From: an uncultured Lutibacter sp.
GTDB lineage: Bacteria; Bacteroidota; Bacteroidia; Flavobacteriales; Flavobacteriaceae
Length of the DNA: 64,000 nucleotides
Assembly (NCBI RefSeq): GCF_937891065.1
Contig: NZ_CALAEQ010000268.1
Coordinates: forward strand, 19,730 to 83,729
Direction: 5' to 3'
Part shown: positions 1 to 64,000 of the stretch, one piece after another
Position numbering within the stretch: position 1 is the first letter of the stretch
How the letters are laid out: the number at the start of each line of letters is the position of its first letter
Translations under genes and position numbers: made by a program
The notes under the pieces: model-generated
The model's database searches: none
Seen by the model: the letters and a program-made list of their open reading frames with translations, nothing else
What the model was told of the DNA's origin: nothing

Positions 1-2784
1 CACTCTCACTCCATAACGTTCTCTTCCTTCTACGGTTTGAGTAATTAATTTACCACCAATTGCAACCTCTAAAATGCTTTGAACATTATTAATTGATAAA
101 CCATATCTTCCTAATTTTTCTCTATCTATATCTATCAATAAATAAGGTTTTCCAACAATTCTATCAGCAAAAACGGCTTCCTTTTTAACTCCTGGAACTT
201 GTTTTAATACGTTTTCTAATTTTAAACCAAAAGCTTCAATTTGTGCTAAATCTTGCCCTTTTACTTTAATTCCCATTGGGGCACGCATACCAGTTTGTAA
301 CATTACCAAACGAGTTTCAATTGGTTGTAATTTTGGTGCTGAAGTTACTCCGGGTAATTTTGTTACTCGAACAATTTCATTCCAAATATCATCGGCAGAT
401 TTAATTTGCTTTCGCCAGTTTCTATAATATTCACCGGCTGAATCTTCAATTAATTTATTGGTTTCAATTTTTGTCCCTGATGCTATAAACTGACCTGAAG
501 TTGTTTCAAACAAATTATCATCATTTACTTTAAATTTTATGCGTTTCCCATCTTCATTTAGTTTGTATTCTGGTTTGTAAATAATTACATTCTCATACAT
601 TGATAGTGGTGCAGGATCTAAAGCACTTTCAATTCTTCCAGATTTTCCAACCACTGTTTTAATTTCAGGGATGGTTGCAACTGCCATATCTAATTGTTGT
701 AAAACACGTTTGTTTTCAGCAATTCCAGAATGTGGCATGGAAGTTGGCATCAATAAAAATGAACCTTCATTTAAGGCTGGCATAAATTCTTTTCCGGTGT
801 TTTTCCAAACTCCAACACCTAGTATAACTATGATTGCGGGAATGCTTAAAAACAATAATTTATTGTTTAAAGCCCAGTTTAAAATTTGTACATAAGACTT
901 TCTGAATAAAGTGAAAACTCCTAAAATTCCAAAGCAAATAACACTTACAAAAATAAGGTTCGTAAAAATTGAATTATCAACACCTAATGGTCTCCAATAC
1001 ACACTTAAAAATGCAACAATGGTAAATGACGAAATAATAATATTTACCAAATTTGCTTTTTCTTCAGTAAGAATACCTCTTAATTTTAAGATGCTTGAAA
1101 TTCCAAAAGCTATTAGTAATAAAGCAGCATAATAACCTCCAAATAAACCTACTATACCTGCTATTATTAAACCAATACTACCTATGTATTTTCCTTTTTT
1201 TAAGGAAGGTTTAAATCCAAACAACCAAGCTGCAAAAGGTGGTATTAAAAATAAAGCTACAATTAAAGCAGAGGTTAAGGCCATAGTTTTTGTAAATGCT
1301 AGTGGTCTAAATAATTTACCTTCTGCACCAATCATTGTAAATACTGGAACAAAACTGATAATGGTTGTCATTACTGCTGTAATAATTGCTCCTGAAACTT
1401 CTGTAGTTGCTTGATAAACTAATTTATTAATAGGTGTTTTATTTCCATCTTCATCCATATGTCGAATGATGTTTTCCGATAGAATTACACCCACATCTAC
1501 CATAGTACCAATAGCAATTGCAATACCGGATAGTGCTACAATATTGGCATCAACATTAAACAGTTTCATAGAAATAAATACCATTAAAACTGCAATTGGT
1601 AATAATCCGGAAATTAGGACTGATGCTCTTAAATTAAAAACCATCACAATAATTACTAAAATGGTAATTAGAATTTCTAAGGTTAATGCTTCATCAAGAG
1701 TATTTAATGTTTCTTTAATTAATTCTGTTCTGTCATAAAAAGGAACAATGGTTACTTGAGAGGTTCTACCATCTTTTAATACTTTTGAAGGCAAACCAGC
1801 GCTAATGTCGGCAATTTGATCTTTCACATTGGTGATAACTTCCATTGGATTTGCACCATAACGTGCAACCACAACACCACCTACAACTTCGGCTCCTTCT
1901 TTATCTAATATTCCTCTTCGTTCTGCAGGGCCTAAAGATACTTTTGCAATATCTTTAATTAATATGGAAGTGAAATCTTTGGAAGTAACTACTGCATTTT
2001 CAATATCTTCAACAGATTTTATATAACCCAATCCACGCACTAAATATTCAGCCTGATTGATTTCAATGGTTTTTGCTCCAATATCTTTATTGGTATTACG
2101 TGCAGCATTTACTACTTGCTCTAATGAAATGTTGTATTCCTTCAAAATATCAGGATCTACATCAATTTGATATTCTTGCACATAACCACCAATGGAGGCA
2201 ACTTCTGAAACTCCTGAAGCAGAGGAAAGCGCATATTTCACATAATAATCTTGAATACTTCTAAGTTCATGTAAATCCCATCCACCAGTTACATTTCCTT
2301 CTTCATCTCGTCCTTCTAATGTATACCAGTAAATTTGACCTAATCCAGTTGCATCTGGACCCAATGCAGGTTGCACATCGTTTGGAAGTAATCCGCTTGG
2401 TAATGAATTTAGTTTTTCTAAAATCCGACTACGACTCCAGTAAAATTCTATATCTTCTTCAAAAATGATGTAGATACTTGAAAACCCAAACATTGATGAA
2501 CTACGAATTGTTTTTACGCCTGGAATACCTAATAAGGATGTTGTTAACGGATAGGTAATTTGATCTTCAATATCTTGTGGAGAACGACCTCCCCATTTGG
2601 TAAAAACTATTTGTTGATTTTCTCCAATATCTGGAATGGCATCAACAGCAACGGGGTTTCTAGGAATGCCAACGGTATCCCAGTCAAATGGAGCTGTAGA
2701 AATTCCCCACCCAATGAATAGCGCTAGTAGTAATACCGCAACTAATTTATTTTCTATTAAAAAATGAATGCTTTTATTTAACAT
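1..2784 (-). CDS. CusA/CzcA family heavy-metal efflux RND transporter (partial, C-terminus beyond window start)
   Basis: Reverse-strand translation from ATG at 2784: MLNKSIHFLIENKLVAVLLLALFIGWGISTAPFDWDTVGIPRNPVAVDAIPDIGENQQIVFTKWGGRSPQDIEDQITYPLTTSLLGIPGVKTIRSSSMFGFSSIYIIFEED..., typical CusA/CzcA N-terminus; open to the window edge, so absent from the ORF track. Confidence 0.93.
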   Translation of the reverse strand, partial: MLNKSIHFLIENKLVAVLLLALFIGWGISTAPFDWDTVGIPRNPVAVDAIPDIGENQQIVFTKWGGRSPQDIEDQITYPLTTSLLGIPGVKTIRSSSMFGFSSIYIIFEEDIEFYWSRSRILEKLNSLPSGLLPNDVQPALGPDATGLGQIYWYTLEGRDEEGNVTGGWDLHELRSIQDYYVKYALSSASGVSEVASIGGYVQEYQIDVDPDILKEYNISLEQVVNAARNTNKDIGAKTIEINQAEYLVRGLGYIKSVEDIENAVVTSKDFTSILIKDIAKVSLGPAERRGILDKEGAEVVGGVVVARYGANPMEVITNVKDQIADISAGLPSKVLKDGRTSQVTIVPFYDRTELIKETLNTLDEALTLEILITILVIIVMVFNLRASVLISGLLPIAVLMVFISMKLFNVDANIVALSGIAIAIGTMVDVGVILSENIIRHMDEDGNKTPINKLVYQATTEVSGAIITAVMTTIISFVPVFTMIGAEGKLFRPLAFTKTMALTSALIVALFLIPPFAAWLFGFKPSLKKGKYIGSIGLIIAGIVGLFGGYYAALLLIAFGISSILKLRGILTEEKANLVNIIISSFTIVAFLSVYWRPLGVDNSIFTNLIFVSVICFGILGVFTLFRKSYVQILNWALNNKLLFLSIPAIIVILGVGVWKNTGKEFMPALNEGSFLLMPTSMPHSGIAENKRVLQQLDMAVATIPEIKTVVGKSGRIESALDPAPLSMYENVIIYKPEYKLNEDGKRIKFKVNDDNLFETTSGQFIASGTKIETNKLIEDSAGEYYRNWRKQIKSADDIWNEIVRVTKLPGVTSAPKLQPIETRLVMLQTGMRAPMGIKVKGQDLAQIEAFGLKLENVLKQVPGVKKEAVFADRIVGKPYLLIDIDREKLGRYGLSINNVQSILEVAIGGKLITQTVEGRERYGVRV

Positions 2785-2926
2785 TTTTATAGGTATTGAG
2801 ATGTTTAAATTAGTATTTAGATTTAAATAAATCTTAAATACAAGTTAACATGGCCTAAAACATTTATGGTTTAAGCACAACTATGCTTTAACAAATTTTA
2901 CATTGTTAAAACTCAATACAATAAAA

Positions 2927-3343
2927 TCAAATTAAAAATACTTGATCAAGAACATGAATGTCCGTGACAATAAGTGGAGGTGAATAATATTTAAAAGGAA
3001 TGATATTTTCTTCTAACCCTTCAAATAAATTAATGTAAGAATAAACAAAAGATGCTACAAAAACTTGTTGTTCTAAATTCAAATTAGAAAGGTCTGTTTT
3101 TAATTCATTTTGACCTTCAATATGCTTAACAACATCATTACAACAATCTTCTTTATCAATGCTACAATCATTAGTAGGAGATGATTTTTCCATTTCCATA
3201 CCACACGATTCAGCTTTTGAAAACAAGGCGCTATCTACTAAGAAATCACCACAATAGTGTTCACTAATAGAAAATGACATTGTAGAAAAAACAACTACTA
3301 ATGACATTAAAATTGCCGATATTTTTATAAATACTTGCTTCAT
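2927..3343 (-). CDS. HYC_CC_PP family small secreted protein
   Basis: 138 aa, signal-peptide-like N-terminus, HYCGDFLVD, DCC and YSPP motifs; adjacent to the CusA-like gene. Confidence 0.7.
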   Translation of the reverse strand: MKQVFIKISAILMSLVVVFSTMSFSISEHYCGDFLVDSALFSKAESCGMEMEKSSPTNDCSIDKEDCCNDVVKHIEGQNELKTDLSNLNLEQQVFVASFVYSYINLFEGLEENIIPFKYYSPPLIVTDIHVLDQVFLI

Positions 3344-3486
3344 AAGCCACTACAAAGGTAATTATTTTAATTTAGAGTGTATTAATAGTGTGTTAAAATT
3401 GTTTTTTTAGTTCGTTATAAAAGGTTTTTTATTAAAAATCAGTAACTTAGAGGAGTCGATAGTTTAAAAGCGTAAGTTCAATTGTT

Positions 3487-3756
3487 ATGGTATCAATCAA
3501 TTTAACAGAAGTAAATAGTAAAGTTCAAATTGCTAAAATTATTAGAACTATTATGGAAAATAATAGCATTAAAAAAAGTGAATTAATTTTAGGAACTAAT
3601 CTTAGTAAAACAACCATAAATAATGTGTTAAATATAAATGATTCAGAAAGTGATTATATGTTTAATTCTTTACTAAAAGTATTGAATTTTTTAAAAATTA
3701 AAATATTTGTGGGGACTAATGAAGATGCTAAAAATAAAGTATTGTCTCTCTTTTAA
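3487..3756 (+). CDS. small helix-turn-helix DNA-binding protein
   Basis: 89 aa; IKKSELILGTNLSKTTINNVLN resembles an HTH segment. Confidence 0.5.
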   Translation: MVSINLTEVNSKVQIAKIIRTIMENNSIKKSELILGTNLSKTTINNVLNINDSESDYMFNSLLKVLNFLKIKIFVGTNEDAKNKVLSLF

Positions 3757-3828
3757 TACTAAAAAATAATAGAGAAGTAAAGCAATAATTAAGAGATATA
3801 TTATTTATATTTGGCCTTATTCTTGAAA

Positions 3829-4818
3829 ATGAAATTTACAAAATACTTTTTTATAGTTGTCTTCTTATTACTTCCTTTTTTAGTGAAAGCTCAAGAAACA
3901 TTGCCTATTTATTCAGATTATTTATCGGATAATGTATATTTAGTTCATCCATCAGCAGCAGGATTAACAGATTGTAGCAAGATTCGGTTAACAGCTAGAA
4001 GCCAATGGAATGGAATTTCGGATGCCCCTTCATTACAAACATTAAGTTATAATTCTCAAATTGGAGAAAAAGGTGGGCTTGGTTTTATTCTTTTTAATGA
4101 TAAAAATGGGTATCATAGCCAGCAAGGAATACAAGGTACGTATGCTTACCACATAGATCTTGGTCATATTAGAGATTATAGTAAATTATCATTTGGTCTT
4201 TCTTTTATGGTAGTTAATAATAGCGTTGATGAATCTTCTTTTGAAATACCTGATCCGGTAATTTCACAAATAGTTCAAAGTGAAAGTTATTTCAATGCAG
4301 ATGTGAGTATGTCTTATCATAATGTAGATTTTTTTGGATATTTTACTGTAAAAAACCTACTATTAAGTGCTCGAAATTTATATGATAAAGACTATGAATC
4401 TTTGAATTTGAGGAGATATTTAGTGTCATTTGGGCATTATTTTGACAATTTTGCAAATAAAGGTTCAATGGAATTCGAACCTTCTGTAATGATACAATAT
4501 ATTGAACGTACCAATGAAAAATTTGTTGATCTGAATATGAAAGTATATTCAGAATTAAGAAATGCAAAAGTTTGGGCAGCCTTATCATATAGAAGAGGGT
4601 TTGATAATAATAGCACAAACCAATTGAGTTATTTAACACCAATTGTTGGAGTTAATTTTAAAAAATATATGATTTCTTATACATACACAAAACAAACGGG
4701 TGAGATTTTATTCGATGATGCAGGATATCATCAAATAACACTTGGTTTCAATTTTGGGTGTGAAACCCCTCGTAGGTTTTGGAATGAAAGAAGTGGTAAA
4801 ACTAATAGAATGTTTTAA
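3829..4818 (+). CDS. PorP/SprF family type IX secretion-associated outer membrane protein
   Basis: Signal peptide then LPIYSDYLSDNVYLVHPSAAGLTDCSKIRLTARSQWNGISDAPSLQTLSYNSQIGEKGGLGFILFNDKNGYHSQQGIQGTYAYHI, typical PorP/SprF; ATG at 3829 preferred over upstream TTG. Confidence 0.88.
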   Translation: MKFTKYFFIVVFLLLPFLVKAQETLPIYSDYLSDNVYLVHPSAAGLTDCSKIRLTARSQWNGISDAPSLQTLSYNSQIGEKGGLGFILFNDKNGYHSQQGIQGTYAYHIDLGHIRDYSKLSFGLSFMVVNNSVDESSFEIPDPVISQIVQSESYFNADVSMSYHNVDFFGYFTVKNLLLSARNLYDKDYESLNLRRYLVSFGHYFDNFANKGSMEFEPSVMIQYIERTNEKFVDLNMKVYSELRNAKVWAALSYRRGFDNNSTNQLSYLTPIVGVNFKKYMISYTYTKQTGEILFDDAGYHQITLGFNFGCETPRRFWNERSGKTNRMF

Positions 4819-4833
4819 TAGGTTATTTAAATT

Positions 4834-5343
4834 ATGATTATTAAAGAATTAAACGGAAACAAACCTCAATTTGGGAGTGATTGTTTTATTGCTGAAAACG
4901 CTGTAATTATTGGTGAAGTAGCGATGGGAGACCAATGCAGTATTTGGTACAATGCAGTAATTAGAGGAGATGTACATTATATTAAATTAGGGAATAAAGT
5001 AAACGTACAAGATGGTGCTGTAATCCATGCAACTTACATAAAACACCCAACAAACATTGGAAATAACGTCTCTATTGGCCATAATGCCATGGTTCATGGT
5101 TGCACAATTCATGACAACGTATTAATTGGTATGGGAGCCATTGTAATGGATGATTGCATTGTAGAAAGTAACTCAATTATTGCGGCTGGAGCTGTTGTTA
5201 CAAAGGGAACCCACGTAAAATCAGGATGCATATTTGCAGGTGTGCCAGCAAAAAAAGTAAAAGATATTAGCGAAGAGTTAATTTCAGGTGAAATTAATAG
5301 AATAGCCGATAATTATATAGAATACGCAAGTTGGTATAAATAA
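4834..5343 (+). CDS. gamma carbonic anhydrase-like / hexapeptide-repeat protein
   Basis: SIWYNAVIRGDVHYIKLGNKVNVQDGAVIHAT...GNNVSIGHNAMVHGCTIHDNVLIGMGA left-handed beta-helix hexapeptides. Confidence 0.88.
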   Translation: MIIKELNGNKPQFGSDCFIAENAVIIGEVAMGDQCSIWYNAVIRGDVHYIKLGNKVNVQDGAVIHATYIKHPTNIGNNVSIGHNAMVHGCTIHDNVLIGMGAIVMDDCIVESNSIIAAGAVVTKGTHVKSGCIFAGVPAKKVKDISEELISGEINRIADNYIEYASWYK

Positions 5344-5360
5344 AAGTTGGATACTTAATA

Positions 5361-5419
5361 AGAAATAGAGGCTGAAATAAACTCAAGTTGATGTATTTAT
5401 TTCAGCCTCTGCTATTTCT
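5361..5419. terminator. bidirectional terminator-like inverted repeat between convergent genes
   Basis: AGAAATAG-AGGCTGAAATAAA ... TTTATTTCAGCCT-ctg-CTATTTCT. Confidence 0.75.
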
Positions 5420-8400
5420 TAATTTAAATTGATCAAATTTATATCGCTTTGTTTTACTTTTTTATTCAGGGTTTTTACATCATTTTCAAAAACGAAATAA
5501 ATTTTAGCCAATTCATCATCAATTAGTTTTACAACTTCATTTTTAAAAGCCACAGATTGATTGGTAGGTTTAAAATCTCCAATGGAACTTAAGGAGTTTA
5601 AATGCGCTAATTTGTTATTCAATCTTATTGGAAAGTTTAATGGATCTTGATTACTCTTACTTTTTGTTTGATACAGTACGTTTTCATATTCAGTTAAATC
5701 TTTTACAATTTTATCGGCCAACTCAATAATTTCTTTATTTTTTTCTTTATCGGTTATTGAAGATTTTAATTGTTTTACTTGCGCTTTAATTTTTGTAATA
5801 TTTTTTAACGTTTTATGAATTTCGGTTAACTTCTCCTGAATTTCAATAATAAAAGTAAATTGTTCTTGTAAATCTTCAGGTGAAGCACTACTTCTAGGAT
5901 CTAATTTTAGCGTGAATGTTTCTTTAAAAACTTCTTTACCATTTTTGCTTAAAACTACTTTATAATCGCCAGGAAGTGCTTTTGGACCATTTAATGACGC
6001 CCACCATAAAATCATTCCTTCAACTTTTTCAGCATCAGGATATTGCATATCCCAATTAAAAGTATTTGCTCCTTTTTTAACTGTTAATTTTTCTTCATTT
6101 TGATCTTTATCTGGATTGTTTGAGAATGTTTTAATATGTTGCTCAGAATTATCAAAAAAGGACAAACTTAAAGTGTCAGTTTCTTCAAGAGTTTTTATAA
6201 AATAATTTATCATAACCCCACCTGGGTGGTTTTGGCCAGCAGTTTTAGATTTCTTGTTACTTCCGCCCATTCTGTAGCTATCCATAGGTTTGTATAAGAA
6301 AGCATCTTTAGAAGTTAATTCATTATTTAATTGATGTAGCGGAGTTAAATCGTCAATAAGCCAAAAAGAACGGCCTTGCGTTGCTGCAATTAAATTATCA
6401 TTTTTAATAGCTAAATCTGTAATTGGTACAATTGGTAAATTTAACTGAAATGGATTCCAATTAACACCATCATCAAAACTAACATACATTCCTTTTTCAG
6501 TTCCTGTATATAGTAACCCTTTTCTTTTTGGGTCAGCACGCAAAGCTCTTGTAAAATGTTCTGAAGCTATTCCGTTGGTTATTAATTTCCAACTTTTTCC
6601 ATAATCTTCAGTTTTGTAAATATATGGTGTGTAATCTCCGAGTTTGTATCGTGTTCCTATAATATATGCTCCTCCAGGAGTAAACGGATCAACTTCAATA
6701 CAGTTAATTAACATCCATTCTGGCATTTTTTTAGGAGTTACATTTGCCCAGTTTTTACCACCGTCTTGTGTAATATGAACCAAACCATCATCTGATCCTG
6801 TCCAAATTAAATTTTCTTCAAAAGGAGATTCTACAGCGGCAAAAATAGTTCCGTAATATTCTACTCCAGTATTATCTTGTGTAATAGGACCTCCAGATGA
6901 TTTTAAAGTTGAAGGATCATTTCTTGTTAAATCTGGACTAATTATTTCAAAAGATTGTCCTTCATTATAAGTTACATGTACAAAGTTTGAGGTTGTGTAC
7001 ATTTTTTGCTGGTTATGTGGCGAAAAGAAAATTGGGTAATTCCACTGAAAACGATATTTCATGGCTTCAGCACCGTGTCCCATTGGGTCGTCTGGCCAAA
7101 CATTAATAGCTCTTCTTTCACCAGTTTTGTGGTTAATACGTGTTAATAAACCTCCGTAGCTTCCACCATACACAATATCATTATTTAAAGGATCAACAGC
7201 AATATGCGCGCTTTCGCCTCCAGCAGTGCTTTCCCAATCACTTTCGCTAATTGAACCTCTGTTAGTTCTATGTGCAATTCTTATGGTTGAATTGTCTTGT
7301 TGTGCTCCATAAATTCTATACGGAAAATGGTTGTCGGTTACTACTCTATAAAATTGTGAAGTAGGTTGATTCATATATGTACTCCAATTTTCACCAGCAT
7401 CAAAACTAACTTGTGCTCCACCATCATCAGCAATAATCATTCGTTGGTTGTCTTCAGGCGAAATCCATAAATCGTGATGATCTCCGTGAGGAGCATTAAA
7501 TGTTTTAAACGTTTTCCCTCCGTCTTTAGATTGATGATACTGAACGTTCAATACATATACAATATTTTCGTCTTGAGTATCGGCATAAATACGTGTATAA
7601 TACCAAGCACGTTGACGTAATTTACGTTCACTATTAATTAATTTCCAGGTTTTACCTGCATCTGTAGATTTGTAAATTCCGCCTTTTTCATTTTCAATTA
7701 AAGCCCAAACAATATCTGAATTTAATGGAGAAACAGTTACGCCACTAATTCCCCAAATTCCTTTTGGTAACCCTTCATTACTGGAAATATCTGTCCAAGT
7801 TTCACCTTCATCAGTACTTTTCCAAAGCGCAGAACCTTCACCACCACTTGATAAACTGTAAGGTGTTCTTCTTACATTCCAGGTTGAAGCATATAAAATT
7901 CGAGGATTTGTTGGGTCAATAATTAAATCAACTGCACCAGCATTTTCATTTGTAAATAATACTTTTCTCCAATTTGTACCACCATCGGTTGATTTATAAA
8001 CACCTCTTTCTGAAGTAGGTTTGTATAAATCTCCTAAAACAGCCGCAAAAACAATGTCAGAATTTTTTGGATGAATTCGTACTCTTGGAATATGTCTAGA
8101 ATTATTCAATCCAATAGCTTCCCAAGTTTTTCCAGCATTAACAGATTTCCACATTCCATCACCTGAAGAAACATTACCACGAACAGTTACTTCTCCATTT
8201 CCAACATAAATTACATTATTATCAGACTCACTAACAGCTACAGCTCCTACTGAACCTCCAAAAAAACCATCAGAGATATTAGACCATGAATTTCCTGCAT
8301 CTGTTGTTTTCCATACTCCTCCGCCTGTTGCACCAAAATAAAATAAGTTTGCTTTGTTTGCTACTCCAGTTACCGCAGCACTTCGCCCTCCTCTATACGG

Positions 8401-8526
8401 GCCAATATTTCGCCATTCCATAGCGTTATAATATTCTTCACTAAATTTGGATTCTATTTTTTGAGCGTTAACTTTGTGTGCTGAAATTAAGAATAGACAG
8501 CTAACCAATAAGAAATATTTTTTCAT
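5419..8526 (-). CDS. VPS10/sortilin-type BNR-repeat (WD40/YVTN/BNR-like) secreted protein
   Basis: 1035 aa, signal peptide, repeated W/YKSTDGGxxW (Asp-box) motifs: GVWKTTDAGNSW, GMWKSVNAGKTW, GVYKSTDGGTNW, ALWKSTDEGETW, GIYKSTDAGKTW. Confidence 0.88.
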   Translation of the reverse strand: MKKYFLLVSCLFLISAHKVNAQKIESKFSEEYYNAMEWRNIGPYRGGRSAAVTGVANKANLFYFGATGGGVWKTTDAGNSWSNISDGFFGGSVGAVAVSESDNNVIYVGNGEVTVRGNVSSGDGMWKSVNAGKTWEAIGLNNSRHIPRVRIHPKNSDIVFAAVLGDLYKPTSERGVYKSTDGGTNWRKVLFTNENAGAVDLIIDPTNPRILYASTWNVRRTPYSLSSGGEGSALWKSTDEGETWTDISSNEGLPKGIWGISGVTVSPLNSDIVWALIENEKGGIYKSTDAGKTWKLINSERKLRQRAWYYTRIYADTQDENIVYVLNVQYHQSKDGGKTFKTFNAPHGDHHDLWISPEDNQRMIIADDGGAQVSFDAGENWSTYMNQPTSQFYRVVTDNHFPYRIYGAQQDNSTIRIAHRTNRGSISESDWESTAGGESAHIAVDPLNNDIVYGGSYGGLLTRINHKTGERRAINVWPDDPMGHGAEAMKYRFQWNYPIFFSPHNQQKMYTTSNFVHVTYNEGQSFEIISPDLTRNDPSTLKSSGGPITQDNTGVEYYGTIFAAVESPFEENLIWTGSDDGLVHITQDGGKNWANVTPKKMPEWMLINCIEVDPFTPGGAYIIGTRYKLGDYTPYIYKTEDYGKSWKLITNGIASEHFTRALRADPKRKGLLYTGTEKGMYVSFDDGVNWNPFQLNLPIVPITDLAIKNDNLIAATQGRSFWLIDDLTPLHQLNNELTSKDAFLYKPMDSYRMGGSNKKSKTAGQNHPGGVMINYFIKTLEETDTLSLSFFDNSEQHIKTFSNNPDKDQNEEKLTVKKGANTFNWDMQYPDAEKVEGMILWWASLNGPKALPGDYKVVLSKNGKEVFKETFTLKLDPRSSASPEDLQEQFTFIIEIQEKLTEIHKTLKNITKIKAQVKQLKSSITDKEKNKEIIELADKIVKDLTEYENVLYQTKSKSNQDPLNFPIRLNNKLAHLNSLSSIGDFKPTNQSVAFKNEVVKLIDDELAKIYFVFENDVKTLNKKVKQSDINLINLN

Positions 8527-8614
8527 GGAGGTGTTGTTAAAAAGATTTATAAAAAAATGGAATAGTAAATCTAATAAAAATTAACTTATTTTAAGGTTTC
8601 AAAATATATAACGA

Positions 8615-9826
8615 ATGGATTTGTTGAAAATTGACAAAATTAATAGTACTGTAAATGGAAGTGTTCAAATTACAGGTTCTAAAAGTGAAACAAATAGGTT
8701 GTTAGTTTTACAACAATTTTATCCGAATTTAAAAATTGAAAACGTTTCAAATTCTGATGATTCTAAACTAATGCAAAAAGCATTGGAAAGTACTTCAAAC
8801 GAAATAAATATTGGACACGCAGGTACGGCAATGCGTTTTTTAACGGCGTACTTTTCAGTAAAAGAAAATTCAGAAATTATTTTAACAGGTTCTCATAGAA
8901 TGAAAGATAGACCTATTAAAATTTTAGTGGATGCACTAACTTCACTAGGTGCAGATATTCAATATTTAGAAAAAGAAGGTTTTCCTCCATTGAAAATTTC
9001 AGGCAAAAAATTAGAAAAAGGTATTGTTGAAATTGATGGAAATATAAGCAGTCAGTATATTTCGGCTTTATTATTAATTGCACCAACGTTAAAAAATGGA
9101 TTGCAATTAATATTCAAAGGAGAAGTTACTTCGGTTCCATATATTAAAATGACCTTGAAATTACTAGATTCTGTTGGAATAACACATAGATGGGTTGGTA
9201 AAACAATTACTGTTTCACCCAAAAGAAAAATTAGTAATAAAATAATTGAAGTAGAATCTGATTGGAGTTCAGCTTCATATTATTATAGTTTGTGTGCATT
9301 GAGCCCTAATTCTGAAATAACACTATCAAACTATAGAAAAAACAGTTTACAAGGCGATTCAATTTTGGTAACTTTGTATGATAGGTTAGGGGTTGAAACG
9401 ATATTTGAGGATAATAAAATTCTATTAAAAAACAAAAATATCCAAATTAATAGGGGTCTAAATTTGAACTTGAAATCCGCACCAGATATTGCTCAAACTA
9501 TTGTAGTAACTTGTTTTGGATTAGGAGTAGAATGCAATATAAAAGGGTTGCACACCTTAAAAATTAAAGAAACAGATCGATTAGTTGCTTTAAAAAACGA
9601 ATTGGAAAAATTAGGAGGTGAGATTGAAATTACAAATGAATCCTTGCATTTAAAACGAAGCGGTATTATTAATGAAAATGTGAGCGTTTCAACCTATGAT
9701 GATCATAGAATGGCAATGGCATTTGCACCACTTGCTTTAAAGGTTCCAATTCAAATTGAAGATGCAAATGTGGTATCTAAATCATACCCAACTTTTTGGG
9801 AAGATTTCAAAAAAATCACTCATTAA
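8615..9826 (+). CDS. aroA: 3-phosphoshikimate 1-carboxyvinyltransferase (EPSP synthase)
   Basis: SKSETNRLLVLQ, NAGTAMRFLTAYF-like GHAGTAMRFLTAYF, KETDRL, YDDHRMAMAFAPLAL. Confidence 0.93.
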   Translation: MDLLKIDKINSTVNGSVQITGSKSETNRLLVLQQFYPNLKIENVSNSDDSKLMQKALESTSNEINIGHAGTAMRFLTAYFSVKENSEIILTGSHRMKDRPIKILVDALTSLGADIQYLEKEGFPPLKISGKKLEKGIVEIDGNISSQYISALLLIAPTLKNGLQLIFKGEVTSVPYIKMTLKLLDSVGITHRWVGKTITVSPKRKISNKIIEVESDWSSASYYYSLCALSPNSEITLSNYRKNSLQGDSILVTLYDRLGVETIFEDNKILLKNKNIQINRGLNLNLKSAPDIAQTIVVTCFGLGVECNIKGLHTLKIKETDRLVALKNELEKLGGEIEITNESLHLKRSGIINENVSVSTYDDHRMAMAFAPLALKVPIQIEDANVVSKSYPTFWEDFKKITH

Positions 9827-9859
9827 AATACTCTAAAACAAAGTTTTATTGCGAAACAC

Positions 9860-9891
9860 TTGACAACGCCTATGCCGATGTTGTATATTTG
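9860..9891 (+). promoter_or_regulatory. Bacteroidota-type promoter (TTG ... TAnnTTTG) upstream of queA
   Basis: TTG at 9860-9862, 21-nt spacer, TATATTTG at 9884-9891. Confidence 0.6.
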
Positions 9892-10002
9892 CACTCATTC
9901 CATAAAAAATTGATGAAATAAGAATTGTAAATATTGTTTTTTCTAAGAAAATATTAAATAACTTGTTTCAAGTATCCACCAAAAATTAATAAAAATAAAC
10001 AC

Positions 10003-11052
10003 ATGAAGTTATCAAAGTTTAAATTTGACTTGCCAGATGAATTACTTGCTGAATACCCAGCGGAACATAGAGATGAATCTCGTTTAATGGTTTTAAATAG
10101 GAAAGAAAAAACGATTGAACATAAAATGTTTAAAGATTTAATTAACTATTTTGATGAAGGTGATTTATTTATATTGAATAATACCAAAGTTTTTCCAGCT
10201 CGTATGTATGGTGAAAAGGAAAAAACTGGAGCAAGAATTGAAGTTTTCTTATTAAGAGAATTAAATGCAGAAAGTAGATTGTGGGATGTTTTAGTAGATC
10301 CAGCTAGAAAAATTAGAATAGGAAACAAATTATTTTTTGGTGATGATGAAAGTTTAGTTGCTGAAGTTATTGATAATACAACTTCAAGAGGAAGAACTTT
10401 ACGTTTTTTATATGATGGCTCTTATGAAGAGTTTAGAAAAAAATTACAAGAATTAGGTGAAACACCATTACCAAAATATATTCAAAGAGAAGTTGAAGCT
10501 AGTGATGCAGAGCGTTACCAAACAATTTATGCAAAACATGAAGGTGCTGTAGCTGCTCCAACGGCAGGATTGCATTTTTCTAAACATTTAATGAAACGTT
10601 TAGAAATTAAAGGGATAGATTTTGCTGAAGTTACTTTACATGTTGGTTTAGGAACTTTTAGTGCTGTTGAAGTTGAAGATTTATCGAAGCATAAAATGGA
10701 TTCTGAGAAAGCAATTGTAACTGCAGAAACTATTAAAATTGTAAATAAAGCAATTAATAGCAAAAAAAGAGTGTGTGCAGTTGGTACCACTTCAATGAGA
10801 GCTATTGAAAGTTCAGTTTCTTCAAATGGTCGTTTAAATGAATTTGAAGGTTGGACAAATAAATTTATTTTTCCACCTCACGATTTTAGTATTGCTAATT
10901 GTATGATTACAAATTTTCATACACCAAAATCAACTTTAATGATGATGGTTGCTGCCTTTGCAGGTTATGATTTTTTAATGGAAGCTTACGAAGAAGCAGT
11001 AAAAGAAAAATATAAATTCTACTCGTACGGTGATGCGATGTTGATTATATAA
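10003..11052 (+). CDS. queA: S-adenosylmethionine:tRNA ribosyltransferase-isomerase
   Basis: [53 protein letters not shown]. Confidence 0.96.
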
Positions 11053-11074
11053 AAATAATATTTTTTAATAAAGT

Positions 11075-11170
11075 AAATTGAGGTTTTCTGAAATTTGACT
11101 TTTGTGTCATATTGAGCTTGTCGAAATATGACACAAAATAAGTTTTATTTTTTTTAGAAAACCTCAATTT
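11075..11170. repeat. nested double inverted repeat (cruciform / bidirectional terminator) between convergent genes
   Basis: Outer perfect 15-bp arms AAATTGAGGTTTTCT (11075-11089) / AGAAAACCTCAATTT (11156-11170); inner perfect 14-bp arms TTTTGTGTCATATT (11100-11113) / AATATGACACAAAA (11125-11138). Confidence 0.85.
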
Positions 11171-11181
11171 TTTTATAAACA

Positions 11182-12012
11182 TCATTCATTTAGCAAACGT
11201 TCTATTTCAATTCTAAGATTGTTAATTTTAACGTTTTCAGCAATTTCTAAACGACCATTATATCTAACTCTACCATTTTTTAGAATGGTTAAATGCGGGT
11301 ATAAATTAAAACTTAAACTTTGTGAGATTTCATTGGAACTAGCATATAAGGTCGGAAATTTATAACCTAATTCTTTGACTAATTCTTTTGTTTTTATTAA
11401 GGTATCTCTTTTTATAGGTACATTAACACTGAAAATAGCAACATTTGGATTGTTTTCGTATTCTAAATATACCTTTTCATAATCAGGAAATTTTTTAAAA
11501 CAAACCCCACAACTTGTTGTCCAAAAATCCAATACAATAACTTTATTTTTAATTGTATCAAGTTTAATTAATTTATCACTATTACTTAATAACTCAATTT
11601 TAGGAGATTTATCATTTACTCTCACATTATAATTCCTTATAAATGAATTCAAATTATCAAATCCATAATAAAATATAAATACAATAAAAAGTATAAAAAG
11701 TAAAGAAAATGTTTTTGATTTTTTTTGTGTTAAATAACCGAATAAAATACTTGTTGGAATAATTATCAGATAAAATAAAATAATACTAGTTAATGCATTT
11801 TTTAAAAATAATGTTGAAGTCATTAATAGTAAAAAAGGAATGCTAAAAATAAAAACTTGCTTTTTAGTTCTAGAATAAAAACCAATTATAAAATAAAAAA
11901 TTGACATTAAAAGCAATAACCACTTATGATTGCCATTTAGGGCAATTAGCCCAATTATTAAGTAAAAAATAATTGGGCTAACAGCAGTAAAAATGATTTT
12001 TAAAATTTTCAT
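11182..12012 (-). CDS. multi-TM membrane protein with C-terminal TlpA/thioredoxin-like domain
   Basis: N-terminal hydrophobic helices; C-terminal VIVLDFWTTSCGVCFKKFPDYEKVY (CxxC) thioredoxin fold. Confidence 0.85.
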   Translation of the reverse strand: MKILKIIFTAVSPIIFYLIIGLIALNGNHKWLLLLMSIFYFIIGFYSRTKKQVFIFSIPFLLLMTSTLFLKNALTSIILFYLIIIPTSILFGYLTQKKSKTFSLLFILFIVFIFYYGFDNLNSFIRNYNVRVNDKSPKIELLSNSDKLIKLDTIKNKVIVLDFWTTSCGVCFKKFPDYEKVYLEYENNPNVAIFSVNVPIKRDTLIKTKELVKELGYKFPTLYASSNEISQSLSFNLYPHLTILKNGRVRYNGRLEIAENVKINNLRIEIERLLNE

Positions 12013-12013
12013 A

Positions 12014-12723
12014 TTAACCAGTACAATCTCCAGTGCAACTCTGCATACCTAACCATCCACAACCAAAAGTTGTATCTTCACAACTATTATCACTGCAATC
12101 TCCTAATTGAGCAAGTTGACAAGTAATATCCCATCTGCAATCACAATTATCTGTACCACCACCTCCAAGACCATCATCCGGGTCCGTTTCTACGTCTATA
12201 ACTCTTGAGGAAAATTGAAATTCACTTTTGTCTTTAACCGCATCAACATTTAACATACCAAAACCACTTACTAAAAAGTAAGGAGTCCATTTAAAATTTA
12301 ATTTTCCTTCTTCAAACCAAGAATTTAAAAATAATAATTGCTCTTCGGATAATTCTTTTGAAAAATCATATTTATTGAGAAGTTTTTCAAAAGTCTTTAA
12401 ATGATTAATTTCTTCTTCTGAAAAATTTAAGGATTTAATTTGTTTAAATTTGTCAACCCAAAGTTGTTTTCTTTTTTTAGGTGAAAAAGTTCTAAAAGCA
12501 GCTTTTTGTTTTTCGACTGTTAAAACAACTAATTCATTTCTATTCATAGTTTTTAAAGATTCAAGGTTTTCTTTAGCCCAAGAATCAATTTCTTTGTCAC
12601 AACTGTAACAAGTGTCATCTTGACAACCTATATTTGCAAAAGAAATTAAAAATAAAAAGATTAAAAGTTTGAAGTTTGGTGTTCGGTGTTCGGTGTTCGG
12701 TGTTCGGTGTTCGGTGTTTTCAT
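12014..12723 (-). CDS. fulvocin C-related Cys-rich lipoprotein/bacteriocin-like protein (start region phase-variable; internal-Met ORF is 12014-12547)
   Basis: C-terminal NCDCRWDITCQLAQLGDCSDNSCEDTTFGCGWLGMQSCTGDCTG with 8 Cys; upstream of the listed ORF the frame stays open and encodes a lipoprotein signal FKLLIFLFLISFANIGC, but there is no in-frame ATG; the ATG at 12723 is out of frame by one heptamer repeat. Confidence 0.72.
12678..12719. repeat. heptanucleotide tandem repeat GGTGTTC (GAACACC on the coding strand), 5 perfect copies plus one imperfect
   Basis: Direct reading: GGTGTTC x5 (12678-12712) then GGTGTTT (12713-12719). Confidence 0.97.
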
Positions 12724-12787
12724 AGTATAGCTTTTTTAAATTATTAAACTTAAAGATAATACTTTCTATTTTATAAAAAAAACTAAA

Positions 12788-13825
12788 ATGAACAATAAAA
12801 AAGACATACGCGCCCTAACTAAAGACGAACTACGAGATTTTTTTGTAGAACATGGAGATAAAGCATTTAGAGGAAATCAGGTTTATGAATGGCTATGGAG
12901 TAAAAGTGCGCATACTTTTGAAGATATGACCAATATTTCATTGGAAACTCGCGAAATGTTGCAAAACAATTTTGTGATTAATCATATTGAAGTTGATAAC
13001 ATGCAACGAAGTTCAGATGGAACTGTAAAAAATGCTGTTAGATTGCACGATGGATTAATTGTTGAATCGGTGTTAATTCCAACAGGCACAAGAACAACGG
13101 CCTGTGTATCAAGTCAGGTTGGTTGTAGTTTAGATTGTTTATTTTGTGCTACTGCGCGTTTAAAGAAAATGCGAAACTTAAATCCTGATGAAATTTACGA
13201 TCAGGTTGCAGCAATTAACAAAGAAAGTTTATTGTATTACAACCATAAATTATCTAACATTGTTTTTATGGGAATGGGAGAACCATTGATGAACTATAAC
13301 AATGTATTAAAGTCAATAGAAAAGATTACTTCACCAGAAGGTTTGGGGATGTCGCCAAAACGAATTACTGTTTCAACTTCGGGAGTTCCAAAAATGATTA
13401 AAAAACTAGCTGATGACGATGTTAAATTTAATTTAGCAGTTTCTCTACATTCAGCAATAGATGAAGTTAGATCAAAAATAATGCCTTTTAGTGCTGCTTT
13501 TCCGTTGAAGGATTTAAAAGAATCACTAGAGTATTGGTATGAAAAAACAGGTAGTAGAGTTAGCTATGAATATGTTGTTTGGAATGGGATTAACGATAAT
13601 AGAGAAGCAATAATGGCGCTGGTTGATTTCTGTAAACATATACCGTGTAAAGTAAATTTAATTGAATACAATCCAATTGATGACGGTGATTTTCAGCAAG
13701 CAAAACCTCAAGTAATTACCGATTATATTAGTATTTTAGAAATGAACGATATTATTGTAAATGTTAGAAGAAGTAGAGGAAAAGATATTGATGCAGCTTG
13801 TGGACAATTAGCTAACAAAAGTTAA
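12788..13825 (+). CDS. rlmN: 23S rRNA (adenine2503-C2)-methyltransferase
   Basis: Radical SAM CSLDCLFCATARLKKMRNL; FMGMGEPLMNYNNV; C-terminal RRSRGKDIDAACGQL. Confidence 0.96.
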   Translation: MNNKKDIRALTKDELRDFFVEHGDKAFRGNQVYEWLWSKSAHTFEDMTNISLETREMLQNNFVINHIEVDNMQRSSDGTVKNAVRLHDGLIVESVLIPTGTRTTACVSSQVGCSLDCLFCATARLKKMRNLNPDEIYDQVAAINKESLLYYNHKLSNIVFMGMGEPLMNYNNVLKSIEKITSPEGLGMSPKRITVSTSGVPKMIKKLADDDVKFNLAVSLHSAIDEVRSKIMPFSAAFPLKDLKESLEYWYEKTGSRVSYEYVVWNGINDNREAIMALVDFCKHIPCKVNLIEYNPIDDGDFQQAKPQVITDYISILEMNDIIVNVRRSRGKDIDAACGQLANKS

Positions 13826-13852
13826 ACTATTTTCCTTACTTTTGATTCCTTA

Positions 13853-14830
13853 ATGAAGCTAGTAGAACAAATAAAACAACCCATTCTTGAAGAAATGGAA
13901 CTCTTTGAAAGTAAGTTCAGAGAATCCATGGCTACAAAGGTTCCATTACTTAATAGAATTACACATTACATTATTAGAAGAAAAGGAAAACAAATGCGTC
14001 CAATGTTTGTTTTTTTGGTTGCGAAAATGGTTTCCAACGGTAAATTTGAAGAACGAACTTACAGAGGAGCTTCTATTATTGAGTTAATTCATACGGCTAC
14101 TTTAGTTCACGATGATGTTGTGGATGATAGCAATAGAAGAAGAGGTTTCTTTTCAATAAATGCTTTGTGGAAAAATAAAATAGCAGTACTTGTTGGCGAT
14201 TTTTTATTATCAAAAGGTTTGTTGCTTTCTATAGATAATAACGATTTTGATATTTTAAAGTTGATTTCTGTTGCGGTTCGTGAGATGAGTGAAGGTGAAT
14301 TACTTCAAATTGAAAAAGCACGTAAATTAGACATTACCGAAGATATATATTTTGAAATTATACGACAAAAAACGGCAACGCTAATTGCTGCTTGCTGTGG
14401 TATTGGAGCAGCATCTGTAGGAAGTCCAGTTGAAGAGGTTGAAAAAATGCGTCTATTTGGTGAGTTAATTGGAATTGCTTTTCAAATAAAAGATGATTTG
14501 TTTGATTATACCGATGCAAAAATTGGGAAACCAACGGGTATAGATATTAAAGAGCAAAAAATGACACTTCCTTTAATTTATGCTTTAAATAATTGTTCTG
14601 ATAAAGACAAGAAGTGGCTGATAAACTCAGTTAAAAATCACAATAAAAATAAGCAACGTGTTAAGGAAGTTATTGCCTTTGTGAAAGAAAAAGGAGGTAT
14701 TGAATACACTACCATAAGAATGAAAGAATACCAATCTAAAGCATTAGAAATTTTAGAAATCTATCCAAGTTCACCATACAAAGATTCTCTATTAAATATG
14801 GTTAACTATGTAATTGAACGAAAAATTTAA
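13853..14830 (+). CDS. polyprenyl synthetase family protein
   Basis: LVHDDVVDDSNRRRG first DDxxD; FQIKDDLFDYTD second DDxxD. Confidence 0.94.
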   Translation: MKLVEQIKQPILEEMELFESKFRESMATKVPLLNRITHYIIRRKGKQMRPMFVFLVAKMVSNGKFEERTYRGASIIELIHTATLVHDDVVDDSNRRRGFFSINALWKNKIAVLVGDFLLSKGLLLSIDNNDFDILKLISVAVREMSEGELLQIEKARKLDITEDIYFEIIRQKTATLIAACCGIGAASVGSPVEEVEKMRLFGELIGIAFQIKDDLFDYTDAKIGKPTGIDIKEQKMTLPLIYALNNCSDKDKKWLINSVKNHNKNKQRVKEVIAFVKEKGGIEYTTIRMKEYQSKALEILEIYPSSPYKDSLLNMVNYVIERKI

Positions 14831-14841
14831 GTTTTAAAATT

Positions 14842-16362
14842 TTATTTAACCAATTCTAATTCCAACAATTCTTCTAAATGTTTTCTTGAATTAGACAACC
14901 TTGGTACTTTGTGTTGCCCACCTAATTTACCATTTTGTTTTAGCCAATCGTAAAATAACCCATTTTTAGCCACATTAATTTTAGGGATTGCCAATGTTAA
15001 ATTATTATAACGTTTTGCTTCATAATCCGAATTTATTGCTTTTAAAGAATTGTCTAAAATTTCAGTAAAATAATTAATGCATTTTGGGTGTTTTCTAAAT
15101 TCAATCAACCATTCATGCCCACCACTTTTATTTCTATTCATAAAAATAGGCGCTACAGTATATTCAGAAATTTCACAAGCTGTTTTTAAACAAGCTTGTT
15201 TCAATGCATTTTCAGCATTTTCAATAATTAATTCCTCACCAAAAACATTGATAAAATGTTTCGTTCTTCCTGTTATTCTAATCCTATAAGGTTTTAAGGA
15301 CGTAAATTTTACGGTATCACCAATTAAATATCGCCACAATCCGCCATTTGTAGTAATTACTAACGCATAATTTACATTTAATTTTACTTGAGAAAGCGAA
15401 ATAGCTTTTGAATTCTCACCATCAAATTTATCCATAGGAATGAACTCGTAAAAAATACCATAATCAAGCATTAGCAGCATATCAAACGAATCATTAACAT
15501 CTTGAATGGCAAAAAAACCTTCAGAAGCGTTGTAAGTTTCGTAATATTTAAATTCCTTTTTAGGAATTATTTTTTTGAATTGTTCTCTATATGGATTGAA
15601 GTTTACACCACCATGAAAGTAAACTTCAAGATTCGGCCAAACTTCTAAAATATTATTTTTTCCAGTTCTTTCTAATACTTTATTTAACAATACCAACATC
15701 CAAGAAGGAACACCAACCAAACTGGTAATGTCTTCTTCAATAGTTTCATTTATAATAGCCTCTATTTTACTTTCCCATTCACTCATCAAAGCAGTTTCTT
15801 GCTTGGGTGCACTGCTATAATCAGCCCAAAACGGTAAATTTTCAATAATAATAGCTGATAAATCACCAAAAAACGAATTGTTATCCTCATAAACAGCACT
15901 ACTTCCTCCCAGTCGCAAACCTTTTCCAATGAAAAGTTGTGACTCTGGGTTATTGTTAAAATACAAACAGAGCATATCTTTTCCTGCTTTAAAATGGCAA
16001 TCTTCTAAAGCTTCTTCACTCACAGGGATAAATTTGCTTTTTGCATTAGTAGTTCCGCTCGATTTCGCAAACCATTTTATAGGAGTTGGCCAAAAAATAT
16101 TTTGTTCACCTTTTCTGGCCCGTTCAATCATTGGTTCAATAGATTCATATTGTTGAATGGGAACTTTTTCAGTAAACTCTTTGTAAGATTTAATAGATGA
16201 AAAATCTAATTTATTTCCAAGTTCGGTATATTGTGCTTTATATAATAATTTGAAGAGTAATTCTTTTTGAACATCAATAGGGTATTTTAAAAACAGCTCC
16301 ATTTGGTGCTTCCTCTTTTTCAAAAACCAAGAAATTATTGAATTAACTATTGGATATGGCAT
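14842..16362 (-). CDS. GH3 auxin-responsive promoter family (acyl-amido synthetase-like) protein
   Basis: WFAKSSGTTNAKSKFIPVS, YETYNASEGFFAIQD, LWRYLIGDTVKFTSLKPYRIRITGRTKHFINVFGEEL. Confidence 0.9.
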   Translation of the reverse strand: MPYPIVNSIISWFLKKRKHQMELFLKYPIDVQKELLFKLLYKAQYTELGNKLDFSSIKSYKEFTEKVPIQQYESIEPMIERARKGEQNIFWPTPIKWFAKSSGTTNAKSKFIPVSEEALEDCHFKAGKDMLCLYFNNNPESQLFIGKGLRLGGSSAVYEDNNSFFGDLSAIIIENLPFWADYSSAPKQETALMSEWESKIEAIINETIEEDITSLVGVPSWMLVLLNKVLERTGKNNILEVWPNLEVYFHGGVNFNPYREQFKKIIPKKEFKYYETYNASEGFFAIQDVNDSFDMLLMLDYGIFYEFIPMDKFDGENSKAISLSQVKLNVNYALVITTNGGLWRYLIGDTVKFTSLKPYRIRITGRTKHFINVFGEELIIENAENALKQACLKTACEISEYTVAPIFMNRNKSGGHEWLIEFRKHPKCINYFTEILDNSLKAINSDYEAKRYNNLTLAIPKINVAKNGLFYDWLKQNGKLGGQHKVPRLSNSRKHLEELLELELVK

Positions 16363-16408
16363 TTTATTATAAGTATCTTTATCGAGTTAAATTTACTAAA
16401 AACTTTCT

Positions 16409-17206
16409 ATGCAATACCAAACTGTTTTAAAAAAAATGATGACTGAGTTAAATGATGTGGTTCATTATTATTTAGATGTTGAAAATGATGTTCTAAATTT
16501 AAACCAGTTGTTAGGACGAGAAATTGAAATTAGTTTTGAAGGTTACCAATGTTTAAGTTGTGGAAAAGAAAAGAAAATTTTTAGACAAGGGTTTTGTTAC
16601 GACTGTTTTTATGACAGTGCAGCAGTAGGTGATTGGATTATGAAACCCGAATTAAGTACTGCACATTTAAATATTGAAGATCGTGATTTAGAATATGAAA
16701 AGCAAGTTCAATTGAAACCTCACGTGGTGTATTTGGCTTTATCAAGCAACGTAAAAGTTGGTGTTACCCGTAAAACTCAGGTGCCAACTAGATGGATTGA
16801 TCAGGGAGCTACAAAAGCCATTGAAATTGTAGAAGTTCCAAACAGGTACTTGGCAGGGATTACAGAAGTTGCTTTAAAAGATTATGTAGCTGATAAAACT
16901 AGTTGGCAAAAAATGTTAAAAAATGATGTTTTAGATGCTGACTTAATTGAAGAAAGAGAAAAGTTAAAACAGTATATTCCAGCTGAAGCTTTGGACTATT
17001 TTTTACCGAATAATGGTAAAATCACCGAGATAAATTATCCAGTAATTAAATATCCATCAAAAATTAAAACGTTAAACTTAGAGAAAACTCCAGTTTATTC
17101 AGGTAAATTAATGGGTATTAAAGGTCAATATTTACTATTTGAAGATACTACGGTTTTTAATGTTAGAAATAGTGAAGGATATAGGGTGCTAATTAATATA
17201 AGTTAA
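16409..17206 (+). CDS. DUF2797 domain-containing protein
   Basis: CLSCGKEKKIFRQGFCYDCFYDS zinc-ribbon-like motif, HVVYLALSSNVKVGVTRKTQVPTRWIDQGA. Confidence 0.78.
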   Translation: MQYQTVLKKMMTELNDVVHYYLDVENDVLNLNQLLGREIEISFEGYQCLSCGKEKKIFRQGFCYDCFYDSAAVGDWIMKPELSTAHLNIEDRDLEYEKQVQLKPHVVYLALSSNVKVGVTRKTQVPTRWIDQGATKAIEIVEVPNRYLAGITEVALKDYVADKTSWQKMLKNDVLDADLIEEREKLKQYIPAEALDYFLPNNGKITEINYPVIKYPSKIKTLNLEKTPVYSGKLMGIKGQYLLFEDTTVFNVRNSEGYRVLINIS

Positions 17207-17882
17207 TTTCTTCACCAACCTTCAAATTAAACCTTCTTCTAAATAGATAAACTATAAAGTATAATATTGGTGTATCTAAAAGTGCAATAATTATTTTAAA
17301 TAAAAATCCGCTAATAAGTAATGTTGAAAACAAGTTCCAAGGCAATACGCCAAAACTGCATAGTAAAGTAACTACCGTTAATGTATCTATGAATTGAGAT
17401 GAAAATGTTGAAAAATTATTCCGTAACCAAAGGTGTTTTCCTTTGGTTTTTCTTTTCCAAAAATGAAAGATTCTGATATCAATAAACTGAGCAAATAAAT
17501 ATGCTAACATTGATGCTAAAACGGCAATAGGTGATAACCCGAAAACTTTAGTGAACAGCTCATTATTAATAGGAGAATTGTCAATAGCATTGGTGTAATT
17601 AGCTATTAAAATAATTACCATAGAGAAAAATGAAGCAAAAATACCAGCTATTACAACTTGATTGGCTTTCTTTTTACCATACATTTCTGAAATAATATCA
17701 GTAATTAAAAAGGTAATAGGATAGGGTAATATTCCAACTGAAAGTTCAAAGCGAAACCAACCAAATGGATTCCAATAAAAGAATTTTTGAAAAATTAAAT
17801 TTGAAGCTACCAATGCAGCAATAAACATGGATGCAAGAATAAGATAGATTGTAAAGGCTTCAGATTTGTGTTTTGGATTCAT
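17193..17882 (-). CDS. queuosine precursor transporter (YhhQ/VUT family)
   Basis: FYWNPFGWFRFELSVGILPYPITFLITDIISEMYGKKKANQVV; start reset to MNPKHKSEAF at 17882, otherwise the CDS would overlap fabD. Confidence 0.88.
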   Translation of the reverse strand: MNPKHKSEAFTIYLILASMFIAALVASNLIFQKFFYWNPFGWFRFELSVGILPYPITFLITDIISEMYGKKKANQVVIAGIFASFFSMVIILIANYTNAIDNSPINNELFTKVFGLSPIAVLASMLAYLFAQFIDIRIFHFWKRKTKGKHLWLRNNFSTFSSQFIDTLTVVTLLCSFGVLPWNLFSTLLISGFLFKIIIALLDTPILYFIVYLFRRRFNLKVGEEINLY

Positions 17883-17957
17883 AGTTTTTGGATTGTAACG
17901 AATATAATAAATAATTCCTACTTTTGCATTTTGAATAAATAACGAAATAGAATTAAG

Positions 17958-18836
17958 ATGAAAGCATATATTTTTCCAGGTCAAGGAGCGCAATTTACAG
18001 GAATGGGTTTAGATTTATACAACAACTCTCCTTTAGCAAAAGAACTTTTTGATCAAGCAAATGAAATTTTAGGATTCAATATTACAGCTATTATGTTTGA
18101 AGGAACTGCTGAAGAATTGAAACAGACAAAAGTAACACAGCCAGCTATATTTTTACATTCAGTAATTTTAGCAAAAACATTAGGTGAAGATTTTAAGCCA
18201 GAAATGGTAGCGGGGCATTCTTTAGGTGAACTATCAGCTTTGGTAGCAAATGGGGTTTTAACTTTTGAAGATGGACTTAGGTTGGTTTCAAAAAGAGCTT
18301 TAGCGATGCAAAAAGCCTGTGAAGCACAAGAATCTACAATGGCTGCAGTTTTAGGATTGGATGATGCTATTGTTGAAGAAATTTGCGCAAGTATTGATGG
18401 AATTGTGGTGGCTGCAAATTACAATTGTCCAGGACAATTGGTTATTTCAGGAGAAATTTCAGCAATTGATAAAGCGTGTGAATTATTGATTGAAAAAGGA
18501 GCAAAACGTGCCATAAAATTACCTGTAGGTGGTGCTTTTCATTCACCATTAATGGAGCCAGCAAGAGAAGAATTAGCAGCAGCAATAAAGAACACAACAT
18601 TTAGTAAGCCAATATGCCCAGTATATCAAAATGTTGTTGCAAAAGCAGTAACTAATTCTGATGAAATAAAAGAAAATTTAATAGCACAACTAACCGCGCC
18701 AGTTCGATGGACACAATCTGTTCAGCAAATGATTACTGATGGTGGTACTGAATTTTTTGAAGTTGGGCCTGGGAAAGTTTTACAAGGACTAATTAGAAAA
18801 ATAGATAGAAGTGTTGCGGCAAGTAGCGTAGCATAA
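17958..18836 (+). CDS. fabD: malonyl-CoA:ACP transacylase
   Basis: MKAYIFPGQGAQFTGMG, AGHSLGELSALV, GAFHSPLM. Confidence 0.97.
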   Translation: MKAYIFPGQGAQFTGMGLDLYNNSPLAKELFDQANEILGFNITAIMFEGTAEELKQTKVTQPAIFLHSVILAKTLGEDFKPEMVAGHSLGELSALVANGVLTFEDGLRLVSKRALAMQKACEAQESTMAAVLGLDDAIVEEICASIDGIVVAANYNCPGQLVISGEISAIDKACELLIEKGAKRAIKLPVGGAFHSPLMEPAREELAAAIKNTTFSKPICPVYQNVVAKAVTNSDEIKENLIAQLTAPVRWTQSVQQMITDGGTEFFEVGPGKVLQGLIRKIDRSVAASSVA

Positions 18837-18889
18837 GTCTTATTTAATAAAAAATAGTGTAAAATATTTTTTTATTAAATAAATAATTT

Positions 18890-18897
18890 CATATTTG
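18890..18897 (+). promoter_or_regulatory. -7-like element CATATTTG upstream of ilv leader
   Basis: One mismatch to TAnnTTTG, 10 nt upstream of the leader peptide ATG; no clear -33 TTG. Confidence 0.4.
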
Positions 18898-18907
18898 TCA
18901 AACATAA

Positions 18908-18973
18908 ATGAAAAACATAATTATCAATATTATTTCTATTAATGTCTCTGTGATTATTTCACAAGGAGGTTAG
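18908..18973 (+). CDS. ilv operon leader peptide 1: MKNIIINIISINVSVIISQGG
   Basis: 21 codons with 8 Ile and 2 Val, immediately upstream of an attenuator hairpin and the ilv operon. Confidence 0.85.
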   Translation: MKNIIINIISINVSVIISQGG

Positions 18974-19003
18974 GAATGTTATTGTAGTTTATAAAAATTA
19001 TAA

Positions 19004-19036
19004 AACCTTCCTGTTTAATTTCAGGGAGGTTTTTTT
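19004..19036 (+). terminator. ilv attenuator 1 terminator
   Basis: AACCTTCCTG (19004-19013)/CAGGGAGGTT (19022-19031) plus T-run; 5' arm also pairs (9 of 10) with CAAGGAGGTT (18962-18971) overlapping the leader stop codon. Confidence 0.88.
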
Positions 19037-19047
19037 ATTAGGTAAAT

Positions 19048-19107
19048 ATGAAATACAACAATAAAAATATTTTAATTCAAATTATAATTGTCAACTTAAA
19101 AAGTTGA
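19048..19107 (+). CDS. ilv operon leader peptide 2: MKYNNKNILIQIIIVNLKS
   Basis: 19 codons, Ile x5, Leu x2, Val x1; stop codon lies inside segment 2 of a second attenuator. Confidence 0.72.
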   Translation: MKYNNKNILIQIIIVNLKS

Positions 19108-19167
19108 TGCAAATTTTTAATGAGAAAAATTAAAGACCTGCATCATAAAAAATGTAGGTTTTTTTTA
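19092..19167 (+). terminator. ilv attenuator 2 (1:2, 2:3, 3:4 architecture)
   Basis: 1:2 CAACTT/AAGTTG (19092-19106); 2:3 TGATGCA (19105-19111)/TGCATCA (19139-19145); 3:4 ACCTGCAT (19136-19143)/ATGTAGGT (19152-19159) followed by a T-run. Confidence 0.75.
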
Positions 19168-19268
19168 TTGTGTAATCATTGTAGAAATAAATATGTAATT
19201 ACCATATTATCAATCATATAGAACTATTTAATGAATATTGGCTATTGTAAAATAAAACATAGGAAACC

Positions 19269-19297
19269 TTGCAAAAGAATTGACTCAATTAAATTTG
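19269..19297 (+). promoter_or_regulatory. possible second ilvD promoter downstream of both attenuators
   Basis: TTG 19269-19271, 18-nt spacer, TAAATTTG 19290-19297. Confidence 0.35.
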
Positions 19298-19361
19298 TAT
19301 TTTCCTGTTAATTAAGTATTAGAGCAAGTTGTTTAAAATTATAAAAAAAGTACTAAAATAA

Positions 19362-21044
19362 ATGCAATTAAATAAATATAGTAAAAGAGTAACTCAAGAC
19401 CCAACTCAACCAGCTTCACAAGCAATGTTATATGCAGTTGGTCTATCTGATAATGATATGAAAAAGCCACAAGTGGGTATTGCAAGTACTGGTTTTGATG
19501 GAAACCCTTGTAATATGCATTTGAACGGAATAGCATCAAAAATTAAAGCAGAGGTAAATAAATTAGATCAAGTTGGATTAATATTTAATACTATTGGTGT
19601 AAGTGATGGTATTTCTATGGGAACTTCAGGAATGAATTATTCTTTACCCTCTCGTGATGTGATTGCAGATTCTATTGAAATAGTAATGAATGCTCAAAGT
19701 TACGACGGTTTGGTAACGGTTGTTGGTTGTGATAAAAATATGCCAGGAGCTATTATGGCAATGTTGCGTTTAAACAGGCCTTCATTAATGGTATATGGAG
19801 GAACTATTGCTTCAGGAAACTATAAAGGTCAAAAATTAAATATTGTTTCTGCTTTTGAAGCTTTAGGTCAAAAATTATCAGGTGATATTTCAGAAGAAGA
19901 TTATAAAGAAATTATAAAAAATGCCATTCCAGGTGCAGGTGCCTGTGGTGGAATGTATACTGCAAATACCATGGCTTCATCTATAGAAGCTTTAGGGTTT
20001 GCATTGCCTTACAATTCATCTATCCCTGCTGAAAACCCTTATAAAGGAGATGAAAGTGAACGAATTGCGGCTGCTATTAAAAACTTATTGGAACTAGATT
20101 TAAAACCTTTAGATATTATTACTAAAAAGTCGTTGGAAAATGCGGTTGCTTTGGTAAATGCTCTAGGAGGTTCAACAAATGCAGTTTTACATTATTTAGC
20201 TATTGCACATGCTGCTGGAATTGAATTTACATTAGATGATTTTCAGCGTGTAAGCGATAGAACTCCGTTAATTGCCGATTTAAAACCTAGCGGTGAATAT
20301 TTAATGGAAGATGTTCATGGTGTTGGAGGAACTCCAGCTGTGATGAAGTATTTGTTAGAAAAAGGGTATTTACATGGTGATTGTATGACCGTTACAGGTA
20401 AAACGCTAGCTGAAAATTTAGCCAATGTAAAAGCATTAAGTTTTGAAGATGATCAGCAAGTAATTCACCCAACAGAAAGAGCCTTAAAATCTTCCGGAAA
20501 CCTTCAAATTTTATTTGGAAACCTTGCTTTAGAAGGTTCTGTCGCTAAAATTAGTGGTAAAGAAGGAAATTTATTTGAAGGGAAAGCAGTTGTTTTTGAT
20601 GGTGAAGATAATGCAAATGCAGGAATTGGTGCAGGAAAAGTATCAAGAGGTGATGTAGTTGTAATAAGATATGTTGGACCAAGAGGTGGACCAGGAATGC
20701 CAGAAATGTTAAAACCTACTTCTATGATTATGGGAGCTGGATTAGGGAAATCAGTAGCATTAATTACTGACGGTCGTTTTTCAGGAGGAACACATGGTTT
20801 TGTAGTTGGTCATATAACACCAGAAGCCCAATCAGGAGGTGCAATTGCTCTGATAAAAGATGGGGACATTATTGTTATTGATGCTACAACTAAAACCATC
20901 AACGTACAATTAACAGATGCTGAATTAGCTGAAAGAAAATCAAAATGGACTGCACCAGCATTAAAACATACAAAAGGAATATTATATAAATATGCTAAAA
21001 CCGTTTCTTCAGCTTCTGAAGGCTGTGTAACGGATAAATTTTAA
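19362..21044 (+). CDS. ilvD: dihydroxy-acid dehydratase
   Basis: [54 protein letters not shown]. Confidence 0.97.
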
Positions 21045-21048
21045 ATAT

Positions 21049-22782
21049 ATGGAGACTTTGAATACAAAAGTTAATGAGGTGAAAACTTCAAAAACTGTAA
21101 AAATAACAGGAGCTGAAGCAGTAATTAAATGTTTATTGGCTGAAGGAGTAGATTTGGCTTATGGTTACCCTGGTGGTGCTATTATGCCTGTGTACGATGA
21201 AATTTACAAATATCAGGATCAATTTCATCATGTGTTAACACGTCATGAACAAGGTGCAATACACGCAGCACAAGGTTTTGCACGTGTAACAGGAAAAGTA
21301 GGGATGGTTTTTGCAACTTCTGGCCCTGGAGCAACTAATTTAGTAACGGGTATTGCTGATGCTCAAATAGATTCAACTCCGTTGGTTTGTATAACTGGCC
21401 AAGTTGGATCACATTTATTGGGTTCTGATGCTTTTCAAGAAACAGATATTATTGGTATCTCAACTCCAGTTACTAAATGGAATTATCAAGTTACCAAAGC
21501 TTCAGAAATTCCTGAAATAATTGCCAAAGCGTTTTATATTGCAAAATCGGGTCGTCCAGGTCCAGTTTTAATTGATATCACAAAAGATGCGCAGTTTGGA
21601 GAATTAGATTATTCATATAAAAAATGTGAGAAAGTTAGAAGTTATAAAGCTGTTCCAAAATTAAATATTGAAAAGGTTAAAGAAGCTGCGGAGTTAATTA
21701 ATAGCGCAAAAAAACCATTTATAGTTTGGGGACAAGGTGTTATTCTTGGTGGAGCAGAGCAAGAGTTCAAAAAATTTATTGAAAAAACTAATATACCGTC
21801 GGCTTGTACAGGTTTAGGTCTTTCAGCATTGGAAACGGCACATCCGTTACATGTTGGAATGGTTGGGATGCACGGAAATTATGCACCAAATGTTTTAACT
21901 AATTCGTGTGATGTTTTGATTGCTATTGGAATGCGTTTTGACGATAGGGTTACTGGAAATTTAGCAACCTACGCAAAACAAGCCAAAGTTATTCATTTTG
22001 AAATTGACCCTGCTGAAGTTGATAAAAATGTAAAAACTGATATTGCTGTTATAGCGGATGTTAAAGAAACATTGACTAAAATTATGCAGTTTGTAGATAA
22101 AGGTGAGCATAAAGAATGGATGACAGCGTTTGATAAGTTATATCAAATTGAAGTAAATGAAGTAATTAACGATCAGTTAAATCCTACAAAACAAGGATTA
22201 ACTATGGGTGAAGTTTTAGGAGGAATCAACAAAGAAACGAATGGAGATGCCATTATAGTTTCAGATGTTGGTCAGCATCAAATGTTTGCTTGGCGTTATG
22301 CTAATTTTGTAAAAACAAGAAGCAATGTAACTTCAGGAGGTTTAGGAACTATGGGATTTGCATTACCAGCAGCTATCGGTGCAAAAATGGGAGCGCCAGA
22401 TCGTGAAGTGGTTGCTATTATTGGTGATGGAGGTTATCAAATGACGTGTAATGAATTGGGGACTATTCTTCAAACAAAAGCCGCAGTTAAAATTGTGGTT
22501 TTAAATAATAGTTATTTAGGAATGGTACGTCAATGGCAAGAGTTATTTTTTGACAAGCGGTATGCTTCAACAGAAATGGTAAGTCCAAATTTTGTGAAAC
22601 TAGCAGAAGCTTATGATATTGAAGCTGTTAAGGTTTCAAAAAGAGAAGATTTAGCAGGCGCTATAAAAACAATGATGGCATCAAAAGAAGCCTATTTTTT
22701 GGAAGTTGTTATAGAACAAGAAGATAATATATTTCCAATGATACCAACAGGAGCAAGTGTTTCAGATATAAGATTAAGTTAA
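21049..22782 (+). CDS. ilvB: acetolactate synthase large subunit
   Basis: ThDP enzyme: GYPGGAIMPVYDEIY, RHEQGAIHAAQGFAR, GDGGYQMTCNELGTI...NNSYLGMVRQWQ. Confidence 0.97.
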   Translation: METLNTKVNEVKTSKTVKITGAEAVIKCLLAEGVDLAYGYPGGAIMPVYDEIYKYQDQFHHVLTRHEQGAIHAAQGFARVTGKVGMVFATSGPGATNLVTGIADAQIDSTPLVCITGQVGSHLLGSDAFQETDIIGISTPVTKWNYQVTKASEIPEIIAKAFYIAKSGRPGPVLIDITKDAQFGELDYSYKKCEKVRSYKAVPKLNIEKVKEAAELINSAKKPFIVWGQGVILGGAEQEFKKFIEKTNIPSACTGLGLSALETAHPLHVGMVGMHGNYAPNVLTNSCDVLIAIGMRFDDRVTGNLATYAKQAKVIHFEIDPAEVDKNVKTDIAVIADVKETLTKIMQFVDKGEHKEWMTAFDKLYQIEVNEVINDQLNPTKQGLTMGEVLGGINKETNGDAIIVSDVGQHQMFAWRYANFVKTRSNVTSGGLGTMGFALPAAIGAKMGAPDREVVAIIGDGGYQMTCNELGTILQTKAAVKIVVLNNSYLGMVRQWQELFFDKRYASTEMVSPNFVKLAEAYDIEAVKVSKREDLAGAIKTMMASKEAYFLEVVIEQEDNIFPMIPTGASVSDIRLS

Positions 22783-22784
22783 TT

Positions 22785-23306
22785 ATGGAAGAGAATAAAA
22801 ATTTTACAGTTTCAGTTTACACTGAAAATAATATAGGAATATTAAATCGCCTTTCGGCAATATTTTTAAAACGTCATATTAATATTGAAAGTATGACTGT
22901 TTCTAAATCTGAAATAGAGCATGTTCATAGATTTACATTTGTAGTAATTGTGCCAGAAACGTTGATTAGAAAAGTGGTTCTTCAGTTAGAAAAACAAATT
23001 GAAGTTATTGGCGCTTATTATCACACTGAAGATGAAATTATTTATCATGAAACAGCCTTATTTAAAATTTCTTCAGAACATTTATACGATGATAAAATTC
23101 AAGATAAAATGAAATTTAGAAGAGCGCACATTATTTCTATTACAGAACGATGGTTTGTAATAGAAGCAAGTGGTTTAAAAGAAGACATAGATAATATGTA
23201 TGAAAAATTAAAACCATTTGGCTTATTACAATTTGTGCGATCAGGACGAATTGCAATTACAAAGCCTAAAATGGCAATATCAGAAATATTAGCAGAGATT
23301 AATTAA
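22785..23306 (+). CDS. ilvN: acetolactate synthase small subunit
   Basis: ACT domain [33 protein letters not shown] directly after ilvB. Confidence 0.94.
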
Positions 23307-23325
23307 AAGAATAAAAAATATAAAA

Positions 23326-24798
23326 ATGGCAAATTATTTTAACACACTTTCTTTAAGAGATAAATTAGATCAATTAGGAAAATGTAGATTTATGGAATCT
23401 TCAGAATTTAGTGAAGGTGTTGAAGCATTAAAAGGTAAAAAAATTGTGATTGTTGGTTGTGGAGCTCAAGGTTTAAACCAAGGTTTAAATATGAGAGATT
23501 CAGGATTGGACGTTTCTTATACATTAAGACCAGCAGCAATTTCAGAAAAAAGACAATCGTTTTTAAATGCATCTCAAAACAATTTTAGTGTTGGTACGTA
23601 TGAAGAAATGATTCCAACGGCTGATTTGTTAATTAACTTAACGCCTGATAAACAACATACTGCTGTAGTTTCTGCTGTAATGCCTTTAATGAAAAAAGGT
23701 GCTACGTTATCATATTCTCACGGTTTTAATATAGTTGAAGAAGGAATGCAAGTTCGTAAAGATATAACGGTTATTATGGTTGCTCCAAAATCACCAGGTT
23801 CTGAAGTTCGTGAAGAATTTAAGAGAGGTTTTGGTGTGCCAACATTAATTGCTGTGCATCCTGAAAATGATCCAGAAGGAAAAGGATGGGATTATGCAAA
23901 AGCATACGCTGTAGGAACTGGAGGTCATACTGCAGGAGTTTTAGAATCATCTTTTGTTGCTGAAGTAAAATCAGATTTAATGGGTGAACAAACAATTCTT
24001 TGTGGTTTGTTACAAACAGGTTCTATTTTATGTTTCGATAAAATGGTTGCTGAAGGGATTGATAAAGGTTATGCTTCAAAATTAATTCAATACGGTTGGG
24101 AAACAGTTACAGAAGCCTTAAAATATGGTGGAATTACAAATATGATGGATCGTTTATCTAATCCTGCAAAAGTTGCCGCATTTGAAGTTTCAGAAGAATT
24201 AAAAGATATAATGCGTCCTCTTTTTCAAAAACATATGGATGATATTATGTCTGGTCATTTTTCAAAAACAATGATGGAAGATTGGGCAAATGACGATGTC
24301 AATTTGTTAACTTGGAGAGCCGCAACTGGTGAAACTGCCTTTGAAAAAACACCTGCTTCCGCTGTTGATATTTCAGAACAAGAATATTTTGATAATGGTG
24401 TGTTAATGGTTGCAATGGTTAAAGCTGGTGTAGAATTAGCTTTTGAAGCAATGACAGAATCAGGAATTATTGAAGAATCTGCATATTATGAATCGTTACA
24501 CGAAACACCTTTAATTGCAAATACAATTGCAAGAAAAAAATTATTTGAAATGAATCGTGTAATTTCTGATACTGCGGAGTACGGTTGTTATTTATTTGAC
24601 CACGCTTGTAAGCCTTTAATTGCTGATTATGTGAAAAATGCACCTAGTAATTTAATTGGAAGATCTTTTAATGATGGCTCAAATAGTGTTGATAATAAAG
24701 AATTAATTGAGGTAAACTCAGCAATTAGAAATCACCCAGTAGAAGATATTGGAGCATATTTACGAGAGTCTATGACTGCGATGATAAAAATAGTTTAA
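23326..24798 (+). CDS. ilvC: ketol-acid reductoisomerase (long, class II-type)
   Basis: [63 protein letters not shown]; 490 aa. Confidence 0.97.
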
Positions 24799-24822
24799 TT
24801 TAAATTTTGTAATAACCTTTTA

Positions 24823-26085
24823 TTGGAAACAACTATCAAAAATAGCATTTCATTAGAAAAAATATATAAAGCTCAACATAATATCAAAGGAGTTGTAGAA
24901 CAAACTCCTTTGGTTTTTATGAAGAATTTTTCTGAGCGTTATCAAGCTAAAATCTACTTTAAAAGAGAAGATTTACAAGTAGTTCGTTCTTATAAAATTA
25001 GAGGTGCTTATAATAAAATTCAAGGTTTATCAAAAGATGAATTAGAAAACGGAATTGTTTGCGCAAGTGCTGGTAATCATGCGCAAGGAGTTGCTTATGC
25101 TTGTCAGAAATTAAAAGTTCAAGGAACTATTTTTATGCCTGTAACAACATCGCATCAAAAAATTGATCAGGTAAAAATGTTTGGTAGGGAGTTCGTTTCA
25201 ATTCAACTTTTTGGAGATAGTTTTGATGATAGTCAGAAAGCAGCAGCAGAATTTTGTGAAACAACTAAGAGTACATTTGTACATCCTTTTGATGATTTAG
25301 ATGTAATTGCTGGACAAGGAACTGTTGGTTTAGAAATATTAAATGATAGTAAATCTCAAATAGATTATCTATTTCTTCCAGTTGGTGGTGGAGGTTTAGC
25401 TTCAGGTGTTGGTAGTGTTTTTAAAGCGTTAAGTCCGTTAACAAAAATTATTGGTGTTGAACCAGCTGGTGCACCTTCTTTAACTAACTCTTTAAAAAAA
25501 GGCGTAAATACTACGTTAAATGAGATAGATAATTTTGTAGATGGAGCTGCGGTAAAAAGAATTGGTGAATTAAATTTTGAAATTTGTAAAAATTTATTGG
25601 ATAGTACAGATTTAATTTGCGAAGGACTTATTTGTTCAACAATTTTAAAAGTATATAATGAAAATGCGATGGTTGTTGAGCCTGCTGGAGCATTATCTAT
25701 AGCTGCTCTTGAAGATTATAAAGAAGAAATAAAAGGAAAAACAATTGTTTGTGTTGTGAGCGGTGGTAATAATGATATTACCCGAATGGAAGAAATGAAA
25801 GAACGAGCGTTATTTTATGAAGGATTAAAGCATTATTTTATCATTAAATTTCCACAGAGAGCAGGAGCTTTAAAAGAATTTGTGGTTGATGTTTTAGGCC
25901 CGAATGATGATATTGCCTATTTTGAATATACAAAAAAGCATAACAGAGATAAAGGTCCGGCTGTGGTTGGAATTGAATTGGATTCAAAAGAAGATTTTGA
26001 ACCACTTTTGTCAAGAATGAAACAAAAAGGATTTTTAGGTGAATATTTGAATGAGAAACCTGAGTTGTTTCAGTTTTTAGTTTAA
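24823..26085 (+). CDS. ilvA: threonine ammonia-lyase (TTG start)
   Basis: FKREDLQVVRSYKIRGAYNKI, CASAGNHAQGVA, VGGGGLASGVG. Confidence 0.95.
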   Translation: METTIKNSISLEKIYKAQHNIKGVVEQTPLVFMKNFSERYQAKIYFKREDLQVVRSYKIRGAYNKIQGLSKDELENGIVCASAGNHAQGVAYACQKLKVQGTIFMPVTTSHQKIDQVKMFGREFVSIQLFGDSFDDSQKAAAEFCETTKSTFVHPFDDLDVIAGQGTVGLEILNDSKSQIDYLFLPVGGGGLASGVGSVFKALSPLTKIIGVEPAGAPSLTNSLKKGVNTTLNEIDNFVDGAAVKRIGELNFEICKNLLDSTDLICEGLICSTILKVYNENAMVVEPAGALSIAALEDYKEEIKGKTIVCVVSGGNNDITRMEEMKERALFYEGLKHYFIIKFPQRAGALKEFVVDVLGPNDDIAYFEYTKKHNRDKGPAVVGIELDSKEDFEPLLSRMKQKGFLGEYLNEKPELFQFLV

Positions 26086-26162
26086 ATAACAAAAAATAGA
26101 CAATTTGTTAAATAATTAACAAACTTAATAGCGTCTAAAATATTTTATGTACTATTGTACCA

Positions 26163-26237
26163 ATGAAAATAAATAATTTAAATACAACTGTAAATTTCCC
26201 CCGCTGCTTTGCTGACGTTTATCGCTGTGCGCGCTAA
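26163..26237 (+). CDS. candidate arg operon leader peptide A: MKINNLNTTVNFPRCFADVYRCAR
   Basis: Arg at residues 14, 21 and 24, all CGC codons, in an AT-rich genome; preceded by -7-like TACTATTG (26150-26157). Confidence 0.5.
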   Translation: MKINNLNTTVNFPRCFADVYRCAR

Positions 26238-26287
26238 TTATTCCTTATAAAAACAGTTTATTAATTTTCATTTATCACTAAATTATT

Positions 26288-26392
26288 TTGCAATCACTTT
26301 CTAACATCATATTTATTTCAGCTTTAACACTAATTGTTTTAGAAGTATTAGTGCTACGCTTTTCCATTCGCCGCCGTCCCTTGAGGGCGTAA
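26288..26392 (+). CDS. candidate arg operon leader peptide B (TTG start): MQSLSNIIFISALTLIVLEVLVLRFSIRRRPLRA
   Basis: 5 Arg in the last 12 residues (CGC, CGC CGC CGT, AGG) just before a hairpin and the arg operon. Confidence 0.4.
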   Translation: MQSLSNIIFISALTLIVLEVLVLRFSIRRRPLRA

Positions 26393-26401
26393 TCTTATTT
26401 T

Positions 26402-26422
26402 GAAAACGATGCGTTCGTTTTC
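26402..26422 (+). terminator. hairpin in arg leader (weak terminator candidate)
   Basis: GAAAACGA-TGCGT-TCGTTTTC, perfect 8-bp stem; followed by CCTCTC rather than a clean T-run. Confidence 0.4.
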
Positions 26423-26469
26423 CCTCTCAAACAACATCAATTAATTTTTTAACATTTAAAAAGTAAACA

Positions 26470-27087
26470 ATGGAAATTGTTATTGCTAACACATCACATT
26501 TAAAATTTGCCGACATCATTTGTGAAACTATAAAAGAATCTGCAAAAGTTAGAGGTACAGGTATTGCTGAAAGAACTCCTGAATATATTTCAAAAAAAAT
26601 TAGTGAAGGAGATGCTGTGGTTGCCATTGATGACGATAAATTCGCGGGTTTTTGTTATATAGAAACGTGGGACAATAATTCGTTTGTAGTAAATTCAGGG
26701 TTAATTGTACATCCAGATTATAGAAATCAAGGATTGGCAAAAAAAATTAAAAAGAAAATTTTAGAATATTCTCAGGAAAAATATCCTGATGCAAAAATAT
26801 TTGGAATTACTACAGGATTAGCAGTTTTAAAAATTAATTATGAATTAGGTTATCAGCCAGTTACATTCTCTGAGTTAACAACTAATGAGGCCTTTTGGAA
26901 TGGCTGTAAAACGTGTAAAAATTTTGATGTTTTAATGCGGACAGATAAAAAAATGTGTCTATGTACGGGAATGTTATATGATCCAAAACATGAAAAAAAC
27001 ATAAAAACACACAAATACAACTCAAAAGTATTAAGTAGATTAAAAAGTATTAAACAAGCATTATTTCTTAAAAAAAATAAAAAATAA
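26470..27087 (+). CDS. GNAT family N-acetyltransferase, likely N-acetylglutamate synthase-type (first gene of arg operon)
   Basis: GNAT motif A SGLIVHPDYRNQGLAKKIKKKILEYS; position before argG. Confidence 0.8.
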   Translation: MEIVIANTSHLKFADIICETIKESAKVRGTGIAERTPEYISKKISEGDAVVAIDDDKFAGFCYIETWDNNSFVVNSGLIVHPDYRNQGLAKKIKKKILEYSQEKYPDAKIFGITTGLAVLKINYELGYQPVTFSELTTNEAFWNGCKTCKNFDVLMRTDKKMCLCTGMLYDPKHEKNIKTHKYNSKVLSRLKSIKQALFLKKNKK

Positions 27088-27088
27088 A

Positions 27089-28276
27089 ATGGAAAAAGTA
27101 GTATTGGCATATAGCGGGGGTTTAGACACTTCGTATTGCGTTAAATATTTAATAAACGAATTAAAATTAGAGGTTCATAGTGCACTTGTAAACACTGGTG
27201 GATTTTCAGCTAAAGAATTAGAAATTGTTGAAAAGAAAGCTTATGAAATGGGTGTTACTTCTCACATAAATAAAAATATATTAGAAGAGTATTATTCAAA
27301 AGCTATAAAATATATGGTTTTTGGTAATGTTTTAAAAAATAACACATATCCACTTTCGGTTAGTGCTGAACGTGTATTTCAGGCTATTGAAGTAGTTGAA
27401 TATGCAAAACAAATTGGCGCAAAATACATTGCCCACGGAAGTACTGGAGCAGGAAATGATCAAGTGAGGTTCGATATGATTTTTCAAACCTTGGCTCCTG
27501 AAATTGAAATTATTACGCCAATTAGAGATTTAAAATTATCTAGACAAGAAGAAATTGCCTACTTAAAAGAAAATGGAGTAGATTATCCTTGGGAGAAAGC
27601 AAAATACTCAATTAATAAAGGAATTTGGGGAACAAGTGTTGGAGGTGTAGAAACCTTAACTTCACACCAAGCTTTACCAGAAGAAGCTTACCCAAGTCAG
27701 TTAGAAAAAACAACTCCAACAGATGTTAAACTTCATTTTAAAAAAGGAGAGCTGGTTGGCTTAAATGATGAATTTGATACTTCTGTTAATACCATTTTAA
27801 AGTTAGAAGAAATTGCTTCAAAATATGCAATTGGTAGAGATATTCATGTAGGAGATACCATTGTTGGAATTAAAGGAAGAGTTGGTTTTGAAGCTGCTGC
27901 TGCAGTTGTAACTATTAAAGCGCATCATACGTTAGAAAAGCATGTATTATCCAAATGGCAACAAAATTTAAAAGAGCAATTAGGTAGTTGGTACGGAATG
28001 TTATTACACGACGGTCAATATTTTGAGCCTGTGATGAGAAATATTGAAGCCTTTTTAGAAGATTCTCAAAAAACAGTGACGGGAGAAGTTTTTGTAACCT
28101 TAAAACCTTACCATTTTAGTATAAACGGAATTGAATCTAAACACGATTTAATGAAATCTAAATTTGGTGAGTATGGAGAAACAAATAAGGCGTGGTCAGC
28201 AGATGATGCAAAAGGGTTTATTAAAATTTTAGGAACGCCAAATAAAATATATCACAGCGTAAATTCAGAATTATGA
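27089..28276 (+). CDS. argG: argininosuccinate synthase
   Basis: VLAYSGGLDTSYCVKYL; AHGSTGAGNDQVRFDM. Confidence 0.96.
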   Translation: MEKVVLAYSGGLDTSYCVKYLINELKLEVHSALVNTGGFSAKELEIVEKKAYEMGVTSHINKNILEEYYSKAIKYMVFGNVLKNNTYPLSVSAERVFQAIEVVEYAKQIGAKYIAHGSTGAGNDQVRFDMIFQTLAPEIEIITPIRDLKLSRQEEIAYLKENGVDYPWEKAKYSINKGIWGTSVGGVETLTSHQALPEEAYPSQLEKTTPTDVKLHFKKGELVGLNDEFDTSVNTILKLEEIASKYAIGRDIHVGDTIVGIKGRVGFEAAAAVVTIKAHHTLEKHVLSKWQQNLKEQLGSWYGMLLHDGQYFEPVMRNIEAFLEDSQKTVTGEVFVTLKPYHFSINGIESKHDLMKSKFGEYGETNKAWSADDAKGFIKILGTPNKIYHSVNSEL

Positions 28277-29250
28277 TAAAAGTAGGAATTATTGGTGGAG
28301 CAGGGTATACAGCAGGAGAATTAATTCGTTTATTAATTCATCATTCTCATGTAGAAATAGATTTTGTGTACAGTACTTCAAATGCGGGAAATTATATTTA
28401 TAATGTGCATCAAGATTTGTTGGGAGCATTAGATTTAAAATTTACGGATACTGTAAATGGCAATGTGGATGTATTGTTTTTGTGTTTAGGACACGGAAAT
28501 TCAAAAAAGTTTTTAAAACAATATCAATTTTCTGGAGGTACTAAAATTATAGATTTAAGTAACGATTTTAGACTGAATATAGATGCTATTTTTCAAGGAA
28601 ATGAATATGTGTATGGTTTACCAGAATTACAACAACAAAAAATTGAAAAAGCGAATTATATTGCAAATCCTGGTTGTTTTGCAACAGCGATTCAATTGGC
28701 TTTGTTACCATTAGCAAAAGCGAATTTATTAAATAATTCAGTACATATAAATGCCACTACGGGCTCAACAGGCGCTGGCGTTTCACCAAGTGAAACCACT
28801 CATTTTAGTTGGAGAGATAATAATTTTTCAGTGTATAAAGCATTTACGCATCAACATTTAGATGAAATTTCTGAAAGTTTAGGCTTGTTACAACCAGATT
28901 TTTCTGAAGAGCTATTTTTTATTCCAAATAGAGGGAACTTTAGCAGAGGAATTTTTGCATCGATCTATTTAAATTTTGATGAAAGTATAGAAAAAGCGTA
29001 CGAATTATTTGAAGATTTTTATGCAGATGCAGTTTTTACAAAAGTGTCAAAAAATCCAATTCATTTAAAGCAAGTAGTGAATACAAACAATTGCTTTATT
29101 CATTTAGAAAAGTATAAAAACACCTTATTAATTACTTCGGCAATTGATAATTTATTAAAAGGAGCATCTGGGCAAGCCATTCAAAATATGAATTTAATGT
29201 TTAAATTAAATCAAACTGAAGGATTGCAGTTAAAAGCTAATTTATTTTAA
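28273..29250 (+). CDS. argC: N-acetyl-gamma-glutamyl-phosphate reductase
   Basis: VGIIGGAGYTAGELIRLL; ANPGCFATAIQLALLPL. Confidence 0.96.
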   Translation: MIKVGIIGGAGYTAGELIRLLIHHSHVEIDFVYSTSNAGNYIYNVHQDLLGALDLKFTDTVNGNVDVLFLCLGHGNSKKFLKQYQFSGGTKIIDLSNDFRLNIDAIFQGNEYVYGLPELQQQKIEKANYIANPGCFATAIQLALLPLAKANLLNNSVHINATTGSTGAGVSPSETTHFSWRDNNFSVYKAFTHQHLDEISESLGLLQPDFSEELFFIPNRGNFSRGIFASIYLNFDESIEKAYELFEDFYADAVFTKVSKNPIHLKQVVNTNNCFIHLEKYKNTLLITSAIDNLLKGASGQAIQNMNLMFKLNQTEGLQLKANLF

Positions 29251-29260
29251 AAAAAACAAC

Positions 29261-30055
29261 ATGAAAATAGCAATTATTGGCTTAGGAAATTTAGGGTATT
29301 CAATAGCAATTGGTATTTTAACACAAGAAAATTTTAAATTCAAAAATCTATATTTAACAAAACGAGATATAGATTCTTTAAGTTCTTGGGAGAAATTACC
29401 CAATGTTAAAATTTCAACCGATAATAAGAAGGCTGTTCGCTATTCGGATGTTGTTATAATTGCTGTACAACCTAAACAATTACATACAGTTTTAGAAGAA
29501 ATAAAAGAGGTGGTTAATCCTAAAACACACACAATTATTTCAGTGGTTACCGGTAGAAAAACGGATGAAATTGAAAGTGTTTTAGGTGCTGATGTTCCAA
29601 TTATTAGAAGTATGCCAAATACGGCCATTTCTGTTGGACAATCAATGACATGTTTAAGTTCTAATGAAAAAGGAAAAGAGAATATAGAATGTGCAAAAAC
29701 CATTTTTAATTCTTTAGGAAAAACCATGTGTATTGAAGAAAATCTAATGCAGGCAGCAACCGTAATATGCGCAAGTGGTATTGCATTTTGGATGCGTTTA
29801 ATTAGAGCGACTACACAAGGTGCTGTACAATTGGGATTTGATTCTAAAGAAGCACAAGAATTATCGGTTCAAACGTGTTTGGGTGCTGCCAGTTTATTAA
29901 TCCATTCAGGAAGTCATCCTGAGCAAGAAATTGATAAAGTTACAACCCCAAGTGGTTGTACAATTGAGGGTTTAAACGAAATGGAGCATCAAGGATTGAG
30001 TTCATCCTTAATTAAAGGTTTGGTAACTTCTTTCGAAAAAATTAATCAGATTTAA
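29261..30055 (+). CDS. proC: pyrroline-5-carboxylate reductase
   Basis: IAIIGLGNLGYSIAIG; PIIRSMPNTAISVGQSMT; VTTPSGCTIEGLNEME. Confidence 0.94.
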   Translation: MKIAIIGLGNLGYSIAIGILTQENFKFKNLYLTKRDIDSLSSWEKLPNVKISTDNKKAVRYSDVVIIAVQPKQLHTVLEEIKEVVNPKTHTIISVVTGRKTDEIESVLGADVPIIRSMPNTAISVGQSMTCLSSNEKGKENIECAKTIFNSLGKTMCIEENLMQAATVICASGIAFWMRLIRATTQGAVQLGFDSKEAQELSVQTCLGAASLLIHSGSHPEQEIDKVTTPSGCTIEGLNEMEHQGLSSSLIKGLVTSFEKINQI

Positions 30056-30065
30056 CTTTTTTATT

Positions 30066-31196
30066 ATGAAATTATTTGATGTTTATCCGCTATACAATGT
30101 AACTCCAGTGAAAGCTGAAGGTTGTTATGTTTGGGATGAGAATAACACTAAATATTTAGATTTATACGGTGGTCACGGAGTAATTTCTGTGGGACATACC
30201 CATCCAAAATATGTAGCTTCTTTAACTAATCAATTACATAAAATTGGATTTTATTCCAATTCAGTTCAAATGCCTTTACAGGTTGAATTGGCTCAAAAAT
30301 TAGGAAAGTTGTCAGGTTGTGAAAATTACAATTTGTTTTTATGTAATTCTGGAGCTGAAGCCAATGAAAATGCGCTGAAATTAGCGTCTTTTATCACTGG
30401 AAAAAGTAGAATTATTTCTTTTACAAATTCCTTTCATGGAAGAACATCTGCTGCTGTTGCGGTTACGGATAATAAAAGTATTAATGCACCAATCAATCTT
30501 CAACAAGAAGTTACGTTTTTACCGTTGAATGATATTGAATTAGTTATTCACGAAATTGGAAAAGGAGATGTTGCCGCAGTAATTATTGAAGGAATTCAGG
30601 GTGTTGGAGGTTTGGATGAGGGAACTACTGAATTTTTTCAGGAAGTTCAAAAAGTGTGCAATAGAAATTGCGTGTTGTTAATTTTAGATGAAATTCAATC
30701 TGGTTATGGAAGAAGTGGAAAATTCTTTGCATTTCAATACCATAATATTCAGCCAGACATAATAACAACAGCCAAAGGAATGGCAAATGGATTTCCAATG
30801 GGTGGTGTTTTAATTTTAGATGTTTTTAAAGCCAAATACGGTAGTTTAGGTACAACTTTTGGTGGAAATCATTTAGCGTGTACTGCTGCTATTGCTGTAT
30901 TAGATATTATTGAAAATGAAAATTTAATTGCCAATGTTAATGAAGTTTCAAATTATTTTATGGAAGAAATTAAACAGATTTCTGAAATAAAAAAAGTAAA
31001 AGGAAGAGGTTTAATGTTGGGTGTAGAATTTGATTTTGAAGTAGGAGATCTTCGAAAAAAATTAATTACCGATAAACATATTTTTACTGGAGGTTCTAAC
31101 AATAAAAATCTGTTAAGAATTTTACCTCCTTTAACAATTACCAAAGCTCAAATAAATGAATATATAAAAGCTTTAAAAGAAGTATTGGCATCATGA
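30066..31196 (+). CDS. argD: acetylornithine aminotransferase-type class III aminotransferase
   Basis: LFLCNSGAEANENALKLA; LLILDEIQSGYGRSGKFFAFQ; TTAKGMANGFPMG. Confidence 0.93.
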   Translation: MKLFDVYPLYNVTPVKAEGCYVWDENNTKYLDLYGGHGVISVGHTHPKYVASLTNQLHKIGFYSNSVQMPLQVELAQKLGKLSGCENYNLFLCNSGAEANENALKLASFITGKSRIISFTNSFHGRTSAAVAVTDNKSINAPINLQQEVTFLPLNDIELVIHEIGKGDVAAVIIEGIQGVGGLDEGTTEFFQEVQKVCNRNCVLLILDEIQSGYGRSGKFFAFQYHNIQPDIITTAKGMANGFPMGGVLILDVFKAKYGSLGTTFGGNHLACTAAIAVLDIIENENLIANVNEVSNYFMEEIKQISEIKKVKGRGLMLGVEFDFEVGDLRKKLITDKHIFTGGSNNKNLLRILPPLTITKAQINEYIKALKEVLAS

Positions 31197-32386
31197 AAGC
31201 ATTAACTTCAAATCAAAAAAACAGTGTTTTAGCATCTATGGCTCAATTAATAGATTCAGAAAGAACTGCTATTATAAATGCCAATAACATAGATGTTGAA
31301 AATTATTCTGGCGAAGATATTGCAATGTATGATCGACTTAAAGTTGATGATACGAAGATTGATGGAATGATTGTTTCATTACAACAATTAATTGCAGATA
31401 TTGATCCAGTAGGAAAAGAACTATATAATTTTACCCACGAAAACGGGTTGAAAATGACCAATAAAACGGCACCTTTCGGAACTGTTTTAATCATTTATGA
31501 ATCTAGACCAGATGTTACAGTTGAAGCTGGAGGAATTGCATTTAAATCTGGAAATAAAATCTTATTAAAGGGCGGAAAAGAGTCACTAAATTCTAATTTA
31601 ATAATTGTTGAATTGTGGCATAAAGCATTGGCTGAAAATAATATTTCAACAAATTGGGTGGAATATTTAAATTATAACAGAACTGAAACACTAGAGTTTT
31701 TAGAACATCCAACTCAAAAAGTAGATTTAATTGTACCGCGCGGTGGAGATAAATTAATTGCTTTTGTAAAACAACACGCAAAATGTCCCGTAATTGTAAG
31801 TGGTAGAGGAAATAATTTTGTGTATGTAGATACTGAAGCTGATTTAGATATGGCTTTATCAGTAATTATAAATGCGAAAGCTTCAAAAATATCAGCCTGT
31901 AATGCGTTGGATAAAGTATTGATAAATACAAATTTAATAAATAAAGAATCCTTTATTAAATCGTTGATTCATAAATTGGTAGAACATAAAGTTGAAATTT
32001 TAGGGGATGCTGAAATCTCTAAATTTGAAAATGTTTCAGCTTTTGACGATGAAGCCATTTGGTTTGAAGAATTTTTAGATTATAAAATAGTTTTAGGAGC
32101 GGTGAATTCTTTAGATGAAGCCATTTCAAAAATAAATACCTACGGAGGAGGACATTCGGCGGTCATAATTACAAACAATACAGAAACTGCTCAAAATTTT
32201 ATGGAATCTGTGGATTCAGCTGCTGTATACCAAAATGCATCAACTCGTTTTACAGATGGTGGTCAGTTTGGTTTGGGTGGTGAATTGGCAATAAGTACAG
32301 ATAAATTGCATCATAGAGGTCCAATGGGATTACAACATTTAGTTACTAACAAATGGTACGTGTACGGAAATGGACAAATTAGGTAA
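31193..32386 (+). CDS. proA: glutamate-5-semialdehyde dehydrogenase
   Basis: VLIIYESRPDVTVEAGGIAFKSGNKILLKGGKES; STRFTDGGQFGLGGELAIST. Confidence 0.95.
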   Translation: MKALTSNQKNSVLASMAQLIDSERTAIINANNIDVENYSGEDIAMYDRLKVDDTKIDGMIVSLQQLIADIDPVGKELYNFTHENGLKMTNKTAPFGTVLIIYESRPDVTVEAGGIAFKSGNKILLKGGKESLNSNLIIVELWHKALAENNISTNWVEYLNYNRTETLEFLEHPTQKVDLIVPRGGDKLIAFVKQHAKCPVIVSGRGNNFVYVDTEADLDMALSVIINAKASKISACNALDKVLINTNLINKESFIKSLIHKLVEHKVEILGDAEISKFENVSAFDDEAIWFEEFLDYKIVLGAVNSLDEAISKINTYGGGHSAVIITNNTETAQNFMESVDSAAVYQNASTRFTDGGQFGLGGELAISTDKLHHRGPMGLQHLVTNKWYVYGNGQIR

Positions 32387-33146
32387 AAAAAGAATTTTAT
32401 TAAAAATTGGTTCCAATGTGTTAACAAAGGAAACCAATCATATTTCTCGTGGAAAAATCGAAGATATTGCTTGCCAAATTGCAGATTTAAGAGACGAATA
32501 TGAGTTTGTAATTGTAACTTCAGGCGCTATTGCAGTGGCAAAACAATTTGTACAGTTAGAGAGTAATGGAAAGGAAATTAACGTAAAACAAGCGTTAGCT
32601 TCCATTGGTCAACCACATTTAATGCGTATTTATCAGGAAAGTTTTAGAGAACTTGGTTTGCTAACTTCGCAGTGTTTATTGTCGTATTCCGATTTCAAAA
32701 AAGTAGAATCAAGAACCAATATTAAAAACACCATAAATGTGTTGGTTGAAAATAGTTACATTCCAATTATTAATGAAAATGATACCGTAGCAACAGATGA
32801 AATTAAGTTTGGTGACAACGATAAATTATCAGCATTAGCAGCAGAGCTTTTAAATGTTGATTTGTTAATTATTGCAACCAATACTAATGGAATTTATATG
32901 AAAGAATCTATTAATTCAGAAAAAGTAAAAACCATTAGAGAAACTTCTGATATTCAATTGTTAAGAGATCAAATTCAAACATCGGTTTCGTTGCACGGAA
33001 CAGGTGGAATGTCAGCAAAAATTGAAGCTTCAGAAATTGCACAAAATGCAACTATTGAAACGTGGATAGTAAATGGATTAAAAGATAATTTTGTTGTGAA
33101 TGCAATGAAAAATAAAAGTGAGTTCACAAAAATAACAGTTAAATAA
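32370..33146 (+). CDS. proB: glutamate 5-kinase
   Basis: KRILLKIGSNVLT; VTSGAIAVA; INENDTVATDEIKFGDNDKLSALAA. Confidence 0.95.
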   Translation: MDKLGKKRILLKIGSNVLTKETNHISRGKIEDIACQIADLRDEYEFVIVTSGAIAVAKQFVQLESNGKEINVKQALASIGQPHLMRIYQESFRELGLLTSQCLLSYSDFKKVESRTNIKNTINVLVENSYIPIINENDTVATDEIKFGDNDKLSALAAELLNVDLLIIATNTNGIYMKESINSEKVKTIRETSDIQLLRDQIQTSVSLHGTGGMSAKIEASEIAQNATIETWIVNGLKDNFVVNAMKNKSEFTKITVK

Positions 33147-33147
33147 A

Positions 33148-34095
33148 ATGCAACATTATACCAATATAAACGAGTTAGATAGCTTACAAAATACAGTGAA
33201 AGAAGCTATTAGTTTGAAGAAAAATGAATTAAAATTTAAATTTCTTGGTGAAGGAAAAACCATTTGCTTATTATTTTTCAATAATAGTTTGCGTACGCGT
33301 TTAAGCACACAAAAAGCTGCTCAAAATTTAGGGATGAATACTGTTGTTATGAATTTTGGAAGTGAAGGTTGGCAGCTAGAGTTTGAGGATGGTGTAGTAA
33401 TGGATGAAGATAAATCTGAACACGTTATTGAAGCTGCGCAGGTAGTCGCGCAATATTGTGATATTGTTGCTATTAGAGCATTTGCTTCTTTAACAGATAA
33501 AGAAAAAGACAGAGCAGAAATTGTGATTGAAAGCTTTAAAAAATATGCTGGAATTCCAGTGGTAAATATGGAAAGCGCTACTGGGCATCCGTTACAAGCT
33601 TTGGCAGATGCAATTACAATGGAAGAGTTTAAAGTTTTGCATAAACCAAAAGTGGTGTTGTCTTGGGCGCCACATCCAAAAGCGTTGCCGCATGCAGTTG
33701 CCAATTCTTTTGTTGAAATGATGCAATTACAAGATGCAGATTTTGTAATTACGCATCCTGAAGGGTATGAATTAGATCCTGAAATAACAAAGAATTCAAA
33801 AATTGAATACAATCAGAATAAAGCTTTTGAAAATGCAGATTTTGTGTATGTTAAAAACTGGAGTTCTTTTAAAGACTACGGAAAAGTAGTAAATAAAGAT
33901 GCCAATTGGATGGTGACAGCTGAGAAAATGAAATTAACTAATAATGGTAAATTTATGCATTGTTTACCTGTTAGAAGAAACGTAATTGTTGCCGATGAAG
34001 TAATTGATTCTGAAAATTCAATTGTAATTCAACAAGCAAATAATAGAACCTATTCAGCACAAATTGTGTTAAAAAAAATATTAGAAAACCTATAG
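33148..34095 (+). CDS. acetyl-/succinylornithine carbamoyltransferase
   Basis: NNSLRTRLSTQKAAQNLGM; MHCLPVRRNVIVADEVID; divergent Bacteroidota-type transcarbamylase. Confidence 0.9.
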   Translation: MQHYTNINELDSLQNTVKEAISLKKNELKFKFLGEGKTICLLFFNNSLRTRLSTQKAAQNLGMNTVVMNFGSEGWQLEFEDGVVMDEDKSEHVIEAAQVVAQYCDIVAIRAFASLTDKEKDRAEIVIESFKKYAGIPVVNMESATGHPLQALADAITMEEFKVLHKPKVVLSWAPHPKALPHAVANSFVEMMQLQDADFVITHPEGYELDPEITKNSKIEYNQNKAFENADFVYVKNWSSFKDYGKVVNKDANWMVTAEKMKLTNNGKFMHCLPVRRNVIVADEVIDSENSIVIQQANNRTYSAQIVLKKILENL

Positions 34096-34110
34096 TATTC
34101 AATATTGTCA

Positions 34111-34130
34111 CACTAAGCCTGTCGAAGTAT
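34111..34130 (+). repeat. single copy of dispersed intergenic repeat (CACTAAGCCTGTCGAAGTAT)
   Basis: Matches the TGARCYTGTCGAA-type core seen at 11112-11125 and 37308-37365. Confidence 0.6.
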
Positions 34131-34151
34131 TCTCACAAATAGTAAAAAACA

Positions 34152-34937
34152 ATGAAAAAACAACTTTTAAAAATAGTAAAAATTGGCGGAAATGTAATTA
34201 ATGATGAAATTGCATTGAGTTTATTTTTAAAAGATTTTGCCACTATTGAAGGACCAAAAATATTGGTGCACGGAGGCGGAAGGAGAGCGACTGAAATTGC
34301 TTCAGAAATGGGTTTAAAGCCAAAAATGATAAACGGTAGAAGAGTAACTGATGAAGCTAATTTAGAAGTTGTAACAATGGTTTATGCTGGTTTGTTGAAT
34401 AAAAAAATAGTAGCTCAATTGCAACAATTTAGTTGCAACGCCTTAGGATTATCTGGTGCTGATGCCAATTGTATTTTAGCGCATAAACGAATAGTAAAAG
34501 ATATTGATTATGGTTTTGCAGGTGATGTTGATGCTGTAAATTCTGAGATTATTGATATACTTCTTCAAAATAATGTAACACCTGTTTTTTGTGCGATAAC
34601 TCATGATAAAAATGGACAATTGTTAAATACAAATGCAGATACCATTGCTTCTGAGGTTGCAATTGCATTGAGTGATTTGTATGAAACGGAATTAAATTTT
34701 GTGTTTGAATTGAAAGGAGTTTTACAAAGTATTGACGATAAAAATTCTGTAATTACACAAATTAATTTGAATAAATACGAGCAATTAGTTGAACAAGGTG
34801 TTATTTCAGAAGGTATGATTCCAAAACTTTATAATTGTTTTAATGCATTAGAGAAAGGTGTTGGAATAGTGAAAATTGGAGACGCTACTTTAGTGCAAAA
34901 TGAGACTAAATTTTATACAACATTAAGTTTAAAATAA
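34152..34937 (+). CDS. argB: acetylglutamate kinase
   Basis: KIVKIGGNVI; ILVHGGGRRATEIASEMG; LNTNADTIASEVAIAL. Confidence 0.95.
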   Translation: MKKQLLKIVKIGGNVINDEIALSLFLKDFATIEGPKILVHGGGRRATEIASEMGLKPKMINGRRVTDEANLEVVTMVYAGLLNKKIVAQLQQFSCNALGLSGADANCILAHKRIVKDIDYGFAGDVDAVNSEIIDILLQNNVTPVFCAITHDKNGQLLNTNADTIASEVAIALSDLYETELNFVFELKGVLQSIDDKNSVITQINLNKYEQLVEQGVISEGMIPKLYNCFNALEKGVGIVKIGDATLVQNETKFYTTLSLK

Positions 34938-35995
34938 TGAAAAATAAATTAACGATAGAAGCCATAGAGTTGCTTAAAAATTTAATTTCAAAGCAATCAT
35001 TCTCAGGTGAAGAAAACGAAACAGCATTGTTAATAATGCAATGGTTTTCTAGTCACGATATCAAATTTGAAAGTGATAAACACAATGTTTGGGCAAAAAA
35101 CAAGCATTTTGATGCTTCCAAAAAAACAATACTTTTAAACTCTCATCATGATACCGTAAAACCTAATAAAGGATATACTCGAAATCCGTTAAGTGCAGAT
35201 GTTGAAGATGGAAAATTATTTGGTTTAGGAAGTAACGATGCTGGTGGTTGTTTAGTCTCTTTATTGGCAACTTTTACATACTTCTATACTAGAGAAGATT
35301 TAAAATACAATTTTGTAATTGTAGCTTCTGCCGAAGAAGAAAATTCAGGTCCAAATGGATTAAATTCTATGTTGAAAATTATTCCTGAAATAGATTTTGC
35401 AATTGTAGGTGAGCCAACCTTAATGCAATTAGCTATTGCTGAAAAAGGGTTGATGGTAATGAACTGTGAGGCAAAAGGAACTTCTGGTCATGCAGCACAT
35501 GGAATTGCAGATAATGCCATTTATAATGCTATTGAAGATATTCATTGGTTTCAAACTTTTGAGTTTCCGGAAGTTTCTGAAACTCTTGGAAAAGTTAAAA
35601 TGACAGTTACACAAATTGAAGCAGGTTCTCAACATAACGTAATTCCTGCAAGTTGCAAATATGTTGTAGATGTGAGAGTTACAGATGCTTATAGCAATCA
35701 AGAGGTTTTTGATATTATAAATTCAAATGTAAAATCTGATGTGAGCCCAAGATCACTTCGTTTAAATTCATCTTCAATTCCGAAAGAACATGCAATTGTG
35801 CAAGCAGGAATTAAATTAGGGAGAGAAACATATGGTTCACCAACATTATCGGATCAAGCAGTGTTAAGTTGTCCTTCTTTAAAGTTAGGACCAGGACAAA
35901 GTTTGCGCTCCCATACTGCCGATGAATTTATTTATGTAAATGAAATTGAAGAAGGGATTGATTTGTATATTAAAATTTTAAATGAAATAATATAA
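34937..35995 (+). CDS. M20 family acetylornithine deacetylase-type peptidase
   Basis: LLNSHHDTVKPNKGYTRNP; GLGSNDAGGCLVSLLA; SAEEENSGPNG. Confidence 0.92.
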   Translation: MKNKLTIEAIELLKNLISKQSFSGEENETALLIMQWFSSHDIKFESDKHNVWAKNKHFDASKKTILLNSHHDTVKPNKGYTRNPLSADVEDGKLFGLGSNDAGGCLVSLLATFTYFYTREDLKYNFVIVASAEEENSGPNGLNSMLKIIPEIDFAIVGEPTLMQLAIAEKGLMVMNCEAKGTSGHAAHGIADNAIYNAIEDIHWFQTFEFPEVSETLGKVKMTVTQIEAGSQHNVIPASCKYVVDVRVTDAYSNQEVFDIINSNVKSDVSPRSLRLNSSSIPKEHAIVQAGIKLGRETYGSPTLSDQAVLSCPSLKLGPGQSLRSHTADEFIYVNEIEEGIDLYIKILNEII

Positions 35996-36007
35996 AACCA
36001 CACCAAT

Positions 36008-37288
36008 ATGAAACTTTGGGATAAAGGATTTTCAACCGATAAAAAAATAGATTTATTTACGGTTGGTAACGACAGAGAGTTAGATTTAATTTTAGCAAAA
36101 TACGATGTAATAGGAAATATTGCACACGCAAAAATGTTGCATAGCATAGGCCTGCTAACTGCTGAAGAATTAAATTTATTAGAAGTAGAACTAGGAGCCA
36201 TTTTAGCAGAGATAGAAAATGGAAATTTTATTATTGAAGATTCATTTGAAGATGTTCATTCTAAAATCGAGTTTTTATTGACTGAAGAGTTAGGTGATAC
36301 GGGAAAAAAAATTCATACTGCAAGATCAAGAAATGATCAAGTTTTAGTGGATGTGCATTTGTATATAAAAGACGCATTAAATGATATTAATGAAGAAGTT
36401 GACGATCTTTTTGATTTGCTTATAAAACTAGCTGAACAATATAAAGATGTTCTATTACCAGGGTATACGCATTTACAAGTTGCAATGCCATCTTCTTTCG
36501 GTTTATGGTTTTCAGCATATGCAGAAACCTTAATTGATGATATTTATTTTTTAAAAGCTGCATATAAGGTTGCTGATCAAAACCCATTAGGTTCAGCTGC
36601 GGGTTATGGAAGTTCATTTCCTATTGATAGAGATTTTACGACTAAAGAATTAAAATTTGAAACCTTAAAATTTAATTCTGTTGCTGCTCAAATGGGTAGA
36701 GGGAAATTAGAAAAATCGGTCGCATTTGCAATCAGTTCAGTGGCAAGTACATTGTCTAAAATGAGTATGGATATTTGCTTGTATATGAGTCAGAATTTTA
36801 GTTTTATTTCATTTCCAGATGAATTAACAACAGGTTCAAGTATTATGCCTCATAAAAAAAACCCAGATGTTTTTGAATTAATTAGAGGAAAATGTAATAA
36901 ATTACAAGCACTTCCTTATGAGTTTACCTTAATTACAAATAATCTTCCAAGCGGTTATCACAGAGATTTACAGTTGTTAAAAGAAGGATTAATTCCATCT
37001 TTTTCAACGTTAAAATCTTGTTTAGAAATGTTGACATATTCATTAAAAAATATTCAAGTAAAAAAGAATATTGTTGAAGATGAAAAGTATTTCTATTTAT
37101 TTAGTGTTGAAGAAGTTAATAAGCTAGTTCAAAATGGAACTCCCTTTAGAGATGCATATAAAATTGTTGGTAAAAACATAAATGAAGGGAATTTTAACCC
37201 AGATAAAACAGTAAATCACACTCACAAAGGAAGTTTAGGGAACTTATGTTTAGATGAAATTGTAGCGAAGAAAAATAGGATTAACTAA
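36008..37288 (+). CDS. argH: argininosuccinate lyase
   Basis: TARSRNDQVLVDVHLY; GSSIMPHKKNPDVFELIRGK. Confidence 0.96.
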   Translation: MKLWDKGFSTDKKIDLFTVGNDRELDLILAKYDVIGNIAHAKMLHSIGLLTAEELNLLEVELGAILAEIENGNFIIEDSFEDVHSKIEFLLTEELGDTGKKIHTARSRNDQVLVDVHLYIKDALNDINEEVDDLFDLLIKLAEQYKDVLLPGYTHLQVAMPSSFGLWFSAYAETLIDDIYFLKAAYKVADQNPLGSAAGYGSSFPIDRDFTTKELKFETLKFNSVAAQMGRGKLEKSVAFAISSVASTLSKMSMDICLYMSQNFSFISFPDELTTGSSIMPHKKNPDVFELIRGKCNKLQALPYEFTLITNNLPSGYHRDLQLLKEGLIPSFSTLKSCLEMLTYSLKNIQVKKNIVEDEKYFYLFSVEEVNKLVQNGTPFRDAYKIVGKNINEGNFNPDKTVNHTHKGSLGNLCLDEIVAKKNRIN

Positions 37289-37307
37289 AAGAACAAACTA
37301 ATGTTAT

Positions 37308-37365
37308 ACTGAACTTGTCGAAATATATGAACGAAATATTCAATTTAAACTTCGACAAGTTCAGT
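37308..37365. repeat. inverted pair of dispersed repeat / bidirectional terminator
   Basis: ACTGAACTTGTCGAA (37308-37322)/TTCGACAAGTTCAGT (37351-37365), perfect 15-bp arms. Confidence 0.85.
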
Positions 37366-37379
37366 TTGACAATGTTACC

Positions 37380-38798
37380 TTAATCCATTACAAATTTAAA
37401 TCCAGCAGAAATTATTCCTGAAGTTAAACCTGTATTTCTTTTATAATTGCTGTATTTTAAATCCACACTTTTTAAACCTAGTTTCCAAATTCTACGTTTA
37501 GTAAAAATATCAGTATAAGAAACTCCAAATCCAAATTGATTTGAATTAAATTCTGATAAATCATTATCTGAAGTGTAAAATTCATCAGTAGAAACTAATT
37601 GTTCATAAGGAGCAAAATAATCTGCTGCTGTCTGATTGTAATATCTATAAGAAGGATATAACGTAAATTTATCACTAATTTTTATGGGTAATTCAATATC
37701 TGCTGTATGCGAAGTAACTCCCCAATCGTCATAATAATAACGGTAATAAGTTCTTAGAGAAACTACTTCATTTATATAATAATTTAAACGAGCACCAATA
37801 GGAATTTTAAACCTAGTATTTGGTAAACGTTCAATATCATCAGCTAGTTGAAAAACATCTATGTTTGTTGGTGAAGTATAATTAGAAATGCTTGAAGAAT
37901 TTCCAATATAATAATTATCTCTATCGGCAAAATAAACACGTTGCATAGGATTTGCTAACCAACCTTTTTGCTGAACGATATCTGCAAAAATTGAGAATTG
38001 AGCTTTTTTACTTATAATTTGAGAAAAACTTATAGAAAGTGAATAGGTATTTCTTGATTCATCTTCAATTAATGTTGTGTTTAAAGGACTCCAAGTAGTT
38101 GAGCCGTTTTTATCAATTATATTTCCGCTTTGGTCAAGTATGTCAATATTGTTAAAAAAGCCATTATTCAAATTTTGATTGGCGTCTAAATATGCATCTA
38201 TTTCTTTAGGGAAAAGAGGTTGCCAAGTGTCAAAGTAAGCATTGGCTTTAATGCCTATTTCAGTATTTTTTTCATTAAACAATTTGGTGAAATTTCCTCC
38301 AATTCCAATTGAAGTATAATCATATTCTTTAGAAAAACTTGCGTTAGCTCCCATAATAGTATTTCTATCGTCAGAAGAATGATCATAACTAAAATTTAAA
38401 CTTGTCCAGGCATCAGATTTTGAAGCACCACTAGATTCTATCCAAGGGCTTCCTGCCGTTATATTGTTGTCCTCATTGTCATCAAAATCGAAAGGATTTA
38501 AATTACTTGATGAAGCAGAACTATATGCAGAAATTGTTGCATCAATAGTTAAAATATCATCGTCATTTAATGGGATTGAAATCGTTAAACTACTTGCTAT
38601 ATCTGTAAGTTCTTCTGTACCAATACCACCCGTAACAGCTGCATTATCACCATCTTGCGAATAATAACTTGAGATAAAGTCAACCTCGGTATTTTCTAAA
38701 ACTCTTTTTTTATAAGTTTTAGTAGCTTCTGGATCAGTTGTTTGTGCATTTCCTAAAAAGGAGCAAAAAACAACTAAAATTATCAATATTTTTTTCAT
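37380..38798 (-). CDS. DUF3570 domain-containing beta-barrel-like protein
   Basis: Signal peptide MKKILIILVVFCSFLGNAQ; EVDFISSYYSQDGDNAAVTGGIGTEELTDIASSLTISIPLNDDDILTIDATISAYSSASSSNL; start reset to 38798. Confidence 0.85.
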   Translation of the reverse strand: MKKILIILVVFCSFLGNAQTTDPEATKTYKKRVLENTEVDFISSYYSQDGDNAAVTGGIGTEELTDIASSLTISIPLNDDDILTIDATISAYSSASSSNLNPFDFDDNEDNNITAGSPWIESSGASKSDAWTSLNFSYDHSSDDRNTIMGANASFSKEYDYTSIGIGGNFTKLFNEKNTEIGIKANAYFDTWQPLFPKEIDAYLDANQNLNNGFFNNIDILDQSGNIIDKNGSTTWSPLNTTLIEDESRNTYSLSISFSQIISKKAQFSIFADIVQQKGWLANPMQRVYFADRDNYYIGNSSSISNYTSPTNIDVFQLADDIERLPNTRFKIPIGARLNYYINEVVSLRTYYRYYYDDWGVTSHTADIELPIKISDKFTLYPSYRYYNQTAADYFAPYEQLVSTDEFYTSDNDLSEFNSNQFGFGVSYTDIFTKRRIWKLGLKSVDLKYSNYKRNTGLTSGIISAGFKFVMD

Positions 38799-38808
38799 AT
38801 TTATTTTA

Positions 38809-39021
38809 TTAATTACAACCACAACCACCACCTGATTTTCCTCCATTAGCACCTGAAGCAGCTTCTCGATATACTTGTGCACTAGTTTCAAATTTTCTAA
38901 TTTTTTTAGAAGCTAATAGCATATCGGGATCATTAATATATACTTTTTCATATTCTTTAACTGCTACACAAGAAGTTAAAGAGCTTATTGCTAGTAACAG
39001 CAAACACAGTTTCTTTATCAT
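38809..39021 (-). CDS. DUF4266 domain-containing small lipoprotein
   Basis: Lipobox LTSC; KEYEKVYINDPDMLLASKK; C-terminal GKSGGGCGCN. Confidence 0.85.
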   Translation of the reverse strand: MIKKLCLLLLAISSLTSCVAVKEYEKVYINDPDMLLASKKIRKFETSAQVYREAASGANGGKSGGGCGCN

Positions 39022-40001
39022 AATTTATTTATATTAATTTGTTCTGATGTGTGAATTTTACCTTGGTCATCAATTATTATACATTCTATATTTTTTAGTT
39101 GATTTATTCTGTTTAAACCAACTTCAGTTCCCATTACAAAAACCGATGTTGCTAAAGCGTCTGCCAACTCTGCTTTTGGAGCAAAAACAGTAACACTTAT
39201 AATACCGGATGTTGGATACCCAGTTCTTGGGTCTATTATATGTGAATATCTGATGGAATTAAAAGTTACATATTTTTCATAATTTCCAGAAGTTACCACT
39301 GCACCATTTGATATTGGTAAAAGTGCAAAAGCTTTATTTTTATTCATAGGATTTGTAATTGCAACTTTCCAATCTTCTCCATTTGGTTGTTTCCCCCATG
39401 TATTCATATCGCCAGAAGCATTAATAATTCCAGCAGTTACACCTTTTGAAATTAATAATTTTTTCGCTTCATCAGCTGCGTAACCTTTGCCAATGGCTCC
39501 AAACCCAATTTTCATTCCTTTTAGTTTCAAAAAAACAGTTTTATATTCTTCATTAAGAATGATATTTTGATAACCAACTTTTGAAACAGAGTTGTTAATT
39601 TCTTCTTCAGAAGGCATTATTTTCATACTTCCGTCAAATTTCCAAATTTTATCCATTGAAGCATAACTTATATCGAAAGCTCCATCAGTTAGTTTTGAAA
39701 TTACCAACGAACGTTGAATTAGATTAAACAACTCAGTTGAAACTTTTATAGGTTTAATGCCTGCATTTCTATTTATTTCTGAAGTTTGAGAATTAGGATC
39801 CCACGATGATATTAATTTTTCAATTCTTGAAATTTCACCAATTGCAAGATTAATATAGTTAATAGCTTCAATAGAATCATTGGCAACAACTGAAATATCA
39901 AATCTGCTACCCATTAACTTTAAAGTTTTTCTATGAAGTTGTTGAGCGCTTGTAATAGATGACACAAATAAAATAGAAACTAAAAAGAAATATTTATTCA
40001 T
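39018..40001 (-). CDS. apbE: FAD:protein FMN transferase
   Basis: MGSRFDISVVANDS, DGAFDISYASMDKIW, GFGAIGKGYAADEAKKLL, SHIIDPRTGYP. Confidence 0.93.
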   Translation of the reverse strand: MNKYFFLVSILFVSSITSAQQLHRKTLKLMGSRFDISVVANDSIEAINYINLAIGEISRIEKLISSWDPNSQTSEINRNAGIKPIKVSTELFNLIQRSLVISKLTDGAFDISYASMDKIWKFDGSMKIMPSEEEINNSVSKVGYQNIILNEEYKTVFLKLKGMKIGFGAIGKGYAADEAKKLLISKGVTAGIINASGDMNTWGKQPNGEDWKVAITNPMNKNKAFALLPISNGAVVTSGNYEKYVTFNSIRYSHIIDPRTGYPTSGIISVTVFAPKAELADALATSVFVMGTEVGLNRINQLKNIECIIIDDQGKIHTSEQININKL

Positions 40002-40438
40002 TACTTTTTAAATGAATTAAGTAATTTAATATACTCAGAAGGGCTTATTTTTTTATAGCCAGTGTTACCTAAAAGATTCGCATTTTTATCTAAAACAGCT
40101 ACAAATGGGAAATAACCCTGTAGGTTGTATTTTTCCATAAGTTGATTGTTTTGTTGTTGTTGTGTATCACTTAGTTCATTCTTTTTCTTTCTTGGAAAAT
40201 CAGCTAAGAGCATTACATAATTTTTTTCTGAATAGGTTTTAAATTCTTCAGTACTCCAAATTTCTTTATTTAGTTTAATGCAGGGTGCACACCAATCTGA
40301 GCCTTGAAAAACTAAAATAATATTCTTGTTTTCTTTTGAAGCTAAATTCTTAGCCTCTTCAAAATTTGTTTGCCATTTTTGGGCGTTTGAGATAGTTACC
40401 ACAAGAAGCAAAAGCATTCCTAAAATTGATTTTTTCAT
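40001..40438 (-). CDS. thioredoxin family protein (secreted)
   Basis: ENKNIILVFQGSDWCAPCIKLNKEIWS; start reset to MKKSILGMLL at 40438. Confidence 0.9.
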   Translation of the reverse strand: MKKSILGMLLLLVVTISNAQKWQTNFEEAKNLASKENKNIILVFQGSDWCAPCIKLNKEIWSTEEFKTYSEKNYVMLLADFPRKKKNELSDTQQQQNNQLMEKYNLQGYFPFVAVLDKNANLLGNTGYKKISPSEYIKLLNSFKK

Positions 40439-40580
40439 ATTTATTTTAATAGTTATTTTATCGTAACATTTCAATTAGATTAAACCCTACCTTAAAAAAG
40501 ATATCCTTTTATGGGTAAAAACTTTTTTAGAAATTATTCTTATAAATGAAAAACGAGTAAAGAGTCGGTTTAGTATTGAA

Positions 40581-41267
40581 TTAATTACAAGCATTCCAAA
40601 TTACTTCATTTGGAGTAGGCGCAGTTATAGAGATTGTTTCTTTTGCAACCGGATGAGTAAATACTATTTTACGCGCATGTAAATGGATACTTGCGTCTTT
40701 ATTACTTCTGTCAAAACCATATTTTAAATCTCCTTTTATTGGTGAGCCAATGGCTGCCAATTGACATCTAATTTGATGATGACGACCCGTTTCTAAATCA
40801 ACTTCTAATAGATGATAATTATCTAAAGATTTTAGTAGTTTGTAATGAAGAATAGACTTTTTACTTCCTTCAATTTCAGAAGAATACGATGTTGACTTAT
40901 TGTTTTTAGGGTTCTTTTTTAAATAGCCTGTGAGTGTATCACTATTTTTAGCGGGTTTATTTTTTACCACTGCCCAATAAGTTTTGTTAACAGTTTTATC
41001 GCGTAACATTTTGTTAAAACGTTCTAATGATTTGGATGTTTTTGCAAAAACAATAATACCTGTTGTAGGTCTATCAAGTCTGTGAACAACACCCAAAAAA
41101 ACATTTCCAGGTTTATTATATTTCTCTTTTATATATTCTTTAACAATATCGCTTAAAGGAGTGTCTCCGGTTTTGTCTCCTTGAACAATATCACCTGATT
41201 GTTTATTAATAATGATAAAGTGATTGTCTTCAAACAATACGGATAAATTATTTTTGGTTGAAGCCAT
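40581..41267 (-). CDS. RluA-family pseudouridine synthase
   Basis: VVHRLDRPTTGIIVFAKT; LLEVDLETGRHHQIRCQLAAIGSPIKGDLKYG. Confidence 0.94.
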   Translation of the reverse strand: MASTKNNLSVLFEDNHFIIINKQSGDIVQGDKTGDTPLSDIVKEYIKEKYNKPGNVFLGVVHRLDRPTTGIIVFAKTSKSLERFNKMLRDKTVNKTYWAVVKNKPAKNSDTLTGYLKKNPKNNKSTSYSSEIEGSKKSILHYKLLKSLDNYHLLEVDLETGRHHQIRCQLAAIGSPIKGDLKYGFDRSNKDASIHLHARKIVFTHPVAKETISITAPTPNEVIWNACN

Positions 41268-41268
41268 T

Positions 41269-41880
41269 TTATGAATTATCTTCTAATCCCTTATTTATTC
41301 CATCAATAAACTCTAAAATTTCGTCTCTACCAGTTGCATTACTTGCAGATGAAACAAAGTGTTGAGGCATAGTTTCCCAAATTGTTTGGGTCATTGTTTT
41401 ACTATATATTTGAATATTTCTATTCAATTCCGATAATTTAATCTTATCTACTTTAGTGAAAATTATACAAAAAGGAATTCCATTTTCGCCTAAGAACTCC
41501 ATAAATTCCAAATCGATTTTTTGAGGTTCGTGTCTACTATCTATCAAAACAAAAGTACAAATTAGCTGTTCACGATTTAAAAAGTAGTTTTTTATAAAAC
41601 TTTGAAATGTTTGCTTTATCGTTTTTGAAACTTTTGCATATCCATAGCCTGGTAAATCTACTAAAAACCAATTATTATTTATTTTAAAGTGATTTATAAG
41701 TTGAGTTTTTCCTGGTCTTCCAGATATTTTTGCTAACTTATTTCTATCAGTTAGCATATTAATCAGCGAAGATTTTCCAACGTTAGAACGACCTATAAAA
41801 GCATATTCCGGTAGTTGTTCTTTTGGGCATTTGGAAACATCAGAATTACTTATTACAAAATCAGCGGTTTTAATTTTCAT
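41269..41880 (-). CDS. engB: ribosome biogenesis GTP-binding protein YihA/YsxC
   Basis: [38 protein letters not shown]. Confidence 0.95.
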
Positions 41881-41886
41881 TATTTT

Positions 41887-42651
41887 TTATAAGTTTCTTT
41901 CTGTTAGCCAGTTTTCAAGAATTTTATTGAATTCCTCTGGGTGCTCCATCATAGGTGTGTGACCACATTTATCAATCCAATATAATTTAGCATCAGGTAG
42001 TAATTTTTCAAAATCAACAGCTACTTCTGGTGGAGTTACAGTATCATTTTTCCCCCAAATTATACATGCAGGTATGTGCATATCAGGCAAATCTTTAGCC
42101 ATATTGTGTCTAATGGCACTTTTAGCAATTGCCAATGTTTTAATAACTCTACTTCTATCGTTTACAGAAGCATAAACTTCATCCACAATTTCTTTGGTGG
42201 CTACCTCAGGATTGTAAAATACTTCTTGAGTTTTAGCTTTTATATAATCATAGTTCCCTCTTTTTGGGTATGTATCACCCATAGATTTCTCATATAAACC
42301 AGAGCTTCCAGTCAAAACTAGACCTTTTACATTTTTCAAATTCAGTTTGGTAAAATACAAGGCAATATGTCCTCCTAATGAGTTACCAAGTAAAACAGCA
42401 TTTTCAATTTTTTTAAAAGCCATAAATTCTTTCAAAAATTTAGAAATGCTTTTAACATTGGTTTTTAAAAGCGGTAAGGAATAAATAGGTAATTCAGGTA
42501 TAATTACTTTATATCCTTTGGTAGAAAAATAGTTTAAAACGCCATCAAAATTGCTTAATGCGCCCATAAGTCCATGAAGTACAATTATCGGTTTACCTTC
42601 ACCTGCTTCAATATAACTATATTTCCCTTCTTTGATAAGAGTATTGCTCAT
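41887..42651 (-). CDS. alpha/beta hydrolase
   Basis: IIVLHGLMGALSNF; LLGNSLGGHIALYF; CGHTPMMEHPEEF. Confidence 0.92.
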   Translation of the reverse strand: MSNTLIKEGKYSYIEAGEGKPIIVLHGLMGALSNFDGVLNYFSTKGYKVIIPELPIYSLPLLKTNVKSISKFLKEFMAFKKIENAVLLGNSLGGHIALYFTKLNLKNVKGLVLTGSSGLYEKSMGDTYPKRGNYDYIKAKTQEVFYNPEVATKEIVDEVYASVNDRSRVIKTLAIAKSAIRHNMAKDLPDMHIPACIIWGKNDTVTPPEVAVDFEKLLPDAKLYWIDKCGHTPMMEHPEEFNKILENWLTERNL

Positions 42652-42799
42652 TTAATTTTGAATTTATAACTAACTACAAAGGTAGGTTTTTTTTCTAAAA
42701 TACGATTTTTTTCTAAACGATAGCTAAATTTATTTTAAGTGCTTGTTTTTCAAAATTATAGTCTATTTAATAGGTTAACTATTAAAAGTTATCAACATA

Positions 42800-42824
42800 G
42801 TGGGTAAAAGTGGTTTTTTGTGGG
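42800..42824 (+). promoter_or_regulatory. MraZ-box-like triple direct repeat in the dcw promoter
   Basis: GTGGG(42800) taaaa GTGGt(42810) ttttt GTGGG(42820), exact 10-bp period; followed by -7-like TATTTTTG (42835-42842) and mraZ ATG at 42861. Confidence 0.75.
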
Positions 42825-42860
42825 AAAAAATTTATATTTTTGAATACGCTAAAAAACATA

Positions 42861-43334
42861 ATGGTAAATTTAATTGGGACATATGAATGTAAAGCTGATG
42901 CTAAAGGAAGGTTAATACTTTCTTCTGCATTGAAAAAACAGCTTTCGCCAATACTTCAAGATGGATTTGTGTTGAAACGATCTGTTTTTCAACCATGTTT
43001 GGAGTTGTACCCGATGTCTGAGTGGAATATTTTAATGGCGAAAGTAAACAAGTTGAACAGATTTGTTAAAAAAAATAATGATTTTATTCGTCGATTTACT
43101 GCGGGTGTTAAAATTATTGAATTAGATAGTTCAGGCAGATTATTAATTCCAAAAGATTTACAGTCTTTCGCTGGAATTACAAAAAATGTGGTGTTTTCTT
43201 CAGCAGTTAACATTGTTGAAGTTTGGGATAAAGACAACTATGAAAAAGCAATTGATGATGCAACTGTAGATTTTGCAGATTTAGCTGAAGAAGTAATGGG
43301 TAATGAAAAAGAAAACGAAGATGGAATATCATAA
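42861..43334 (+). CDS. mraZ: division/cell wall cluster transcriptional repressor MraZ
   Basis: GTYECKADAKGRLILSSALKKQL; LDSSGRLLIPKDLQSFAGITKNVVF; start reset to MVNLIGTYE at 42861. Confidence 0.95.
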   Translation: MVNLIGTYECKADAKGRLILSSALKKQLSPILQDGFVLKRSVFQPCLELYPMSEWNILMAKVNKLNRFVKKNNDFIRRFTAGVKIIELDSSGRLLIPKDLQSFAGITKNVVFSSAVNIVEVWDKDNYEKAIDDATVDFADLAEEVMGNEKENEDGIS

Positions 43335-44217
43335 TCCGGTTTTATTAAAAGAAAGTGTTGATGGTTTAAATATTAAACCTGATGGCGTATATGTTGATGT
43401 TACTTTTGGCGGTGGAGGTCATTCAAGAGAAATATTAAGTAGGTTAAATGAACATGGAAAATTGTTGGCATTTGATCAAGATGAAGATGCGAAACGAAAT
43501 ATGATTGATGATGAACGCTTTACATTGATACCGCAAAACTTCAGATTTATTAAAAGGTATTTACGTTTTTATGGTGTGAAAAAAGTAGATGGTGTTTTGG
43601 CTGATTTAGGGGTTTCTTCACATCAATTTGATGAAGCTGAACGCGGTTTTTCTACGCGATTTGATGCTGATTTGGACATGAGAATGAATCAGGCAGATGA
43701 GTTATCAGCTTTTCAAGTGATTAATTTCTATGATGAAGAAAAATTGAGTGATGTTTTGTTTCAATATGGAGAATTACGAAATGCTAGAGCTATTGCTAAA
43801 AAAATTGTTGAAGCAAGGTCTGAAAAGAAAATTAAAACAAGTTTTGAGCTAAAAGAAGTTTTAAGTGAATTTGTACCAAAAGCTGTTGAGCATAAAATAT
43901 TAGCTCAAATTTTTCAAGGAATTAGAATTGAAGTAAATCAGGAAATAGAAGCACTTAAAGAATTTTTATTGCAAGTGCCAGAAATATTAAATAAAGATGG
44001 AAGATTGAGTGTTATTTCTTATCACTCTTTAGAAGATAGGTTGGTAAAACGATTTATTATCAATGGTTTATTTGAAGGTGAACCTGAGAAAGATTTCTAT
44101 GGAAATATAGATGTTCCATTGAAAAAAGTAGGAAAAATGATTGTTCCATCATTTCAAGAAATTAAGATAAATAATAGAGCTAGAAGCGCAAAACTCAGAA
44201 TTGGAACCCTAAAGTAA
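43321..44217 (+). CDS. rsmH: 16S rRNA (cytosine1402-N4)-methyltransferase
   Basis: MEYHNPVLLKESVDGLNIKPDGVYVDVTFGGGGHSREIL; LADLGVSSHQFD; start could also be 43303. Confidence 0.95.
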   Translation: MEYHNPVLLKESVDGLNIKPDGVYVDVTFGGGGHSREILSRLNEHGKLLAFDQDEDAKRNMIDDERFTLIPQNFRFIKRYLRFYGVKKVDGVLADLGVSSHQFDEAERGFSTRFDADLDMRMNQADELSAFQVINFYDEEKLSDVLFQYGELRNARAIAKKIVEARSEKKIKTSFELKEVLSEFVPKAVEHKILAQIFQGIRIEVNQEIEALKEFLLQVPEILNKDGRLSVISYHSLEDRLVKRFIINGLFEGEPEKDFYGNIDVPLKKVGKMIVPSFQEIKINNRARSAKLRIGTLK

Positions 44218-44543
44218 TGGCTAATATTAAAGAAAAAATTTACCACGTATTAAAAGGTAATTTTCTAGTAAGTAATGATTCCTTTAAAAACTGGCGCTTT
44301 ATATTGTTTTTAGTGATGCTAATGATGTTAATGATTGCAAGTTCACACAGCTCTGATAAAAAAGTGATGGAAATTGCAAAACTTAGTAAGAAAATTAAAG
44401 AATTAAGATCTGAATTTGTTGATACTCGATCAATTTCTATGAAATTAAAATTAGAATCAACAATTAGAAATAAGGTTTTTGATTTGGAATTAAAGCCAAG
44501 TGAAGAACCGCCGCAAGTAATAAGAGTAACTGTAAAAAAATAA
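44217..44543 (+). CDS. ftsL: FtsL-like cell division protein
   Basis: Single TM plus coiled-coil-like segment between rsmH and ftsI. Confidence 0.8.
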   Translation: MANIKEKIYHVLKGNFLVSNDSFKNWRFILFLVMLMMLMIASSHSSDKKVMEIAKLSKKIKELRSEFVDTRSISMKLKLESTIRNKVFDLELKPSEEPPQVIRVTVKK

Positions 44544-44549
44544 AAACAA

Positions 44550-46541
44550 TTGGCTGCTACAAAAAAAAACATATTGAACAAGTTGTATGTTGTGCTTGTG
44601 TTTATTACACTGTTTTTGTTGGCAATAATCTTAAGACTATCTAATATTCAAATTGCAGATGGAGAAAAATACAGAATCTTATCCGAGCAACATACATTAA
44701 GAAACGATACAATTTTTGCAAATAGAGGTAATGTGTTTTCAGCTGACGGTAGTTTGTTAGCAACTTCAATGTCGCAATACGAAATTAGAATGGATGCTTT
44801 TACAGTTGATTCTAAAGTATTTGAAAAAGAGATTAGAAATTTAGCTACAGAATTATCGAAAATGCTTGGAAATTCTGCTTCTCATTGGGAGCAAAAAATT
44901 AGAAAAGCTCGAACTAATAAAAATAGATACTTATATATTACTAAGAAATTAGGTCACAATGATTATATAAAAATTAAGAGTTTCCCAATTTTTAATTTAG
45001 GAATGTATAAAGGAGGTTTTATAGCTGAACAATCAACAGTTAGAGCTCATCCTTTAGGGAAAGTTGCTGAGAGAACTATAGGTTATGATGATTATAGAGG
45101 TGCTCCAGGTATAGAAGGCGCTTATAGAAATTATTTAAAAGGAAAACACGGTTGGCGATTGAAGCAAAAAATTGCACAAGGACAATGGAAACCAATTAAT
45201 GACAATAACGAAAGGGAGCCTGTTGATGGAAAAGACATTGTAACAACAATTGATATAAATATTCAAGATATAGCGCATCATTCTTTATTAAAACAATTAG
45301 AATATTACAATGCAGAACATGGTTGTGTAGTTGTAATGGAAACTAAAACCGGAGAAATTAAGGCTATTTCAAATTTAGGTAGGAGTTCTGTAGGTAAATA
45401 TTACGAAAAAAGAAATTATGCAGTTTATGAATCTCACGAACCAGGGTCGGCATTTAAAGTAATGTCTTTGGTAGCAGGATTAGAATCAGGTGTAATAGAT
45501 ACAAACACAGTTGTTGATACTGGAGAAGGTAAGTATAGAATGTACGGTAGATATATAAATGATTCTCATAGAGGTGGTTACGGAGAGATTTCAGCAGCAA
45601 GAGCGTTGGAAGTTTCATCAAATATTGGTTTTGCAAGGTTAATTGAAGAAGGTTTTGGAAAGGAACCTGAAAAATTTATCAATATTTTAAAAGGAATGCA
45701 CTTAAACGATATGTTAAATTTAGCAATAAAAGGAGAGGGAAAACCAGTAATACCTTCGCCAGGAGATGAAATATGGAGTAAAAATGCATTACCATCTATT
45801 GCTTATGGTTATAATTTAAAATTAACACCTTTACAAACACTTACGTTTTACAATGCAATAGCAAATAATGGTGAAATGTTAAAACCCAGATTTGTAAAAG
45901 AAATTCGCACTTGGGATAAACATGTAGAACATTTCGAAAAAGAAGTAATAGACTCTGAAATTTGTTCAATAGAAACAATTAAGAAGGTTCAAGAAATTCT
46001 AAAAAATGTTGTTGTTCGAGGAACTGGACAAAAATTGTACGATGAAAATTTTTCAATGGCCGGTAAAACTGGTACTGCAAGAACTGAATATGGTAATTAT
46101 GAAGAATGGATTAAAGATAAAAGATATATATCATCATTTACTGGTTATTTTCCTGCAGAAGACCCTATGTATTCATGTATTGTAGTTGTTCACAAACCTG
46201 ATACTAAAACTGGTTTTTACGGTGCAGATGTTTCTGGTCCGGTTTTTAAAGATATTGCTCAAAAAATATATACTTCAAATCACATAATTAATACGATAGA
46301 TAATAGCGCACCAAATTTTGCAAGTATTAAAAATAACTTTGATTCTTACTATACTGAATCTAATAAGGAATTTATTTCAATCCCGAATGTTAAAGGAATG
46401 GCGGCAATGGACGCCATTTCTTTACTTGAAAACATAGGGTTGAAAGTAAATTTGAATGGAGAAGGAAAAGTACAAGATCAGTCTATAAATGCAGGAGAAA
46501 AACTAATAAAAGGAACCACCATAGTTTTAAATTTAATTTAA
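44550..46541 (+). CDS. ftsI: penicillin-binding protein (FtsI/PBP3-like with PASTA domain; TTG start)
   Basis: RGNVFSADGSLLATS; HEPGSAFKVMS; SSNIGFARL; AGKTGTARTEYG; C-terminal PASTA ISIPNVKGMAAMDAISLLENIGLKV. Confidence 0.94.
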   Translation: MAATKKNILNKLYVVLVFITLFLLAIILRLSNIQIADGEKYRILSEQHTLRNDTIFANRGNVFSADGSLLATSMSQYEIRMDAFTVDSKVFEKEIRNLATELSKMLGNSASHWEQKIRKARTNKNRYLYITKKLGHNDYIKIKSFPIFNLGMYKGGFIAEQSTVRAHPLGKVAERTIGYDDYRGAPGIEGAYRNYLKGKHGWRLKQKIAQGQWKPINDNNEREPVDGKDIVTTIDINIQDIAHHSLLKQLEYYNAEHGCVVVMETKTGEIKAISNLGRSSVGKYYEKRNYAVYESHEPGSAFKVMSLVAGLESGVIDTNTVVDTGEGKYRMYGRYINDSHRGGYGEISAARALEVSSNIGFARLIEEGFGKEPEKFINILKGMHLNDMLNLAIKGEGKPVIPSPGDEIWSKNALPSIAYGYNLKLTPLQTLTFYNAIANNGEMLKPRFVKEIRTWDKHVEHFEKEVIDSEICSIETIKKVQEILKNVVVRGTGQKLYDENFSMAGKTGTARTEYGNYEEWIKDKRYISSFTGYFPAEDPMYSCIVVVHKPDTKTGFYGADVSGPVFKDIAQKIYTSNHIINTIDNSAPNFASIKNNFDSYYTESNKEFISIPNVKGMAAMDAISLLENIGLKVNLNGEGKVQDQSINAGEKLIKGTTIVLNLI

Positions 46542-48005
46542 TTGAAGGTATTAAAAAACATATTGTATAAAGTTAGCATTGATTCAATTCAGGGTAGTAC
46601 CGAGAAATTGGTAAATGCTATTGTGTTTGATTCTAGAGAAGTAAAACAAAACAGTTTGTTTGTTGCTCAAAAAGGACTGTTGTTTGATGGACATGAATTT
46701 ATTGAAAAAGCTATTGAGTTAGGCGCAAAGGTTATTGTTTGTGAAGAATTGCCTAAAAATTTAATTCAAAATATAACTTATGTTCAAGTTGAAGATTCTA
46801 ATAGTGCATTGGCTATTATTGCTTCAAACTTTTACGATAATCCTTCTTCAAAATTAAAATTAGTAGGGATTACTGGTACAAACGGAAAAACTACTATAGC
46901 AACATTATTATATAATTTATTTCAAAAAGCAGGTTATAAATCAGGTTTATTATCAACGGTAAAAATTTTGGTTGATACCATCCAATATGAAACTAGCCAC
47001 ACTACACCAAATTCTGTTTTAATAAATAAGTATTTGAATGAAATGGTTGAATTGGGAGTTGATTATTGCTTTATGGAAGTTAGTTCTCATGGAATTCAAC
47101 AAAAAAGAACAGAAGGGTTACAATTTGCAGGTGGAGTTTTTACCAATTTAACACACGATCATTTAGATTATCATAAAACTTTTGCAGCATACAGAGATGT
47201 AAAAAAATCGTTTTTTGATTCGTTACCTAAATCTGCCTTTGCTTTGGTAAATATAGATGATAAAAACGGAGCAGTAATGCTTCAAAATACACTAGCAAAT
47301 AAACAGTCTTATGCTTTAAAAACAATGGCTGATTTTAAAGTCAGGATTTTAGAAAATCAATTTTCAGGCTTGTTGTTAACCATGAATAATAAAGAAGTTT
47401 GGACAAAATTAATAGGAAGTTTTAACGCATATAATTTAGCGGCAGTTTATGGAACTGCAAATTTATTAGGTTTAGATTCAACAGAAACCTTAACACATAT
47501 TAGTGAATTAGAAAGTGTAAGTGGAAGGTTTCAACATTTTATTTCAAAAGGCGGTGTAACTGCAATAATTGATTATGCCCATACACCAGATGCATTAAAA
47601 AATGTATTAGAAACTATTAATGATATAAGGACAGGAAACGAACAAGTAATTACCGTTGTGGGATGCGGTGGCAATAGAGATAAAGCTAAACGGCCTGTTA
47701 TGGGACGTTTAGCATCTCAATTAAGTACTCAAGTAATTTTTACTTCTGACAATCCAAGAAGTGAAAATCCGCAAACAATTATTGAAGAAATGGAAGTAGG
47801 TGTAGAACCTCAAAATTTCAAGAAAACAATTTCAATTTTAGATAGAGAACAAGCAATTAAAGCAGCGACAAAATTCGCGAAAAAAGGAGATATTATTTTA
47901 ATTGCTGGAAAAGGACATGAAACGTATCAGGAGGTGAAAGGAATACGATCACATTTTGATGATTACGAGAAAATAACAGAATTACTAATTGCCATAGAAA
48001 GTTAA
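46542..48005 (+). CDS. murE: UDP-N-acetylmuramoyl-tripeptide synthetase (MurE; TTG start)
   Basis: GITGTNGKTTIATLLYNLFQKAG; DYAHTPDALKNVLE; SDNPRSENPQTII. Confidence 0.95.
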   Translation: MKVLKNILYKVSIDSIQGSTEKLVNAIVFDSREVKQNSLFVAQKGLLFDGHEFIEKAIELGAKVIVCEELPKNLIQNITYVQVEDSNSALAIIASNFYDNPSSKLKLVGITGTNGKTTIATLLYNLFQKAGYKSGLLSTVKILVDTIQYETSHTTPNSVLINKYLNEMVELGVDYCFMEVSSHGIQQKRTEGLQFAGGVFTNLTHDHLDYHKTFAAYRDVKKSFFDSLPKSAFALVNIDDKNGAVMLQNTLANKQSYALKTMADFKVRILENQFSGLLLTMNNKEVWTKLIGSFNAYNLAAVYGTANLLGLDSTETLTHISELESVSGRFQHFISKGGVTAIIDYAHTPDALKNVLETINDIRTGNEQVITVVGCGGNRDKAKRPVMGRLASQLSTQVIFTSDNPRSENPQTIIEEMEVGVEPQNFKKTISILDREQAIKAATKFAKKGDIILIAGKGHETYQEVKGIRSHFDDYEKITELLIAIES

Positions 48006-48008
48006 ACA

Positions 48009-49235
48009 ATGTTATATTATTTATTTCAATATTTAGAGAATCATTACAATTTAATTGGAGCGGGGTTATTTCAATATATCTCGTTTAGATCTGCATTGGC
48101 TTTTATTATTTCATTACTTTTTTCAACAATTTATGGTAAGCGAATTATTAATTTTTTACAACGTAAACAAGTAGGAGAGTCCGTTAGAGATCTAGGTTTA
48201 GAAGGGCAAGCTGAAAAAGCAGGAACGCCAACTATGGGTGGAGTTATTATTATTATGGCGACTCTTATTCCGGTTTTTTTATTAGCGAAAATGGATAACA
48301 TTTATATTGTGATACTTATTGTTACAACTTTATGGATGGGAGCAATTGGTTTTATAGATGATTATATTAAAATATTTAAAAAAAATAAAGCAGGTTTAAA
48401 AGGGCGATTCAAAATTTTAGGTCAAGTTACTTTAGGAATTTTTGTTGGGACTATGTTCTATTTTCATCCAAGTATTACTATGAAAGAAAAATTACCTGTA
48501 AAGTATCAATATGTTACAGAAACAGGTACGCCAGTATTGTTCGCTGATGCCAAAAAATCTACTAAAACTACCATACCATTTTTAAAAAATAACGAACTGG
48601 ATTATGCAGATGCTCTTGGCTTTCTAGGAAATGGATTTAAAGATTACGCTTGGTTAATTTTTATACCAATTGTAATTTTTATTATAACGGCAGTATCAAA
48701 TGGTGCAAATTTAACAGATGGTATTGATGGTTTAGCCGCTGGATCTTCGGCAATAATAGTTTTAACCCTAGGAATTTTTGCATGGGTATCAGGAAATATA
48801 ATTTTCGCTAATTATTTGGATGTGATGTACATTCCAAATTCAGGTGAAATGACCATTTTTATTGCAGCTTTTGTAGGTGCTTTAATAGGTTTTTTATGGT
48901 ACAATACCTATCCGGCTCAAGTTTTTATGGGAGATACAGGAAGTTTAACTATAGGTGGTATTATTGCTGTTTTAGCTATTGCAGTTCGTAAAGAATTGTT
49001 AATTCCAATTTTGGCCGGTGTCTTTTTTATTGAAACATTATCAGTGATACTTCAGGTGAGTTATTTTAAATATTCAAGAAAGAAATATGGTGAAGGAAGA
49101 CGAATTTTTAAAATGTCGCCCTTGCATCATCACTATCAAAAATTGGGTTATCACGAAAGTAAGATTGTAACTCGATTTTGGATTATTGGTATTATGATGG
49201 CTGTTTTTGCGATAGTAACTCTAAAGTTGCGATAG
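48009..49235 (+). CDS. mraY: phospho-N-acetylmuramoyl-pentapeptide-transferase
   Basis: [47 protein letters not shown]. Confidence 0.97.
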
Positions 49236-50567
49236 ATGAAATTAGTTATTCTTGGCGCGGGTGAAAGTGGTGTTGGAACTGCTATTTTGGGAAAACAAAA
49301 AGGGTACGATGTTTTTGTTTCTGATAAAGGAATAATTACAGAAAAATATAAAAAAGTTCTTTTAAATAATAATATTTCTTTTGAGGAAGGAAAGCATACC
49401 GAAGCTGAAATTTTCGATGCTGATGTTGTAATGAAAAGTCCAGGGATTCCTGATACAGTTTCATTAATTATAGCATTAAGAGAAAAAGGTATTTCTGTAA
49501 TTTCTGAAATTGAGTTTGCTTCAAAATATACAAATGGAGTTATTGTTGGGATTACCGGATCAAATGGGAAAACCACCACAACAATGTTAGTAAATCATAT
49601 TTTGAAAAAAGCAGGTTTAAATGTTAGTATGGGTGGGAATATTGGCAAAAGTTTTGCACAACAAGTAGCAGAAACAAAAACTGATATTCATGTGTTAGAG
49701 TTGAGCAGTTTTCAATTGGATGGTATTCAAAATTTTGTGCCTCATATTGCAATTATTACAAATATTACACCTGATCATTTGGATAGGTATGATTATAAAT
49801 TTGAGAATTATATCAACTCAAAATTTAGAGTTACAGAGAATCAAACTGAAAGTGATTTTTTGATTTATGATTTTGATGATGAAGTGATATTAAATTGGTT
49901 AAAAAATAATAAAGTAAAAGCCACTTTATTGCCTTTTTCAATTGAAAAGGAATTAGAACAAGGTGTGTATTTAAAAGACGAACAAATAATAATGAAATAT
50001 AAAACAGAACAAAAAATAATGGAGATTTCAACTTTAGCATTAAAAGGAAAGCACAATACAAAAAATGCAATGGCAGCTGCTATGGCGGCTTCATTGTTGA
50101 AAGTTAGAAAAGATACTATTAGAGAAAGTTTAGAAGATTTTGAAGGGGCAGAGCACAGACTTGAATCTGTTTTAAAAATTAATGGAGTACAATACATTAA
50201 CGATTCCAAAGCAACCAATGTAAATGCAACATTTTATGCTTTAGACTGTATGCAATCTCCAACAGTTTGGATAGTTGGTGGAGTTGATAAGGGAAATGAT
50301 TATTTAGATTTAATGCCTTTGGTACGAGAAAAAGTAAAAGCAATTATTTGCTTAGGGGTTGATAATCATAAAATTGTGAATACTTTTTATAATGTAGTTG
50401 ATTTAATAGTTGAAACTGCTGGAGCCGAAGAAGCTGTAAAAGTAGCGTACAAAATTGCAGAAAAAGGAGATACAGTATTGTTGTCGCCAGCTTGTGCAAG
50501 TTTTGATTTATTTGAAAATTATGAAGATAGAGGTAATAAATTTAAACAAGCAGTTAGAGAATTGTAA
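49236..50567 (+). CDS. murD: UDP-N-acetylmuramoylalanine--D-glutamate ligase
   Basis: VGITGSNGKTTTTMLVNHILKKAG; ELSSFQLDGI; VGGVDKGNDY. Confidence 0.96.
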   Translation: MKLVILGAGESGVGTAILGKQKGYDVFVSDKGIITEKYKKVLLNNNISFEEGKHTEAEIFDADVVMKSPGIPDTVSLIIALREKGISVISEIEFASKYTNGVIVGITGSNGKTTTTMLVNHILKKAGLNVSMGGNIGKSFAQQVAETKTDIHVLELSSFQLDGIQNFVPHIAIITNITPDHLDRYDYKFENYINSKFRVTENQTESDFLIYDFDDEVILNWLKNNKVKATLLPFSIEKELEQGVYLKDEQIIMKYKTEQKIMEISTLALKGKHNTKNAMAAAMAASLLKVRKDTIRESLEDFEGAEHRLESVLKINGVQYINDSKATNVNATFYALDCMQSPTVWIVGGVDKGNDYLDLMPLVREKVKAIICLGVDNHKIVNTFYNVVDLIVETAGAEEAVKVAYKIAEKGDTVLLSPACASFDLFENYEDRGNKFKQAVREL

Positions 50568-51758
50568 ATGAAAAATATCCTTAAAAATATTGAAGGTGAT
50601 CGAACAATTTGGGCAATAGTTTCTGTTTTAGCTATTTTGTCTTTTTTGCCAGTTTATAGTGCAAGTACCAATTTGGTTTATGTAGTCAATAATGGTACTC
50701 CAACTTTTCATTTATTTAAGCATGCTTTTTTATTATTATGTGGTTTTTTAATTATTTATGGAGTTCATAAAATTCCCTATAGATATTTTAGTGGAGGTTC
50801 CGTTTTAATGATTCCTCTAGTTATATTATTATTAATCTATACACTTACCCAAGGAACTACAATTGGAGGTTCAAATGCAAGTCGTTGGATACAAATTCCG
50901 TTTATTGGTGTTGGTTTTCAAACATCAACATTAGCAGGGTTGGTAATTATGATTTATGTTGCTCGTTATTTAGCTCGTAATAAAGATAATGAAGTAACTT
51001 TTAAAGAATCCATACTCCACTTGTGGATGCCTATAGCCTTTATTTTGGTGTTAATTTTACCTGCAAATTTTTCAACAACAGCCATTATTTTTGTAATGGT
51101 ATTGTTGGTGGTTTTTATAGGCGGTTATCCTATAAAATATATTTCATACGTTTTGGGAATAGGTGTTGTGTTTTTAACGCTTTTTGTTCTCACCGCAAAA
51201 GCATTTCCTGATGCAATGCCAAATAGAGTTGATACTTGGATTAGTAGAATTGAGAATTTTTCAGATAAAAATGCAGAAGAAGGATATCAAGTTGAAAAAG
51301 CCAAAATAGCTATAGCTAGTGGTGGTTTACAAGGAAGAGGCCCTGGAAAAAGTATTCAAAAGAATTTTTTACCCCAATCTTCATCCGATTTTATTTTTGC
51401 CATTATTGTTGAAGAATATGGGTTAGTTGGAGCCTCAGTTGTAATACTTTTGTATTTTATGTTGTTGTTTAGAATAGTAATGGCTGCCAAAAAAGCAACC
51501 AGCGTATTTGCAACATTACTTATTATTGGAGTTGGTTTACCTATTATTTTTCAGGCATTAATAAATATGGCTGTAGCAGTTAATTTATTTCCTGTAACAG
51601 GACAAACTTTGCCATTAATTAGTAGTGGAGGTACATCAATTTGGATGACTTGCTTTGCAATTGGTATTATTTTAAGTGTAACTGCTAATAAAGAAAAAGC
51701 AGACAGTTCAGAAAATGAAGATAACCCTTTAGATATTTTACATGAAGCAATCGGTTAA
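50568..51758 (+). CDS. ftsW: FtsW/RodA/SpoVE family peptidoglycan polymerase
   Basis: [59 protein letters not shown]. Confidence 0.95.
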
Positions 51759-52836
51759 TATCATATTAAGTGGTGGTGGAACTGGCGGGCATATTTACCC
51801 AGCTGTTTCAATAGCAAATGAGCTAAAGGATAAATTTCCTGAAGCTAAATTTTTATTTGTTGGAGCCAAAGATAGAATGGAAATGGAAAAAGTTCCTCAA
51901 GCTGGATATGATATTAAAGGTTTGTGGATTTCAGGAATTCAAAGAAAATTGACTTTAAAAAATTTAGTATTTCCTTTTAAATTAATAAGTAGTTTATGGA
52001 ATGCACATAAAATTATCAAAAAATTTAAACCAAGTATTGTAATTGGTACTGGAGGATTTGCAAGCGGGCCAACATTATACATGGCAAATAGAAAAGGTGT
52101 AAAAACTTTGATACAGGAACAAAATTCATATCCAGGAATTACCAATAAACTATTATCAAAAAAAGCAAATAAAATTTGTGTTGCATATGATGGTTTAGAA
52201 CGTTTTTTTCCTGCTGATAAAATTATAAAAACAGGAAATCCGGTTCGTCAAGATTTGTTAACCATTGAAGGGAAAAGAGAGGAAGCGCAAGCTCATTTTA
52301 ATTTAGACTTAGATAAAAAAACATTAGTAATTATCGGAGGAAGTTTAGGAGCGAGAGCGGTTAATAATTTAATTGAGAAGCATATCAACTGGTTGGTTTC
52401 TAATAAAGTACAAGTGATTTGGCAAACAGGGAAGTTATATTATGATGAATTTAAAAAGTATGATGAATTAGAAGGGGTGAAAACATTTGCTTTTTTAAAT
52501 AGAATGGATTTAACCTATGCTGCAGCTGACATTTTAATTAGCAGGGCTGGCGCAAGTTCAATTTCTGAATTATGTATTGTAGGAAAGCCTGTGATATTTA
52601 TTCCTTCGCCAAATGTTGCTGAAGATCATCAAACAAAAAACGCATTAGCGGTTGTGAATAATAATGCGGCTTTATTATTAAAAGAATCTGAATTAGAAAT
52701 GTTTCAAACAATGTTTAAAGAATTGTTGAATGATGAAAAGTTACAAGAAACATTAAGTGGAAATATTAAAAAATTAGCATTACCAAATGCTACAAAAGAT
52801 ATAGTGAAGGAAATAGAAAAATTAATGATTAGCTAA
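51742..52836 (+). CDS. murG: UDP-GlcNAc:undecaprenyl-PP-MurNAc-pentapeptide GlcNAc transferase
   Basis: [45 protein letters not shown]. Confidence 0.96.
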
Positions 52837-52837
52837 T

Positions 52838-54184
52838 TTGAATCTAGAAAATATACATAACGTCTATTTTATTGGTATCGGAGGAATCGGTATGAGTGCT
52901 ATTGCAAACTATTTTAAAAGCAATGGTAAACATGTAGCTGGATATGATAAAGTTTCTACTGAAATCACTAAATCACTTCAAAATATAGGTGTAGATACTC
53001 ACTTTGAAGATTCAGTAAATTTAATACCTTCAGCGTTTAAAAATAATCAAAACACGTTGGTGGTTTACACACCAGCAGTGCCTAAAAATCATGCAGAATT
53101 AAATTATTTTTTAGAAAACAACTTTAAAGTTTTAAAACGTTCTGAAATTCTAGGAGAAATTACCAAAGATTCATTTTGTTTAGCTGTTGCGGGAACTCAT
53201 GGAAAAACTACAACTTCAACAATTTTAGGACATATTTTAAAAGAAACCAATGTAAACGCAACATCATTTTTAGGTGGAATTTCAGAAAATTATAATTCTA
53301 ATTTAATTTTAGGTGGAAGCGAAATTTCAGTAGTGGAAGCTGACGAGTTTGATAGATCATTTTTAAAACTCTCTCCTAATATTGCGTGTATTACATCTAT
53401 GGATGCAGATCATTTAGATATTTACGGGAGCCATTCAGAATTAGAAAAATCATTTAAAGATTTTGCAGCCAAAGTTTCTGATATTTTGATAGTTAGAAAA
53501 GGATTGCCTCTAAATGGGTTAACGTATGGAATTAATGAAGATGCGGATTATGAAGCTAAAAATTTAAGAATAGAAGAAGGAACTTATATTTTTGATGTAC
53601 AAACTCCTTCGGGATTTATTGAAAATATAAAAATAAACTTACCAGGAAAACATAATGTGCTAAATGCAATGGCGGCTTTGGCAATGGCAAATAATGTTGG
53701 AATTTCATTACAAGTCATTGCTAAAGCTTTACTAACATTTAAAGGAATTAGAAGGCGTTTTTCTTATAAAATTAAAACTGAAAATTTAGTATTAATTGAT
53801 GATTATGCACATCATCCAACTGAAATAAATGCCGTTGTAGATTCAGTTCGTGAAATGTATCCTTCAAAAAAAGTATTAGGAATTTTTCAACCTCATTTGT
53901 ACAGTAGAACAAGAGATTTTATTGATGATTTTGCTTCAAGTTTGTCTCGTTTTGACGAACTAATTTTGTTGGATATTTATCCTGCAAGAGAATTACCAAT
54001 TGAGGGCGTAACATCGAATTGGTTATTAGGTAAAATTTCCATTGAAAATAAGTGTATTTCTACGAAAGAAAAATTAGTTGAGAACGTTTTAAATTCAAAA
54101 GCCCAAATAATAGTGATGATTGGAGCTGGAGATATAGGTGAATTAGTTGATATAATTAAAAACAATTTGAAAGTTGAAAATTAA
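52838..54184 (+). CDS. murC: UDP-N-acetylmuramate--L-alanine ligase (TTG start)
   Basis: NVYFIGIGGIGMSAIANYF; VAGTHGKTTTSTILGHIL; DDYAHHPTEI. Confidence 0.96.
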   Translation: MNLENIHNVYFIGIGGIGMSAIANYFKSNGKHVAGYDKVSTEITKSLQNIGVDTHFEDSVNLIPSAFKNNQNTLVVYTPAVPKNHAELNYFLENNFKVLKRSEILGEITKDSFCLAVAGTHGKTTTSTILGHILKETNVNATSFLGGISENYNSNLILGGSEISVVEADEFDRSFLKLSPNIACITSMDADHLDIYGSHSELEKSFKDFAAKVSDILIVRKGLPLNGLTYGINEDADYEAKNLRIEEGTYIFDVQTPSGFIENIKINLPGKHNVLNAMAALAMANNVGISLQVIAKALLTFKGIRRRFSYKIKTENLVLIDDYAHHPTEINAVVDSVREMYPSKKVLGIFQPHLYSRTRDFIDDFASSLSRFDELILLDIYPARELPIEGVTSNWLLGKISIENKCISTKEKLVENVLNSKAQIIVMIGAGDIGELVDIIKNNLKVEN

Positions 54185-54896
54185 TTGGAATTACATAAAA
54201 GGCTTACTGCTACTTGCATTAGTAGTGTTTTTGTATGGTTTTTCAATCAACAAAAATAGTAGAAAAGAAGTACATGAAATAGTGATTGAATTTGAAGAGG
54301 GAAACAACCTTTTCATGAATGATCAAATAGTTAATAAATTGTTAATACAAAATGGCAAAACGGTTAAAAACCAAGCGAAATCTGTCATAGATTTACATTT
54401 ATTAGAGGCGAATGTACTATCACACCCCATGGTAGAAGATGTAGCTGTTTTTTTAACGGTTGATGGTTTGTTGAAAGCTAAAATAAAGCAGCGAACACCT
54501 ATTGCCAGAGTGCTATCAAATACAAAGAGTTATTATATTGATAAACAGGCAAAAGTAATGCCTTTATCAGGAAATCATTCAGCTAGAGTGTTGTTGGTTT
54601 TTGGGGATATTAAGGAAGTAGACATTTCTAAAATTCATATTTTGGCAACAGCAATTTTGGAAGATGAATTTTTAAAAAAGCAAATAATTAGTATTCAAAA
54701 AGTGCCGAATAATGAGTTTGTTTTGAATACACGAGTGGGTGATCAGGAAATATTTTTAGGAAAAATTGAAGATTTGAATCATAAATTCAAGAATTTACAA
54801 TCATTTTTTAAAAAAACAATGACTGATAAAACGATAGAAAATTACACATCAATAAATTTAAAATACAGCAATCAAGTTGTGTGTACAAAAAAGTAA
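54174..54896 (+). CDS. ftsQ: cell division protein FtsQ
   Basis: Single TM, POTRA-like region, position between murC and ftsA. Confidence 0.88.
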   Translation: MKINWNYIKGLLLLALVVFLYGFSINKNSRKEVHEIVIEFEEGNNLFMNDQIVNKLLIQNGKTVKNQAKSVIDLHLLEANVLSHPMVEDVAVFLTVDGLLKAKIKQRTPIARVLSNTKSYYIDKQAKVMPLSGNHSARVLLVFGDIKEVDISKIHILATAILEDEFLKKQIISIQKVPNNEFVLNTRVGDQEIFLGKIEDLNHKFKNLQSFFKKTMTDKTIENYTSINLKYSNQVVCTKK

Positions 54897-54899
54897 ATT

Positions 54900-56219
54900 A
54901 TGGAACACGATGATATTTCAGTAGGACTAGACATAGGAACAACAAAAATTGTTGCTATGATTGGGCGTAGAAATGAATATGGGAAAATTGAGTTGCTTGG
55001 AATTGGGAAAGCCAAAAGCTTAGGTGTACATAGAGGTGTTGTAAATAATATTACACAAACTATACAATCAATTCAAATGGCGGTTGATGAAGCTATTGCT
55101 GTTTCTGGAATTAAAATCACAGAAGCGGTTGTTGGAATTGCTGGTCAGCATATTAGAAGTTTGCAGCATAGTGATTATATAACGCGTCCAAATTCTGAAG
55201 ATGTAATTTGTGATGAAGATTTAGAAAAATTAGAAAAGCAAGTTTATAAATTAGTAATGCTTCCTGGCGAAGAAATTATTCATGTGCTTCCTCAAGAATT
55301 TAAAGTAGATGGACAAGCGGAAATTACAGAACCTGTAGGGATGTATGGTGGTAGGCTAGAGGCTAATTTTCACGTAGTTGTTGGTCAGGTTTCTTCTATA
55401 AGAAATGTTGGACGTTGCATAAAAAGCGCGGGGTTAAATTTGGCAGGTATTACTTTAGAGCCTTTAGCATCAGCCGAAGCCGTTTTAAGTAATGAAGAAA
55501 AAGAAGCTGGTGTTGCTTTAATTGATATTGGTGGTGGTACCACAGATTTAGCCATTTTTAAAAATGGTATTATTCGTCATACAGCAGTAATTCCGTTTGG
55601 TGGAAATGTAATAACTGAAGATATTAAAGAGGGCTGTTCAATTATTGAAAAACAAGCTGAGTTATTAAAAACAAAATTTGGATCTGCATGGCCAGGGGAA
55701 AACAAAGAAAACGAAATTGTTTCAATTCCGGGATTAAGAGGTAGAGATCCAAAAGAAATTACACTAAAAAACTTATCAAAAATAATTCATGCACGTGTAT
55801 TAGAAATTATAGAACAAGTGTTTTTAGAAATTAAAAATTATGGCCATGAAGAGCCAAAGAAAAAACTAATTGCAGGTATTGTTTTAACAGGTGGTGGAGC
55901 TGAATTAAAACATATTAAGCAATTGGTTGAATACATTACAGGAATGGATACCAGAATTGGATATCCAAATGAAAATTTAGCTGGTGATTCTGATGAAAGT
56001 TTATCAAGTCCTCAATATGCTACAGCAGTTGGACTTTTAATGAATGGATTAAACAAAATTCATAAAAATAGAATAAAAATTTCTCAACAAGTTAAAGTTG
56101 AATCTTCAAAAAATGAAAAAGAAGACCAGGAGGAAGTTGAAAAAGTTGAAGAACCTAAAAAGTCAATTTTTGAAAAATGGGGAGATAAGTTTAGAGATTT
56201 TTTAGACAACGCAGAGTAA
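54900..56219 (+). CDS. ftsA: cell division protein FtsA
   Basis: SVGLDIGTTKIVAMIGRRNEYGK; ALIDIGGGTTDLAIF; GIVLTGGGAELKHI. Confidence 0.97.
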   Translation: MEHDDISVGLDIGTTKIVAMIGRRNEYGKIELLGIGKAKSLGVHRGVVNNITQTIQSIQMAVDEAIAVSGIKITEAVVGIAGQHIRSLQHSDYITRPNSEDVICDEDLEKLEKQVYKLVMLPGEEIIHVLPQEFKVDGQAEITEPVGMYGGRLEANFHVVVGQVSSIRNVGRCIKSAGLNLAGITLEPLASAEAVLSNEEKEAGVALIDIGGGTTDLAIFKNGIIRHTAVIPFGGNVITEDIKEGCSIIEKQAELLKTKFGSAWPGENKENEIVSIPGLRGRDPKEITLKNLSKIIHARVLEIIEQVFLEIKNYGHEEPKKKLIAGIVLTGGGAELKHIKQLVEYITGMDTRIGYPNENLAGDSDESLSSPQYATAVGLLMNGLNKIHKNRIKISQQVKVESSKNEKEDQEEVEKVEEPKKSIFEKWGDKFRDFLDNAE

Positions 56220-56255
56220 GTAAAAAAATTAAAGAAAAGACCAAATAAACAGATT

Positions 56256-58190
56256 ATGAGCAGTTCAGATTTTAACAACATTTCATTCGATTTACCAAAA
56301 AATCAATCCAACGTTATTAAAGTGATAGGAGTAGGTGGTGGCGGTAGCAATGCCGTAAATCATATGTACTCACAAGGGATAGATGGAGTTGATTTTGTAA
56401 TTTGTAATACGGATGCTCAAGCATTACAGAACAGTCCAATTCCAACAAAAATTCAATTAGGAATTACATTAACTGAAGGGCTTGGAGCTGGAGCAAATCC
56501 AGAGGTTGGTGAACAAGCTGCAATAGAAAGCATAGAAGAAATAAGAGAAATGCTTTCTTCTAATGCTAAAATGGTATTTATAAATGTTGGTATGGGTGGT
56601 GGAACCGGTACAGGTGCTGCTCCTGTTATTGCTAAAGTTGCACGTGAACTGGATTTATTAACTATTGGGATAGTAACAATACCTTTTACTTTTGAAGGTA
56701 AAATGCGTAATGAACAAGCTCAAAAAGGGATTGAAAAATTACGCGAATATGTAGATTCTCTAGTTGTAATTAATAATAATAAATTGAGAGAAGTTTATGG
56801 AAATCTTGGTTTTAAAGCTGGATTTTCAAAAGCTGATGAAGTATTATCTACAGCTTCTCGTGGAATAGCTGAAGTAATTACACATCATTACACTCAAAAT
56901 ATTGACTTAAAAGATGCTAAAACGGTTCTTTCTAATAGTGGAACTGCAATAATGGGATCTGCGATAGCATCAGGTACAAATAGATCTCAAGAAGCAATTT
57001 CTAAAGCTTTAGATTCTCCATTATTAAATGATAATAAAATTACAGGAGCTAAAAATGTATTATTATTAATTGTTTCAGGTTCTGATGAAATTACAATTGA
57101 TGAAATAGGTGAGATAAACGAATATATTCAATCTGAAGCAAAAACAGATGTAAACACTACCGATGTTAATATTATCATGGGAGTTGGTGAAGATGAATCT
57201 TTAGGAAATGCTATTTCAGTTACTATAGTAGCTACAGGATTTAATAAAGACCAACAACATGAAATTTCAAATACAGAGGCTAAAAAAATAATTCATACAC
57301 TTGGTGATGATCAAGAAGCAACCTTCGATTTTTTAGAAAAAAGAATTGAAAGCCCATTAAAAAAACAAACGTTTAATCCAATTGATAAAACCCCAGTTGT
57401 TGAAGATAAAATTGTGTTTGATTTAGGTGAAGAAATAGAAACAGCATTTGAAATTATTCCAACTACTGAATTTATTAAAAATATTGATGTTGTTTATGAG
57501 GAGATTTCTTTAGAATCTACTGAAGATTTTGTTATTACCTCAATATCTTCAGAAAAAGTTGAAGAACCAACTCAAGTTTATGAAGAAGAAGAAAATCAAA
57601 TCTCTTTAACGTTCGATTTACCAATTTCTGAGATTAATAAGAAACCTAAATTTGAAGAGTCTAAAATTAATATTAACACTATTGATGTTTTTGATCATCA
57701 AGTTTTAAAACCAAAAAAGGAAGTTACAGAAGACGTATATTTTTCGTTGGAAGATTATACAGAATTAGAAGAGAATTTAACGAAAGCTTCCAAACCAAGT
57801 TCTGTTAAAACAGAAGTTAAAACAGAAGTTAATGAAGATTTAAATTTTACACTTAGATCTGATTCTAAAATTGAAATGGACATTAAAAATCATGAAGTTG
57901 TAGATCATAAAGAAATTAATCCATTGGAATTAACTATTGATGAATTACAAAAAAGAGCAGCTCACAGAAGGCAAGAAATGAGAAATTTCAATTATAAATT
58001 TGTGAATAGAGTTAATAAAAATATTGATGAAATAGAAAAAGAGCCAGCATATAAAAGAATGGGAATTCAATTAAATGAAAATTCACACTCTTCTGAAATT
58101 AGTCAATCTAGAACTACATTACAGATTGATGATAATGATGAAATACAATTCCGTTCAAATAATTCATTTCTACATGATAATGTAGATTAA
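56256..58190 (+). CDS. ftsZ: cell division protein FtsZ with long acidic C-terminal extension
   Basis: KVIGVGGGGSNAVNHMY; GMGGGTGTGAAPVIAKVAREL; NNNKLREVYG. Confidence 0.97.
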   Translation: MSSSDFNNISFDLPKNQSNVIKVIGVGGGGSNAVNHMYSQGIDGVDFVICNTDAQALQNSPIPTKIQLGITLTEGLGAGANPEVGEQAAIESIEEIREMLSSNAKMVFINVGMGGGTGTGAAPVIAKVARELDLLTIGIVTIPFTFEGKMRNEQAQKGIEKLREYVDSLVVINNNKLREVYGNLGFKAGFSKADEVLSTASRGIAEVITHHYTQNIDLKDAKTVLSNSGTAIMGSAIASGTNRSQEAISKALDSPLLNDNKITGAKNVLLLIVSGSDEITIDEIGEINEYIQSEAKTDVNTTDVNIIMGVGEDESLGNAISVTIVATGFNKDQQHEISNTEAKKIIHTLGDDQEATFDFLEKRIESPLKKQTFNPIDKTPVVEDKIVFDLGEEIETAFEIIPTTEFIKNIDVVYEEISLESTEDFVITSISSEKVEEPTQVYEEEENQISLTFDLPISEINKKPKFEESKININTIDVFDHQVLKPKKEVTEDVYFSLEDYTELEENLTKASKPSSVKTEVKTEVNEDLNFTLRSDSKIEMDIKNHEVVDHKEINPLELTIDELQKRAAHRRQEMRNFNYKFVNRVNKNIDEIEKEPAYKRMGIQLNENSHSSEISQSRTTLQIDDNDEIQFRSNNSFLHDNVD

Positions 58191-58287
58191 AACTTAGCCC
58201 AAAGATGAGTACCCTTAGATAAATTTTCTAAGTTTTGGACTCGAAAATCTTTAAGAATATTAAAGGTTTTCGGGTTCTTTTTTTTTA
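58189..58287 (+). terminator. structured ftsZ 3' region with terminator
   Basis: AAAACTTAG/CTAAGTTTT (58189-58197/58228-58236), alternative CTTAGA/TCTAAG (58214-58219/58227-58232), then CGAAAATCTTTAA/TTAAAGGTTTTCG (58242-58254/58260-58272) plus T-run. Confidence 0.8.
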
Positions 58288-58315
58288 TCTTCGCACTACT
58301 ATAAAATACTAAAGT

Positions 58316-58765
58316 ATGAGTTTGCAACAAGAATTAATGATGAAATTGAAAGAAGCTATGAAAGCAAAAGATGCAGTAGCTTTAGAATCTTTAAGAGCTA
58401 TTAAATCTGAAATATTATTAGTTCAAACAAAAGGAGGTGCTTCAAGTGAATTAACTAAAGAGGAAGAAATTAAATTACTTCAAAAATTAGTAAAACAAAG
58501 AAAAGATAGTGCAGCAATTTATAAAGAGCAAGGTAGAGCTGATTTAGCTGAACCAGAATTAGCTCAAATAGCAGTAATTTCTCAATTTTTACCAGAACAA
58601 ATGGGTGAAGATGAATTAAAAAAAGTGATTGCTGATATTATGAAAGCAGTAGGAGCAACTTCAATTAAAGATATGGGAAAAGTTATGGGGTTGGCTTCAA
58701 AACAATTAGAAGGGAAAGCTGATGGTAAAGCTATTTCAACAGCAGTAAAACAACTTTTAGCATAA
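58316..58765 (+). CDS. GatB/YqeY domain-containing protein
   Basis: KEAMKAKDAVALESLRAIKSEILL; QLVKQRKDSAAIYKEQGRADLAEPELAQIAVISQFLPEQM. Confidence 0.93.
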   Translation: MSLQQELMMKLKEAMKAKDAVALESLRAIKSEILLVQTKGGASSELTKEEEIKLLQKLVKQRKDSAAIYKEQGRADLAEPELAQIAVISQFLPEQMGEDELKKVIADIMKAVGATSIKDMGKVMGLASKQLEGKADGKAISTAVKQLLA

Positions 58766-58775
58766 TATTAAATTA

Positions 58776-58849
58776 GGCCTCGTGGCGCAACTGAATAGCG
58801 CACTGGATTTCGGCTCCAGCGGTTACAGGTTTGAATCCTGTCGGGGTCA
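58776..58849 (+). tRNA. tRNA-Arg (anticodon UCG)
   Basis: Acceptor GGCCTCG/CGGGGTC (with G-U pairs), anticodon arm CTGGA-TTTCGGC-TCCAG, T-arm ACAGG-TTTGAAT-CCTGT; no encoded CCA. Confidence 0.93.
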
Positions 58850-58857
58850 CAAAATAT

Positions 58858-58897
58858 AAAAAAAGCAAGTTAAAATAATTTTAACTTGCTTTTTTTA
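58858..58897 (+). terminator. rho-independent terminator after tRNA-Arg
   Basis: AAAGCAAGTTAAAA TAA TTTTAACTTGCTTT plus T-run. Confidence 0.88.
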
Positions 58898-59004
58898 TAT
58901 GCAGAATTGATCCAGGAAGACTTTAATATATGATAAAACTGATTTTAATCATAAAATCGTTGGTAATATTTTAAGAACTTTATAAGAATATTAAATGATT
59001 TATT

Positions 59005-59439
59005 ATGAAACGTTTGGAGCCTGTATCAAAAATTATGACTAGAAAGCTAATTACGTTAACGCTGTTTGACGATTTATATAAAGCTGAAAAATTGTTTAAA
59101 GAAAACCATATTCGTCATATTCCAATTGTAAAGGGAGATCATATTATTGGAATGCTAAGTTGTTCGGGTATAGAACGAATAGGGTTTTTAGACTCTTTTG
59201 ATTCTGATGAAACTAAAGTTGATAATGCAATTTATAGTATGTTGAATATTAGTCAGTTAATGGTTAGAAACCCAATAGTAATAAATTCTAGTGCTACCAT
59301 AAAATCAGTTGTTGAAATATTGGCTAAAAACGAAATTCATGCATTGCCCGTTGTTGAGAATAAAATACTTGTTGGTATTGTTACAACTACAGATGTTTTA
59401 AATTATTTATTGGAACAATATGAATTAGAAATGAGCTAA
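59005..59439 (+). CDS. CBS domain-pair protein
   Basis: VSKIMTRKLITLTLFDDLYKAEKLFKENHIRHIPIVKGDHIIGMLS and a second CBS: LMVRNPIVINSSATIKSVVEILAKNEIHALPVVENKILVGIVTTTDVLNYLL. Confidence 0.92.
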   Translation: MKRLEPVSKIMTRKLITLTLFDDLYKAEKLFKENHIRHIPIVKGDHIIGMLSCSGIERIGFLDSFDSDETKVDNAIYSMLNISQLMVRNPIVINSSATIKSVVEILAKNEIHALPVVENKILVGIVTTTDVLNYLLEQYELEMS

Positions 59440-60102
59440 CTACTTAGGTGAAACTAAATTTTTTAAATTCAGAATAGTTTCAGCAGGGTTTTCACTTTTA
59501 AAAACAAAACTACCTGCTACAAAGGCATCAACCCCAGCTTCAGAAAGTTGTTCTATATTTTGATCTGTTACTCCACCATCAACTTCAATTAGTGCATTTG
59601 AACCAGAATATTCTATAAGGTTTTTAAGTTGTTCAACTTTTTTATAAGTATTTTCAATAAAACTTTGTCCTCCAAAACCTGGGTTTACACTCATAATTAA
59701 TACCAAATCTAAATCGGTAATAATATCTTCTAAAACAGCAATTGGTGTATGTGGGTTTAAAGAAACACCGGCTTTCATACCTTCTGCTTTTATAGCTTGA
59801 ACTGTTCTGTGTAAATGTGTGCAAGCTTCATAATGAACTGTTAAAATATCAGCACCCACTTTTTTAAAATCAGCAATAAATCTATCAGGATCAACAATCA
59901 TTAAATGAACATCCATTGTTTTAGTAGCGAGCTTTTTTATAGCACTAATTACTGGCATTCCAAATGAAATATTAGGAACAAAAACACCATCCATAACATC
60001 AATATGAAACCAATCAGCTTTACTATTGTTAATCATTTCAATATCACGTTGTAAGTTGCCAAAATCTGCAGCTAAAATTGAAGGAGCAATTAATTTATTC
60101 AT
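59440..60102 (-). CDS. rpe: ribulose-phosphate 3-epimerase
   Basis: APSILAADFGNLQRDIEMI; FHIDVMDGVFVPNISFG; SVNPGFGGQSFI; start reset to MNKLIAPS at 60102. Confidence 0.95.
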   Translation of the reverse strand: MNKLIAPSILAADFGNLQRDIEMINNSKADWFHIDVMDGVFVPNISFGMPVISAIKKLATKTMDVHLMIVDPDRFIADFKKVGADILTVHYEACTHLHRTVQAIKAEGMKAGVSLNPHTPIAVLEDIITDLDLVLIMSVNPGFGGQSFIENTYKKVEQLKNLIEYSGSNALIEVDGGVTDQNIEQLSEAGVDAFVAGSFVFKSENPAETILNLKNLVSPK

Positions 60103-60142
60103 TTTATAAGTTATTGTTTTTACAAAAGTATTATTTAAAAAA

Positions 60143-60172
60143 GAAAAACGCTCGATATTTCGAACGTTTTTC
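60143..60172 (-). terminator. terminator-like hairpin between sigma factor and rpe
   Basis: GAAAAACG-c-TCGA tatt TCGA-a-CGTTTTTC. Confidence 0.6.
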
Positions 60173-60181
60173 AAAGGATAG

Positions 60182-61045
60182 TTATCCTAAATATGTTTTC
60201 AAGATTTTACTTCTTGAAGTATGTTTTAATCGTCTAATTGCTTTTTCTTTAATTTGACGAACACGTTCACGAGTTAAATCAAATGTTTCTCCAATTTCTT
60301 CTAAAGTCATTGGGTGCGCATCACCTAAACCAAAGTATAACTGAACAACGTCAGCTTCTCTAGGTGTTAAAGTTTCCAAAGCACGTTCAATTTCAACTTT
60401 TAATGATTCGTGTAATAAAGCTCTATCTGGGTTTGGAGAATCTCCAGTATTTAATACATCGTATAAATTTGAATCTTCACCTTCTATTAATGGAGCATCC
60501 ATAGATACGTGACGTCCAGAATTTTTCATAGATTCTTTAACGTCATTAATAGTCATATCCAATTTTTTTGCAATTTCTTCAGCAGAAGGAGGTCTTTCAT
60601 TTTCTTGCTCTAAAAACGCATACATTTTATTGATTTTGTTGATAGAACCAATTTTATTTAAAGGTAAACGTACAATACGAGATTGTTCAGCTAATGCTTG
60701 TAAAATTGATTGACGAATCCACCAAACAGCATAGGATATAAATTTAAAACCACGAGTTTCATCAAAACGTTTAGCAGCTTTAATTAATCCTAAGTTTCCT
60801 TCATTAATTAAATCAGGTAATGTTAATCCTTGATTTTGGTATTGTTTAGCTACAGATACAACAAAACGTAAGTTCGCTTTTGTTAATTTTTCTAATGCAG
60901 CTTGATCTCCTGTTCTAATACGTTGAGCTAATTCTACTTCCATTTCAGCAGTAATTAAATCAACTTTTCCTATTTCTTGTAAATATTTATCTAATGATGC
61001 GGTTTCTCTATTAGTAACCTGTTTTGTAATTTTAAGTTGTCTCAT
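60182..61045 (-). CDS. rpoD: RNA polymerase primary sigma factor (RpoD/SigA family, short Bacteroidota form)
   Basis: [53 protein letters not shown]; region 4 [28 protein letters not shown]. Confidence 0.95.
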
Positions 61046-61168
61046 TTAAGTCGCTAAAATATTTTTATTAATATATGGTGTACATTATATTATACGTAGT
61101 TATTTAATAAATGTTACAAAAAGAATGATAAAATATTAATTTATTAACAAATTTTAATCTTTTGGCAT

Positions 61169-61198
61169 AAAAAAAGCTTCTCAATTAAGAGAAGCTTT
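61169..61198 (-). terminator. pnp terminator
   Basis: AAAGCTTCTC AATTAA GAGAAGCTTT with A-run on + strand (U-run on - transcript). Confidence 0.85.
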
Positions 61199-61217
61199 AA
61201 ATTATTTAAATAGAAAC

Positions 61218-63419
61218 TTAGTTTCTGTCTTGTCTTGGTTTTCTATCTCTATCACCACCACGATTGTCTCTATTATCTCTTGGAGGTCTTGCAACAAATC
61301 CTTCAGGTTTTGGTAAAAGAGCCTTTCTAGATACTTTTTCTTTACGAGTTTTTGGGTCTCTACCAAAGTATTTTACATCAAAAACATCACCCATATTAAC
61401 AACATCTGTAACATTATCAGTACGTTCCCAAGCTAATTCAGAAATATGTAATAACACTTCGTTTCCTGGTGCATCTACATATTCTACAACAGCTCCAAAG
61501 TCAAGCATTTTAATTACTTTTACTTCATAAGCACTTCCAACTTGTGGTTTGAATAATAAAGAGTCGATTTTCGCTAATACAGCATCAATACCATCTTGGT
61601 TTGTTCCTAAAATTTCAACAATACCTTCTTCAGTAACAGGATCTTCATTTATAACAATTGTACATCCAGTTGCCTTTTGCATTTCCTGAATTACTTTTCC
61701 TCCAGGTCCAATTAATGCACCAATAAATTCATTAGGAATTCTTCTTGAAATCATTTTAGGAGCATGTGGTTTAACATCAACATTTGGTTGAGCAATTGTA
61801 TCAGTTATTTTCCCTAAAATATGTAATCTTCCTTCACGAGCTTGTTTTAATGCGTCCACTAAAATTTCGTATGATAAACCTTTAATTTTAATGTCCATTT
61901 GACAAGCTGTAATTCCTTCAGTTGTTCCGGTAACTTTAAAATCCATATCACCTAAATGATCTTCATCACCTAAAATATCAGATAATACAGCATAACGATC
62001 ACCGTCAGAAATTAATCCCATTGCAATTCCAGATACAGGTCTTTTCATTTCTACACCAGCATCCATAAGCGCCATTGTACCAGCACAAACAGTTGCCATT
62101 GAAGATGAACCATTAGACTCTAATACTTCAGAAACAATTCTTACTGTGTAAGGGCAATTATCAGGAATCATTCCTTTTAATGCGCGTTGAGCTAAGTTTC
62201 CGTGTCCTACTTCTCTACGTGAAGTACCTCTTAATGGGCGTGCTTCTCCAGTACAAAAAGGAGGGAAGTTATAATGTAAATAAAATGTTTCTTCTCCTTC
62301 GTAAGATGGCATATCAATTTTGTTAGCTTCTCTAGATGTTCCTAAAGTAACTGTTGCTAACGCTTGAGTTTCACCTCTAGTAAAAATTGCAGAACCGTGT
62401 GTTGATGGTAAGTAATCTGTTTCACACCAAATTGGTCTAATTTCATCAGTTTTTCTACCATCTAATCTTAAGCCTTCACTTAATGTTAATTCACGAACCG
62501 CTTCTTTTTCTGCTTTGCTGTAATATCCTCCAACAAGATGACCAAATTCTGCCATCTCTTCTTCAGTAAATGAAGCTTTAACTTCTTCTTTAATTTCAGT
62601 AAAAGCAGCAGTACGTTCTACTTTAGACGTTCCTTTTTTTGCTACTGCATAACATTTATCATAAGCTAAATCGTGTATTCTTTTTGCTAAGTCTTCATTT
62701 CCTTCAGCAGTTTGATATTCACGAACTTCTTTTTTACCAAAGGCTTCAGCTAAACGAATTTGAGCAGCAATTTGAACTTTAATAGCTTCATGGGCAAATT
62801 TAATTGCGTCAGCCATTTCTTCTTCAGAAATTTCATCCATTTCACCTTCAACCATCATTACTGAATCTGCTGAAGCTCCAATCATCATTTCAAGGTCAGA
62901 TTCTGCTAATTGAGCACGTGTTGGATTAATAACAAATTCTCCATTAACACGAGCAACTCTAGCTTCAGATATAGCGCATTCGAATGGAAAGTCACTTAAT
63001 TGAATTGCTGCAGATGCTGCTAATCCTGCCATTGCTTCCGGCATTACGTCATCATCATGAGACATTAACTGAATCATCACTTGCGTTTCAGCGTGATAAT
63101 CTTTTGGGAAAAGCGGACGTAATACTCTATCTACTAAACGCATTGTTAATACTTCACCATCACTTGGACGAGCTTCTCTTTTGAAGAAACCACCTGGATA
63201 ACGACCTGCTGCTGCAAATTTTTCACGATAATCTACCGTTAATGGTAAAAAGTCGACATCACTTTGTTTGTAATTGGAAACAACTGTACATAACAACATA
63301 CAATTTCCTGATTGAACAACAACAGAACCATGTGCTTGTTTTGCTAATTTTCCTGTTTCTAAAGAGATAGTTCTTCCGTCTCCTAAGTCAATAATTTCTT
63401 TAAATACCTTTGGTATCAT
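61218..63419 (-). CDS. pnp: polyribonucleotide nucleotidyltransferase
   Basis: PNPase core [57 protein letters not shown]1 domain, RG-rich tail. Confidence 0.97.
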
Positions 63420-63523
63420 AAATAATGTTTTAATTTTTAATTAAACAATTGGTTTTAGTTGTTGTGTTGCTTATGAACCAATGAAAAGTTTAATATATGC
63501 TTTCTTTAATGTGTAATGAATTT

Positions 63524-63552
63524 TAAAAAAAAAGAGGCAAAATTTGCCTCTT
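63524..63552 (-). terminator. rpsO terminator
   Basis: AAGAGGCAA aat TTGCCTCTT with A-run on + strand. Confidence 0.85.
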
Positions 63553-63562
63553 AATTTATAAA

Positions 63563-63832
63563 TTATTTTCTGATGCCTAATTCTTTAATTATTTCACGAT
63601 ATTTTACAATATCGTTTTTAATTAGGTAATCAAGGAAATTTCTTCTTTTACCAACTAATTTCACCAATGAACGCTCAGTATTATAATCTTTACGATTCTT
63701 TTTTAAGTGTTCAGTTAAATGGTTAATTCTGAAAGTAAATAAGGCAATTTGACCTTCTGAAGAACCAGTATTTGTTGCTGATTCACCGTGTTTAGCAAAA
63801 ATTTCTGCTTTTTTTTCTTTTGTTAAGTACAT
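63563..63832 (-). CDS. rpsO: 30S ribosomal protein S15
   Basis: MYLTKEKKAEIFAKHGESATNTGSSEGQIALFTFRINHLTEHLKKNRKDYNTERSLVKLVGKRRNFLDYL. Confidence 0.97.
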   Translation of the reverse strand: MYLTKEKKAEIFAKHGESATNTGSSEGQIALFTFRINHLTEHLKKNRKDYNTERSLVKLVGKRRNFLDYLIKNDIVKYREIIKELGIRK

Positions 63833-63895
63833 GCTAACATTAATTTTTATTAATAATTTTTATGTATGAATACTACAAATGTAGTAAACAGGCGG

Positions 63896-63925
63896 CAAAG
63901 TTACGATTATTATTTTGATTAACAA
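63896..63925 (-). promoter_or_regulatory. Bacteroidota-type promoter of rpsO
   Basis: On the minus strand TTG (63925-63923), 19-nt spacer, TAACTTTG (63903-63896). Confidence 0.75.
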
Positions 63926-64000
63926 TTAACTACATAAACAACTTATTTATTTTTAGTTGAAATTAAACTTTTATGATTTCACGAGGTCTAAGATAATATG

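Follow-up and report, generated by a model that had tools for sequence, protein, structure and literature searches.

A fulvocin C-related lipoprotein gene with a putative phase-variable start and a membrane-anchored thioredoxin partner in an uncultured Lutibacter

Introduction

Fulvocin C is a Cys-rich bacteriocin of Myxococcus fulvus (Hirsch 1977; Tsai and Hirsch 1981, both cited in PMC8708641), and the fulvocins are counted among the myxobacterial RiPPs (PMC8708641). Pediocin PA-1 is a bacteriocin that has a putative thiol-disulfide oxidoreductase, PedC, among its genes, and PedC is regarded as an accessory to maturation (PMC4919988). Myxobacteria also have the SitA toxins, which are cassette-encoded lipoproteins specific to kin (PMC5562445, PMC8546572). 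Contingency loci, in which slippage in simple sequence repeats (SSR) switches a reading frame, have been described for example in Campylobacter (PMC8355987).

Here we describe a gene pair in a 64,000-nucleotide stretch of DNA from an uncultured Lutibacter sp. (the window), which compares with each of these systems. The first protein shares with the NF033852 family, to which the Cys-rich bacteriocin fulvocin C has given its name, both an 8-Cys C-terminal module and an N-terminal domain; the annotation of that family is silent on repeat-based switching and on a thioredoxin partner, both of which are seen here. Whereas fulvocin C is known as a released mature peptide, the module in the window forms the C-terminus of a precursor that resembles a lipoprotein. 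An oxidoreductase gene accompanies it, as in pediocin PA-1, but unlike PedC the partner is a TlpA protein with five transmembrane (TM) helices that is also found alone. The likeness to SitA is by analogy only; the SitA immunity protein is not a thioredoxin, and no outer membrane exchange is known in the present case. Slippage is proposed here as in the SSR loci; however, the best-known of these come from host-adapted bacteria and concern surface structures, whereas our case concerns a bacteriocin-related gene, environmental bacteria and units of four or seven bases.

Results

Based on a profile search we identified the lipoprotein gene (Table 1) as a member of NCBIfam family NF033852, "bacteriocin fulvocin C-related protein", with 99.8 bits (E 2.4e-28; curated cut-off 35 bits) over profile positions 1-149 of 150. 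The resemblance to fulvocin C, which the original prediction had drawn from the Cys pattern, was thus correct. The C-terminal stretch of about 46 residues that it had quoted, with 8 Cys and a CxC start, was present letter for letter, and all eight Cys were invariant in an alignment of 13 homologues (set A1). NF033852 also matched 9/9 members of set A4, including loci from Bacteroidales, Prevotellaceae and Acidobacteria. A provisional sequence of fulvocin C scored 22 bits against a profile built here; seven Cys aligned and the eighth was placed differently, and we take this comparison as a lead only. Neither Pfam nor PADLOC gave a meaningful match to the lipoprotein, and a sequence search of the PDB found nothing. 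A PDB fold search with the predicted model gave no match, which leaves the helical N-domain without a solved relative. AlphaFold confidence was low for the 8-Cys module, whose cysteines probably form four disulfides, judging from the even number of conserved Cys. As the 13-row alignment was too divergent for a scan of the collections, the partner served as bait.

Table 1. Position of the lipoprotein gene, its partner and flanking features in the window.
Feature	Position	Strand	Remark
Hairpin-rich intergenic stretch, queA to cassette, with nested palindrome; probably a bidirectional terminator	11055..11180	.	by inspection
Partner: five TM helices and TlpA/ResA-like thioredoxin domain, CGVC active site	11182..12012	-	
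Fulvocin C-related Cys-rich lipoprotein gene (NF033852)	12014..12723	-	ATG 12723 out of frame with body (OFF)
Layout of lipoprotein body: signal segment, helical N-domain, Gly-rich linker, 8-Cys C-terminal module	12014..12723	-	
C-terminal 46 residues, 8-Cys fulvocin-like module opening with CxC	12017..12154	-	
Hydrophobic signal segment with lipobox-like end FANIG|C, then QDD (export-signal-like)	12611..12673	-	
(GAACACC)6.4 heptanucleotide tract in signal-peptide n-region	12674..12718	-	+1 or -2 units restores frame
64-bp divergent region, lipoprotein ATG to rlmN; candidate promoter region for both genes	12724..12787	.	by inspection

Weak matches at loci L005, L006, L007 and L022 covered the helical domain only, without the Cys module, and were left out of the family. 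The proteins at these loci form a related family that shares the helical domain and has a different, Cys-poorer C-terminus, and a secreted protein of ~270-290 residues accompanies each copy; three copies occur in genome G089. This may be a sister system.

The C-QDD following the putative lipid-bearing Cys fits loosely the Bacteroidetes surface-lipoprotein export signal (LES), in which a polar residue and then acidic residues come after the +1 Cys (PMC5080379), and the pattern is not conserved in relatives. Most members of the family have a lipobox-like end; some lack a lipobox, and those at L031 and L039 have no lipid anchor.

The GAACACC tract begins about one codon after the first ATG and covers codons 2-17. 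Being a tandem array in the 5' part of the coding sequence, with a 7-bp unit and thus no multiple of three, it has the make-up of an SSR contingency tract. At the current copy number, reading from this ATG ends after 20 codons, while one unit more would give a protein of 238 residues and two units fewer one of 231 residues. In the body frame there is no ATG, GTG or TTG upstream of 12547, a position behind the signal segment, and the gene is therefore OFF in the present assembly. The array is the only one of its kind in this genome, and among 114 relatives a GAACACC array was found in one further case, outside any coding start. As the partner gene starts one base past the stop codon of the lipoprotein gene, premature termination when the gene is OFF may lower translation of the partner too, which bears on the idea of an immunity function.

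Repeats of other units were found at the same place in relatives. A Flavobacteriaceae MAG (L016/L027) has (AACA)~17 (17-17.5 copies) at the tract position of its fulvocin gene and is OFF; an Acidobacteria MAG (L039) has (ACAA)15 there and is in frame, thus ON. Together with the window these are exactly three tracts with units of 4-9 bases and at least 4 copies in 417 kb, namely the window and the non-redundant loci, which were picked for holding the family or the partner or for the empty-site test and consist mostly of other sequence. For units of 2-3 bases and at least 6 copies the same 417 kb held only (GTT)9, in the leader of the fulvocin-related gene of L008, just upstream of its ATG. We considered whether AACA tracts are simply common in Flavobacteriaceae, and ruled this out: as an outside control, (AACA)≥6 occurred in 7/395 genomes of the family, and among the sites read the fulvocin site alone lay inside the start of an ORF, the others being intergenic or in a 5' leader. 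On a tree, which is poorly resolved, the tract trait amounts to three changes, and since the units differ as well, the tracts of the window, L016/L027 and L039 most likely arose independently. No tract was present in about 19 of the 23 family members, indicating that switching is not needed for function. Tract lengths were read from one genome per species and the window is a draft contig; the phase-variable start that the original prediction had proposed is supported by the frame-shifting tract and by the most likely independent tracts in relatives, and we infer that tract length varies between cells.

Among the sites of the outside control, those at L074, L078 and L079 (~1490-1560, on the matching strand) lie just 5' of the start codons of exported proteins, which are a TPR lipoprotein, a CxxCH cytochrome-like protein and a rhodanese-domain lipoprotein; these tracts possibly tune translation or transcription. 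At L039 a second Acidobacteria fulvocin-related gene (3490-3540) follows a GGAGG motif without an in-frame ATG, and would have to start at an ATT or be off.

The copy in the window could also be a decaying pseudogene in which the tract is incidental. It is now out of frame, and decayed fulvocin-related copies do occur elsewhere (L010, L018 and L021). However, the frame behind the tract stays intact despite the OFF state, with the signal segment and all 8 Cys, and L016 and L039 carry different tracts at this position, that of L039 leaving the gene in frame. We regard decay as very improbable.

The downstream gene had been predicted to encode several TM helices joined to a TlpA-like domain with CGVC, and Pfam, AlphaFold and fold comparison agree on this. 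The partner matched AhpC-TSA (PF00578) with 43.3 bits (cut-off 26), as well as Redoxin and Thioredoxin. The five TM helices were predicted in residues 2-126, and a confident AlphaFold model (pLDDT 88.7) placed them ahead of a TlpA/ResA fold; by fold comparison the thioredoxin domain matched ResA and TlpA structures. Against the ResA model NF002854 the protein scored 53.5 bits, below the curated cut-off of 170, by which we class it as a ResA relative and not as ResA itself. C168, C171 and P239, the last at the cis-Pro position, were invariant among partner relatives. The CxxC pair holds the only cysteines of the window partner, and among its relatives no TM cysteine was conserved. An electron relay of the DsbB, DsbD or VKOR type was therefore ruled out, and on the alignment the membrane part is best described as serving for anchoring or recognition. 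Five helices, being an odd number, would fit a redox domain on the periplasmic side.

The pair recurs. Whole-genome searches and one plasmid gave 19 fulvocin-anchored loci, of which 18 were assessable because L073 was cut at a contig end, and 13/18 had an adjoining multi-TM thioredoxin-like gene in the same orientation (the window, L012, L013, L014 with two copies, L015, L016, L018, L020, L021, L046, L070, L071 and L072). The partners of L070 and L072 (CGGC and CRSC; no Pfam match) were recognized by inspection only and that of L071 by sub-threshold matches; at L008, L009, L010, L017 and L019 no partner was found next door. Pairing among these loci extends to Bacteroides, and with the partner as anchor further pairs came to light in Bacteroidales, Prevotellaceae, Flavobacterium, Winogradskyella and Acidobacteria, the last with two pairs in tandem. 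The two-gene cassette of the original prediction thus holds up in the neighbourhood comparison. The two outcomes that it had named as counting against it, a Cys pattern at odds with the family profile and a partner that is not conserved, did not occur. A gene for a DUF1573 Ig-like lipoprotein comes third in seven loci or more and is absent from the window; on a Bacteroides finegoldii plasmid the annotated gene order is DUF1573 - fulvocin C-related - TlpA. We found nothing on point in the literature on DUF1573 with TlpA.

Such an operon might serve metal or redox homeostasis, with the Cys-rich module binding metal or acting as a redox sink, the TlpA protein keeping its thiols reduced and the DUF1573 lipoprotein helping. 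ResA, TlpA and CcmG proteins mostly reduce thiols, and DUF1573 is often adjacent, as this would have it. We nevertheless find it improbable, as the alignment of 13 homologues has no conserved His and no repeated CxxC metal-site patterns beside the eight invariant Cys, and sporadic presence and switching would be unusual for metal homeostasis.

NF033852 was above cut-off in 12/397 genomes of the family, 5/395 of the order and 3/395 of the phylum. Close kin of the partner were found in 38 other genomes of the genus only once, as an orphan in Lutibacter oricola (L026; G009:C22:934-1779), and the same-genus genomes searched gave no match for the peptide gene. In 17/17 other Lutibacter checked the site is empty, with queA and rlmN side by side. 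In another Flavobacteriaceae genome (L014/L023) the cassette lies close to rlmN too, so the site may be old or favoured. Phage and viral collections contained no homologue and thus gave no evidence of carriage by phages. Within the hairpin between queA and the cassette (window 11095-11145) we also observed the nested palindrome TGTCATATTGAGCTTGTCGAAATATGACA, which looks like a dispersed REP-type element.

Partner genes with no recognizable fulvocin gene nearby were found at L024 (Olleya), L025 (Polaribacter), L026, L028, L029, L032 and L034, and the whole genomes of L024, L025 and L026 gave no NF033852 match. The orphan of L025 occupies the accD-side locus that holds the pair in L027, with 56% identity between the partners, and looks as if the peptide gene has been lost. 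The partners of L024 and L026 are 81% identical despite the different genera, and in Maribacter (L029, 3000-7140) the orphan is flanked by genes for a serine recombinase, a MazEF-like pair and an IS3-type transposase; the partner gene itself therefore seems to travel. A pure maturase would be useless in genomes without the peptide, while self-protection or a wider redox role would fit. The original prediction had the redox protein either form or maintain disulfides in the peptide or protect against it. The orphans argue against disulfide formation as its sole use and make self-protection at least as likely.

The main rival to a toxin is a non-toxic lipoprotein of the cell surface, be it an antigen, an adhesin or receptor-like, which would have a disulfide-stabilized head, be switched to evade phages or predators and be folded by the TlpA protein. 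It is typical of contingency loci that tracts stand at the start of genes for surface proteins, the homologues are highly divergent in sequence, and the lipobox-like end of most members and the export-signal-like C-QDD would suit a surface protein. On the other hand, the family of the module is named after a bacteriocin, L031 and L039 do without a lipid anchor, and partners kept without the lipoprotein would be odd for a dedicated foldase. We see this as a possible, though not a probable, explanation.

Discussion

Our preferred reading, to which we give a probability of roughly 0.5, is a horizontally acquired, phase-variable cassette of the bacteriocin type, consisting of a lipoprotein and an oxidoreductase that acts on its disulfides. 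The first gene would yield an exported lipoprotein precursor made up of a helical carrier domain, a linker and the fulvocin C-like module, its eight cysteines probably oxidised. The second gene, probably translationally coupled, would yield the periplasm-facing TlpA-type thiol-disulfide oxidoreductase, and this might fold the module in export, disarm incoming copies from kin, or possibly both. Slippage in the tract after the ATG would shift the reading frame, so that just a fraction of the cells would make the lipoprotein. We infer the redox action on the module, the antibacterial activity and the surface display; family membership, the sporadic and mobile distribution, the switching and the shield-like orphan partners point to a toxin but do not prove it.

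A more specific and rather doubtful idea is redox immunity, in which the five-TM TlpA protein would reduce the disulfides of incoming fulvocin-like peptides and so be the immunity protein of a phase-variable bacteriocin. A lone partner might then be kept as a shield after loss of the peptide, as at L024, L025, L026, L028 and L029.

The fulvocin-related family, the thioredoxin fold and repeat-based switching are each of an already known kind. The literature searched gave no description of their combination, of its recurrence across phyla or of a possible redox immunity. Nor did we find a report that environmental Bacteroidota or Acidobacteria switch a bacteriocin-related gene by means of repeats, in a search that covered few subscription journals. 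The sequence of fulvocin C has been known for decades, and full-text searching of the papers covered turned up nothing on the working of its relatives.

With these results the fulvocin C-related family gains a conserved redox partner and, in DUF1573, a frequent third gene. For the switch at least three origins are most likely, each with its own repeat unit, and the results suggest that in environmental Bacteroidota and Acidobacteria such repeats make a bacteriocin-related gene phase-variable. The cassette offers a direct and cheap entry to what fulvocin-related peptides do, and to whether a thioredoxin can be an immunity protein.

Follow-up and report, generated by a model that had tools for sequence, protein, structure and literature searches.

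A heptamer array between start codon and lipobox signal peptide as a probable translational ON/OFF switch of a fulvocin C-related lipoprotein gene in Flavobacteriaceae

The minus strand of the window, by which we mean the whole 64-kb stretch of DNA analysed, carries a lipoprotein gene and, with its start 1 nt past the lipoprotein stop, a gene for a membrane thioredoxin (Table 1). The pair is flanked by queA and rlmN. Read along the minus strand, the lipoprotein gene begins ATG-A-AAACACC-(GAACACC)x5-AAACTTC-AAACTTT-TAATC..., followed by an intact lipobox signal peptide, and an A-rich stretch precedes the ATG. Tandem Repeats Finder (TRF) reported 6.4 copies spanning 12674-12718, with a 97% match.

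Table 1. Coordinates of features at the lipoprotein-thioredoxin locus of the window.
Feature	Position	Strand	Evidence
Partner gene: multi-pass membrane protein with TlpA/AhpC-TSA thioredoxin domain (CGVC)	11182..12012	-	PF00578, 4.2e-11
Mature lipoprotein, 203 aa: helical domain and C-terminal segment with 8 conserved cysteines; NF033852	12014..12625	-	Profile match, alignment
Hydrophobic lipoprotein signal peptide (NFKLLIFLFLISFANIGC), lipobox Cys codon TGT at 12625-12623, then Q-D-D	12623..12676	-	Translation
TAA closing the ATG frame in the 5-copy state	12661..12663	-	Frame translation
Degenerate flanking unit AAACTTT	12664..12670	-	
Degenerate flanking unit AAACTTC	12671..12677	-	
(GAACACC)x5, stop-free heptamer array, exact copies	12678..12712	-	Sequence and TRF
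Degenerate flanking unit AAACACC	12713..12719	-	
Putative start codon ATG of the lipoprotein gene	12721..12723	-	Sole canonical start able to serve the signal peptide
Weak promoter-like stretch upstream of the ATG	12740..12768	-	Consensus match only; not evidence of function

The earlier note on this DNA had claimed that five GAACACC copies follow the ATG at 12723 and that the frame opened there soon stops, and translation agreed: with five copies the ATG frame encodes MKTPNTEHRTPNTEHQTSNF*, 20 codons in all. The lipoprotein frame, which reads ...TPNFKLLIFLFLISFANIGCQDDTCYSC..., is continuous into a 177-aa ORF. As the note had also stated, this frame contains no ATG, GTG or TTG in the 63 codons between its upstream stop and the lipobox cysteine. 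Its first canonical start is the Met at 12547, inside the mature protein; the start in the ORF track is this internal Met, and it drops the signal peptide, again as described. A table of frames against copy number confirmed that 3 or 6 copies, and likewise 9, join the ATG to the lipobox signal peptide and the 177-aa ORF, while the five copies of the assembly leave it out of frame. A repeat unit that is not a multiple of 3 therefore lies between the start codon and the remaining ORF, and its copy number decides between a full-length and a truncated product, with no alternative canonical start. This is the anatomy of a simple sequence repeat (SSR) contingency locus.

The window holds only one array with a unit of 4-9 nt and at least four exact copies, and 50 Markov-1 simulations of the window produced none. 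Two such arrays were found in ~584 kb of sampled sequence, none in the window genome and both in one congener; this background density is an estimate from sampled stretches of those two genomes. The GAACACC array is unique in the whole window genome. It is not due to chance, and such arrays are rare. In G010, a genome of the same genus as the window, an AAAG array of 10.75 copies (L136:4313-4355) ends a few bases before an ATG whose frame soon meets a stop; this too may be a gene under repeat control.

The product matched the NCBIfam family NF033852, 'bacteriocin fulvocin C-related protein', with 99.1 bits (E 4.1e-28, profile positions 1-149 of 150), well over the curated cut-off of 35 bits. 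The label 'bacteriocin-like' given to the gene by the earlier note thus stands as a family match; bacteriocin function is here an inherited label, and a putative role in killing neighbours comes from the family name alone. No Pfam family scored above cut-off for the lipoprotein, and PADLOC gave no match. By inspection, a hydrophobic signal leads to a lipobox cysteine and then to acidic residues (LLIFLFLISFANIGC-QDD), as in lipoproteins processed by signal peptidase II. The negatively charged residues after the cysteine fit the surface lipoprotein export signal of Bacteroidetes (PMC5080379), so that the lipoprotein is probably surface-exposed. Like other members of NF033852, it combines a lipoprotein signal with eight C-terminal cysteines, and these eight and the lipobox cysteine are common to the 19 members aligned. 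AlphaFold was confident only for the helical N-terminal domain (pLDDT ~85-96 for residues 11-120, <50 for residues 138-187). A fold search returned no match (best E 6.1). A profile search of solved structures gave two weak matches to MACROD2 (E 0.002-0.003), which we dismissed as spurious, as there was no support for a macrodomain.

Homologues of the partner thioredoxin adjoin 13 other NF033852 genes, which indicates that lipoprotein and thioredoxin form a conserved cassette. Eight cysteines together with a dedicated thioredoxin suggest that the lipoprotein contains disulfide bonds. The lipoprotein gene was absent from 37 congeners. In congeners, queA and rlmN are close neighbours without the pair, so that the cassette was either inserted in the window species or lost in the others. 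In the closest relative, the orthologue L066, the cassette also lies near rlmN, and two tandem thioredoxin partner genes follow the lipoprotein gene (L066:4675-6506). Gene neighbourhoods called by eye place a related lipoprotein with DUF1573-like, redoxin and clostripain-like genes in a Bacteroidales metagenome-assembled genome (MAG; L068) and with DUF1573-like and MauE-like genes in Hoylesella timonensis (L069). These hint at a wider cassette for disulfide formation and processing.

The two closest Flavobacteriaceae relatives of the lipoprotein, L066 and L067, form one clade with it in a tree (support 96/93). In L067, from an uncultured Flavobacteriaceae MAG, the ATG is followed by (AACA)17 and then by the signal peptide. 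The array is out of frame, with the ATG frame ending after 25 codons; no ATG, GTG or TTG precedes the lipobox in the lipoprotein frame, and no other array of this kind occurs in that genome. L066 is in frame and lacks a long repeat. Its start (ATGAACACACC, MNTPQHATRS..., M-x-T-P) resembles that of the window gene (MKTPNTEHR...), which supports the ATG at 12723. The AC-rich start of L066, with two CAACACG copies, may be a collapsed array, on a stretch too short to claim it. In two of the three genes of the clade, then, this site is occupied by arrays that differ in unit length.

In 16 more distant aligned members, no SSR was found between the ATG and the signal peptide, at which they start directly. 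Most NF033852 members found begin in this way, unlike the window gene, and a switch common to all members was rejected, with only the window gene and L067 having it. A distant homologue, L012, carries a run of GTT triplets within ~100 bp upstream of its NF033852 lipoprotein ATG, where a change in promoter spacing could follow. The earlier note had proposed a comparison of related genomes; made with one genome per species, all fragmented drafts, it gave absence of the array from the 37 congeners searched and nearest orthologues that differ in the unit and the presence of the repeat. In a scan of genome contigs, the window protein by itself recovered no relatives and a three-sequence alignment recovered four. 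When the DNA surrounding the array was searched for in 30 relatives, most matches were to rlmN or to AT-rich stretches.

Pure GAACACC arrays are rare. Among the matches listed for a sample of 301 genomes of the family were the window genome, G263 and G270; in a sample of 388 genomes of the order, only the window genome matched. The array in G263 sits upstream of a start codon. In G270, which represents a third genus, locus L155/L084 consists of an ATG, (GAACACC)7 and then a signal peptide with lipobox. The gene is unrelated to that of the window lipoprotein, and its product is a cysteine-containing lipoprotein with no Pfam or NCBIfam match. This array too is out of frame in the assembly, with no canonical start before the lipobox. 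The single genome searched in that genus held just this copy.

These observations are most simply read as a translational ON/OFF contingency locus resembling neuO, caught in the OFF state, a reading to which we give a probability of about 0.8; switching itself is inferred from the sequence. Slippage of the GAACACC array between start codon and signal peptide would change the reading frame. With 3, 6 or 9 copies, a full lipoprotein would be made with a variable, repeat-encoded N-terminal leader, to be removed along with the signal peptide; other copy numbers would give a short abortive peptide, and the five copies assembled would represent OFF. The product would be a fulvocin C-related lipoprotein, rich in disulfides, probably exposed at the surface and with a possible role in bacterial competition, and the adjacent thioredoxin may serve its oxidative folding or maintenance. 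The switch looks real because a related gene in another bacterium has a different repeat at the same place, and the phase-variation reading of the earlier note gains support from this repeat in L067, from the in-frame start of L066 and from the heptamer of L155. In living populations the rate of slippage may be low, since five copies make a short array.

Of the competing accounts, that of a recent pseudogene fares best, although we consider it unlikely. A single change in repeat length would have left the lipoprotein gene permanently off. This account predicts that all three repeat-bearing copies (window, L067 and L155) are out of frame, as they are, although under random phase the chance of that is ~0.3; the absence of the gene from the 37 congeners also speaks for it. 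Yet the remaining 203 codons are intact, and so are the eight cysteines, the partner gene and the long ORF, which favours the switch. Furthermore, a multi-copy array that is out of frame is by nature reversible, and related genes would not be expected to end up, through random decay, with two different arrays at one position.

The array could also have another origin, because GAACNYY heptamers in the family lie mostly outside coding sequence, often just upstream of starts. Of 301 Flavobacteriaceae genomes, 43 had such arrays, and control matches were few; G286 had 99 matches and G056 had 25. By hand tally of 29 sampled loci (L070-L098), 11 arrays preceded a start on the same strand by no more than 30 bp, and two were in the opposite orientation. 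Most units end in T (e.g. GAACACT) and so carry TGA, and cannot be coding. GAACNYY arrays may therefore be a class of 5'-untranslated element comparable to the TAACTGA heptamers described by MacGregor (2015), direct repeats upstream of start codons that also occur in some Bacteroidetes (PMC4679880). Were the window array such an element, its copy number would tune translation from a non-canonical start codon, without any frame switch; ATC at codon -12 and ATT at -7 from the lipobox are candidates. We regard this as improbable, somewhat more so than a pseudogene. Initiation at either codon would cut the hydrophobic core of the signal peptide, L067 offers only ATT (-15) and ATA (-5), and L155 has no ATG, GTG, TTG, CTG, ATT, ATC or ATA at all between array and lipobox. 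In addition, the start of L066 is an ATG in a similar sequence. The TAACTGA repeats are mostly untranslated and precede the start, whereas the window array is stop-free and lies downstream of the ATG; its unit likewise differs from the T-ending, TGA-carrying units of most 5'-untranslated arrays.

The least probable account, to which we attach very little weight, is an assembly or sequencing error that hides a true count of 6 and a gene stably on: the genome is a draft of 276 contigs and repeats are error-prone, but the whole array of ~56 bp fits within an ordinary read, exact 7-nt deletions are an unusual base-calling error, and the slippage-prone architecture would remain even with 6 copies.

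The closest parallel to the preferred reading, a frame switch by slippage, is neuO of Escherichia coli K1 (phage CUS-3), which has a heptanucleotide array (AAGACTC), again a unit that is not a multiple of 3, in the 5' part of its coding sequence and encodes a full-length product when the copy number is divisible by 3 (PMC13001214). The two differ in that neuO is a prophage O-acetyltransferase gene with 3-53 copies and measured switching, whereas the window gene encodes a Flavobacteriaceae lipoprotein, has five copies and is known from sequence alone; moreover, its array precedes a signal peptide, unlike that of neuO. The (AACA)17 array of L067, directly after the ATG, has the layout of the tetranucleotide translational switches of Haemophilus influenzae (a class treated in PMC2651432). 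Those loci are surface genes of a host-adapted pathogen, unlike the fulvocin-related lipoprotein genes of L067 and the window. In the literature searched, there was no report of repeat-driven phase variation at a fulvocin-related lipoprotein or through a GAACACC heptamer in Flavobacteriaceae. Repeat-driven phase variation has been documented mostly in host-adapted Proteobacteria, and the novelty here is one of gene and lineage, not of mechanism.

That related genes have different repeats at a single site suggests selection for random ON/OFF expression. Other genes of this kind may be hidden, because annotation pipelines call them truncated or drop the signal peptide. More tentatively, and as a possibility that we would put at somewhat below even, Flavobacteriaceae may use stop-free repeats (GAACACC, AACA) as interchangeable frame switches before lipobox signal peptides. 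The different repeats acquired at this site in related copies of a single disulfide-rich lipoprotein-thioredoxin cassette would then suggest that bet-hedging has been selected for repeatedly, in a protein displayed on the surface for antagonism or recognition, and in bacteria other than the classic host-adapted pathogens.
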